DNA from: Brachyhypopomus gauderio
Lineage: Eukaryota; Chordata; Actinopteri; Gymnotiformes; Hypopomidae
Direction of reading: 5' to 3'
NCBI RefSeq assembly: GCF_052324685.1
Contig: NC_135221.1
Coordinates: 24,028,592-24,092,591 of the forward strand
DNA length: 64,000 nucleotides
Shown in pieces: positions 1-64,000 of this stretch. The notes below the pieces were generated by a model that saw only the letters and a program-made list of their open reading frames with translations, was not told where the DNA came from and searched no databases. Position 1 is the stretch's first letter. Every line of letters begins with the position of its first letter. The translations under genes and the position numbers were made by a program.

Positions 1-500
1 TTTTGCAATTAATTTGTTTTATTGCTCATTATATCCTTGATACTTCCCAGAAGCTATTTACAGAATGTTTTCTGACACCTATAAGTAGATTTTTTTAATT
101 GTTATTGCCTGTCATTCTGGTTTAGAATGTTTTTAAGGATAGGGTTACTTAATACCAACCAGTTTTTCCTCGTACTTTGCAGTTACTGCCATTCACTTGA
201 AAACAGAGCCTTAACAGGCCATTTAATAGATTTAAAGACTAAACATTACTGTGGTCACTACTGGTGGATCTTTAGATTCTTTGGATTGTTTCCAAAAGCA
301 TTGTAGTGCTCAAGTCATCTTGAATGAGGGAGAGAGTGTTCATCATGCCACTGAATGATTATCTTTTTATTACAGTTATTTTGAGAAACAGAGCCCTGAC
401 CATAAGTCCTCATTGGCATTTGACCTTTTGGTTAAATGTATCTGTCAAATGTCTTTTAAAAGTTATAGACCTCTTCGGTCTCACATGCGTTGCAAGATGA
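1..500. other. AT-rich intergenic sequence, nothing recognised
   Basis: No coding exon, known repeat end or tandem structure was recognised here. Confidence 0.5.
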
Positions 501-502
501 CT

Positions 503-810
503 GTGTAGTTGACAGGACAAATGTTTATTTATTAAGAAATAGTTAAACACAAGATGGGATTTGGATCAAAACAACTATTGACACAGACAGGAATGACACA
601 CACACTTAAATATACAAACAGAAACAAGGCACAAGTGCAACACATCACGTTATCAAGATGAGGGAAAAGTGACATGAGTGACAACAACGAACACACCCAC
701 CAATGCTCACACATGTGAACAGATGCACACGGACATAGGTGAACATAATAAAATATAAAAACATAGGGCCTTCAGACAACCCACGTTTCTGCTTTACGTC
801 AGCTGTCAAC
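503..810 (-). mobile_element. possible LTR-like fragment, minus strand
   Basis: Read on the minus strand it has a TATTTAAG box followed about 90 bases later by AATAAATAAA and an end in GTCAACTACA, the layout of a short fish LTR. Similar layouts occur at 32100-32345 and 55670-56010. No target-site duplication was found. 811-1380 shows only similar low-complexity sequence. Confidence 0.25.
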
Positions 811-1380
811 ACAACTGGGGGAGGAATTCAGTGTTGAGCAGTTGATTAAGGGCTAGGGCTAAAAAAGTGTCATTTAAGACTGGTCTAGGGAGCATTGAAC
901 TAGAGCTTGCAATTGGTCCATGGGAAGTCCGCCCATGTACACACCCACTAATGGCACATAACTAATAGTTATGCAATTAGGCTTTTACATTGCATTGTGT
1001 TAGAGTGAAAATTCACCTGCTACTGAGAATCATGTTAATGTGTTAAGAATACTAGAAAAGTCCTCATTGTGACAGTTTTAGGTAATAAGGAACAAGGAAA
1101 CAAAGTATATATTTCCTTATAGTCCCACCTAACAGATAAAGGAGTTTTTCATTGCCTTTGTCTCGCTCACGGTGGGCACGGGCCGACATTTTTAAAGTTT
1201 TTTTTGACAAAACCTATCATAAAAAATAACACTGTCACAGTGGTGAGAGAGAGGAAGTGGTCCTTTATACACCTATAATAAGAACACTTATTAACACAAC
1301 AAGACATGGTGACAAATACAGCAACAGGACAGGAGGACAAGATGAAAACAAAAGAGACCTTGAATACAAGAGACCATATA

Positions 1381-2330
1381 CAGGTGCATCTCAATTAATT
1401 AGAATAATCAAAAAAGTAAATTTATTTTAGTAATTCAATACAAAAAGTGAAACATATATTACAGGTATCACCAAATGGCGGACCGCGGTCCGGATCCGGA
1501 CCCGAACGCGGTACGGTCCGGACCCAATCACATTCCTGATTAACTGGATACGGACCCAAATGCCAAAAAAATTTTAACGGGAGACTATACTTTAAACCGG
1601 AGAATTTATTTAGACGAGTGTTACTTAGACGAGTGTTATTTAGACGAGTGTTACGTTCACCACCCATTGGAGTGTTACGTTGCCCCCCCACCCCCCCCGC
1701 TCAACAACTTTCGTTCGCCACCGCGGACCCGGACCTAAGGTCTGAGCTATCTGCCAAAAATGGACCGCGGAAAGATTTAATTGATTACCCCTGATATATT
1801 ATAGATTCATGATAAAGAGTGATCTATTTCAAGTGTTTATTTCTGTTAATGTTGATGATTATGGCTTACAGCCAATGAAAAGCCAAAATCATTATCTCAG
1901 AAAATTAGAATATTATATAAGACCATATATATATTATATATCAATACTTGGTCAGGGCTCCTTGTGCACGAATTACTGCATCAATGTGTATTGTGGCGTG
2001 GAGGTGATCAGCCTGTATCACTGCTGAGGTGTTATGGAAGCCCAGGTTGCTTTGATAGCACCTTCAGCTCGTCTGCATTATTGGGTCTGGTGTCTCATAT
2101 TCCTCTTGACAATACCCCATAGATTATGTATGGGGTTTAGGTCAGACAAGTTTGCTGGACAAACACAGTGATACTGTGGTTATTAAACCAGGTTTTGGTA
2201 CTATGGCAATGTGGACAGGTGCCAAGTCCTGCTGGAAAATTAAATTTCCATCTCAAAAATGCTTGTTGGCAGAAGGAAGCATAAAGTGCTCAAAAATTTC
2301 CTGGTAGATGAGCTAATCTGGCCTAGTATA
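1381..2330 (-). mobile_element. Tc1/mariner-type transposon relic
   Basis: Begins with the fish repeat end CAGGTGCATCTCAATTAATT at a TA. 1900-2330 holds the decayed reverse complement of a Tc1-like transposase C-terminus (NLWGIVKR-type and KATWASIT-type remnants in broken frames). The right end is lost near 2330. A hAT element is inserted at 1462-1793. The same end reappears at 63974-64000. Confidence 0.7.
1462..1793. mobile_element. non-autonomous hAT-type element with 8-bp target duplication
   Basis: Flanked on both sides by ATATATTA (1454-1461 and 1794-1801), and placed inside the Tc1 relic, which reads continuously once it is removed. Ends are CAGGTATCACCA and, in reverse, CAGGGGTAATCA. 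The interior is GC-rich with CCGGACC-type palindromes and a poly-C tract at 1683-1698. No coding capacity. Confidence 0.7.
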
Positions 2331-2365
2331 TATATAACCAAGGATGTATTAATTAACCAATTAAC

Positions 2366-4110
2366 CAAGTCAAAGTACATTTTATTTATATAGCACTTTT
2401 TTCAACATGTGTTGTCACCAAGCATCTTTACAATCGTATGGGTCCTGATCCCTAATGAGCAAGCCAGAGGCGACAGTGGCAAGGAAAAACTCCCTAAAAT
2501 CAGGGTTGCCAACTTTTGATGTTCGCTTGGAATGAGATTTTAACCTGGAGGCGAGTGTAAATTGTTGGGGGGGGGGGGGGGGTTTAAAATGGACACAAAT
2601 TAAGTATTATATCGCGATCTGTCGATCGCCGGTGGTTGGCGTCAGAGCCAACTAGTAACTCATTGAATCATATATGTGGATCAGAGGTAAATAAACTGGA
2701 TTTTTTTTTCGGCATGAGATATCGCAAGTATGGCGTGAGAGCTTGTGAAAACGGTCAAATGCGTGTGTCTCACGCTCAATGCGTGAGAGTTGGCAACCCT
2801 GCTAAAATGGCAGGGATTAGGAAGAAACCTTAGGAGGACCAAGACTCAAAAGTGAACCCATCCTCCATTGGGCGGCCCACTAGCAGAAGTCCATATTTAT
2901 AGTTCAAATATAGTTCAATAGTTATAGTTATAGTTCTAATTCCAGGCCAAGTAATCACAGTCCCTTCAGTGCAGATGGTGAGCCTCCGGTAGGAGCTAGC
3001 ATCAGCACATCCTCTTGCAGCAATGGCACATCCAACCATGACATAGTACATCCACTGGCAAGCCAGACCATCTCCTAGGTGCTTGTATGGAATTGTCTTT
3101 GGTAGAAGCATGAAACCAAGATATAAAATACAGGTTGAGTATGTGAGCATCAATTTAGACAACTATTGATTTAAACAGACATACATAGCTCACGTGCCCG
3201 TGATTAGCAGGCTTATATATAGCAGTATAACTAAAGGGAGGGACCTGGAGGTGACCACAGTTGCTTTCCACCCAAATCATTGTCACAACTAGAGTGATCA
3301 CAAGACATAGCTGTATGACAGCATCAACATCTCAGATTACCAGAAGACTCAATGACTGCCCCCCCCCCCCCCCCCCCCCCCCCGCTCCACACCTTTATGT
3401 GTAGAATATTAACTGAAGGCTTGATTAAATAGTCTAGATTTAAAGATAAAAGATGTTTAAAGGAACTATGTCTGAATCTCAGAGCGGAGCTGGAAGGATA
3501 TTTCATAACTGAGGGGCTTTAAAGGAGAAAACTCTGCCTCTGTCTGTAGTCTTATTAATTTTTGGAAAGAGAAATCCTGAATTTTGACAGAAGCCAAAAT
3601 GGGTTATATTATGCAATGAGTTTACTCAGATATTGTGGAGCAAGACCATTTAACACCTTATAGTGCTTGATCTCTTATGCCAATGAGTGTCTCCAGCCTA
3701 TTCAGTAGAATGTTGTGATCAATGTTGTCAAAAGGTCTAACAGTATAAGAAAAGAAATGTGTCCTTTATCAGAGGATATTAAGAGATCATTAACTACTTT
3801 AGTCAACAGAGTGAGTTGTGAAGAAACTACATTCTCTACAGTTTTGGTAATGAATGACAGATTAGAGATTGGCTTGTAGTAGGACTGGTCATGGGGTCTA
3901 AGACCAGATTTTTAAAGTAGTGGCTTAACGACTGCAAGTTTAAATGAATTGGGGATGTAGCCTAGACTGAGAGAAGAGTTAAATGTAGTGGACAAAGGTT
4001 TGATACTAATAGGCAGTAATTCTTTGAGGGATAGTATCTAGTATACATGTGGATGGTTTGGAAGAATTTATGAAGCAATTAAGCTCCTCCCGACCCACTG
4101 GGTAAAGACA
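2366..4110 (-). mobile_element. old CR1/L2-type LINE, 3' part
   Basis: Diverged match to the 3' half of the LINE at 24360-28165: tail with TTTATTTATATAGCAC, the GCGACAGTGGCAAGGAAAAACTCC block, the CCATCCTCCATTGGGCGGCC block, then decayed reverse-transcriptase sequence to about 4110. It is interrupted by a MITE at 2501-2801 and carries a poly-C tract at 3360-3383. Confidence 0.7.
2501..2801. mobile_element. MITE with perfect CAGGGTTGCCAAC inverted ends
   Basis: The terminal inverted repeats are perfect over 13 bases (CAGGGTTGCCAAC). The target CTAAAAT is duplicated at 2494-2500 and 2802-2808. Internal poly-G tract at about 2566-2583. Related to the element at 56088-56368. Confidence 0.75.
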
Positions 4111-4950
4111 TGATCCAAGCAAACAAATCCTGCATCCCCCACGCGAACATCACATCATGTCACTCCTACACAATTAAAATGAGTAAATGGAATGTAGCTA
4201 GTGTAGCTATTAGTGATATATGATGCTTGCTGGGGCATAGTTTTTGAGACAAAACATTTCCACAGTATAAACAGAATGGAGAAACATTCTGTTGAGTGAA
4301 GGATGTGGCAGTTAATACATTATATAGTGATGAGTCCAGTGGGTGTGCTGTAAGCTCTGCTGTCACCATGATCGAGAAGTGCTTGTTCAGGTGCTTCCTA
4401 CGCATCTTTGCATGACGCAAGAGGTGTGGGCATATAAGATTATCATGGCTGTTTAAAATGGTTTAAAGTTTCACGGAAACTTGTACTCTTGAGAACCCAC
4501 CTGGTATTTGAGATTTGCAATAAATTCAACAGAATGCCTGAAAGCAAAGGTTTCAGGTAAGGTAAGGTTAGAAGGCCAAACCACATGAAACACGTGGACA
4601 AGTATAAAACAAAGTATTGTGTTACATAATAGCAAATCTGCTACGGTTAACCAGTGTCCATGGCTATTAAACACTCTCAGAAATATAAATGCTGAAAACA
4701 CCCTTTCTCTTCCTCAGGAGCCTTCCAGGAAAGAATGTCTAGAGGAAGTAGTTGGACCCGTGAGCCTACTTAGCAATGACAAATTGGTAATGTACTGGAA
4801 AAATAAATGTTACAGGCTGCAATTAGCCTAGTTAAAATTTTATTTGTTTCCAATTATTATTAAATAATGTGTGACGTAATGTTACATTTCTACAACATAA
4901 AATCTTATTATTCAGTACTAATACCTTCAAGTACCTTCATGTTATGACTA
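4111..4950. other. intergenic sequence, nothing recognised
   Basis: Unique-looking AT-rich DNA. Open frames here are short and without family resemblance or splice support. Confidence 0.4.
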
Positions 4951-4952
4951 GA

Positions 4953-5120
4953 GGTGTCAATTCCAGGTTCAGAGATTAAAAGTCCTCACCAGGATTTTGC
5001 TCAGGCTTCCTGGATTGTGTTGATTCCACAAATTTTACCTGGATTGCTAATTAGAAAATCTAGCAAGCTTGAGCAAAATCCTGGTGAGGACTTTTAATCT
5101 CTGAACCTGGAATTGACACC
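4953..5120. mobile_element. foldback element: perfect 50-bp inverted repeat
   Basis: Arms 4953-5002 and 5071-5120 are exact reverse complements over 50 bases, with a 68-base loop. The flanks suggest a TA or CTAG target duplication (CTAG at 4948-4951 and 5122-5125). Probably a MITE. 5121-5580 beyond it is AT-rich with nothing recognised. Confidence 0.65.
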
Positions 5121-5585
5121 ACTAGTTATGACAACAAATGCTTAAAACACTTTAATACTATTGAAGATACGTTTAAGGTACTATTGATATTGTGGTATTA
5201 CAATTTTAGGGGTGTACAATATTAATTCTGTTAATTAATTCTTAATATTATTTTAATTAATAATTTTAATTAAATACTGCCTGTTAAAGAATTACATACA
5301 AACACAGTAAGGCTCTAGTGTTTGTGGGATTTGGAATTTGTCATTGCATGGGTGCATGGATAATAGGGCGCATTATAAAGACTGTTATCAATCCAATAAA
5401 GCACACTGTAAGTTTTATAATAAGAAAGTAGATCTTAAAGAAATGTTGGGCTATGGTATCATGTGAATACAGAAAACATTTGGAAAGTTTTTGCAATGCT
5501 TCTGTTTGGCCTCTTTACTGGATTTTGGAGCAGAAACTAGGAAATACCTTGACAAAGTGTATTTTACCGGAGCTACATACTTCCC

Positions 5586-5621
5586 CTACCCACACCCACA
5601 CACACCCACACACACCCATAC

Positions 5622-5699
<78 letters not shown>

Positions 5700-5777
5700 A
5701 CACACACACACATCCATACACATACATACATACACACACCCATGCACACACACACACACACACACCCACACGCACCC

Positions 5778-5848
<71 letters not shown>
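5586..5848. repeat. (CA)n microsatellite with CCCACA/CATACA variants
   Basis: About 260 bases of near-pure CA on the plus strand. The open frames of Thr-His or Val-Cys repeats here on both strands are artefacts of it. Confidence 0.95.
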
Positions 5849-5852
<4 letters not shown>

Positions 5853-5865
5853 CTGGCTTACTTAC

Positions 5866-5962
5866 CTCACACACTGGTGTAGTACTTGGTGCAGTCCTCT
5901 CCTGGATCTCCCTCACCATGACTGCAAGGTCATCTTTGGCAAAATTCATAACATCTGCACCT
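5866..5962 (-). other. orphan exon candidate
   Basis: On the minus strand, an open stretch (VMNFAKDDLAVMVREIQERT and onward) is bounded by a consensus donor (GAG|GTAAGTAAG) and an acceptor (CAAACAG|GTGCAG). It sits between two CA/GT arrays. I do not recognise the family and see no partner exons, so it may be a gene relic. Confidence 0.3.
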
Positions 5963-5968
5963 GTTTGT

Positions 5969-5969
5969 G

Positions 5970-6020
<51 letters not shown>
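5969..6020. repeat. (GT)n microsatellite
   Basis: About 26 GT units on the plus strand. Confidence 0.95.
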
Positions 6021-6023
<3 letters not shown>

Positions 6024-6079
6024 AGTGTATGAGAGTGTGTTGTGTGTGTCTTGGTATCAGCAAAAAGATCCCACAGTAA

Positions 6080-7830
6080 AGTAACCATTGTCCTCTTCAA
6101 TTCATTCATGCATAAGAGCTTTGACCGCATCCCGAGGGAGGCCGGAGACATTGAGTCTGAGTGGGCTTTGTTCTGCGCCTTCATTATCAATGCAGCAGAC
6201 TGGAGCTGTGGCTGCAAGGTTGTCGGTGCCTGTCGTGGCGGCAATCCCTGAACTCGGTGGAGGACACCTCGGGTAAGGGAGGCCATCATGCTGAAGAAAG
6301 AGTCCTATTGGGCCTAGTTGGCTTGTGGGACTCTGGAGGCAGCTGATGGGTACAGGAGGGTGAAGCGGATTGCGGTCCTAGAGGGTACATGGGAGTTTGC
6401 TCATCCAGTCCACATGTGCTTTGTTGAAATGGAGAAGGCATTCGACCGTGTTCCTCAGGGATTCCTCTGGGGGGTGCTCCGGGACTATAGGGTACTGGGC
6501 CCGCTGCTCCGGGACTATAGGGTACTGGGCCCGCTGCTCCGGGAGTATAGGGTACTGGGCCCGCTGCTCCGGGACTATAGGGTACTGGGCCCGCTGCTCC
6601 GGGAGTATAGGGTACTGGGCCTGCTGCTCCAGGAGTATAGGGTACGGGGCCCACTGCTCCGGGAGTATAGGGTACTGGGCCCGCTGCTCCGGGAGTATAG
6701 GGTACTGGGCCCGCTGCTCCGGGAGTATAGGGTACTGGGCCCACTGCTCCGGGAGTATAGGGTACTGGGCCCGCTGCTTCGGGAGTATAGGGTACTGGGC
6801 CCGCTGCTCCGGGAGTATAGGGTACTGGGCCCGCTGCTCCGGGAGTATAGGGTACTGGGCCCACTGCTCCGGGAGTATAGGGTACTGGGCCCGCTGCTTC
6901 GGGAGTATAGGGTACTGGGCCCACTGCTCCGGGAGTATAGGGTACTGGGCCTACTGCTCCGGGAGTATAGGGTACGGGGTCCACTGCTCCGGGAGTATAG
7001 GGTACTGGGCCCGGTGCTACAGGCTATCCAGTCCCTGTACAAACGGAGCAGTAGCTTGGTTCGCATGGCCGGCAGTAAGTCAGACTGGTTCCTGGTGGGA
7101 GTTGGACTCCACCAGGGCTGCCCTTTGTCACCGATTCCGTTCATAACTTTTATGGACAGAATTTTTGGCATAGCCAAGTAGTGGAGGGAGTTTGGTTTGG
7201 TGGCCTCAGGATCCCACGTCTCCTTTTTGCAGATGATGTGGTCCTGTTGGCATCATCGGGCCGAGACGTACAGCTCTCACTGTATCAGTTTGCAGCTGAG
7301 TGCGAGAAGGCCAGGATGAGAATCAGCACCTCTAAAACTGAGAGGGAGCTGAACCAAAAGGCAAAGCTCTCGATTTACTGGTCAATCTACTTTCCGACTC
7401 TTACCTATGGTCACCAGCTCTGGGTAGCGACTGAAAGAATGAGTTCGCGAATACAAGTGGCTGAAATGAGTTTTCTCCACAGGGTGTTTGGGCTCTGCCT
7501 TAGAGATAAGGTAAGGAGCGCGGTCATCTGGCTCGGAGTAGAGTCGCTACTCCTCCATGTAGAAAGGAGATAGTTGAGGTGGTGTGGGCATCTGGTCCGG
7601 ATGCCACCTGGATGTTCAACTGGCTGGAGACCTCGGGGACGACCCAGGACACGCTGGAGAGATTATATTTCGCGGCTGGTCTGGGAACTCCTCGGCATCC
7701 CCCCAGACGTGCTAGAAAATGTGGCTGGGGGAATGAAACCTGTGCCTCTTTGTTTATGCTACTGCCCCCGCGACTCAGACCCGGATTAGTGGATGAGAAT
7801 AGATGGATATATGAATGGATGAATGGACTA
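6080..7830 (+). mobile_element. decayed non-LTR retrotransposon (LINE)
   Basis: Plus-strand fragments in order: a linker-type region (6110-6380), EKAFDRVPQGFLWGVLR (from about 6428), a block expanded into a 30-bp repeat, then SLVRMAGSKSDWF and QGCPLSP, the reverse-transcriptase core LLFADDVVLLASSGRD (near 7220), and a C-terminal RRWCGHLVRMPPG and GRPRTRWRDY part (7575-7680). It ends in TGGATGAATGG-type tail repeats. Frameshifts and an internal deletion before the core show it is dead. Clade not assigned. Confidence 0.85.
6475..7020. repeat. 30-bp minisatellite inside LINE reverse-transcriptase codons
   Basis: Eighteen tandem units of GGGAGTATAGGGTACTGGGC plus CCGCTGCTCC, in phase with the LINE frame, so the encoded ten residues REYRVLGPLL repeat. 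Because the unit is a multiple of three, several other frames are open too. Confidence 0.95.
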
Positions 7831-7889
7831 TTGTTGCTGCTGCCACTCCCCCTTGTTGGCTTTCCTTCCGTTATCTGTATCATCTGTTT

Positions 7890-8255
7890 CTTATTGTCCC
7901 CCCTTGTTGCCTCATCACTTTTGTGTTTTGTCGGTAGTTAGATCGTCACAGGTCCTGTCATCTGTCTCCTCCCTCCCTGTCAATCTTCTTTCGTGTTTCC
8001 CTTTAGCTCCACCTCTGTCTATTTTGTTAGTCTTAGTAATCTGTCACGCTTCCTTGTTTGTTAACCCACCCTCATTCATTATGTTCAGCTGTTTCTTCTT
8101 CTGTTTAGTTTGATTTGTTTGGTATTTAGGTCTGGTGATTGAACACGTAGTTGCTCTCTGTACGTGTTCATGTGTATTTGTTTGTCAGTGTCGTGTTAAT
8201 AAATGTTCTGCGTTGTGCACCACTCTCTCTGCTTCTCCTCCATCACCACGTGACA
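7890..8255 (+). mobile_element. possible LTR-like sequence
   Basis: Pyrimidine-rich block with AATAAA (near 8200) and an end in CACGTGACA. No matching target duplication was found, so its limits are uncertain. 8256-8650 is AT-rich 3' flank of acod1. Confidence 0.25.
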
Positions 8256-8650
8256 ATATAGACAGTAGGGTTTATAACATTTTAATTTTTTATGAATACA
8301 ATCATATCATTAATATAGTTCCCTAGCATATTGCTAACACAGAATAAAATAATTTCATATTATAGTCATATTTTACAGTACTCTCTGTGCTACTGCTCCT
8401 CATTTGCCATCTTTTCATAGAGACAGACATTTACAATCATCTCACTGTCTTTATATTTTTATTGTCAAGTCAATATATTATTGTCAAGTCTGATTGTTCT
8501 GCATAGACAGATTATAAATAAGTAAATAAGTAAGGTCTTCATTCATTCTAAAAACTCATGAGGAAAACAGAATATCCAATATACATATATTCAATGAATA
8601 TTCAATATTAGATACAATAATATCAAAAGAGGATGCTCTGAGTAAGCATG

Positions 8651-11456
8651 CTACTGTAGCGGAACAAGCAGTGGTTTGCAGTTAGCCAGGTACTCTAGAC
8701 CCTCCACTGCCTCCAAAAGTCTATCTACCTTCTCAGGGGCCAGGACAGTGCTGGCGTTATTGCGGAACTTCTTGTGAAGGCTCTCATTGCTGAGTGGGTT
8801 CCTCCAGTGACCGTAGAAGGTGTCGCAGCGGCCCCACAGGACATCCCCGGTCGCCAGCGTGACCTGCACCTCTCCGTACATTCGATCGAAACTGGCCGGG
8901 TTGTCGTGTGGATGCTCCACCCGTACACGGCTGAGCAGCACATGTAGCTCAGGCCGCATGAGTGCCTTAGGCTGAAAGGATGAGACTGTCACCTCCCCGT
9001 CCAGCAGGGCGGTGCAGGCGTTGAACTGGAATGAGTGGCGTGCTTGGTGCTCTGACTCTGGAAATGGTCGGTTAATGTACTTGGAGTGTGGGACACTGAG
9101 CAGGATGTCTCTGACCGAGCTTGGGTTGATATTGCCTCCGGAGAGGCCCGTTAGAGCCTTGTGGACAGTGCCTGCAGCGTCGGCCACCCAGTGCATGCCG
9201 AGGTGGGCAGGGAATCGTTTGAACGCCACGTCCTGCTCTTCCAGCAGGAAGCGGTGTTCATCTTCGGGTGATCCAAGAGGGTGTGGCATATAGTCTTCAA
9301 AGAACGCACCGAAGCCAGCGACCCCGGGTACAGTGTCGAGGATCAGGGGACTTGCCTCCAGCCCACGAGAAGCCAACAGGGCAGCTTCGAGACCCAGACG
9401 AGAGGCATTGCCAATGTGGAGGGGTTTTGACTGAGTGGCTGCATTTGCCATGGGAGCACCTGCTAAGGAGGCAGCAATGGCCAAGGCATTACTGCACTGA
9501 GAATGGTCCAGGGAGAGAAGACTGGCACAGGCAGCAGCACTACCCATAGTGCCTACGACAGTAGGTGGGTGGAACCTTAGAGAAGAAATACAACAGGAAC
9601 TCAGCCTCTTGAATTTCAGATCATAATTTTAAACCTAAATACTAAATCAGTACATGATTGTGATGTGTGAAGTGCTGAGGTTTTAAATCCCTTTGGAACT
9701 TCCATCTAATGACATTCTAAAGGCAATACAGTATAATTTCTTGTGAGGGTATCATTTTGTGTAATGACCTATTAACCTCTGACCACTGGTATCTTCAAGG
9801 CATTATTGAACAAATGGGTTCTGTTTAAAAGCATTTAGTGGAAATAACAAATTATAAGTCATTTCATCCATACTAAGTCAAAATAAGAGTGAAAGGTCCA
9901 ATAAGTATAATTATAAACAGAAGTGGTTTTGTCCAAATGAGTTGCGCAAATGAGTTCATAGTAACTTCCTCTGTGTCTAAATCCAGCAGGGGAAAGCTCT
10001 ACCACCTCTGTGTTTGTTAGGAAAATACCCATGTTGTTTGCCACAGAAGCTGTCCTGTTGAGACCTTTCTGACAACTTTAATTAGATTCAGCCCTATGTT
10101 AGAACCGAGGTAGACTGTTTTGACAAAGCAATCTTTCGTTCTCCCTCATTTGGGTGGAGTCAAAAAGAAGACTGTGTGTGGGAAGCAACTCTCACCTCTT
10201 GGGAATGTTGAGAGCCTCATTAGAGAATCTCAACAGCCTTCCCTGGATCTCAATGCCTACATTGAAAGCGACCAGGAAGTCCAGCCCGCTTGGCTTGCTG
10301 TTGCTGGGTAACATGTCACTAATGGCGAGTAGGGCTGGGATCACTGCTCCAGAGGGGTGTGTAGCAGGGTGCCAGGTGTCATCAAAGTCCATGGAGTGAG
10401 CCTGAGGAAGACCAGCTACTTCAGACGTGGAGCATAACCTTTACTCATTGGGTCGATTAAACGTTGTTCGACTCTGCTGTTCTGGGATAGTGGCTCTACT
10501 TGTGGTCCAGACATAATTCCATCAGAGAAATCAAGATATAACTCTTACCTGTCTTACTTAGATACATACACGTGTAATACTTACCTCCAGGAAAATATGT
10601 GAAGTCCAAATAACAATCACATAACCTACAAGACCCTTATATTTGTCACTCAAACTGGTGTACGATGACATACTTTACTATTGAGAATGAATACATTCTA
10701 GACACACATTGTATAATTTGTTGATTGTGTATTTCTGGGGAAAAGAAATTATGGCATAGAGATAGCATAGCCATAGTCTTTGTAACACTAAACACTGTAT
10801 CTAAACAAGCAAACAAACATAACAACAAATAAATAAATAAATAGATATGCCCTCTGTAAATACTTACTGCTACTCCATTGACAAAGGCAGCAAGGGTTGG
10901 AGAGAACCTGGTTCCACTTCGCCCATACACAAAGCTGATATCATCAGGGGCGTACATGTGCTTTGGGATGAAGTAAAAAAGTGGTCAGTCTCTCACTGTA
11001 GTACATTAATACACTACACACACACACACACACACACATACTGCATGTGTCAGCACAGCAGCAGCAGCCTAGGAAAAGACTGTGTAAAGTCTGTGTGTAA
11101 GTGCTGTGCACATGGGAGAAAAAGCAACTAGATGATATATTATCACTAGTCTAGATGATATTTTATCACTAGTCTAGATGATTATAGTCTTAGTGGGGGT
11201 GAAGTGTGCTCTGTAAAGACCAGGCCATTATGCTTTATATAAACTCCGTCCCGGTAAAGTTCCATTTGGTGCTGTATGTTTGCTGTTCGAAGTATTAAGT
11301 AGTTAAGTAGACTTTCCCTCTACTCAGAAGTATACAGAAATAAATCAGGTGTGGCAACAAGCTTCTGTGCTTCTGTAACTCTGTGCCAGTTAATTTTTAA
11401 TAATTGCCTAGTGTTATATTTAATGGACTATTACAGTAAGAGAAATGAAGAGTAGT

Positions 11457-11498
<42 letters not shown>

Positions 11499-12474
11499 GG
11501 CAGTGCTGAAGGGCCAGCTCAAACACTTCAGTGCTGCTACCCAGAAGTCCCACGCCGATGCTGTCCAGCACCATACGTTTGCTGCGCTCTAGGACCGTGG
11601 GTGACAGATGCCGTGGCTGCACACTCTGGATGAACCTCCCAAAGCTGCTGGTCACTGTCTCCTCAGGGGCAGGACGCTCCACAACTGGACACACAAGCAA
11701 GAGAATTCAGTGTCTCCGCCCACTGTGTTCTCATAGGCACCTTGGCAGCCGGGAATTCATGGCAAAAGTCTTATGAGGCGCAATAAATGTTTGACCAGCT
11801 TGACCAGAGAAAAGGTCCATTGGAAATAAGTGTGTAATAAGTGTTAAAACTGGCTCACCACCTAATGCAGATTTGTGCAGTGCTCTAACCACAGACGGAG
11901 TAGTTATTTGGCAGATGGATCTCTGTACAAAACAGGTTATAATTGTTCAAAAGAAACAATGGTATGTAATCAATATGCTTTTGGTAATTTTATTTAACTT
12001 CACTTCTCAAGACATTAAATACTGTATTTACTTTTAGTACTTTAAGTTTTTGGACAGCAATGCAATTTTTGTATTTAATAAAAGTCACTAATCTACTTCT
12101 CGATGTCCACATAATTCCCTATCTTAGATTTAGGCTCACTCTTAGATTTAACATGGGAGGAGTACATTGGTGATATATTACATAACTTCACACAGCTCTT
12201 CTGGCTACATGTCTGTAAGACTGTAGGTGTTTTAGTTATCAATGTTCACACAAATGATGCTACTGTGTTCACACAAACAATCAAAAGATCAAGATCAAAA
12301 GCTCTGTGTTGAGTAGACATCCAAAAAAAACGTATGCAACATAGGAACACTCCCGTGCTACAGCGTCTTATAAGTAATTTTGTCAAGCATCAAACATTAT
12401 CTATCTAACTTATCATTACAAGCACATACATATTTGCACACATAAATACTATTTACCTGTAGCTTGTAAAGCAT
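8651..12474 (-). CDS. acod1: cis-aconitate decarboxylase (itaconate synthase), 6 coding exons
   Basis: MmgE/PrpD-family enzyme that decarboxylates cis-aconitate to itaconate in mitochondria of activated macrophages. Coding exons on the minus strand: 12457-12474, 11859-11922 (or ending 11862), 11497-11684, 10868-10960, 10196-10401 and 8651-9575. All junctions are GT..AG and phases agree (0,1,0,0,2), giving 497 codons; the human protein has 481. Residues known to line the human active site are visible: MDFDDTWHPATH (Asp, Thr, His), FHPPTVVG (His), ATQSKPLHIGN (Lys) and AFKRFPAHL (Lys). The first two exons encode a basic, hydroxylated leader (MLYKLQRSICQITTPSVVRA) resembling a mitochondrial presequence. 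The start is the ATG at 12472-12474, with no upstream ATG back to the predicted TSS near 12600. The exon 3 donor is the first GT of a GT microsatellite. A possible AATAAA lies at 8458-8463. Exon 6 identity is very secure; exons 1-2 are an inference from phase and leader character. Confidence 0.93.
11458..11496. repeat. (CA)n microsatellite at the acod1 exon 3 donor
   Basis: About 20 CA units; on the gene strand the GT repeat begins with the splice donor itself. A shorter CA array lies at 11017-11038 in the next intron. Confidence 0.9.
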
Positions 12475-12627
12475 GTTGAAACTGTGCTTATTTCTGATGA
12501 TTCTGAGGATTTATTTCTGAGTGTTTTTTTTTTGTCTTCAAGTTCACAAAGTTTTCTGCCGATGTGTCGGCTGGAGGGATGTTGTCTTGATAAGTGATGC
12601 TCTCGCTGCTCAGGTACATTTCATTAA

Positions 12628-12637
12628 TCTATATATA
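12628..12637 (-). promoter_or_regulatory. TATA box of acod1
   Basis: CTATATATAG read on the minus strand, about 155 bases upstream of the acod1 ATG. This places a start site near 12600 and a 5' UTR of about 125 bases without an upstream ATG. Assignment rests on position and sequence only. Confidence 0.5.
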
Positions 12638-12673
12638 GCATCCAGGAGAGTACACCCCATATGGAACCCAAAA

Positions 12674-12683
12674 GGGAATTTCC
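12674..12683. promoter_or_regulatory. NF-kB consensus site between acod1 and fusion gene A
   Basis: GGGAATTTCC matches the NF-kB consensus GGGRNNYYCC exactly. It lies about 40 bases upstream of the acod1 TATA box and about 150 bases from the oppositely facing TATA box of gene A. Mammalian ACOD1 is an NF-kB-responsive gene, so the position fits. Occupancy is inferred. Confidence 0.5.
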
Positions 12684-12835
12684 AAAAGGAAATTTGTATT
12701 TTTAACAGCATGGGTGGGATTTCTTTTTAATACAGCCGGAAACTGATTGTCTTTGGTAAGGGTCAGTAATGTCAGCAGAGCAAAACGTAGGTTGGAAACT
12801 TTGGAGCTCCTCCTACTTCTCAGAAGAATGACTCT

Positions 12836-12841
12836 TATAAA
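12836..12841 (+). promoter_or_regulatory. TATA box and noncoding first exon of fusion gene A (candidate)
   Basis: TATAAA on the plus strand, followed about 50 bases later by a perfect donor (CAG|GTAAGT, exon end 12891). This donor can splice to the acceptor at 13757-13758, just ahead of the gene A start codon. Together they suggest a short untranslated exon of about 25 bases. An ATG at 12861 would be out of frame with gene A and lies at or before the predicted start site. Confidence 0.4.
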
Positions 12842-13788
12842 CATAGCCCACCTGCCTCAGATGGTGAGCTTAGACAAAGTATCTTCATCAGGTAAGTTCC
12901 ATCTTAAAATTTATCTGATTTCAGAGCATGTAATAAGAGGGCATTTGGTTATGTAGTCTATTAGACATCAGTGTGAATCAGAATAATGTGAAAACAATAT
13001 ATCTTCTAGAAAAGCCAAGAAAATCTAGTAAATCTTACCAATAGGCCGTTTTGGATCTGTGTTGATTAACAGGGACAAACAGGAAGGACCTCTGCTGTCT
13101 TTTCAAACCCTTAGAAGTGCCAGAGACATAGGAATAGAAGTCAGACCGTAAACAAAGGAGCAGTGTTACACTCTGCCTCTGTGAGGAGCTCTGGGCTCAG
13201 CTGTTGAGTTTACGCATTCTGCTGCTGCACAGAACACCTGTGTGAGCTCTCTGTATGAACAGGAAATGAAAAGAAATACACCTGTGAGTGGGCGGTAGAC
13301 AGCCTCATTCTTACTCTTACACTGGGGGAATAGTGAAGTAGAGAGGGAGAGACCACCACATATGTGTATTCTGGAACCACCACGTCTGCCACTAAAATGA
13401 AAAAAAAAATTATATATATATTGTTATTATAATTTATATAATTTTTAAATATAGTGGCAGTATAATATATATTATTTGTAGCATGTTCTTAAATTTTGAA
13501 AGCTTTTAACATTCAAGCTATAAAGCCATAAATCTACCTAACATGAAAAATGAGAATTGAAGTGTACTGTATTAATATTAATCAATCAAGTGTTTTTACA
13601 TGTTTGCTTAACAAAAACCTTCAAAATAAGATCTGAAGTTGACACATTGGCTGTGTTGATATTCTGATAATATTCAGACTCTTCAGCATATAACATTAAT
13701 ATTCAGATTTACTGAATATGGAATACTTTTGCTAATGTCTTAATTATCCTTTGGGTAGGCATATTTTTCAGCCTTAACAGCAGACCCA

Positions 13789-14040
13789 ATGGCATCAGTA
13801 AATGGGTTTCCTGCAAGTTTCTACAGTGAACCTGGTGTTCTTGGATTCTTGGCCAATGGTATCAGTGCTCTCTTGGTCCTTCTTCAGAACTTCCACGGAG
13901 CCAGAACTGGGATTCCAGCAGCTGGAACTGCAAATATTCTTGCAGGTCTTAAATGAGCTCAGTTAATATATCTACCTATAAATCTTTAATTTCACAGGCA
14001 TATTAAGTTTAGATCAAAACCAAAACCTTTTATGTATGAA

Positions 14041-14088
<48 letters not shown>

Positions 14089-17000
14089 TTGAAAATGTTG
14101 TGATATCTTCTTTCTGTAGGTGTTCATCTAATTCTAATTGGTGGAGTGTGCCAAATGATTGCTGGCTTGCTGTCCTTCCGTAAATACGACCATCTGAGTG
14201 GCACGTCTTTTATCGGCTATGCAGCTCTTTGGGGAAGTTATGGAGCAACAAGAATATTTCTAGGAGCAAACCAACACAATCCAAACACAAATATCACCCT
14301 GGAGAACCTTTACTTGAACTTCACTCCTGGCAATGAAACTTCCATCCCTAGTTACCTTAGTGAGTCTGCTATAGCAGGGCTTGTGCCCTACATCTTGCTG
14401 TCCTTCATGTTGGCTTTCTGTTCAGCCACAGTCAACTACATTATGCCATTTGTGTTTGGATCCATCACTCTCACACTGGTGTTTGAAGCTGTGGGACTAG
14501 TGGCAGGCTGGGCTCTGGTGGTCTCCGCAGTGCTGGAGCTCCTCATCTTGCTCTTTGCCATTTATGGCTCAGCAGCATTACTCATTAAAGGAGTTTCCCA
14601 ACGCTACGTCCTTAAGGGTTTTGGTAATCCTCTCTTTAATGTGCTGCTACTCGGAACAACCAATTCCGGTAGTTCCCAGAGCCTTGGCCAGGAGAAAAAA
14701 AAGAACACAAAATATGCTGAACCCATGGCTTTGGGCTTTTTCTGTGATGCAGTCTCACCATTCATATTTGCTTTCTATGCCTTTGGGTACTTTCCATCAA
14801 TGACAATAGGTGCCATTTGGGTATCCATCAACTCTGTGGGTCAGCTCCTCTCAAGTTACTATGCTTACTTGCGACAAGACAGTTACCATCTCACAAAGTT
14901 TGGTTTGCACTGCACCTTCTGGCTTGTGAAGACCTGGGAAGAGTATGTCATATCAATGTTGACTGGGCGTGAAGGAGCTGTGGGAAAACAGGCCATGGTG
15001 GGTGACTGGTTTTTCCTGGCAGCCGCTCTGGTCCTCTGTTTTGTAAGCCTGAACATGGACATGCTGGAGCTGGTCCACAATGGCTTCTTCTTCCTGATGA
15101 CCATCTCAACCATCTCCCAGATCCCTCTTGATGGCTACTATATCTTTTTTGGAATCACATGTTCCCTTTTCACAGCCATCTCAATGTATGGGACCTTTGC
15201 CCGACTCATTAACACGATTGCAGAGAAGTCTCTTATTCCAGTTGGTCCCCAGCTTGTCTCAACTGACCGACTCAAGAGTGGCTTTGACCATCTAAGGAAG
15301 TCCCAACAGGATAAGCCCCAAGAAAATGGTAGCCAGTTGCCTGATGCTTTGTTTTACCTCACCAATGGAGTGGCAGCTCTCTCAGCCATCCACAGCAGCC
15401 TGCCCCATCAGAGCTTTTTGGATCTGACAGTTCCCTGGGTGCTCATCCCAGGGGCCATAATACAGGCCTACGTCAGCCGTCTGCAAGTTCAAGGAGGACG
15501 AAGGTTTGGGTGTATTATCCCATCATTCTACGTGGCTATTTGGGCCACCTGGACCTGGTTCAGATTTGCAGGTATGTGCATGAAGTATTCTTAATGTTCA
15601 AATATTTTCAGAGCTAAAGTACATTATTATTATGTTAATATAATAACTAATTTAAAAAACCTAATAAAATAAAAAGCTAATATTGAATGATCAGATTTAC
15701 ATACTATGTTGAATAATGCTGGATCATTAAATGATATCTTTCTCCTTACAGGATATCGTCTGCAGATTTCCATAGAGTCGGCCACTGGCTTTACAGTAGG
15801 AGCAGTGTCCTTCTTAGTGATCAATGCTTTTTTAATGATAGTTGGTAAGTTTCATGAGGTTAATTTCAAAATCATTTGTGACTTCACCAGTATTTAAGGT
15901 TAAGCTAGACACAATTATCTTTGTCATTTACAGCAGCCTATGGCAATCTGGTTTTGTTGTCATCAACTGTTATCATGGAGGTCATGCTGGTGTGCTTTCT
16001 GCTCTCCACTCTTGGGAGACTGCCGTACCAGTTGGAAGGTGATGTTTATGTTGCATTGTACACAAATGCATTTCTGTTTTCTGCTAAATTAATTTTCTCT
16101 TTGACTGCATGAAGTTAATATGTTAATATGTTTTTATGTCCCTTTTCAGTTGCTATGCTTTCCATCTTTGCCATCATTTGTTTATATGGCACTCTCTCAT
16201 CGCTGGTTAACTGTATCTTTTCCAAGAACCTTATGCCAGTTGGACCTGCACTGATAAAGGTATTTTATTTCTTTATTTCTGCACAATATGTTTTACTGAA
16301 ACCTCTCAGTAGGCATTAACTACGAAAAGGTTTTTGATTCTTTTGTCTTATTCTTGCCAGAACAATAATGAAAAGGAAGCTGCAGTCAAAGCTCCATGTC
16401 CTGTTGCTACATCGCAGGGGACCAGTGGACTTCTACAGATCGCCAAATTGCTAGAACATAACGGAGTATGTGGAATTCCAACTGATACTGTCTATGCACT
16501 GGCTGCTTCCTGCAAGAATCCCACTGCAGTAGAGAAGATATACAATATCAAAGTGAGTTAAGTGACAGTATATAGTGTCTATATACTGTTTGCATTGTTA
16601 TATCTATTTGAAATAAATGTTACAGAAATCTCATGACTGTTCCTGTTCACCACATAGGATCGTCCTTTAGAGAAACCAATATGCATCTGCATCTCAAGTG
16701 TGGAACAGCTTGTGGCCGCCAAACCTCCATTCAGCCCTCTGCTGTGGGAGTTCATGAGGCGTGTGTATCCAGGAGGCATCAGCTGTATTGTCCCAAAGAG
16801 TGACTGGCTCTTTAAGCTTGGTAAGGGAGCTACATTGTAAAACATCACTGTCCTTGGGTAATGTTCTCATCTTAAATGATCTTGGAATCCTCTCCTTAAG
16901 GTGTAGGGCCTGCATTTGACTGTGTGGGGACTAAAGAAAGCATAATGATCCGGGTCCCAGACCACACAGTCACAGCCCACCTGTGTAGCATCACTGGACC

Positions 17001-17714
17001 ACTGGCTATCACATCTGCAAACCCTAGTGGTGAACCTGACAGCACACATCATGACATGGTCATTAAGTAAGTTTCATTCTCTTCTTTGGGTTTTTTATTT
17101 AAAGTATTTGTGTATTATTGTATACTTGTTTGTATATACAAAACATTACTGTCAAGCTCATATTTTTGACAAATATTTGCTAATATTTTTAGTAGTCAAC
17201 TTAATTACTTGGAAATGTTACTTGATTCTTGTCCATTTGTATTCATAAGACTTTGAAAGTTTTTGGACTTATGAAAGTTTTTGGCAGGTGGTACTGATAT
17301 CAAGATATAATTAAAACACTTTCTGAAAGTCATGAAAATGCTCCTAATCATTTTCTGTGATTTTACATTTAGACTTTTGATGTGCAAATTTTTTGGCAGC
17401 ATTTGTTGATACTGATATCCAGGTTTAACTAAAAGCATTTTAACATTCCAACAGTCGCCTTGGGTACAAGATTCAAGGAGTATTGTGTGATGGAGAGTCT
17501 AATGAGGTGGTGCCTTCAACAGTAGTCAACTGCCTGAAAATCGATGAAGGTAACATGAAATTGAATATAACAACACAGACATTTCCTTTAAACTTCTAGA
17601 GTACTTACTAAAGCCATTTTGTTCTCAGGTACAATAAGCATACTGCGAGAAGGATGTGTTCCGGCAGTCAAAGTAAAGCAGATTTTTGAGAGGGTAAAGA
17701 ACAGTATGCTGTGA
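13789..17714 (+). CDS. fusion gene A: three SatP-like (GPR1/FUN34/YaaH) membrane units plus YrdC/Sua5 domain
   Basis: Coding exons 13789-13945, 14120-15571, 15752-15844, 15934-16038, 16150-16259, 16361-16552, 16658-16820, 16901-17066, 17455-17549 and 17629-17714; phases agree throughout; 872 codons. Residues 1-639 are mostly hydrophobic and fall into three units (about 13-250, 253-430, 459-639). Unit 1 shows the family pattern: GVLGFLANG, then GGVCQMIAGLLSFRK, then SFIGYAALWGSYG, like bacterial acetate/succinate carrier SatP. Units 2 and 3 end in IPVGPQL and MPVGPAL, like the PIGE tail of SatP. Residues 661-872 are a YrdC domain: PTDTVYAL (679-686), the KxR motif in IKDRP (Lys703, Arg705), ITSANPSG, STVV and a closing LREG. 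YrdC enzymes make threonylcarbamoyl-AMP from threonine, bicarbonate and ATP for tRNA t6A. Two NxT/S sites lie in a loop of unit 1. AATAAA at 18182-18187 may end the transcript. Divergent to acod1. Fold assignments are strong; transport substrate and enzyme activity are unknown. Confidence 0.88.
14043..14085. repeat. (TA)n microsatellite in gene A intron
   Basis: About 21 TA units between the first two coding exons. Confidence 0.9.
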
Positions 17715-17722
17715 AATCCATC

Positions 17723-17723
<1 letters not shown>

Positions 17724-17786
<63 letters not shown>
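17724..17786. repeat. (TA)n microsatellite in gene A 3' UTR
   Basis: About 31 TA units starting ten bases after the stop codon. The 3' UTR then runs AT-rich to AATAAA at 18182. 18210-18720 shows nothing recognised. Confidence 0.9.
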
Positions 17787-17790
<4 letters not shown>

Positions 17791-18730
17791 CTAAACCAGA
17801 AAACCAGAAAGTATATTTATTTAAATATACTTATATATATTTAAACCTAAACCTAAAACCAGAAAGTATATTTATTTGTTTTAACACATGATTGTTTGAT
17901 TTGAGTTTATGGCAAATATGCCAACTTGTTCAGGCATTATTTTCTTTATTTTCATTTTTTCCTGCTTTTGTGTTAAGTCCTAGATTGCTACATTTAACCA
18001 TACACATTTGACCAAATAATTGTTAATACATTTTCAAATTTCCTGTTATATTTAAAATGTAACGTGATGCATATGTGTATATTTTCAAGTAAAATATTGT
18101 GACATGGGAGAGTTTTGTGTGTATGTATGTATGTATACATATATATGTTGATATATTTTTCATATGTTATGACTGTATTCTAATAAAGTGAAATATATAA
18201 ATCTGCTTTTGTATTTAATATGAATACTTTCAATCATACACAAAATACATTAAAACAGTAAACAAATTAGAGGAAAAATACAAATTTGAATGGCAGCTAG
18301 AAAGCCTCATGCATTTTATCACAGTAATACTACCGTAATATATAATAATATACTAATTATGTTATCACAAATAAAATTATATAAAACTAGGTCTTATACC
18401 CTAAAATATGTAAAAATAAATTCATAATCAATACATTCCAAAGTCAATCTGATGTTGGATAGTTGCCTAAAAACAATGAACAACTGTCCAAACAGTTCAT
18501 CAAAGTCCAGTCACAAAGGCTGTGAGCTTCACATTCGAGACCTGCATGAACTTCACAACAATATTCATGACCACTAGATTCCATGTCTCATTCAAAAAGG
18601 TCATTCACAGGTATGTGTCAATTGATATGTGCCACAATGGCAAAAAAGTTATACCAATTGGTATACATTTGTAAACACTGGAAAAGTTTATTTATTTGTT
18701 TATTGTTGTTTTCATTTTATTTATATCCTG

Positions 18731-19530
18731 GAGTACCTAGATGTAGTTGTAGGTGTAGTTGTAGTAGGTGTAGGTGGAAAAGCTTATTTATTTTGTTTAT
18801 TGTTGTCATTTTATTTATATCCTGGAGTAGGTGTAGGTGTTGTGTAGGTGTAGTAGGTGTAGTAGGTGTTGTGTAGGTGTAGGTGTTGTGTAGGTGTAGT
18901 AGGTGTAGGTGTAGGAGTAGTAGGTGTAGGATGTGTAGGTGTTGTGTAGGTGTAGTAGGTGTTGTGTAGCTGTGGTGTAGGTGTTGTGTAGGTGTAGTGT
19001 AGGTGTAGTAGGTGTAGGTGTTGTGTAGGTGTAGTAGGTGTAGGTGTTGTGTAGGTGTAGGTGTTGTGTAGGTGTAGGTGTAGTAGGGATAGGTGTTGTG
19101 TAGGTGTAGTAGGTGTAGGTGTAGGTGTAGTAGGTGTAGGTGTTGTGTAGGTGTAGTAGGTGTAGGTTTTGTGTAGATGTAGGTGTAGTAGGTGTAGGTG
19201 TAGTAGGGATAGGTGTTGTGTAGGTGTAGTAGGTGTAGGTGTTATGTAGGTGTAGGTGTAGTAGATGTAGGTGTTGTGTAGGTGTAGGTGTAGTAGGTGT
19301 AGGTGTTGTGTAGGTGTAGGTGTTGTGTAGGTGTTGTGTAGCTGTGGTGTAGGTGTTGTGTAGGTGTAGGTGTAGTAGGTGTAGGTGTTGTGTAGGTGTA
19401 GGTGTTGTGTAGGTGTAGTAGGTGTAGGTGTTGTGTAGGTGTAGGTGTAGTAGATGTAGGTGTAGTAGGTGTAGGTGTTGTGTAGGTGTAGTAGGTGTAG
19501 GTGTTGTGTAGGTGTAGGTGTAGGTGTTGT
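18731..19530. repeat. GT-rich minisatellite (GTGTAGGTGTAGTAGGTGTT type), left part
   Basis: Tandem mix of GTGTAG, GTAGTAG and GTGTTGTGTAG blocks. Long Thr/Tyr/Leu frames on the minus strand are artefacts. The array resumes at 21438 after a LINE insertion. Confidence 0.9.
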
Positions 19531-21437
19531 CAATCAATCAATCAATCAAAGTTTATTTGTATAGCGCTTTTAACAACTCAAGTTGTCGCAAAGCAGCTTT
19601 ACAGGGTTTACAAGGTTAACAATACTATGGGTCCAGAACCCTAATGAGCAAGCCAAAGGCGACAGTGGCGAGGAAAAACTCCCTATGATGGTGGGGAATA
19701 GGAAGAAACCTCGGGAGAACCAAGACTCAAAAGGGAACCCATCCTCCATTGGGCGGCCCGTTAACACACAAATACACAAGTCACACATAATTCACACAAT
19801 CAGACTAGGTAAAAGGTAAAATTGAAAGTTCTGGGTTTTGATATTGTCACTGTAAATGTCTGTTGATGAATGCCAGGCTTTCATTCCGTGTCGGAGCAGT
19901 GATGCTGGTATTGTAGGCTCCGACTGCAGTGTTACTCCCCAGGTGAACCCCGGTATCAGCACATCCACCGGCAGCCAGACCATCCCCCAGGTGCCTGCAG
20001 GTGCCTGTATCCAATCGTCTTGGGTAGAGCCATGCAAGAAGATAGATAATACAGACTGAGTGGACATGAATTTAAACCACCGTTGATTTAAATGTACGTA
20101 GCTCATGTGCCAGTGATCAGCATGTGGCTCCGGCAGACTAATCTATAGCAGCATAACTAAAGGGAGGGGTTCAGAGGTGACCACAGGCATGAGGGCTCAC
20201 TGAGACATTACTTTCCAGTCAAGTCATAGTCACAAATAGAGTGATGCCAAGACACAGCTGGATGACAGCATCAACATCTCAGATCACCAGAAAGGGGAAT
20301 TTTAGCTGAAGGCTTGACTAAACAGGTGAGTCTTAAGTCTAGATTTAAAGATTGGAACTGTGTCAGAGTCTCGGATTGGAGCTGGAAGGCTATTCCATAA
20401 TTGAGGGGCTTTAAAAGAGAAAGCTCTGCCTCCGGCTGTAGTTTTACTAATTTTTGGAACTACGAGAAATCCAGCATTTTGGGAGCGCAAAGGGCGAGAT
20501 GGGTTGTAGTAATCAATGAGTTCACTCAGATATTGTGGGGCAAGACCATTTAACGCCTTATAGGTTAACAGGAGAACTTTACATTCAATGCGATATTTAA
20601 TCGGCAGCCAGTGTAGTGCGGCGAGAGTGGGACTAATATGATCGAATTTCCTAGCCTTGGTTAGGACTCTAGCTGCGGCATTTTGTACAAGTTGTAGCTT
20701 CTTTATGGACTGTTTAGAGCATCCAATTAGAAGACTATTACAGTAGTCCAATCTCGACGAGACAAAAGCATGAACTAGCTTCTCTGCATCAGCTAATGAA
20801 AGTAAGTGTCTCAGCTTGGCAATATTACGTAAATGGAAAAAGGCAGCCTTAGTGACATTGCATACATGTGTGTCAAATGAAAGATCAGAATCAATAGTGA
20901 CACCTAAACTTTTTGCAGTAGATTTTGGTGTTACTGAAAAACCATCTAGGGTAAGGGGAATATCAGCCCAATTGCTTCTAACAGCTTTAGGCCCAAGAAT
21001 CAGTACCTCAGTCTTGTCAGAATTTAGTTTAAGAAAATTAGACGCCATCCAGTTTTTAATATCCTGGACGCAGTTCTCAATCTTAAGAGTTGTGGTGGTA
21101 TCATCTGGATTAGAAGATATATACAACTGAGTATCATCTGCGTAGCAATGGAAGCTAATGCCATGCCTACGAATGATAGTGCCCAATGGTAGCATATATA
21201 ATGAGAATAATATGGGGCCCAGTACAGATCCTTGTGGGACACCATACTTTACTTTAGAATGCTCAGAGCATTCGTTATTTACTAGCACAAATTGGTAACG
21301 ATCTGTCAGGTAGGACCTGAACCAGGAGAGTGCTTGACCTCTTATGCCAATGAGTGTCTCCAGTCTATTAAGTAGAATATTATGATCAATGGTGTCAAAA
21401 GCAGCACTGAGGTCTAGCAGTATGAGAAACGAAATGT
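19531..21437 (-). mobile_element. CR1/L2-type LINE, 5'-truncated copy B
   Basis: Starts on the minus strand with reverse-transcriptase codons ([19 protein letters not shown], then [10 protein letters not shown]). It reads through to the C-terminus ([13 protein letters not shown], stop near 20302), a 3' UTR and a (TTGA)n tail at 19531. Near-identical to 26219-28165 in the opposite orientation, so recent. It splits the GT-rich minisatellite. Confidence 0.92.
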
Positions 21438-21506
21438 GTGTGTAGGTGTAGTAGGTGTAGGTGTTGTGTAGGTGTAGGTGTAGTAGATGTAGGTGTAGTA
21501 GGTATG
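21438..21506. repeat. GT-rich minisatellite, right part
   Basis: Same units as 18731-19530; separated by LINE copy B. 21507-22332 beyond it shows nothing recognised. Confidence 0.85.
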
Positions 21507-22558
21507 GGTTCATCCTAGATCTCAATTTACTGTTGCTGCACCTTTTGTGCTTCAGAGTAAAAATATCGTCAGCCTCCACTAGGATTTTGCTATTGAAAGC
21601 AGTTGTTTTGTGTATATACAAAATGGTGCCTCGAAACCTATTAAAAGTTGAATGGAGTTTCCAGTTACACATCACTGAACAGACACACCTTGCAACTGTA
21701 ATGTTGCGTCCGCAACACAAAACCTCTAAATGGCAACAAATATGCCATTGATTGAAAACAATATGCGGCATCTATTATTACATTAAACTTAGTCATATAG
21801 GGAAAACCATTCAAAAATATTTTCACTGCAACCACATATTTCAATAATCACACATAAAATGATAATGTTCTCTGAGAGGAACACATCACATTATCACCTT
21901 AACCTAACAGGGGAAGAATCAGTGACAGACTAGACATAGCAAATACCAACTCCAGAACTCTTCTGAAAACGTGAAAAACCTGACTGCAATGAGACCGCAG
22001 CACACCATCTAGGTACTCACAGGACTAGACAGGAAAACAAACATAGCCAGCCCACTGGACTTTCCACCACCCCACATATGACAGGGCACAACAGTCAGCC
22101 TTTATGCAAAATCATTTGTGGACATTCTTTCCTCATCAACTGCCGCCTTTTCTTCTCATTGTCATTATGAAACTGCAAGTAATATGCAAATCTCTCCCTC
22201 ACATCATCCACTTTAGCTAAAAGAAAAAAAAACTGCTTCTTTATGCACACTATTTCAGCAAGGAAATCAAACCGTGTAAAAAAAAATGTGTAAGAGAGAT
22301 GAAAACATCATGGTAAGTGGTGACAGGATCACCTAGATACCAGTGGCGGAGCTAGACTTTTTACTTTTTTCTTTTAAAATTACCATTTCCAGTGGGGTGG
22401 CAGCAGTGATGGCTTAGTTACCTTGATAAAGTAATCCGATTTCTGATTACTGATTAATCCTTTAAAAGTAACTACGTTAGATTACAAGTTACATTCAGCA
22501 GCAAAAAATGGATTTTCCAATACTCACTTTATTGGAAGTGCATTTTTAACAGTAACAA

Positions 22559-22842
22559 TGTGACGGGCGGTGTGAGCAACTGAAAAGGAAGCGATTTCTC
22601 AGGGAAAAAGGATGGTTTAATAGAAAGTATGCAAACCAAAACCTGTGCAAAAGATCCAAATTAAGGATATAATGACCAGCGGTCAACTGGTACAAAGACA
22701 AGACATATATAGGCAAACGACCCTCAGGTGAGACGGATCATGGGCTCCGCCCACCCGAGGGACGCACATGATGTCACCAAACAACAACAACAACAGCCGC
22801 TGTGGACGGAGGGGGCCGGTAGGGGGCCGCCTCACCGTGACA
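22559..22842 (-). mobile_element. solo LTR of family A
   Basis: Reverse-orientation TGTCACGGTGAG...CGTCACA, 284 bases, with a 5-bp target duplication AACAA (22554-22558 and 22843-22847). Matches the LTRs of the element at 23142-30877 (for example the GACCCTCAGGTGAGACGGAT block). Confidence 0.85.
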
Positions 22843-23615
22843 AACAATGTATCTACTGACATTTAAATAATGTATCTCCTGACATCACGTTTGTGTCGCT
22901 GTGTGGTATTATTTGTAAATGTATTTGTAAACGCGAACTATTCAATCAGACAGCTATTTGTTGTGAAACAAAATACAATTACAATTTCAAGCATTTTTAA
23001 ATACTTTTGCCAAAATTCCAGCACTTCTCAAACCTGGAACACAATGCAACATAAAAATTCGTCAGGTTAATGTTCCTTCTCCTGTTTTTGAGGGGTATTT
23101 TGTTACACTACCACATATCGTTACGAAGAACACTGCGAATATGTCACGGTACAGCGGGCCCCCTACTGATCGCCCCCATTTACAGCGGCAGCTGTCCTGT
23201 AATTGTTGCGTTGTGTGCGTCTCTCAGGTGGCCCGTGATCCGTCTCACCTTAGGGTCGTTTGTTTGCCTATGTCACGGAACAGCTCCGGACCCCTCCCTG
23301 TGGGCGTGTGTCTACGTCGTCTGCGTCTTACCGTCTGCGTCTGTGGCTCCTCGTGGGTGTGGTTGTGTCTGCGTGTGTTCATTCGTCCCACCTGTGGCCC
23401 GTCTCGTAATCACTCGGGGCTCATGTAGTTTGTCTATTTAATGTGCGTTCGCGCAGTGTCGTGTGCTTGTCGTTGTCTTTAGTGTGCACGTCGTGTGTGT
23501 GTTACTGTCATTTTATGTGGAATAAAGCAGTGACGTTGGCTGCAAAGCAGGATCTGTGTCTCGTCCTTGCTCCTACCCGCCACCGTTACAGAACGACAAG
23601 CCAACTCGAGACATC

Positions 23616-26600
23616 ATGCCCGGCCACAAGTCCAAGACCAAAAAGGGCAAGAAGAAGACCAGCAAGCGGCGCCACCGCTCATCGCCCTCGTCTTCACGGG
23701 GAAGCTCGCCCGTCCGGATCGGCGTCCTTGCATGGTGTGAGACCGGTCCGCCACCAGAGGGCGGCAGTGGAGTGGAGGTAAACCAGCCCACGCCGGACAG
23801 CCCCATGCCTACTCAGGTGCAGCTGGAGGGCGACCCTGTATGCGCGTCCTTGCTGCGGCACGCTCGGAAGTACCACAACCCCGAGGCGGCGGAGGGGCTC
23901 CGCCAGGAGGCGGTGAGAATATGGAGGGCGTACCACTCCCCGTCCTCCAGGGAGCCCTCGCCCCAGCGGGGAAACACCGTGGAGCTCTGCGGGTTGATGA
24001 GGGACCCCGCGAGCGAGCTGGGAGAGGACTCCCCAGACGAGGAGGCGGAGCCGGACTACGGTGGAGGGGTTCACCATCCGTCATGGGACGACGCCTCCAC
24101 CGTGTACTACGGTGGAGAGGGCTACCCCCCGTCGTTAGACGCCGCCTCCACCGTGGGCTACGGTGGAGAGGACTACCCACCGTCCGAGGTCTCCTGGAGT
24201 GGAGACAACGAGGAGAGCTCTCCTCCCTCGGAATTGTCAGTCGAGCCCACGAAGGGGAAGTGGACCCCCTCTTCCGATCGCTCCAGTGACAGCGACATGG
24301 ACTGCACCCGGGGTGGCAGCCCGGAGCAACCCATGGACTGGAGCCAAGGAGAAGAGGGGTCACACCTAGGTCACACCAGATTGAAACTGTGTCTGTTCCT
24401 CGAGTACCAAAAAATAATTCTCGTAAAGTTAGTAGACAAAATTTAATCAATGTTAAATTCAACTATGCTCCCTCAGAGAGCAGTTTAAATCTGAAACTAG
24501 GACTACTAAATATTAGATCCCTGTCATCTAAAGCATTGCTTGTTAATGAAATGATTACCGATCATGATCTATGCATGCTTTGCTTGACGGAAACCTGGAC
24601 CCGACCAGACGACTATATGGCCCTAAATGAAGCTTCTCCCTCTGGCTATAGATATGTCCATAACCCCCGTCCAAATGGTCGAGGAGGTGGGGTCGCTACA
24701 ATATATGACTCTGATATAGGCATTTCTCAAAAATTTGGCTTCAAGTTTAATTCTTTTGAACACCTCATCCTCACTGTATCAAATGTTTCAAATTTAACAA
24801 GCAACAAAGTGTCACAGTCGTTTATGTTAATTACTATTTACCGCCCCCCTGGTTCATACTCTGAGTTCTTGCAGGAGTTTTCAGACTTCCTGTCTCATGT
24901 AGTGCTATCAGCCGATAAGGTGATTATAGTGGGTGATTTTAATATCCATTTTGAAAATCAGTGTGACTCTTTTAGCATTCATTTTCAAGCAATTCTTGAT
25001 TCAATGGGTATCACTCAGAATGTGGTGGGTCCTACGCATAACTGTAGTCATACTTTAGACTTGGTCTTGTCATTTGGTATTGACATATCCAGTTTAGCAA
25101 TTCTTCCTCAGAGTGAGGCTGTTTCTGACCACAGCCTCATAACATACGAGTTGTGTTTAACTGACTGTGTTCATCGGCCACCCCGCTATCAAATTAAATG
25201 AGCTATAACACCCAGCACCATAGCCGCGCTCACTGATATTTTACCGGGTTTGACAAACACTGATCCACTTGTAGCTCCGGAAGGACTAGAGCGTTTCACC
25301 GAGCACGTTGAGACTTCCCTTCGTACAGCTTTAGACAAAGTTGCACCACTACGATATAAGAGAGCCACGGAGAGAAGAATAGCGCCATGGTACAATGAGC
25401 ACACGCGTAGCCTCAAACGAGCCGCGCGGATCCTGGAACGTAAATGGCGAAATATGAAGTTAGAAGTGTATAGACTATCATGGAAAAGCAGCCTTATTGA
25501 ATATAAGCATGCCCTCCATATGGCAAAGTCCTTATACTTATCGGCCTTAATAGAAAAACATAAAAACAATTCAGGACTCCTTTTTAAAACTGTTTCCAGC
25601 CTTACGAGGAGTCATGAACAAAACAATTCTCTTATTCCACTAGAGTGTAGCAGTAACAATTTTATGAAATTCTTTAATGATAAGATTGATAAAATTAGGG
25701 AAAACATTAGTAGTGCTATCTCAGAGCCTGTCAACATGCCAATGCACCTTGACAGCTGTCTGGTCAGCTCTGATGCCCTGTTCGAGTCCTTCTCCCCAAT
25801 TGGTCGTGAGGAGCTTATTTCACTGGTGAAATCTGCTAAACCCTCCACATGCATACTAGATGCTGTACCAACCCATCTACTTAAAGAATTACTGCACAGC
25901 AATGTAGAACCGTTGCTTACTATAATAAATTATTCTCTGAGCCTGGGCTACGTTCCCAGTTCATTTAAACTTGCAGTCATCAAGCCGCTAATTAAAAAAC
26001 CTGGTCTTAACCCCCAAGAACTGTCCAACTATAGGCCAATTTCTAATCTGTCATTCATATCCAAAATTTTAGAGAAAGTAGTTTCTTCACAACTCTCTTC
26101 CTTCTTACAGACAGAACATGTCTTAGAGTTATTTCAGTCTGGATTTAGAGCTCATCACAGCACTGAAACAGCACTAACTAAAGTACTGAATGATCTCTTA
26201 ATATCCTCTGATAAAGGACACATTTCGTTTCTCATACTGCTAGACCTCAGTGCTGCTTTTGACACCATTGATCATAATATTCTACTTAATAGACTGGAGA
26301 CACTCATTGGCATAAGAGGTCAAGCACTCTCCTGGTTCAGGTCCTACCTGACAGATCGTTACCAATTTGTGCTAGTAAATAACGAATGCTCTGAGCATTC
26401 TAAAGTAAAGTATTGTGTCCCACAAGGATCTGTACTGGGCCCCATATTATTCTCATTATATATGCTACCACTGGGCACTATCATTCGTAGGCATGGTATT
26501 AGCTTCCATTGCTACGCAGATGATACTCAGTTGTATATATCTTCTAATCCAGATGATACCACCACAACTCTCAAGATTGAGAACTGCGTCCAGGATATTA

Positions 26601-28564
26601 AAAACTGGATGGCGTCTAATTTTCTTAAACTAAATTCTGACAAGACTGAGGTACTGATTCTTGGGCCTAAAGCTGTTAGAAGCAATTGGGCTGATATTCC
26701 CCTTACCCTAGATGGTTTTTCAGTAACACCAAAATCTACTGCAAAAAGTTTAGGTGTCACTATTGATTCTGATCTTTCATTTGACACACATGTATGCAAT
26801 GTCACTAAGGCTGCCTTTTTCCATTTACGTAATATTGCCAAGCTGAGACACTTACTTTCTTTAGCTGATGCAGAGAAGCTAGTTCATGCTTTTGTCTCGT
26901 CGAGATTGGACTACTGTAATAGTCTTCTAATTGGATGCTCTAAACAGTCCATAAAGAAGCTACAACTTGTACAAAATGCCGCAGCTAGAGTCCTAACCAA
27001 GGCTAGGAAATTCGATCATATTAGTCCCACTCTCGCTGCACTACACTGGCTGCCGATTAAATATCGCATTGAATTTAAAGTTCTCCTGTTAACCTATAAG
27101 GCGTTAAATGGTCTTGCCCCACAATATCTGAGTGAACTCATTGATTACTACAACCCATCTCGCCCTTTGCGCTCCCAAAATGCTGGATTTCTCGTAGTTC
27201 CAAAAATTAGTAAAACTACAGCCGGAGGCAGAGCTTTCTCTTTTAAAGCCCCTCAATTATGGAATAGCCTTCCAGCTCCAATCCGAGACTCTGACACAGT
27301 TCCAATCTTTAAATCTAGACTTAAGACTCACCTGTTTAGTCAAGCCTTCAGCTAAAATTCCCCTTGTAAGGTGTAGGGGCTTGGGGGCCCCCAGACGTTG
27401 AGATTTCTGGTGATCTGAGATGTTGATGCTGTCATCCAGCTGTGTCTTGGCATCACTCTATTTGTGACTATGACTTGACTGGAAAGCAATGTCTCAGTGA
27501 GCCCTCATGCCTGTGGTCACCTCTGAACCTCTCCCTTTAGTTATGCTGCTATAGATTAGTCTGCCGGAGCCACATGCTGATCACTGGCACGTGAGCTACG
27601 TACATTTAAATCAACGGTGGTTTAAATTCATGTCCACTCAGTCTGTATTATCTATCTTCTTGCATGGCTCTACCCAAGACGATTGGATACAGGCACCTGC
27701 AGGCACCTGGGGGATGGTCTGGCTGCCGGTGGATGTGCTGATACCGGGGTTCATCTGGGGAGTAACACTGCAGTCGGAGCCTACAATACCAGCATCACTG
27801 CTCCGACACGGAATAAAAGCCTGGTATTCATCAACGGACATTTACAGTGACAATATCAAAACCCAGAACTTTCAATTCTACCTTTTACCTAGTCTGATTG
27901 TGTGAATTATGTGTGACTTGTGTATTTGTGTGTTAACGGGCCGCCCAATGGAGGATGGGTTCCCTTTTGAGTCTTGGTTCTCCCGAGGTTTCTTCCTATT
28001 CCTCACCATCATAGGGAGTTTTTCCTCGCCACTGTCGCCTTTGGCTTGCTCATTAGGGTTCTGGACCCATAGTATTGTTAACCTTGTAAACCCTGTAAAG
28101 CTGCTTTGCGACAACTTGAGTTGTTAAAAGCGCTATACAAATAAACTTTGATTGATTGATTGATTGAAGAGGGGGAGGACATGGAGACCGAGGTTGACCG
28201 TCCGCACAGCCCTTTCGGCACGACCGCCAGTAGCTCTGCGTCCGAAGCGTCCTTCAGCCGCGCAGCACACGGCACGTCAGCCGGCCGCGCAGCACCCAGT
28301 GGATGGGCTGCAGCTACGGCTGGAGGTGGAACGGTGCCCGCAGCTCCCGATCTCTCGCTCCTCTGGGCTTTCGTCTTGGCGCGTAGCTGGGCGCCTTTTT
28401 CATGTTTGTGTGTGCCTGTGTTCGTAAGTCTTCCCGTATGTGTGCCCAATCCGTTATTCCCTTTCGTGCCTCTGTGTGTTAGTGTGCCAGTCTGTGTGTT
28501 TGTGAACGTCCCGTTGAGTGTGTCTAACGTGTTTTCCCCCATCTTCCCAGGGAGGGTGTTTTAG
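23616..28564 (+). pseudogene. single open frame of LTR element B, split by a LINE
   Basis: ATG at 23616, 26 bases after the 5' LTR. 248 codons run to 24359; the frame resumes at 28175 and ends at 28562-28564. The LINE and one target copy account exactly for the gap, so the frame was continuous for about 377 residues. The N-terminus is Lys/Arg/Ser-rich (MPGHKSKTKKGKKK). The middle has about three copies of an acidic repeat with YGGE(G/D)YPPS. The C-terminal part is hydrophobic. No retroviral-type gag, protease or polymerase motif was recognised; function unknown. It may be a gag-like packaging protein. Confidence 0.6.
24360..28165 (+). mobile_element. CR1/L2-type LINE copy A, nearly intact ORF2
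   Basis: Target GAAGAGGGG is duplicated at 24351-24359 and 28166-28174; (TTGA)n tail at the 3' end. The endonuclease part runs 24389-25198 (LNIRSLSSKA, TETW, GDFNIH, SDHSLI). A single TGA at 25199-25201 interrupts the frame, which continues to 27355 with reverse transcriptase ([36 protein letters not shown]). ORF1 is missing, so the copy is 5'-truncated. Confidence 0.93.
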
Positions 28565-31500
28565 GGGGTTCGTGGCGGTCCTGCCGTCGGGGGTGACGGC
28601 TCTCGGAGGCTTGTAGACCAGCGGCTCCGGATCTGCCCGTCGGTGTAGGTTCGGGGCATTCCAGCTGCGCCGGACGCTCCGGGAGTAGCGAGCTCCTGGT
28701 GGCGGGTTCTGTCACGGAACAGCTCCGGACCCCTCCCTGTGGGCGTGTGTCTACGTCGTCTGCGTCTTACCGTCTGCGTCTGTGGCTCCTCGTGGGTGTG
28801 GTTGTGTCTGCGTGTGTTCATTCGTCCCACCTGTGGCCCGTCTCGTAATCACTCGGGGCTCATGTAGTTTGTCTATTTAATGTGCGTTCGCGCAGTGTCG
28901 TGTGCTTGTCGTTGTCTTTAGTGTGCACGTCGTGTGTGTGTTACTGTCATTTTATGTGGAATAAAGCAGTGACGTTGGCTGCAAAGCAGGATCTGTGTCT
29001 CGTCCTTGCTCCTACCCGCCACCGTTACAGCCTATATATGTCTTGTCTTTGTACCAGTTGACCGCTGGTTATTATATCCTTCATTTGTGTAGTTCACAGG
29101 TTTTGGTTTGCGCACTTTTTTATTAAACCATACATTTTCCCTGAGACTTGGCGTGATCGCTTGCATTTTATTTAGCTCAGCCTGCCTGTCACAGAATAAC
29201 CAGCCGCTTTCGGAAGCCGCCAGTCTCCTTTACTTTCTCCTTCGTTCGTGGTCATGTCTCGTGGTAAGTGTTTGTCTACGTGGTGTTTGTTTGTTGTATG
29301 TAGTTGAAGAGCCCCACCGTGCTTAAATGTGTGTGTGTAGCACGGCGGTGACCAGGGCAGTCGACCCACGGCTCTTCGTATTATGTGGTTGTCGTGTTGT
29401 GTGTGTGTGTATGAACGGACGTGTGGATCAGTGTGTGTTGCTCGATTGTGTTAATTGTTAAATGTTTTGTTTGTGACGTGGTTGCCGCTCGTCACTGTCG
29501 CCTCGCTCCCCGTGTGTCTTGTGTATTATGTGGGGAGTGACTGCGAACTTGAGCGGCGCATCACTATTGTTTATGTGTTGAGCGCGCATGTGTGGGTCCC
29601 GTCCGTTTGCCGTTTGCACCGTGTTTTTGTCTAGTTTTTGCGTCTTTTTGTCCTAGCATGCTTGTGAATTGTTTTGTGTGAATTCCACGCATGCTCCTCC
29701 CCTTAAATGTGTGTTTGGGGAGGACCGGCTGAGGGCGTCGCTCCTGAAGGGGGGTTCTCCTGAGCCAGAATGGAGACCTCTCCCCCAAGGTAGGGGGATC
29801 AGGGTAAGCGTGCGCATGTGTGTTTTCTGTGCAGGTGTTTCTCCCTGGCAGTGGATCGTGGTGTTCCTGGACCTTGTGGGGGTCTCCACCTGGCAGGAGC
29901 CCCCTTATGTTGTGGGGTGGGGTGGGGAGCCCGGTCATAAAGAGCCCCTCCCTAGAGGGCTGGGGCCCCCGGATGTTTGGGGACCATGGGGCTCCGGTCT
30001 GAAGAGCTCCTGCTGAAGATGGAGATCCTCCCTCCTGCTTGGGGTGACCAGGAGGCCCTTGGGGCTGTTCCCCAGCCCGCGAGGGGGGTGCCCTGGGCCT
30101 CGGTCTCTGGCGCTCCTGGGTTGGGTGGAGGAGTCCACCTTGTAAAGGGGGGCCCCGGCTGGGGCTGACTTCCCAGGAGGCTGGGGTGGCCCCTAGCAGA
30201 AGGCAGGGGTCAGCTCCGGGAGGAGGTAGGTCCAGGAGGTGACGTAGCCATGCCCCAGGGAGGTAACCTGCACACACATACACCTTGGACGGATAAGGAG
30301 CCTAAGCTCCTCGTCCTCACACTTGTGGGGCTAAGCGGCTGAATGCCGGTTGGGGCGTGAGGGCCCTGTGACCGACCGGGGCATGGTTTTGTGTTGTTGA
30401 CGGCCCAGTCGGTCCAGGGTCCCGCCCAGGGAGGTGAGCTAACTTGTGTTTTTTGTTGTGTTTCAGCTCCAGGACTACAGGGGGTGTCCCTGTCTTGTCC
30501 CTGCCTTCCTGCCCCTTTGCTTCGTGTGCTGCCGCTGTGTGCCGCACAGCCGGTGGAGGGGAGTGCGGCTTGGAGGGGGGATCTGTCACGGTACGGCGGG
30601 CCCCCTACTGGTGCCCCGGTTTACAGCGGCAGATGTCCTGTAATTGTTGCGTTGTGTGCGTCCCTCAGGTGGGCGGAGCCCGTGATCCGTCTCACCTGAG
30701 GGTCGTTTGTTTGCCTATATATGTCTTGTCTTTGTACCAGTTGACCGCTGGTTATCATATCTGTAATTTGGATCAGTTCACGGGTTTTGATTTGCTCACT
30801 TTTCTATTAAACCTTCCATTTTCCCTGAGACTTGACGTGATCGCTTCCATTTTATTTCACTCACCCTGCCCGTCACAGAAGAATAATGTGAATGCACTTG
30901 CCCTCTCACAGGGTTGTGTGCTACAGTCAGGCGCAAAAGTATAACTGAGCCAAGAAGAAAGCAAAAATATATATTTTACTAAGGAAAATAAAAATAGTAA
31001 CGCACAGTTACTTGGATAATCAACTTTAATCTGATTACTGGACTAGAAATAGTAACTCGTTATTTTACTCGTTACTGAAAAAAGTGTTTAGAGTAACGCG
31101 CTACTGACATCACTGGGTGGCAGTAGGGGTGGCAAGGGCCCGTTTGGCTCCGCCACTGCTAGATACTCACAGTCAAAACTCAAAATAGTTGTAAAGAAAG
31201 GTCTTACAGAACAAAATCTAGATAGAACAAAACTAGAGAATGTCTGATTTCTCACTTATTGTAGGTACTCTAATAATAAATTGAACTGAACTGATTTCTC
31301 ACTTATTGTAGGTACTCTAATAATAAATTACAAAGTAGGCAGAACTGAACTCAATGCCACAAGCATTATACAAATATGAAAAAATGTTGGTGTTAATTCA
31401 ACAAAGATTTTATTGCATCAAACTGGAAACATCAGGTTGTGCAACACTGGCTTTATAAATTTAAATCTCATGTGATAAAGAGGAGAGATAAGGTGTGCCA

Positions 31501-32099
31501 AGCCGTCCACAGGAATGCCACCACATCAGACATGGATCAGAACTAATTTTCATCTGTGTGATTTGTGATATGTGAAATCAGGCTTGTGTGCGGTGTTGCC
31601 ATTAATAAGTAATCTGAAAAGTGTTAACAGACTTCATTTCTTAAGAATGATAAGCTTGTATGTCTCACTAAACCTCACTTTAGTAGAACAACAATGTTAA
31701 AAATAGAAAATCTTGGTGAGTGCCAACAAAATCTAACGATTATGATAAATGAATACCTGCATGAACGGTGGTATGCTGCAATGCAGTTTTCACAGACAGT
31801 ATTCTGTCTCTTCTCTATGCAATGTTCTGTCAATCTAATAATATTAAAAACTGTCATCTATGTTAGATATAACCAAAAATATTACCCATTTCTGGGAAAT
31901 TAGCCAGCCATGCTTCTTACACTTTGGCAATTAAGTGATATTAATTCTTTCAGCATGATACCTGCTTGGTTCAGATTAGTTCTCTGTAGCCTCACAGGCT
32001 TTTTCTCTGTGACTTAAAGTGTTCTGTAGCTTGACTAATACATATGGTGTTTTAAACATATGGTGTTTTAACTATGTGTATCTCGTTGACAAATTGCAA

Positions 32100-32345
32100 T
32101 TTAGCTGACAAGCAAATTGTGATGAGGGGGCTTGAACACTGAAGTAAACTCAACACTCAACAAGGATGAGCATCGAACCAAAGCTACACACAAACTAAAT
32201 AACAGACACGTAACAAGCCCAGAGTGTGACACATTACAATAACGAGGTGCACAAACATATACACACATATAACCACCCCCACAGGAACTACATATATGGG
32301 CATGAACAGACACAGACTACACAGCCAAGGGGAGAGGCCCGGGGC
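32100..32345 (-). mobile_element. possible LTR-like fragment
   Basis: On the minus strand begins TGTCATGTTACAGCC and has a layout like the fragment at 503-810. No target duplication seen. Confidence 0.2.
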
Positions 32346-32486
32346 TGTAACATGACACCAACATTATGCTTTATTTAATCTAGGAAACATAAACCATGCC
32401 AACATTTATGGGTTTTATTGTAACAGATTTTAGTTTTGGTTTTTCACAAAAAAATACAAAATACTTTCCCACTCCCTGTATATTAG

Positions 32487-32490
<4 letters not shown>

Positions 32491-32552
<62 letters not shown>
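32491..32552. repeat. (CA)n microsatellite
   Basis: About 31 CA units. 32553-33210 shows no gene; it contains a GC-rich patch (32850-33000) and a poly-G tract near 33151. Confidence 0.95.
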
Positions 32553-32555
<3 letters not shown>

Positions 32556-33210
32556 AGGGGGCCTAAAATATTCTTAAAACATAAATATATATAATTTATC
32601 CAATTTTTTTTTATCTACTTACAGTTTGACAATCGACATCTAAACAATTACAGAAATATAAGCAAATAAATTATTCAACCGTGTCTATTCAATCTGTGTT
32701 GGAAGGTGAGGGGTTGAGTGGAAGCCTGTGAGCCTGTGTCTCCCCCTATCAGGACTGTGATGCCCGCTGTTCGTTTACAGAGGGCCTGACAGTTATAATT
32801 CAGCGCAATACCAGTTTCAAATGACAGTAAAATTGACCAATCATATCTTCCCTCTTAGTGGGCGGGCTTGACTGTATGATCATTTCTGCCCGCTGTGGCG
32901 ACGCTAGCTGACATTAGCGTACCACCGCTAGCTAGTTTCGATTCAGTCCTTTGACGCCCTCGTGCGCGTTGTTTACATATTCTGCTCCCGAGGAACACGG
33001 AGCTGTGAACCTTATTTTGTTGGAACCTTATTTTGCTTAAGAAGTTATGTAGTACAGATATTATTGTTTATAGCGTTTCTAAAGCTGTACTGTCGTCTCA
33101 GTTTTTTTTATTTATTTATTGCAGTTAATTAGGAAAGGAAACAATTTTTTATGGGGGGGGGGGGGGGGTATGGGAGAGGGCCCAGGTTAAATGGTCACGG
33201 TTCGCTACTG

Positions 33211-33212
<2 letters not shown>

Positions 33213-33280
<68 letters not shown>
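33213..33280. repeat. (CA)n microsatellite
   Basis: About 34 CA units just ahead of the 77-bp satellite. Confidence 0.95.
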
Positions 33281-33285
<5 letters not shown>

Positions 33286-33356
33286 TGTATGCACAAAAAC
33301 ACGTACAGATGTGTCATTAACTAGTCATTAATTAAAATTAACACTATTGTGACTGG

Positions 33357-35835
33357 TATGTTTCTGCGTTGTGTAAGAATCACTATCCACATGCTTAATA
33401 CACATATGAAATATGTTGTCCTTATGTGACCGGTGTGTTTCTGCGTTGTGTAAGAAATACTATCCACATGCTTAATACACATATGAAATATGTTGTCCTT
33501 ATGTGACCGGTGTGTTTCTGCGTTGTGTAAGAACCACTATCCACATGCTTAATACACATATGAAATATGTTGTCCTTATGTGACCGGTGTGTTTCTGCGT
33601 TGTGTAAGAATCACTATCCACATGCTTAATACACATATGAAATATGTTGTCCTTATGTGACCGGTGTGTTTCTGTGTTGTGTAAGAATCACTATCCACAT
33701 GCTTAATACACATATGAAATATGTTGTCCTTATGTGACCGGTGTGTTTCTGCGTTGTGTAAGAATCACTATCCACATGCTTAATACACATATGAAATATG
33801 TTGTCCTTATGTGACCGGTGTGTTTCTGTGTTGTGTAAGAATCACTATCCACATGCTTAATACACATATGAAATATGTTGTCCTTATGTGACCGGTGTGT
33901 TTCTGTGTTGTGTAAGAATCACAATCCACATGCTTAATACACATATGAAATATGTTGTCCTTATGTGACCGGTGTGTTTCTGCGTTGTGTAAGAATCACT
34001 ATCCACATGCTTAATACACATATGAAATATGTTGTCCTTATGTGACCGGTGTGTTTCTGCGTTGTGTAAGAATCACTATCCACATGCTTAATACACATAT
34101 GAAATATGTTGTCCTTATGTGACCGGTGTGTTTCTGCGTTGTGTAAGAATCATTATCCACATGCTTAATACACATATGAAATATGTTGTCCTTATGTGAC
34201 CGGTGTGTTTCTGCGTTGTGTAAGAATCACTATCCACATGCTTAATACACATATGAAATATGTTGTCCTTATGTGACCGGTGTGTTTCTGCGTTGTGTAA
34301 GAATCACTATCCACATGCTTATGTGTGTGTGTGTGTGAGTGTGTGTGTGTTTCTGCGTTGTGTAAGAATCACTATCCACATGCTTAATACACATATGAAA
34401 TATGTTGTCCTTATGTGACTGGTGTGTTTCTGCGTTGTGTAAGAATCACTATCCACATGCTTAATACACATATGAAATATGTTGTCCTTATGTGACCGGT
34501 GTGTTTCTGCGTTGTGTAAGAATCACTATCCACATGCTTAATACACATATGAAATATGTTGTCCTTATGTGACCGGTGTGTTTCTGCGTTGTGTAAGAAT
34601 CACTATCCACATGCTTAATACACATATGAAATATGTTGTCCTTATGTGACCGGTGTGTTTCTGCGTTGTGTAAGAATCACTATCCACATGCTTAATACAC
34701 ATATGAAATATGTTGTCCTTATGTGACCGGTGTGTTTCTGTGTTGTGTAAGAATCACAATCCACATGCTTAATACACATATGAAATATGTTGTCCTTATG
34801 TGACCGGTGTGTTTCTGCGTTGTGTAAGAATCACTATCCACATGCTTAATACACATATGAAATATGTTGTCCTTATGTGACCGGTGTGTTTCTGCGTTGT
34901 GTAAGAATCACTATCCACATGCTTAATACACATATGAAATATGTTGTCCTTATGTGACCGGTGTGTTTCTGCGTTGTGTAAGAATCATTATCCACATGCT
35001 TAATACACATATGAAATATGTTGTCCTTATGTGACCGGTGTGTTTCTGCGTTGTGTAAGAATCACTATCCACATGCTTAATACACATATGAAATATGTTG
35101 TCCTTATGTGACCGGTGTGTTTCTGCGTTGTGTAAGAATCACTATCCACATGCTTATGTGTGTGTGTGTGTGAGTGTGTGTGTGTTTCTGCGTTGTGTAA
35201 GAATCACTATCCACATGCCTAATACACATATGAAATATGTTGTCCTTATGTGACCGGTGTGTTTCTGTGTTGTGTAAGAATCACTATCCACATGCTTAAT
35301 ACACATATGAAATATGTTGTCCTTATGTGACTGGTGTGTTTCTGCGTTGTGTAAGAATCACTATCCACATGCTTAATACACATATGAAATATGTTGTCCT
35401 TATGTGACCGGTGTGTTTCTGCGTTGTGTAAGAATCACTATACACATGCTTAATACACATATGAAATATGTTGTCCTTATGTGACTGGTGTGTTTCTGCG
35501 TTGTGTAAGAATCACTATCCACATGCTTAATACACATATGAAATATGTTGTCCTTATGTGACCGGTGTGTTTCTGCGTTGTGTAAGAATCACTATCCACA
35601 TGCTTAATACACATATGAAATATGTTGTCCTTATGTGACCGGTGTGTTTCTGCGTTGTGTAAGAATCACTATCCACATGCTTAATACACATATGAAATAT
35701 GTTGTCCTTATGTGACCGGTGTGTTTCTGCGTTGTGTAAGAATCACTATACACATGCTTAATACACATATGAAATATGATGTCCTTATGTGACTGGTGTG
35801 TTTCTGTGTTGTGTAAGAATCACTATCCACATGTT

Positions 35836-35840
<5 letters not shown>
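33357..35840. repeat. 77-bp satellite with an 835-bp higher-order period
   Basis: About 32 tandem copies of a 77-bp unit (contains TTTCTGCGTTGTGTAAGAAT and CACATGCTTAATACACATAT). Variant units recur exactly 835 bases apart: the ATGTGTGTGT interruption at 34321 and 35156, ACAATCC at 33921 and 34756, CATTATCC at 34151 and 34986. So blocks of about eleven units were duplicated. Confidence 0.95.
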
Positions 35841-35923
<83 letters not shown>

Positions 35924-35962
35924 TGTGTGTGTGTGTGTGTGTGAGTGTGTGTGTGTGTGTGT

Positions 35963-35995
<33 letters not shown>

Positions 35996-36030
35996 TTTCT
36001 GTGTTGTGTAAGAATCACTATCCACATGCT

Positions 36031-36078
<48 letters not shown>

Positions 36079-36094
36079 TGTGTGTTTCTGTGTT
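35836..36094. repeat. (GT)n arrays with GA interruptions and one satellite unit fragment
   Basis: Long GT runs broken by GAGT, split by a partial 77-bp unit at about 35996-36030. Confidence 0.9.
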
Positions 36095-36154
36095 GTGTAA
36101 GAATCACTATCCACATTCAATCTCTGTAGGCGATCTTCTTTTATTGGATCAGCC

Positions 36155-36371
36155 ACTCTGTTAGTACAAGTACATAGAACAATGCTGACAAACTCACTCT
36201 GTTAGTACAAGTACATTGAACAGTGCTGACAAACTCACTCTGTTAGTACAAGTACATAGAACAGTGCTGACAAACTCACTCTGTTAGTACAAGTACATAG
36301 AACAGTGCTGACAAACTCACTCTGTTAGTACAAGTACATTGAACAATGCTGACAAACTCACTCTGTTAGTA
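36155..36371. repeat. 41-bp satellite, segment 1
   Basis: Five units containing CTCTGTTAGTACAAGTACAT and GAACAGTGCTGACAAA; 41-bp period measured between repeats. Confidence 0.92.
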
Positions 36372-38826
36372 CAATCAATCAATCAATCAATCAAATTTTA
36401 TTTATATAGCGCTTTTTACAACAGTTGTTGTCACAAAGCAGCTTTACAAGTGCCGAGTCCTAGCCCCCAGTGAGCAAGCCAAGGGCGACAGTGGCAAGGA
36501 AAAACTCCCTAGTTTTTGCATGAGGAAGAAACCTTGAGAGGAACCAAGACTCAGGGGGGGAGCCCATCCTCCTCTGGCCGACACCGGTCACCATGACAAC
36601 AACAACAATATAGACAGAATGTAGACAGAATGTAAAAGATGCAATAATGTCCATTTAGACCGAAAAAGATGTAATAATGTCCATCATGGTGTAGGCATCC
36701 GGTTAGGCAGGAGGTGGCCGGCCAGGATGGATCGCTTGTCTCTCCTCATCTCATTATACCTCAAGCAGGCGGGCAGCCATGTGGAGAAATGAAACAGGGA
36801 AAATTAGCTCTGTATGAGGACATATACAGGACAGGTAAAATTATAAACATTTCTGGAGTGTGGCAGCAACTCCGGCACTAAGTTAAATTATTACAGCCTA
36901 GCTAAAAAAAAAAAGGCAGAACCAGAAGGTAACATAGGCTTGGGGGCATTCTGAGACAATGGCATCCGTCCACTGCACTGTCAACAAACTTGAGTGACCA
37001 CGAGCAGTGACAGGATGACAGCACCAGCACCCCAGTCTACCATAAAACCCTTCGTCTATGAACCCCTGGATCTGTACCTTTATCTAAGGGGGATATTAAT
37101 TATCAAACGCTAGACTAAATAAGTGGGTTTTCAACCTAGATTTAAAGATTGTGACTGTGTCAGAGTCCCGGACACATTTAGGAAGATTATTCCAAAGCTG
37201 GGGGGCCTTATAAGAAAAGGCTCTTCCCCCTGCTGTTACCTTGTTAATTTGTGGAACTAATAACAGACCAGCACCCTGTGATCTTAGTTGACGTGGGGGT
37301 TCATAGTAGGAAATAAGTTCCTGGAGGTATTCAGGAGCAAGCCCGTGTAGTGCTTTATATGCTAATAATAGAATTTTAAAATCAATACGAAATTTAACTG
37401 GGAGCCAATGCAGGGCTGATAGGACTGGTCTAATATGCTGAAATTTTCTAGTTCTGGTCAGAACTCTAGCTGCGGCATTTTGAACTACTTGAAGTTTATT
37501 TAGATTCCTATTTGAACATCCTGACAGTAGTGAATTGCAGTAGTCTAGAGCTAACAAAGGCGTGCACCAATTTTTCTGCATCATCCTGTGATAATGCATT
37601 TCTTAATTTGGCAATGTTGCGGAGATGTAGAAAAGCTATCCTAGTAGTATTATCTATATATTTATCAAATGATAGGTCGGAGTCGAGTATGACGCCTAGG
37701 TTTTTGGCTACTGTGCCAGGTGTAATGGGATAGTCTGCAAGATTAAGCATTAAATTTGGAATTTTCTGTCTTGCGGCCTTAGGGCCCACAAGGAGAACTT
37801 CTGTTTTGTCCTCATTTAATTGTAGGAAGTTTAGAGACATCCAGCATTTAATATCTCTTACACAGGCCTCAATTTTTCCTAAACTGAGTTTGTCATCGGG
37901 TTTGGCTGATATGTAAAGTTGAGTGTCATCCGCATAGCAGTGAAAGTTGACACCATGTTTGTTTATAACTGTGCCCAATGGTAGCATATATAATGTAAAT
38001 AATAGTGGTCCTAAGATGGAGCCTTGCGGGACCCCATATTTAACCATTGTATGTTTGGATGAAATATTATTGAGCTCTACAAACTGATAGCGATTTGTTA
38101 AGTAAGACTGAAACCATGAAAGGGCTGTGCCTGAGACTCCAACCCAGCGTTCTAACCTTTCTAGCAAGATCCTATGATCAATTGTGTCGAAAGCTGCACT
38201 AAGATAAAGAAGCACTAACAGTGATACATAGCCTTGATCTGATGCAAGGAGGAGATCATTTGTTACTTTAACTAATGCTGTTTCAGTACTGTGATGGGGC
38301 CTAAAACCAGATTGGAACTTTTCAAATGTGTTATTCCTATGCAGATATAGGCATAATTGCTGGGCAACAGCTTTTTCTATGATCTTAGATATAAATGATG
38401 TGTTTGAAATGGGTCTATAATTAGATTGCACAGTCGGATCAAGATTTGGTTTCTTGATCAGAGGTTTGATAATTGCTAATTTACATGATTTGGGCATGTG
38501 ACCTATTGTAATGGATGAGTTAACTATAGTTAGAAGAGGTTCAGTTACAGCTGGTAATACCTCTTTTAATAACTTTGAGGGAACTGAGTCTAATGTGCAG
38601 GTAGTACAATTTAAGGAAGAAATTATTTTCTCTAATTCTGATTTTGGGAGTGGATGAAAAGCATCAAGTTTTTCTCCCGGTATGTAATTTAAATCAATAT
38701 CAACCAAACCAGATGACATACCAGTTGTATTGCTAATAAAGGGTTTTATATTTTGTCTAATATTCTCTATTTTATTATCAAAGAAATCTATAAATACATT
38801 ACTAGTGAGGTTTACTGGAATCTGAG
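36372..38826 (-). mobile_element. CR1/L2-type LINE copy C, inserted in the 41-bp satellite
   Basis: Minus strand: reverse transcriptase from near 38820 ([32 protein letters not shown]) to the C-terminus near 37096, then a 3' UTR and (ATTG)n tail at 36372. A 5-bp deletion relative to copy D near 37542 shifts the frame. The satellite word GTACA is found on both sides. Confidence 0.92.
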
Positions 38827-39068
38827 GTACAAGTACATTGAACAGTGCTGACAAACTCACTCTGTTAGTACAAGTACATTGAACAGTGCTGACAAACTCA
38901 CTCTGTTAGTACAAGTACATAGAACAGTGCTGACAAACTCACTCTGTTAGTACAAGTACATTGAACAATGCTGACAAACTCACTCTGTTAGTACAAGTAC
39001 ATTGAACAGTGCTGACAAACTCACTCTGTTAGTACAAGTACATAGAACAGTGCTGACAAACTCACTCT
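38827..39068. repeat. 41-bp satellite, segment 2
   Basis: About six units identical in type to 36155-36371. Confidence 0.92.
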
Positions 39069-40306
39069 CAATCAATCAATCAATCAAATTTTATTTATAT
39101 AGCGCTTTTTACAACAGTTGTTGTCACAAAGCAGCTTTACAAGTGCCGAGTCCTAGCCCCCAGTGAGCAAGCCAAGGGCGACAGTGGCAAGGAAAAACTC
39201 CCTAGTTTTTGCATGAGGAAGAAACCTTGAGAGGAACCAAGACTCAGGGGGGGAACCCATCCTCCTCTGGCCGACACCGGTCACCATGACAACAACAACA
39301 ACAATTTAGACAGAAAGAAGAGAAAGAAAATGAAAAATATGTAATAATGTCCATCATGATGTATGCATCCGGTTAGGCAGGAGGTGGCTGGCTCAGGATG
39401 GATCGCTGGTCTCCTCATCTCATTATTCCTCAAACAGGCGGGCAGCCATGTGGAGAAATGAAACAGGGAAAATTAGCTCTGTATGAGGACATATACAGGA
39501 CAGGTAAAATTATAAACATTTCCGGGGTGTGGCAGCAACTCCGGCATTTAGTTAAATTATTACAGCCTAGCTAAAAAGGCAGAACCAGAAGGTAACATAG
39601 GCTTGGGGGTATTCTGAGACAATGGCATCCGTCCACTGCACTGTCAACAAACTTGAGTGACCACGAGCAGTGACAGGACGACAGCACCAGCGCCCCAGTC
39701 TACCATAAAACCCTTTGTCTATGAACCCCTGGATCTGTACTTTTATCTAAGGGGGATATTAATTATCAAACGCTAAACTAAATAAGTGGGTTTTCAACCT
39801 AGACTTAAAGATTGTGACTGTGTCGGAGTCCCGGACGCATTTAGGAAGATTATTCCAAAGCTGGGGGGCCTTACAAGAAAAGGCTCTTCCCCCTGCTGTT
39901 ACCTTATTAATTTTTGGAACTAATAAAAGACCAGCACCCTGTGATCTTAGTGGGCGTGGGGGTTCGTAATAGGAAATAAGTTCCTGAAGGTACTCAGGAG
40001 CAAGCCCGTGCAATGCTTTATAAGTTAATAAAAGAATTTTAAAGTCAATACGGAATTTAACTGGGAGCCAATGCAGGGCTGATAGGACTGGACTGATATG
40101 CTGAAATTTTCTAGTTCTGGTCAGAACCCTGGCTGCGGCATTTTGAACTATTTGAAGTTTATTTAGATTCCTATTTGAACATCCTGACAGTAGTGCATTG
40201 CAGTAGTCTAATCTAGAGCTAACAAAGGCGTGCACCAATTTTTCCGCATCATCCTGTGATAATGCATTTCTTAATTTAGCAATGTTACGGAGATGTAGAA
40301 AAGCTA
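39069..40306 (-). mobile_element. CR1/L2-type LINE copy D, inserted in the same satellite
   Basis: Same subfamily as copy C but truncated further (starts at the codons for [14 protein letters not shown]). It keeps an open frame 39759-40238 and tail at 39069. ACTCT flanks both ends. Confidence 0.9.
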
Positions 40307-40514
40307 CTCTGTTAGTACAAGTACATTGAACAGTGCTGACAAACTCACTCAGTTACTACAAGTACATAGAACAGTGCTGACAAACTCACTCTGTTAGTAC
40401 AAGTACATAGAACAGTGCTGACAAACTCACTCTGTTAGTACAAGTACATTGAACAGTGCTGACAAACTCACTCTGTTAGTACAAGTACATTGAACAGTGC
40501 TGACAAACTCACTC
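40307..40514. repeat. 41-bp satellite, segment 3
   Basis: About five units; the array ends near 40514. 40515-40835 has nothing recognised. Confidence 0.9.
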
Positions 40515-40837
40515 CAGCACTCTAAAAGCATAACGGAAGAAAAGTGAGTGAAGCACAAATAACAGATTTGTAAAACATTTCCCCATCACCACCATAACTG
40601 AAATAAAATGGGTGGATAACAAATAGTGACATACCTCTCCCACGATATTAAAATGAAAAGGGAGAGTTAAGATGGGTGGTCGCTATTTATACTTGGGTGG
40701 AAAACACCACAAAAGAAGAAAACAGAAAGGGGAGGAGTCTGGATCCCACATATTCACTAGTAGATAAACAGATAAACAAATACAGTAAATTTTGTGTAAT
40801 TATACACAAGTGACAGATCAACCTGGTTACACTATCA

Positions 40838-41210
40838 CAGTGTTTAACCCAGGTACCTATGATGTGTTTAACCCAGGTGTTTAACCCAGGTACCTATGAT
40901 GTGTTTAACCCAGGTGTTTAACCCAGGTACCTATGATGTGTTTAACCCAGGTGTTTAACACAGTGTTTAACCCAGATACCTATGATGTGTTTAACCCAGG
41001 TGTTTAACACAGAGTTTAACCCAGGTACCTATGATGTGTTTAACCCAGGTGTTTAACACAGTGTTTAACCCAGGTACCTATGATGTGTTTAACCCAGGTA
41101 CCTATGATGTGTTTAACCCAGGTGTTTAACACAGTGTTTAACCCAGGTACCTATGATGTGTTTAACCCAGGTGTTTATCACAGTGTTTAACCCAGGTACC
41201 TATGATGTGC
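40838..41210. repeat. 24-bp minisatellite (GTTTAACCCAGGTACCTATG)
   Basis: Alternating GTGTTTAACCCAGGTACCTA and shorter GTGTTTAACACA units. Confidence 0.9.
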
Positions 41211-41334
41211 ATAAGAGGTTATGAGGTATGTTGCAATTGATGACAATAAGGCAATAGTGATAAAATAATCATTGAAGAATTCCATGCAAGGTTTTGATCC
41301 CTATGACATTTTGTACATGGAGAGGAAATTAGGG

Positions 41335-41575
41335 GCATTAATGGTCTGGTGGTTAGGCAACTGGTCTTGTGCCCGAAGGCTTGTGGGTTCGATTCCCAGG
41401 CCTGAGGCCATGACTGAGGTGCCGTTGAGCAAGGCACCTAACCCCAACTGCTCCTCGGGTGCCGGGCTAGGGCTGCCCACCGCTCTGGGCACGTGTGATC
41501 CACAGCCCCCTAGTAATCACTAGTGTGTGTGTGTTCTAACTGCACAGATGGGTAAATGCGGAGGACTTATGGTGA
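41335..41575 (+). mobile_element. tRNA-derived SINE, copy 1
   Basis: Box A-like TGGTCTGGTGGTTAGG at 41342 and box B GGTTCGATTCC at 41386-41396, then a body shared with 43243-43500 (GGCACCTAACCCCAACTGCT, GGGCTAGGGCTGCCCACC, GGGCACGTGTGATCCACAGC). Confidence 0.8.
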
Positions 41576-41629
41576 GTGTGAGACTACATGTGAAGAGGTG
41601 AAGGGGGTGTGTGCCATGTGGAGCTGGTG

Positions 41630-42010
41630 TGTCAGGAACAGCACATGATCGCCGTGTGATGCGGTTCACCTGCCGCTCATGGCCCCTCCCCTTCGCAACT
41701 ATTTAAGCTTCCCCCTCACTCTTCCGGGTTGTGAAGTATTCGTTGCCATGCCAATTGTTTTCTCTGTGTTGCCGCTTTTCCGTGTACCGACCTCTGCTCT
41801 CCTCCTAGACCTCGTCCCCTGCCTAGTCCCACTGTACCTCCTGGCTTCTGTCTCACCGACCCTGGACTGTCCTGACTACGATTACAACACTCCTGCACAA
41901 CACACCTTGAACGGGGTAACTCACTTGTTTGATAGCTCTGTGAACGTTGTTTCAATAAAAGCGGCTATTATCCGCACTTGGATCCTTGTCTGCCTGATTA
42001 GTATGTTACA
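41630..42010 (+). mobile_element. solo LTR with target duplication TGGTG
   Basis: TGTCAGGAAC...TATGTTACA, 381 bases, flanked by TGGTG at 41625-41629 and 42011-42015. TATTTAAG (near 41699) and AATAAA (near 41954) are placed as in a retroviral-type LTR. Different family from the TGTCACGG elements. Confidence 0.85.
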
Positions 42011-42289
42011 TGGTGAAAGCAAGGATTAATAAACTGGAGACTGTAAATGAGAAGTGGTTGTGAAATGTGATTGGTGCTGGTTTGAGTGAATTCCTGACCA
42101 GGTGTCGACTGGGGTATCTCAACTTCAAGGGCTTAGAGAGTCCTTGTGCCATCGAGAGCCAACATATTTGTTTATTGTTTACAAACTTCCAGTTACTTAA
42201 AATGTAAACACACAAATATTGGCATTAGCTATATGTATCCAGTATAATGTGCCCTCACATTCTCTTTATGACCTGTTCTGTCTATCATC

Positions 42290-42680
42290 AAGCTTCCAAT
42301 GACAGCACTGCTCTCAGGTTATAGAGTGCATTCCCCCCCCCTGCAAACCGACACGTACCCACAGCCAGCAGCAGCACACAAACACAAAGGGAGGGAGGGC
42401 GGGGACATTGCAGGACGCGTCCACTGTGGTACTGGTGCTGGAAACATGCACACATGCGCCATGTCTCCCCGGGGCGGAGTCCCAAACCGACTGGGCCATC
42501 AACGGATGACAACCACGCCCCGGTTGGTCACAGGACTGAGGCTGCCTTCAGGCTGAGTCTATGTGCGTAGGTTACCTGCCCAGGGAGTGGTTACCCTCTT
42601 CCCAGACCTACCTCTCGTCTCCAAGGAATCCCTGCCCCGGGAACAGGCACCCTATCCTCCCTCAAACCTTTTAAGGGGGC
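42290..42680 (-). mobile_element. fragment related to the interior of LTR element A
   Basis: The reverse complement resembles 30190-30570: the CTGTGACC-AACCGGGG-CGTGGTT, GGCCCAGTCGG and TGTGCTGCTGC-TGTG blocks occur in the same order. No LTR seen beside it. Confidence 0.5.
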
Positions 42681-43242
42681 CACTGGGGTGATACAAAGAT
42701 GAGTGGGTAGTGGGGATGTACAAGGGTCACAAAACACACACGGAGTCAACATAAACACACATGACAAGACAAACTAAGGCGAGAGTCAAGCATCAACAGG
42801 CTTGCATCAACCTAAACATTACAAAATGGTCCTAGCTCAACAGACACATATAACACAAAACATGACGAGCTGCGTACTTGCAATCTCAAGTCAACATACA
42901 TTTAATTAGCTAGGCATTCATGATACAAAACGTGATGAGCTATGAATTTTGTTGGACAACAATGAACTTTATTTGAAAGATAGAAATAAATAATTTACAA
43001 TATACAATATACAAACAGATACAAATATCCAGCAGACAGGCAATAAATGAATTTCCTGATAAATATATTAATTACTTATTAATTAATATTACCTTCTATT
43101 TCTGAGAATTTCATAATGTTAAAAAAAATATGTTCTTATTGGGAAACTATGTTTCATAATACTAGAATGTGTTTGGTAACTTTTTAAGGGGGCCACTGGG
43201 GTGGTACAAAGATGAGTGGGTAGTGGGGATGTACAAGGGTCA
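42668..43242. repeat. direct repeat pair of about 60 bp
   Basis: TTTTAAGGGGGCCACTGGGG and onward to GTACAAGGGTCA occurs at 42668-42730 and again at 43182-43242 with one or two changes. The second copy ends exactly where SINE copy 2 begins. The sequence between is AT-rich. Confidence 0.6.
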
Positions 43243-43500
43243 GTCATGACCTGGTGGTAGGGAACTGGTCTTGTGACCGGATGGTCATGGGTTCGATTCC
43301 CAGAGCTAAGGCCATGACTGAGGTGCCCTTGATCAAGGCACCTAACCCCAACTGCTCCCCGGGCGCCGGGCTAGGGCTGCCCACCACTCTGGGCACGTGT
43401 GATCCACAGCCCCCTAGTAATCACTAGTGTGTGTGTGTGTGTTCTGACTGCACAGATGGGTTAAAAGCGGAGGACAAATTTTGATTTGGGTGTAAAAAAA
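43243..43500 (+). mobile_element. tRNA-derived SINE, copy 2, in the 3' region of fusion gene B
   Basis: Box A-like CCTGGTGGTAGGGAACTGG and box B GGTTCGATTCC (43290-43300); body as in copy 1; ends in GGTGTAAAAAAA. Confidence 0.8.
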
Positions 43501-43595
43501 TCACAATTGACAAAATATGGCACATTTTTAACTGGTCCGATTAATCCCATTGTGTGCAATGCCTTTCCCCCAAAGACATATATGAAAATTGTGTA

Positions 43596-47674
<4,079 letters not shown>

Positions 47675-47706
47675 AGTCTCTACTGCACATCCACGATCAT
47701 ACTGCG

Positions 47707-47713
47707 CTTTATA
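47707..47713 (-). promoter_or_regulatory. TATA box of fusion gene B
   Basis: TATAAAG on the minus strand, 33 bases upstream of the ATG, so the 5' UTR would be very short. A PU.1/ETS-like GAGGAAGT lies about 50 bases further upstream (47762-47769), a myeloid-type motif. Both are read from sequence only. Confidence 0.45.
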
Positions 47714-48099
47714 GCGGCGTTATTGCGTCACACGCGTTTGAGGTCTTTCGGTAAACCCTTTGAGGAAGTTATTCTGAAGCTATAACGTTTCCTCACATTT
47801 CACTCCCGGTGTCCTCCACTGCTCAAGGGTATCTAAAACATGCACAACAAACCGAAACAAGGCAGCCTACTCTTTCCCCTACAAAGTAGACTATGGGGGA
47901 GAAGTGCTAAAAATAATTAAAAAAATAATAATCTAAATGCAAAAAAAGAATGTGTAGTGATGTTTGGCACCTCCACGCGTGCCGTAGTCACGGTGCGTCG
48001 TTGAAACCCCGCGGGTCGGTATGTGATTACTCGGTCACGTATTCGCTCAGCGTTACATTAGTGCGTCGTGGCTAATGTTTCCTCCTCTCATGCAGGATC

Positions 48100-48322
48100 C
48101 ACATTCGGGACTGTTGCCTCAGAGACTAGTACTCGGGCTTGGCGTATATAGTAATACTGGACTTTGGGTAAGTAGTGTTTTAATATGGCTGCTACCACGA
48201 GTAGTAATCATTATTAATGGGTTTAGCTAATTTGGTCCTGTTTGTTTGTTTGTTTGTTTGTAGGCTGCCGGGTGCTTCATCCTCTTCACTGAGCCTACAA
48301 TCAGTTTCGCCGTGTTGAGATC
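48100..48322 (+). other. possible spliced noncoding transcript start
   Basis: A GC-richer stretch has a donor-like TTTGG|GTAAGTAG near 48170 and a TTTGTTTGTAG acceptor near 48263, running into a 15-bp minisatellite. It lies between the divergent gene B and gatd3-like genes. No coding potential besides the repeat frame. Confidence 0.2.
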
Positions 48323-48800
48323 TGCTCCGGCTGCTGTCCTGCTGTGTTCTGTCCTGCTGTGTTCTGTTCTGCTGTGTTCTGTCCTGCTGTGTTCTGTCCT
48401 GCTGTGTTCTGTCCTGCTGTGTTCTGTTCTGCTGTGTTCTGTCCTGCTGTGTTCTGTCCTGCTGTGTTCTGTCCTGCTGTGTTCTGTTCTGCTGTGTTCT
48501 GTCCTGCTGTGTTCTGTCCTGCTGTGTTCTGTTCTGCTGTGTTCTGTCCTGCTGTGTTCTGTCCTGCTGTGTTCTGTTCTGCTGTGTTCTGTCCTGCTGT
48601 GTTCTGTTCTGCTGTGTTCTGTCCTGCTGTGTTCTGTCCTGCTGTGTTCTGTTATGGTGTGTTCTGTTCTGCTGTGTTCTGTCCTGCTGTGTTCTGTCCT
48701 GCTGTGTTCTGTCCTGCTGTGTTGTTTTGTCCTGCTGTGTTCTGTTATGGTGTGTTCTGTCCTGCTGTGTTCTGTTCTGCTGTGTTCTGTTATGGTGTTT
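48323..48800. repeat. 15-bp minisatellite (TCCTGCTGTGTTCTG)
   Basis: About 32 units alternating TCCTGC and TTCTGC, with a few TTATGG variants. It encodes LLCSV or FCPAV repeats in open frames, which I regard as artefacts. A GT array follows at 48912-48940, and 48941-49370 has nothing recognised. Confidence 0.93.
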
Positions 48801-48908
48801 TATTATAGTGCTCTCTCACGTTGTGCTGGTTCTGCCAACGGCGGTACTACCGTGCGCGAGGCCGAGAGCCGTACTTGCATACGGCAGCGCGTGGGCGTTA
48901 ATTAGAAT

Positions 48909-48942
<34 letters not shown>

Positions 48943-49371
48943 GTGTGAGGTTGTGTAAGTGTAAGTGGGTATTAATTCCTTGTTCTTGAATTTATTGTTT
49001 TGGTTTTTGGTTTGTTTATTTCCTTGTTTGTGTTGAGTTGGTTAGTTATTTTGTGTTTCATTTTGATTCCTCCTGGGGGGTGGTTGGGCGTTTGTGGTGC
49101 CCTTCTTGGGGATGTGATATCTGCTGTGCCCTCTGGGATGTAATATTTGAGTAGAGTGTACAACTTCTCGTGTGTGCGATCACTGTATTTTGGGGGATTG
49201 TCTTGCTGCTGGCCTGGTGTGCTCAGCCATTCTTTGGGGGTATTGTACAGGGCCAATAACTATATTTCTTTTGGCAGGAGCAGGGGTGAACAGTAGGGAG
49301 GCCACAGCCAGTGGTGGTGGGCATTGGCGTCCGTGAGTTCACCATTATGGTAGTGTAGTGCAGACATGTGA

Positions 49372-50145
49372 ACAAGTCACTAAGTTGCAAGTAACAAGTC
49401 TCAAGTCAATACAAGTGAGTCTCGAGTCAAGTCACCAGATGTCATTTCAATATTTAACACAATTGATGCAGTTGATTAGTAGTATATTAAGTTAGTCAGA
49501 CTAACTACCGTTAGGCATTTGAGTGTTTCGGTTCGCTTGAGTGAGATGTAGTCACAATTGTCGTCGTCACCCAATCCCCCCCCCACCCCCCCCCACCCCC
49601 CCCCCCCCCCCCGCCTCAGTGACTTTCGTCCATCCGTCTGCCGTCCCCCCCGCTTTTGAATTATCGTTTGTGCGGACCGCTGACACAAGTCAAGTTGCTC
49701 ATGTGGACCCTTGTAAAAGCATTATGTTAAATATACATAGCAGAGACTGTTTGTGCTGTTTGTTTGTACAGCCTCAAATGTCGAACAAAGTTTGAAGTGG
49801 TTGCATCTCCATCTATTATCCTGACTCCACGTCTTGCATGTCACAGTTCTTCTTTTATTCACAACAGCATAATCTTTATAATTGAACAGGATCATTTATG
49901 GGAGCATTTTGCTTGTCCTCTCTGCACAAATTCAATGCTGCTACAGCCCCCCCCCCCCCCCCCCCCCCGATTGGTTCCGGATAAACTGAGCTGAGCAGTT
50001 CACATTTTAAGGCACCATTTTATACAAAATGATCCAGTTATGTGATTCTATATTACTTATTTATTATGTTAAAATAAGGATTTCAAGTCTTAAAGCTCAA
50101 GTCCGATTCCAAGTCGGTAAAGGTAAAGTCTGTCAAGTTGAGAAG
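49372..50145. repeat. AAGTC-rich interspersed repeat with poly-C tracts
   Basis: Repeated CAAGTC words at both ends (49372-49435 and 50090-50140), as in a common fish interspersed repeat. Poly-C runs at 49577-49612 and 49948-49968. 50146-50400 resembles an LTR remnant (AATAAACATT, then TGGCATAGTCGG) without defined limits. Confidence 0.45.
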
Positions 50146-50680
50146 GTGTGAGTGTCTTTGGGTGCAACCATTTTAATAGATTGGGAGAAAAATATATAAT
50201 TGAATACTTTTGATAGTTAATAAACATTTCTACTCTAACCCTGTCGATTGCAAGACCTTGATTGAGTGGGAACCCTGGTAATTGGGATTAATTTGAGGGG
50301 TTTGTGCTCACAAATTCATTTTCCCTCGGGAGCTTGTACCCCCGGGGGTGGCATAGTCGGAGTTGCTTCCTGGTTTCTGCCACACCACTACAAATGCAAC
50401 AAAATAAATATAAATGAAAGAATAACATATAAACATGTATAGGATATTGTATTCTTAAATACGCATATAAGAATTTGCTCTATCAAATTTTAAAATTGCT
50501 AAGAAACTCTTATAGCCTACTATATAACTAGGACTTAATAATTGACTAGAGTAATTCTTTTTTTTTCTCTAGGGTTTAATATAACACCAGTGATATTGAT
50601 ATAAATATTTAAAAAGATAGCAGGCATTACTCAGCATTTTTTTTTCCTGAATAAAGGGAGGCAGTTACTGGTCTTCCTTC

Positions 50681-50689
50681 TTCCTGGAA
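50681..50689. promoter_or_regulatory. GAS/STAT-type palindrome upstream of the gatd3-like gene
   Basis: TTCCTGGAA matches the STAT consensus TTCCNGGAA exactly and sits about 60 bases upstream of the TATA box at 50747. Function is inferred. Confidence 0.4.
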
Positions 50690-50746
50690 GCGGTCCATTT
50701 GGTCTTGGTTAACTTACCGTTGTGGGAGGTACATAACTTAAGCACA

Positions 50747-50848
50747 TATAAAGGAGCAACCAGTCTGCTACTCGGTTGTACAGACACTTTGAAGGCTAGA
50801 GTGTTCTGCATCAGACTTACTTTATTTTATTTTATTACTTTATTTAAG
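50747..50848 (+). promoter_or_regulatory. TATA box and noncoding exon 1 of the gatd3-like gene
   Basis: TATAAAG at 50747-50753 is followed by a candidate untranslated exon from about 50778 to 50848, ending at a consensus donor (AAG|GTGAGT). The acceptor is at 51374-51375, ahead of the coding exon. The leader is TTTATT-rich. Confidence 0.5.
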
Positions 50849-51402
50849 GTGAGTAATATATTCCCGCTAACTGAAAATAAATTATACAGAACCGAGGCTT
50901 GGGTTACAGAAATGCTTTATTCTGTTTGCAAGTATGACATCAGATTATGTTAGGTAGGTTAGGAACATTACATCAGCTTGTGTTAGGTAAGCTTAGGAAC
51001 ATTACATCAGTAATGTTCATCTCAGGCAATGCGTTTCCAGAGTAAATATGCATTCTGTAAATGGCATTTTTGTAATCTGTGGTTGTTATTGTTGCCTGTC
51101 TCCACACCTACTCTCTGCTGTTCTTGTTTACATTAACTGCCTGGAAACCGAGGTGGCAACATGTTACCTGGAAAAAGGTCCATAGAGACCGCAAGTGCTG
51201 CTTGAATTTTTAATATGGCAGAGATGCTGTGTCATGTCGTTTACCTTCGTTTTGTATCTCATCTCCTTGGTTTCCTTAGGTGAACATTAAACAAAGTCCA
51301 ACACATTTTGTTATGCTAGTTTAGCAGTGCTGTGCAACTGTAGACATTTTTTTTGTTTGTTTTTGTCTATATCAGATCACTGAGCTGTATTTCTTGGGTA
51401 CA

Positions 51403-52619
51403 ATGGCAAAGCGTGTAGCAGTGATCCTTGCTGGCTGTGGAGTCTATGATGGGACAGAGATCCATGAAGCTTCTGCTATACTGGTACATCTTAGCCGGGC
51501 TGGTGCTAAGGTAAGACAGGAAATAACTTATTTGCATATATAGATGTTTGTCCATGTGTGTGGAAACATACACACATGCATCATATATCAATATTTTGGA
51601 CATGTTCATGCAACTTTGATGTTGACACCTGTGACATCTCAAACTCAAATAAGTCTAAATAAATAAATGTAATTCTGAGGCATCATAAGGGATTCACTAA
51701 TGCTTTTCAACTGCAGGTTCACATGTTTGCCCCCAATGCTGAGATGATGCATGTGGTGAACCACTGCGAGGGAAAACCTGTGACGGACAAGCGCAATGTG
51801 ATGCAGGAAAGTGCCCGCATTGCTCGAGGAGAGGTCACCGACCTGGCCAAACTGGACTCCAAAGACCACGATGTCCTCATCATTCCAGGTCAGTTCAACA
51901 GTCTGGAGTCCAAGTACACTGTAAATCATCTTCCATTAAATGTCATACTGTAATGAAATATAATACCCAAGTATTTCAATTGTATGTTCATATTCATAAA
52001 TTGCTGCAGTACTTTTATTTTTGGAAATAAACCTTACACCATGAAGGTCATTCACTGGAAAATTCCTGACTCGTGAAGTTCAGAACTACTCTGTGATGTA
52101 CTGGTGTCTTCAAATCTAATAAAGTTTACTGCTCCATCCAGGAGGGTTTGGAGCTGCCAAGAACCTCAGTGACTGGGCCACCAAGGGAAAGGAGTATTCA
52201 GTGAAGCCCCTGGTTGAGCAGGTCATCCAGAGTTTCCACAAGGCGGGCAAGCCCATGGGCATGTGCTGCATCTCACCAGTGCTGGCAGCCAAGACCATCC
52301 CTGGCTGTGAGCTCACCGTGGGCCATGACTCCGAGTGTGAGAAGTGAGTATGACATAAACAACACATACATTGTAAAATCAAATGATTGTATGTTAAATC
52401 CACTCTTCACTCTCCCCATCATCTAGGTGGCCATATGCCAGCGTAGCCAAGTCAATGGTGGAACTGGGCTGCAAACATGTGAATAAAAATGTTGGAGAGG
52501 TCCATGTGGACAAGAAGAATAAACTTGTGACTACTAGTGCCTTTATGTGCAATGCACCACTGCATGAGGTATTTGATGGACTGGGGGTCATGGTAACTGA
52601 AGTTCTTAAAATGGCCTGA
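51403..52619 (+). CDS. GATD3/ES1-like protein (DJ-1/PfpI superfamily)
   Basis: Coding exons 51403-51510, 51717-51888, 52142-52343 and 52427-52619; phases 0,1,2 agree; 224 codons. The protein matches the ES1/GATD3 family along its length: [18 protein letters not shown] at the start, an nucleophile-elbow-like [12 protein letters not shown] (Cys135-Cys136), then TVGHD and [13 protein letters not shown] at the end. Human GATD3 is a mitochondrial protein reported to act as a deglycase; fish ES1 was first described as a mitochondrial protein of photoreceptors. Here the reading frame begins directly at the core domain with MAKRVAV, without the long N-terminal presequence of human GATD3 (about 268 residues). 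This copy may therefore be cytosolic, or a second gene beside a canonical es1. The start has a good context (ACAATGG). Divergent from fusion gene B, with about 3 kb of repeats between. Family is certain; the exact orthologue is not. Confidence 0.9.
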
Positions 52620-53639
52620 TTTATACATTTTGCACTGATCATTCAGGCATAATTTCTCAAAATTCCTTTGCTGTGTCATCAGTGTAATTTTTTTTATTGT
52701 GAGGATGCTATTTATTTGCTATTATTTTTACTCACTAGGCAGTGACCAGGCAATAATAACTGCCTTTAATAATTATTATGGACTAATTAGATGCTTTTGT
52801 GAAAATATTTTTTGTGTTATGGCATATTATTATTAAATTATATTGCAATTTAATGTCATTGTCTTTTTAATGTCATTGAAGCACTGAATCACTAAATGAT
52901 TTACTGATATCATGTAAATGTAACAAGGGGTGAGGAAGTGCTTTTCACCAATGAAAGTATACACCAGCACAACAGAGAGTTGAGCAACAAATACGAGTGA
53001 AAGGCACAACTTTGACATTAAATCATTACTCACATTAAATACTCTAATAAACAAGAAACAAGTGCGACACATAACCGTGATGAGATGAGTTACATCCATC
53101 CACCAGCCCCCCCGCACACACACACACACACACACACCAACAACACCCATGGAAATACATACATGGACAAAGAAGGACGAAACCACATACAAATACTGAA
53201 GGCGTCAGTGAGTGGCGTAGAGCAGAAAGTAGAGCAGGTTCAGTTTTGAAAATGGTATTCAGCACACCAGCTGTAACTACAACAGAGGCAGCTAGACCTA
53301 TGAGAACACACTACCACACAGTTCACACATTACACAGTTTTTAGAGTCATAATGACATCATCAGTTCTGACATCTGATACTATCGCACAATGATCATTTT
53401 TACAGCAAACAAATCCCTATTAGCGAATTGTGTGTTTCATCCAGAGATGTCTAACCTAATGACTGGATGAAGAGTGAGCAACAAGATCATACATTTATTT
53501 GAATTTGGTTCAATTTGAGTTTGTTGAATTCACCATCTTCGATTTCACCCAACATTCACTGATGTGCTAATAAGAACTGATTCAGAGTGAAATGTGTAAT
53601 GTAAAGTTATCATGTTGGCTGCCCCTGATTCTCCTTCCT

Positions 53640-54810
53640 CGGGGTTATCTGTCTTTATCAGTGTATGTGTTTGTGTGTCTGTCTTGATGTCATTTTATGT
53701 GTTCATGTGTGTCTGTCTTTATGTCAGTGTATACGTTCATGTGTGTCTGTCTTTATGTCAGTGTCTACGTACTTGTCTGTCTGTCTTTATGTCAGTGTAT
53801 ACGTTCATGTGTGTCTCTCTTTATGTCAGTGTATATGTTCATGTGTGTCTGTCTTTATGTCAGTGTATATGTTCATGTGTGTCTGTCTTTGTCAGTGTAT
53901 ATGTTCATGTGTGTCTGTCTGTCAGTGTATATGTTCATGTGTGTCTGTCTTTGTCAGTGTAAATGTTCGTGTGTCTGTCTATATCAGTGTATGTGTTTAT
54001 GTCTGTGTCTGTCAGTGTATACGTTAATGTGTGTCTGTCTTTGTCAGTGTATATGTTCATGTGTGTCTGTCTTTATTAGTGTATATGTTCATGTGTGTCT
54101 GTCTGTCAGTGTATATGTTCATGTGTGTCTGTCTATATCAGTGTATGTGTTTATGTCTGTGTCTGTCAGTGTATACGTTAATGTGTGTCTGTCTTTGTCA
54201 GTGTATATGTTCATGTGTATCTGTCTTTATGTCAGTGTATATGTTCATGTGTGTCTGTGTTTGTCAGTGTATATGTTCATGTGTGTCTGTGTTGGTCTGT
54301 GTATATGTTCATGTGTGTGTGTTTGTCAGTGTATATGTTCATATATGTCTGTCTATGTTAGTGTATATGTCTGTCTGTCAGTGTGTGTGTTTATGTCTGT
54401 CTTTGTCAGTGTATATGTTCATGTGCATCTGTCTTTATGTCAGTGTATATGTTCACGTTTGTCTGTGTTTGTGTATATGTTCATGTGTGTCTGTCTATGT
54501 TAGTGTATATGTTCATGTGTGTCTGTCTGTCAGTGTATATGTTCATGTGTCTGTGTTTGTCAGTGTATATGTTCGTGTGTGTCTGTCCTTATGTCAGTGT
54601 ATATGTTCATGTGTGTCTGTGTTTATGTCTGTGTATACGTTCATGTGTGTCTGTGTTTATGTCAGTGTCTATGTTCGGGTGTGTCTGTGTCTATATCTGT
54701 GTATACGTTTGTGTGTGTCTGTGTCTGTCTGTGAATACATTAGTGTGTCTGTGTCTGTCTGTGTATACATTAGTGTGTGTGTATGTCTGTGTAAACGTTT
54801 GTGTGTGTCT
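53640..54810. repeat. degenerate ~31-bp minisatellite
   Basis: Units of GTGTCTGTCTTTATGTCAGT followed by GTATATGTTCAT, with many variants. The long Val/Cys/Ser frames are artefacts. 52620-53639 to the left is intergenic with a short CA array at about 53113-53137. Confidence 0.9.
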
Positions 54811-55669
54811 GTGTGTATGTATGCATCTTGGACACACTACGTCTTGAATACCCAGAACATAAGCAGTGTACTGATCACTAGTTAAACATGCCAAACCAGT
54901 TCTGAAATAGGTCAGAGCTTGGACAGAAAGAGCCCTCTCTGGCCCTTATGATTTCACAGACTTGGAACAATATTCAGAAACAATCATGAAGATATCATGA
55001 TTCATGTATGTATACTGTCTTCAAATAAAAGTAACTAGAGAACACCGATGTGTCATGTTGAAAAGGTGCAGTTCTGTTTCCAGATCAGTTGACAGCCCTA
55101 GAGACAGCAAGAACCTCTCACTCTTACTCCATCAGGCTGAGACAAAGAGCACCTACACATGGAAAACCCACAGCAATGTCCCGGACATAAGAAATGCATT
55201 GTGTATCTTTCTGGGTATTCAGGCATCACTGAATCACTAACCAACAAAGACAAGTAGCCAACAAGAAAGAGCCAATCATCTTTACATTAGTACACTGTTT
55301 GTCCACAGCTGATGTGAGGAAGATCTTACTCATAGTCATACTTCACAAAACTGGAGCTGACAGTATACATGGGTGCATGTGTATATTCACCCTTATACAA
55401 GCCTGAAAAATCACCTGTGTTTTGCAGTGACTACAACATGATTCAGTCAGTTAGCCTGAGGTGCTTTGAGAGTCATAATCCCACTTAGTGTCATGGAGTC
55501 AGATATAATTTAATGAGAGAACACATCTGAAGACATTATGTTTAAAAAAAAAAGGTTAGCAGATGGCAGAGATATTTGTCACTGGCATGGCTGTACATAC
55601 AAGCAGTTCCTTTAAAACCTGCCTAGTCCATGTACTTTCTCAAAATACAGCATCCTGCTAGTATCACGG

Positions 55670-56010
55670 TAAAGCCCCTGACTCCTCACTTCGGGTGTAG
55701 TCGTGCTTCTATGTCTATACTTCCGTGTGTTTTTGTAATGTGTGTGTGTGTGTCTGTGTTGTTCATATCATCTGTTCCTTGTCTTGTTAATGTTGTGTGT
55801 TACACTTGTCACTTGTTGTTGTCTGTGTATTTAAGTGTGTATTTAAGTGTGTATTTAAGTGCGCCTCTTTTCCTTGTTTCTCATCAGTTGTTTGACTCAT
55901 CACGTTGTGTTTGTCTACATCTAACTGTTTAGCGCTAAGTGCTATGATTGCTCAACAAAATGAACTGAAAGAATTGAACGCTCCTCTCTCTCCGGTCTCC
56001 TGCCTCAGCT
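55670..56010 (+). mobile_element. possible LTR-like fragment
   Basis: TATTTAAGTGTG repeated three times and a T-rich downstream part, similar in layout to 503-810. No target duplication established. 54811-55669 is intergenic with nothing recognised. Confidence 0.2.
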
Positions 56011-56087
56011 CACTCACTATCATAGCTAGCTTGTGAACTTTATGGATTTACTGAAGTGCAATTTTGACAAGCCCACCAGAGTAATAT

Positions 56088-56368
56088 CAGGGCTCTCAAG
56101 TTTTGGATTCATGCCAGAGTGTGAGAGTTGTTGGGGGGGGGGGGGGGGGGGGGGGGTGGCGAACGTTAGTTGTTGAGCGGGGGGGGGGGGGGGGTATGTG
56201 GCGAACGGCAATTGTTGAGCGGGGGGGGGGGGGGGGTAGATATGGATCGGAGGTAAATAAACTAGATTTTTTTTCTCGCCGTGTGAAATCGGAGGTGTGG
56301 CGTGTGAGCGTGTGAAGACGGTCAAATGCGTGTGTCACACGCTCAATGCGTGAGACTTGAGAGCCCTG
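56088..56368. mobile_element. MITE with CAGGGCTCTCAAGT inverted ends
   Basis: Perfect 14-base terminal inverted repeats. GTAATAT flanks it at 56081-56087 and 56369-56375. Three poly-G runs, each following GTTG or GAGC. The right half matches the MITE at 2501-2801 (GGTAAATAAACT, CGGTCAAATGCGTGTGT, CGCTCAATGCGTGAGA). Confidence 0.78.
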
Positions 56369-56574
56369 GTAATATTAATATACTCCTACTTTAAGCTCTG
56401 CCTTTATTGAGTTGGTTTCAAATGTTCAAATTCCGTTTGTGTCACGTAGGGCTACGCCCCCCTCTCTTAGCTGTCACTCAGAAGTCCTCTGGGACCCAGG
56501 GTAGAAAAAGGAGAAAAGTGAAGGAAGAAAAGCCGCAAAAAATCAGAGGTAATATAATGGTAATATGTGGTAAA

Positions 56575-57100
56575 TTAACACTATACCAGTGGCAAACTGT
56601 CAGGGCCTTCAAGGTCTTCTCTGAAGGTTAATTGACAGAGCCGGAGGGGCTAATCGGGAGATTCGGGAGGATTCCCGATGGGCCGGCTCATGTAAGTCTC
56701 TAGTTTGGGCCGATTGGGAGGGAAAAATTATTTTGGGCCGGATTTGGGCATGAAACTCCCGGGCTGAAAAAGTGTCCCACTCCGGCCCTGATTGCCCTGA
56801 TTTGCACTGGTGGTAGTTGTTGTTTTTTTTATTTAAAAGTTGTTGGTTTTTAAATTTATTATTAATATTTAAAAGTTGTTCTCTGCACTATGTTATGTAA
56901 AATAGTTTAAAAATATTTTTTGTGCAACACCTTTATATTTATTGCTTTTTATATGGTAATATTTAAGTAATTTGCTTTTTATTTGTTTATTTGTAATAGT
57001 GATACAATCAACCCAATGATTTATGATGCAGGGGGCACCAACCAAAATCTGGCCTAGGGCACCACATTGGTCAGGGCCGGCTCTGGGCGTAGGTAAAATG
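56575..57100. mobile_element. cluster of hAT-like ends
   Basis: CAGAGCCGGAGGGGC near 56635 faces GCCCACTCCGGCCCTG-type sequence near 56790, and another CAGGGCCGGCTCTGG lies near 57073. These look like ends of fish hAT MITEs, but I could not define a clean target duplication. 57100-57600 is AT-rich 3' flank of phyH. Confidence 0.35.
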
Positions 57101-57607
57101 GCGGACGTAGTGTGTCCGAGGTTGTATGCCTACTGCCCAATCGCCTACTGAGCAGAACATACTGTATTGAAATCAAGTGTGTACCACTTAGATAGGCCAT
57201 TTCTGACTGAGCTGTCTGCAATTAATAATTATAAAAAAACACCAATTTCACCAATTTTGAGTATAAGAGATCATTATACTAAGGCTTCACATGTTTTCCA
57301 TCTAGGACCTTTTGCTTGTTTAAACCACTTAGTAAATAAAGTTACTCCATTGTAAAATATTGATTGCAAAATAAAAATGTCCATTTTTATTTTAATTACT
57401 TAGATGAAAAATAAATCACATTGTCAGCACCATCCAGTACAGTACATATGATTTACATAAATGATTAATCCATACTTCTTTAGATAAATTTAAGCTAAAA
57501 CTAAAAGTTTTAATCAGTCTCCATCAAAGGTTTTCATAAACATTTACAATAACAAATTAATTGCAGATAAATAAATCTAGTTCAGTTAAACAGTAATTAA
57601 GAGTCAT

Positions 57608-59673
57608 TTATTCACACTTAGTGTTTTTGATGGAGAAGTGGTTGTACTCGTCATTTCCACTAACCAAAACAATGGCTGGGAAACTTCTAGGCCGTTCAGG
57701 ATCCTATCAGAAACACAAAGAACACATTGGCATGTTTCATTGGCAAATAGTTTTTTCTTCCAAAACCAGAAATAGTGACCAGTCTGTCCTGACAGGAGTG
57801 CTGGGATTATAACCTGAATTGGATATGCTGCCGTGGGAACGTAGCGGATCACGAAGCCACAACGCCTCCTGTCGGACATGTTGGGATCACTGGCATGAAC
57901 CAGAAGTCCATCATGGATCTACACAATATTAATATTACAGACAGTTTAGTGTCATGTATTTGTCAGCTCTATTCCCAGACTGGCTCAGCACAGAATTGCT
58001 TAGCACATAACACGTTCATACTGCCCCAAAGTCTTGATAGCTATATCCTATTTTATTCAATGCAGACATGCATAAAGCCAAACTTACAGACATCTGCCCT
58101 GCAAGCAGGGGGCAGAGCACGGCTTTGTCTTTCTGCACCAGCTCCTCTGGAATCTCTTGATTGACAGATAACATGTTACCAGGACGCTTGGCTTGCCGAT
58201 GTGGCATAAGGCCAGAGCAGTGAGTTCCTGTTGAAAAGGGGGCAAACTCATGAAAGTTACTGCTTAACTCAGACTACAGTGTGAGATTAGCTGAAGACGT
58301 GTCTCCGTGCATATATTTGGATAGGCTGAAGGGATCCTTTGTTTTCAGAACATACAGGGTTTGTCAACCTAAAAGGAAGCAGAAGGTTGTATAAATCCAT
58401 CTGGAAGACGTTTGTACCTGGAATGACCCGCAGGGCACCGTTCTCCTCCAGAGAGTCATCCAACGCAAGCCAGACAGACACAACTGGCCCTCCATCAAAT
58501 CCCCAATACCTATGACCATGTACATAAGGTATATTCATGTAGTTCCCAAATCTACAAAATGTGTACATTTACATCATGAATCTTACAAAAAATACATGAA
58601 ACAAATCAATATTGTTACAGCAACTGTGTGAACAAGTACATTAAGCATTTGAATGTCTGATCATGTGTTCAATCCAGTTCTTCTCTGTTCAGTCACATTT
58701 CACTTACTTCATGTCTTGATGCCAGGCGACATATGGAGGCTCAGAGAACATTTTCTGATCAGGCTCAATTTTGTCACTTTGTGTCTGAGCTAGATGAAGC
58801 TTTGACACTGGGTATTTGCAGATGAACCGGGAATCCAGCAGGAGGACATCAGGGCCCAGGATGGCTGTAATAACCTCTAGAACTTTGAGGTGTTTGGTTA
58901 GTGCCATGACCCAGTCGTATTCCATATGCACATTGTGCAGGCTATAGGAGGTGTAGTCCTCCCCTGTGTCAAAAGTTTGAGCACACACATTACATTAATA
59001 CGATTAAATAATTTCATAACACAAGGCAAAAAGGAAAAGTAAAAAATAAGCAATTTTTCACCAGCACGTTTAACACATTCTTGTGCATCTAAAGGTGATG
59101 GTGAAAAGTTGTGAAGCATTTAAGCATGTGATCTCTCTGTGCTCTCTCTGTGCTCTCTCTGTGATCTCTCTGTGATCTATCTGTGCTCTCTCTGTGATCT
59201 CTCTGTGATCTCTCTGTGCTCTCTCTGTGATCTCTCTGTGCTCTCTCTGTGATCTCTCTGTGATCTCTCTGTGATCTATCTGTGCTCTCTCTGTGATCTC
59301 TCTGTGATCTCTCTGTGCTCTCTCTGTGATCTCTCTGTGATCTCTCTGTGATCTATCTGTGCTCTCTCTGTGATCTCTCTGTGATCTATCTGTGCTCTCT
59401 CTGTGATCTCTCTGTGATCTCTCTGTGCTCTCTCTGTGATCTATCTGTGCTCTCTCTGTGATCTCTCTGTGATCTATCTGTGCTCTCTCTGTGATCTCTC
59501 TGTGATCTCTCTGTGCTGTTGTTCCAAACAATGCCACACTTACCAAACTTTCTCTCCAGTTCAGCAAACGCAGCCCTAGCCTGCCGTAGCTCCTCGGAGC
59601 TCAGTATGGGGAGGCTGGTCAGATAGCCCAGCTTCTCATAAAGGGCCTTAAGTTCTGCCTTCTGTCCACTCAT
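57608..59673 (-). CDS. PhyH-family Fe(II)/2-oxoglutarate dioxygenase
   Basis: Coding exons on the minus strand: 59544-59673, 58708-58963, 58418-58509, 58088-58227, 57814-57918 and 57608-57703; phases 1,2,1,0,0 agree; 272 codons. Iron-binding residues are visible: His125-x-Asp127 in VAWHQDM and a distal His in LLVHAS (His214), followed by an Arg-rich SDRRRCGFVIRY that would hold 2-oxoglutarate. ENGALRVIPGTH is the usual PhyH turn. It resembles bacterial-type phytanoyl-CoA dioxygenase family proteins more than human PHYH or PHYHD1, judged from memory. Substrate unknown. The start chosen is the ATG at 59671-59673; the frame is open further upstream but with no ATG. A CATAAAAG box at about 59785-59793 could serve as TATA. 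Intron 1 holds a 12-bp-type minisatellite. No peroxisomal targeting signal is evident at the C-terminus (NTKCE). Confidence 0.87.
59120..59515. repeat. (TCTCTGTGATC/TCTCTGTGCTC) minisatellite in phyH intron 1
   Basis: About 33 units of 12 bases with GATC/GCTC/GATCTA variants, starting about 30 bases inside the intron. Confidence 0.92.
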
Positions 59674-61339
59674 AGCTGATGTGAGGAGCTGGCTCTGGTG
59701 TTCTGGTAACTGTGGCGTTGCTGAGGTCCTCTCTTCTCTGCTCACTTCTTGTCCTCTTCTCGTACTCGATGAGGGAGATTGTTGCTTTTATGAAGCTTAG
59801 TCCTCTGGGATTATATGTGGGAGGAGGGGTTGATTAGAGAGAGAGATAGAGAGAGGGACAGAGAGCAAAATAGTCAAAAAACTAAACTCTAAAAGTCAAA
59901 GAGTTCAAGAGACACTCTAAAAGAGTCAAAGAGTTCAAGAGACACACTAAAAGAGGTACATCCTCATCTAAAAAACAGACTTGTCTCTCCACCTTATTTC
60001 AAATATTGAAAGCAAAGGTATTTTTGGTTGTTTATGGAGGAATAGAGAGTTCCATAGTGGTCAGTGCTTCATGACCAACTAAATGTGAAAAACATGTTGC
60101 CCACAAATGGGTGGAGGACCGTCTTTCTTCCAGTGCTGTGAAACACTAGCAGCCCTGTTAAATACTAGCACCATACATAATATTAAGTCACTTGACAGAA
60201 ACAGATTGTTCCCTAAAATATTGTTAGGCTACACCTGCCTGAAATAGTAGGAAACTGCTGCTAGCAAATGAATATACCACACAGAAGAACTGTGTCTGGT
60301 CCTAGTGGTCACTTATTTTATATTCAAAATTAAATAAAAATAAAATGCTAATGACCAAAATAAAATGAATAAAGTTACAGTTAAAGCAGGACATTAAATA
60401 CATATTCAGTTATGTCAGCAGTTATATAATATTTAGAAATATGCAGTAAAATATTTACCACCTGCTCTTTCAACTGTTCTTTCTTTCTTGTGGATGAAAA
60501 CTGTTATCAGTTGTAGAAAATCTCACTCTTTTATACTCTGATAGGAGGATGTCTTTGAATGCATTCCACACATGGAACCTCCAGCACAAATAAGTGAATG
60601 CTTTATTCATTGTGAGTCATTGAGGCGCTGTTAATCTGTGTGATGAAATGGAAAATCCAAACTGGGTGGTCAGGGCACATTTCCTGTTATGGCCATACCT
60701 TGAGTATCTAGATTATCTACACTAAATACATGTGACTTTCACAGTATGTCTCAGTGATCTGAGATGCAGTTAAGTGTTTGCAGTGCCATCTACTGGCTAG
60801 CGTTTGTCAGTGATTCGGGATGTCTCAGGACATCCAGAGAAGGCTAATCACTCAATACTTCATGGTCACCCCTCATTCCGTTTTCTAGACTTTTCTAGCT
60901 TTTTTGTCTGCCACTGGCATTGAGTCTAGTGTGTCATGGCATGTTACTGTTATCATGAAGACCTAAGCTTGAAAATGGTAAAAAAATATATATGGAGAAA
61001 TAAAGCATATGTAGAAATATGCTGTTTGTAACATGCACACAGACTGTAAATATATATTTTAAAGGCAAATTTTTAAATGACATCACTACTATTATGCCTT
61101 ACTACTGTTTTTGTTAATGTGAATATTCATATTGTTTAGAATGTGGTGGTTCCTTTGACAAGCTTAGCTGAGGACTTTAAATGTGCTCAGGTGATCCACA
61201 AGTTTGTTTTGTTGGGATCATGTGAAACAGGGAAAAACAGGTGTTGGGTCAAGTGAGTCCTGGAAGACATTTGAGAAGGTCAAATCACACAGGAGAAAGA
61301 AGAGGATGGTGAGAGCAGAGCAGCGAGGCCAGAGGTGCA

Positions 61340-61565
61340 GCAGGGGAACGCGTGGAGGAACGTGTGGTGTGGAGGAATGTGTGGAGGAACGTGTGGAGGA
61401 ACGCGTGGAGGAACGTGTGGAGGAACGTGTGGTGTGGAGGAATGTGTGGAGGAACGCGTGGAGGAACGTGTGGAGGAACGTGTGGTGTGGAGGAACGTGT
61501 GGCGTGGAGGAACGTGTGGAGGAACGTGTGGAGGAACGCGTGGAGGAACGTGTGGAGGAACGGAG
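61340..61565. repeat. 12-bp minisatellite (GTGGAGGAACGT)
   Basis: About 18 units with GTGGTGTGGAGG variants. 59880-61339 and 61566-62442 otherwise show no gene or recognised repeat. Confidence 0.92.
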
Positions 61566-62442
61566 GGTCATTGGTGAGAGCTGTGGGTGATGGATGCCAG
61601 TCACATCAGGTTTTCACTAAGAGCAACTTGTGACGTACTTCCCACTCTAAAAAACGTTGGACAAGTGGGAGGTGAAGACCCTAAGGGTAACTTGGCAGCT
61701 GAAGCATTTTATCAGTGGATAAGGTCAGATTGTGGCAGGGTCATTATATGTGGAGACACATGCTTAGTGCATTAGTGCTTATTTCATAGTAAACACATAA
61801 GTTAAGGATTACAAAAATAAACATAACTAATACACAGATTTTCCTGTAGAGTAAAGAAAATGCATTAAGACAATGCTCTGGACAAAGACTGGGCCATATA
61901 ATGTAAATCAGTAGCAAAAGACAGGGAACATCAAACAAACCCAACAAGGAAAAAACCTACAGAATGGATTCATTACAACAAATGGTTTCTCACCATTTAC
62001 TTCCTAGTAACTCTACAAAGACCAAGAAGTTATTTTTATTCATGAAAACTACTTTATTTCCCTTATGGTTAAAATTAGAAATCATTTGCTGCATGTTAAC
62101 CTACAAAATGAATCCTTGGTATTGGACTCAGGTTGAGCTCTGGAGTAAAACGGAGTTCCCCAATTATCTATTAACTACTAAGTTACTAAGTATGACCTCA
62201 AGGTAAAATCTCATCTTATTACTAGCTTGAAATCTTTTATGAAAGACTTCTTTCCTGTTTCTTTGAAATGAGACAAACAGGACAGAGCTCTTTTGTCAGG
62301 TGAGCAACGTGCTCCTGAAACTCTAGGATTACAGGAAGATTTTCTTTAAACATTTTAAAGTAGATGTGTAAATCTTAACATTCCTTCCCTGGGGTTCAGA
62401 GAGAGTGTTTTTATTTCAGTTTCCTAACGTCATTGTCATAGC

Positions 62443-62776
62443 TGTGACGGGGGTATAGAGGCGGCCGGAGGCACTGGTTGTACGTCATGATCTTTATTCT
62501 CCATAACGCAAAACAGATACAAGAACAAAAGAGTAAAGAACAAAAGCGAAAGGTAAGAGGTCTCTAATGTCGTATCAGAAGTGAGTAGCTTCCAACACGT
62601 TGTCCTCAAGGAATGTGCAGCACTGGACTGCAAGACCTGTGGGATAATAAATGGGTGCACACTACTATGGGACAGGTGTTAATAATCAGGTGATTGGGAC
62701 CGGGGTAGTGGCTTGGTGTTAGGAGGCGTGTGCAGTGTGCGCCCTCTGGTGGCCTCCCGGCCGACTCACCGTGACA
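62443..62776 (-). mobile_element. solo LTR, TGTCACGGTGAG type
   Basis: Read in reverse it starts TGTCACGGTGAGTCGG and ends CCCCCGTCACA, with an internal AATAAA. TAGC flanks both ends (62439-62442 and 62777-62780). Ends match LTR family A, but the body differs. Confidence 0.65.
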
Positions 62777-62931
62777 TAGCGACAACTGTGCAAACAGATT
62801 TGTCATAATACCAATGTCCATTATTATTAAAATGCCTTGCCACTGAAAATAAAAAAATCTTAATTATAATGGTCCAAAGGTATTCAAGAAAATGTTCTGC
62901 AAGCATTCTTTTGGTTTTTCCAATGTCAAGT

Positions 62932-62995
62932 CAAGCCAAATGTATTTAAATAGCGCTTTATATTTATATAGCAATGTACTATAAACTATTATGTC
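62932..62995 (-). mobile_element. short LINE/SINE tail fragment
   Basis: GTCAAGTCAAGCCAAATGTA followed by AATAGCGCTTTATATTT resembles the CR1/L2 3' tail. Confidence 0.4.
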
Positions 62996-63257
62996 TATTG
63001 CAGTTTAAACAGTAGACAACTCCCGCAGTAATGGATGATAATTAATGGGTGATAAAAACAAGCCCTTTCATGCTATTTTAGTAGCTCTGTTAATAAATTA
63101 ACATGTAGCACATCTCCAGTGTTTGCAGGCCAGTTGAGTGGTCATTTATCTCACTCTTGAAGAGTTGGTCTTTGATGTTGTTTGTCTTGACCCATAGGAG
63201 ATCAGCAGAGGCTCAGTAGCTGTATAATGTATGTTCCCTAACCTGAGAACATAACCT

Positions 63258-63618
63258 GAGATCTCCACCCAGTCCTGGGAACAGCCCAGATACGGAGATC
63301 TCCACCCAGTCCTGGGAACAGCCCAGATATTGAAATCTCCACCCAGTCCTGGGAACAGCCCAGATACGGAGATCTCCACCCAGTCCTGGGAACAGCCCAG
63401 ATATTGAAATCTCCACCCAGTCCTGGGAACAGTCCAGATACGGAGATCTCCACCCAGTCCTGGGAACAGCCCAGATATTGAAATCTCCACCCAGTCCTGG
63501 GAACAGTCCAGATACGGAGATCTCCACCCAGTCCTGGGAACAGCCCAGATACGGAGATCTCCTCCCAGTCCTGGGAACAGCCCAGATATTGAAATCTCCA
63601 TCCAGTCCTGGGAACAGC
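63258..63618. repeat. 37-bp minisatellite (GAGATCTCCACCCAGTCCTG)
   Basis: About ten 37-bp units alternating TACGGAGATCTCC and TATTGAAATCTCC. Confidence 0.93.
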
Positions 63619-63829
63619 CAAGTCAAGTCAAGTCAAATTTATTCATATAGCGCTTTTTACAACATGTGTTGTCACAAAGCAGCTTTACAATTGTATGGGT
63701 CCAGATCCCTAATGTGCAGGCCAAAGGCGACAGTGGCGAGGAAAAACTCCCTATGATGGTGGGGAATAGGAAGAAACCTCGGGAGAACCAAGACTCAAAG
63801 GGAACCCATCCTCCATTGGAGATCTCCTG
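63619..63829 (-). mobile_element. CR1/L2-type LINE 3' end, abutting the 37-bp minisatellite
   Basis: Tail AAGTCAAGTCAAATTTATTC and ATAGCGCTTTTTACAAC, then GCGACAGTGGCGAGG and GGGAACCCATCCTCCATTGG. AGATCTCC, a word of the minisatellite unit, follows on the right. Confidence 0.8.
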
Positions 63830-63973
63830 CCGGAACAGGATCCGGGAACTCTTTCATTTTGAAGCGTGCGTTCCGAGAACTGTCTGCCTCGATCCGGCAA
63901 AATATTATACCGCCAATGTAACAATTTACGCTTGCGTTCCGGCAACGTTTGATTTACAAAATAAGCCCTGTAT

Positions 63974-64000
63974 ACAGGTGCATCTCAATAAATTAGAATA
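63974..64000. mobile_element. start of a second Tc1-like element, cut by the window end
   Basis: CAGGTGCATCTCAATAAATT after a TA, the same end as at 1381. Confidence 0.6.

Follow-up and report, generated by a model that had tools for sequence, protein, structure and literature searches.

The DNA analysed here, referred to as the window, is a 64,000-nucleotide stretch of contig NC_135221.1 that carries two genes, A and B, each combining a three-unit membrane part with a C-terminal YrdC domain, together with the itaconate-making gene acod1/irg1l. It derives from Brachyhypopomus gauderio, an electric fish: once joined, the exons of both A and B reproduce NCBI proteins of this species letter for letter, and the irg1l exons match its NCBI entry "immunoresponsive gene 1, like" at 100%. 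The features are as follows.

8651-11928, minus strand: acod1/irg1l (cis-aconitate decarboxylase), located except for its first four codons; PDB cis-aconitate decarboxylase, E 3e-160
12674-12683, plus strand: GGGAATTTCC, perfect NF-kappaB consensus within the gap that separates the divergent irg1l and gene A
13789-17714, plus strand: gene A, 10 coding exons, 872 aa; NCBI LOC143527536
13789-13945, 14120-15571, 15752-15844, 15934-16038 and 16150-16259, plus strand: gene A exons 1-5
16361-16552, 16658-16820, 16901-17066, 17455-17549 and 17629-17714, plus strand: gene A exons 6-10
13816-14625, plus strand: gene A unit 1, SatP-like, residues about 10-221
14710-15252, plus strand: gene A unit 2, residues about 250-430, six helices in the model, ending in IPVGPQL
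15340-16259, plus strand: gene A unit 3, residues about 460-639, exons 2-5, helices in the model, ending in MPVGPALIK
16430-17693, plus strand: gene A YrdC/Sua5 domain, residues about 663-866; PTDT at 679-682, K703/R705, S796/N798
43695-47674, minus strand: gene B, 9 coding exons, 883 aa; NCBI LOC143527538; identical to protein P0241
51403-52619, plus strand: ES1/ElbB (GATD3-like) gene; NCBIfam ElbB 259 bits; PDB 1oy1, E 1e-52
57608-59673, minus strand: PhyH-family (phytanoyl-CoA dioxygenase-like) gene; PF05721 on one exon; 15 PDB rows, the best being 6zyk (E 3e-20), with PHYHD1 at E 8e-10

The exons of gene A, separated by nine GT-AG introns, join in frame over a span of 3.9 kb. The 872-residue product is identical to P0001 (LOC143527536 isoform X2), a B. 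gauderio protein that NCBI lists as uncharacterised. A sequence-only reading of this region had proposed a single spliced frame with consistent phases in which three SatP-like units are joined to a YrdC domain; the annotated protein bears out the frame, and the model, with 18 membrane helices forming three SatP-like units ahead of the YrdC domain, confirms the architecture. The names of its relatives suggest that gene A is the orthologue of zebrafish si:ch211-153b23.3. A chance chain of open reading frames, or two genes read as one, is ruled out by the identity to the annotated protein and by full-length relatives. Prokaryotic contamination is likewise ruled out, because gene A has introns and shares its contig with irg1l of the same species.

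Among 7994 candidates scored, 341 proteins were related to gene A at an E-value of 0.001. The best 120 of these 341 share 61-100% identity with it, mostly across full length, and 114 of the 120 comprise at least 800 residues. The survey for the same fusion that the sequence-only reading had suggested returned full-length relatives, the taxa among these best 120 including ray-finned fish, a shark, a chimaera, a frog and a caecilian. Six of the listed contigs bear the source label "lgn", which we guess to denote assembled sequencing runs; they measure 2768-3490 bases and encode fusion products of 879-892 residues (P0034, P0072, P0080, P0084, P0091 and P0118), for which 2640-2679 coding bases are needed. 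Being near coding size, as against the 3.9 kb and nine introns of gene A, they look like assembled transcripts that hold both parts in one frame. Second gene A copies occur in some fish, such as Acnodon (AOLI_G00063480 and AOLI_G00063510), and Toxotes and Melanotaenia each have two gene A rows on equally long contigs.

The assignment of all three membrane units to the GPR1/FUN34/YaaH family stood for unit 1, in which the six-helix SatP fold is computed to be present, and found no PF01184 support in the other two. The match of PF01184 (Gpr1_Fun34_YaaH) is borderline even there: it falls in the first unit with 23.8 bits for whole gene A and reaches 25.5 bits for residues 1-231 alone, against a cut-off of 25, and a Pfam search with this profile gave no match for units 2 and 3. 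Unit 2 has a profile link to unit 3 (96%, E 2.4e-9) and only E 5.9 against SatP 5zug; unit 3 has such a link with its gene B counterpart, also unit 3 (99.4%, E 3e-21). PF01184 is also present in the precomputed annotation of part of the gene A relatives.

Gene A differs from SatP/YaaH and fungal Ato proteins (AceTr, PF01184) in carrying three units in one chain with an extra enzyme domain, and further in its signature residues. The NPAPLGL motif of AceTr/SatP helix 1 is absent from the gene A protein; at its place in the HMM alignment unit 1 reads EPGVLGF, reducing the motif to EPGVLG with E14 in place of N, and this version is itself conserved (E14 and P15 in 66/66 rows; L18 and G19 in 65/66, with one gap). 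Residue mapping onto SatP relied on a forced global HMM alignment of low score and 9% probability, by which the SatP constriction Phe aligns with Asn23 (Asn in 65/66, the remaining row having a gap) and, for the FLY constriction and SY[F]GFW, L corresponds to I168, Y is kept at position 86 (60/66, otherwise F) and W90 is kept.

In unit 1, the loop that follows helix 3 bears an N-glycosylation sequon in all 66 aligned gene A rows, which fits a lumenal or outside position for this loop. With the topology of SatP, the YrdC domain would lie on the cytosolic side. Together, the unit 1 sequons and this topology fit a protein of the secretory pathway with a cytosolic YrdC domain; a mitochondrial protein, as implied by some database names, is less likely. 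Against this topology, sequons also occur on the predicted cytosolic side, in 20/66 gene A rows at position 234 and in 45/49 gene B rows at position 577.

The YrdC domain with PTDT, KxR and SAN motifs that had been recognised from the letters alone was borne out. PF01300 scores 127.3 bits on residues 669-853 (cut-off 25.1), and the TIGR00057 equivalog is passed with 127.7 bits (cut-off 123.2). We take KxR and SxN to be the active site of the YrdC/Sua5 threonylcarbamoyl-AMP synthase; K703, R705, S796 and N798 are kept in 120/120 listed relatives (best 120 of 341), in agreement with the 66 aligned rows, and PTDT is likewise conserved among gene A relatives. Compared with YrdC/Sua5/TsaC proteins (PF01300, TIGR00057), gene A differs in that the domain sits on a membrane protein.

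Gene B, located 26 kb from gene A and probably, to judge from the names of its relatives, the orthologue of si:ch211-153b23.4, also has 18 predicted membrane helices and a YrdC domain, where KxQ stands in place of KxR. Across 120 listed relatives the arginine position is occupied by Q in 107, H in 11, K in one and A in one, while the lysine and the SxN residues are kept in 120/120, the 49 aligned rows agreeing. PF01300 scores 115.2 bits on this domain; gene B differs from YrdC/Sua5/TsaC in lacking the arginine and in a TIGR00057 score of 112.1, below the cut-off of 123.2. The altered domain is probably inactive, and gene B is likely a non-catalytic or re-purposed copy. By sequence, the unit nearest SatP is unit 1 in gene A and unit 3 in gene B.

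The passing TIGR00057 score and the K, R, S and N of KxR/SxN in 120/120 listed gene A relatives would suit a protein that is mainly a threonylcarbamoyl-AMP synthase fixed to the membrane and raising t6A modification of tRNA in the immune response, with the membrane part as anchor or sensor. We regard this as very unlikely, since gene B keeps its membrane part even though the YrdC arginine is gone in 120/120 listed relatives, so that the membrane part is retained without the standard active site, and since charged residues kept in at least 95% of rows (e.g., E175 and E192) lie inside the predicted helices of gene A.

The sequence-only reading had held that no animal protein with this make-up was described, a statement now out of date. 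Vertebrate ATOs with three transport domains and a Sua5/YrdC domain were described on 22 June 2026 in iScience; the accessible text reports proteins of about 900 aa in two vertebrate clades and none in mammals, mentions protostome ATO sequences without a YrdC domain, and leaves the function of the family open (PMC13316224). Gene A has the three transport domains, the C-terminal Sua5/YrdC domain and the approximate length by which that text defines the family, and genes A and B share its three SatP-like domains and C-terminal Sua5/YciO/YrdC domain, probably representing one member in each of the two clades. In the main text of PMC13316224, none of the terms itacon-, acod1, irg1, synten- or neighbo- occurs, and among the papers listed by an open-licence full-text literature search (at most 40 per listing), no title or abstract opening links the ATO-YrdC family to acod1 or itaconate. 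The architecture is thus already published; the present analysis adds to it the acod1 linkage, the co-expression and the loss of the arginine from gene B.

For function, the most telling features are the divergent acod1/irg1l (8651-11928) and the second family member (43695-47674), neither of which the sequence-only reading of gene A brought up. irg1l and gene A lie head-to-head and are divergently transcribed. They occur on equally long contigs in 35/42 species, a range that extends from sturgeon and gar to percomorphs; this count was obtained by matching by hand the best 120 of 341 gene A rows and the best 120 of 858 irg1l rows. The seven exceptions are Coregonus clupeaformis, C. suidteri, Scophthalmus, Tachysurus vachellii, Anguilla, Salmo trutta and Oncorhynchus mykiss; as rows stand for clusters, a mismatch of contigs is weak evidence either way. 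Where gene B could be compared, irg1l, gene A and gene B were all on equally long contigs in 20 of 26 species; Amia has its gene B on a separate contig. Locus tags of irg1l and gene A are consecutive in seven of the ten species with tags in both rows (Prochilodus, Acnodon, Albula, Aldrovandia, Zoarces, Channa striata and Mugilogobius) and non-consecutive in Danionella, Coregonus suidteri and Siganus. A single contig of 25,743 bases holds the two genes in Scleropages. The NF-kappaB consensus in the divergent gap is not significant alone, since the window contains 6 matches against 3.9 expected. The gap also holds a TATAAA at 12836, within chance for the window.

Expression in zebrafish links irg1l with genes of the si:ch211-153b23 series (.3,.4 and.5, of which, by the names of relatives,.3 corresponds to gene A and.4 to gene B). 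In the accessible parts of the respective papers, irg1l,.4 and.5 are among the top-50 differentially expressed genes of Shigella sonnei-infected larvae (PMC6980646), a module with five hub genes counts irg1l,.3 and.5 among these (PMC11140123), and irg1l,.4 and.5 are jointly listed as upregulated (PMC9228135). The Shigella list, as far as accessible, also includes the phytanoyl-CoA dioxygenase zgc:174917 (PMC6980646), and with a PhyH-family gene in the window, the co-expressed cluster may be larger. Across 18 exposures, we compared irg1l with the 25 other rows that were complete in the table passages of PMC8877790: its correlation was 0.90 with.4, 0.88 with.3 and 0.86 with.5, and ranged from -0.49 to 0.50 for the other 20 rows. 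Within the same passages sult5a1 (0.91) and si:ch211-207n23.2 (0.90) track irg1l as closely as.3 and.4 do, so a general inflammatory programme may explain the co-movement. Of six papers found to name the zebrafish genes, four also name irg1l, and the other two mention one gene of the locus without irg1; in the accessible part of PMC11489432,.3 is strongly down, not significantly (adjusted p 0.18), and irg1 is unmentioned.

Shared immune control alone could account for linkage and co-expression. In its fuller form, the neighbourhood and the expression would reflect nothing beyond a shared inflammatory control region, and the substrate would be unrelated to acod1 (e.g., bicarbonate, ammonia or urea); we consider this quite unlikely, as the linkage recurs in 35/42 species and SatP rows outscore UreI for one unit (19.2-19.8).

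Gene A adjoins and is co-expressed with the itaconate-making gene, which makes an itaconate carrier its likeliest role. Itaconate is methylene-succinate. The role put forward in the sequence-only reading, a membrane carrier or sensor of small carboxylates coupled to a nucleotide-binding domain, would be compatible with these results. We tentatively propose, with somewhat less than even confidence, that gene A encodes a carrier of itaconate that is induced in the immune response and bears a threonylcarbamoyl-AMP-synthase domain in the cytosol, a reading that would explain linkage, expression and family chemistry together. Computation supplies the unit 1 fold, the layout of 18 helices, the preserved YrdC residues and the recurrent acod1 linkage, and published tables supply the shared expression in zebrafish. 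Under this proposal, gene A would be induced upon infection and carry the dicarboxylate that the enzyme encoded by its divergent neighbour, acod1/irg1l, produces. The N-terminus and the C-terminal YrdC domain would face the cytosol; itaconate, after leaving the mitochondrion, would cross the plasma or phagosomal membrane through the SatP-like pores, probably with protons. At the cytosolic face, the YrdC domain may use or sense ATP, threonine and bicarbonate, thereby coupling the carrier to cell metabolism, and gene B would act as a partner of gene A with an altered, probably inactive YrdC domain.

Family chemistry counts in favour of this proposal and also accommodates a broader specificity. 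According to the accessible text of PMC13316224, SatP substrates include acetate, lactate and succinate; in yeast Ato1, replacing the constriction Phe or Leu by Ala lets succinate through. In the low-scoring alignment this Phe falls on Asn23 of gene A. Gene A might alternatively be a general acetate/lactate/succinate carrier of immune cells, with import or export coupled to the YrdC reaction and itaconate not the main substrate; the SatP fold of unit 1 agrees with this, as does the proposal, in the discussion of that paper as far as accessible, of import coupled to assimilation (PMC13316224). We judge it unlikely, because it leaves unexplained the acod1 contig sharing in 35/42 species, the altered NPAPLGL signature and the presence of Asn where the alignment puts the constriction Phe.

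Points against the itaconate role are the loss of the NPAPLGL signature and the fact that mammals keep ACOD1 without gene A. MCT1/MCT4 and ABCG2 belong to protein families different from that of gene A. The accessible part of PMC12658120 assigns mammalian itaconate transport to MCT1/4 and ABCG2, a likeness by proposed function only, namely itaconate crossing plasma and vacuole membranes; in favour of the itaconate role, the mammals that use these carriers lack the ATO-YrdC family in the accessible text of PMC13316224.

Itaconate is a central antimicrobial and anti-inflammatory metabolite, and its passage across mammalian membranes was resolved only recently. If the itaconate-carrier reading of gene A is correct, non-mammalian vertebrates possess a dedicated carrier fused to a threonylcarbamoyl-AMP synthase and inherited and expressed with the itaconate enzyme; the vertebrate ATO family would gain a function and an immune context, and the question would arise why mammals lost the carrier.

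An extension that we consider decidedly improbable is that genes A and B form a six-unit ring like the SatP hexamer, as two halves of one itaconate channel, with a working YrdC domain in A and a non-catalytic, regulatory one in B; this dedicated non-mammalian carrier would have been lost in mammals, which use MCT1/4 and ABCG2. The three-gene linkage in 20/26 species, the shared expression and the complementary conservation (unit 1 of A, unit 3 of B) are supporting and not decisive. A ring of two protomers is proposed in PMC13316224, in its accessible text without A-B pairing.

The interval between genes A and B contains an inverted pair (19530-21439 and 26218-28167), 99% complementary and including reverse-transcriptase ORFs. 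A 77-base unit is repeated in tandem at 33348-35837 (32.6 copies, 95% match), and a separate 41-base repeat forms arrays at 36154, 38827 and 40306.
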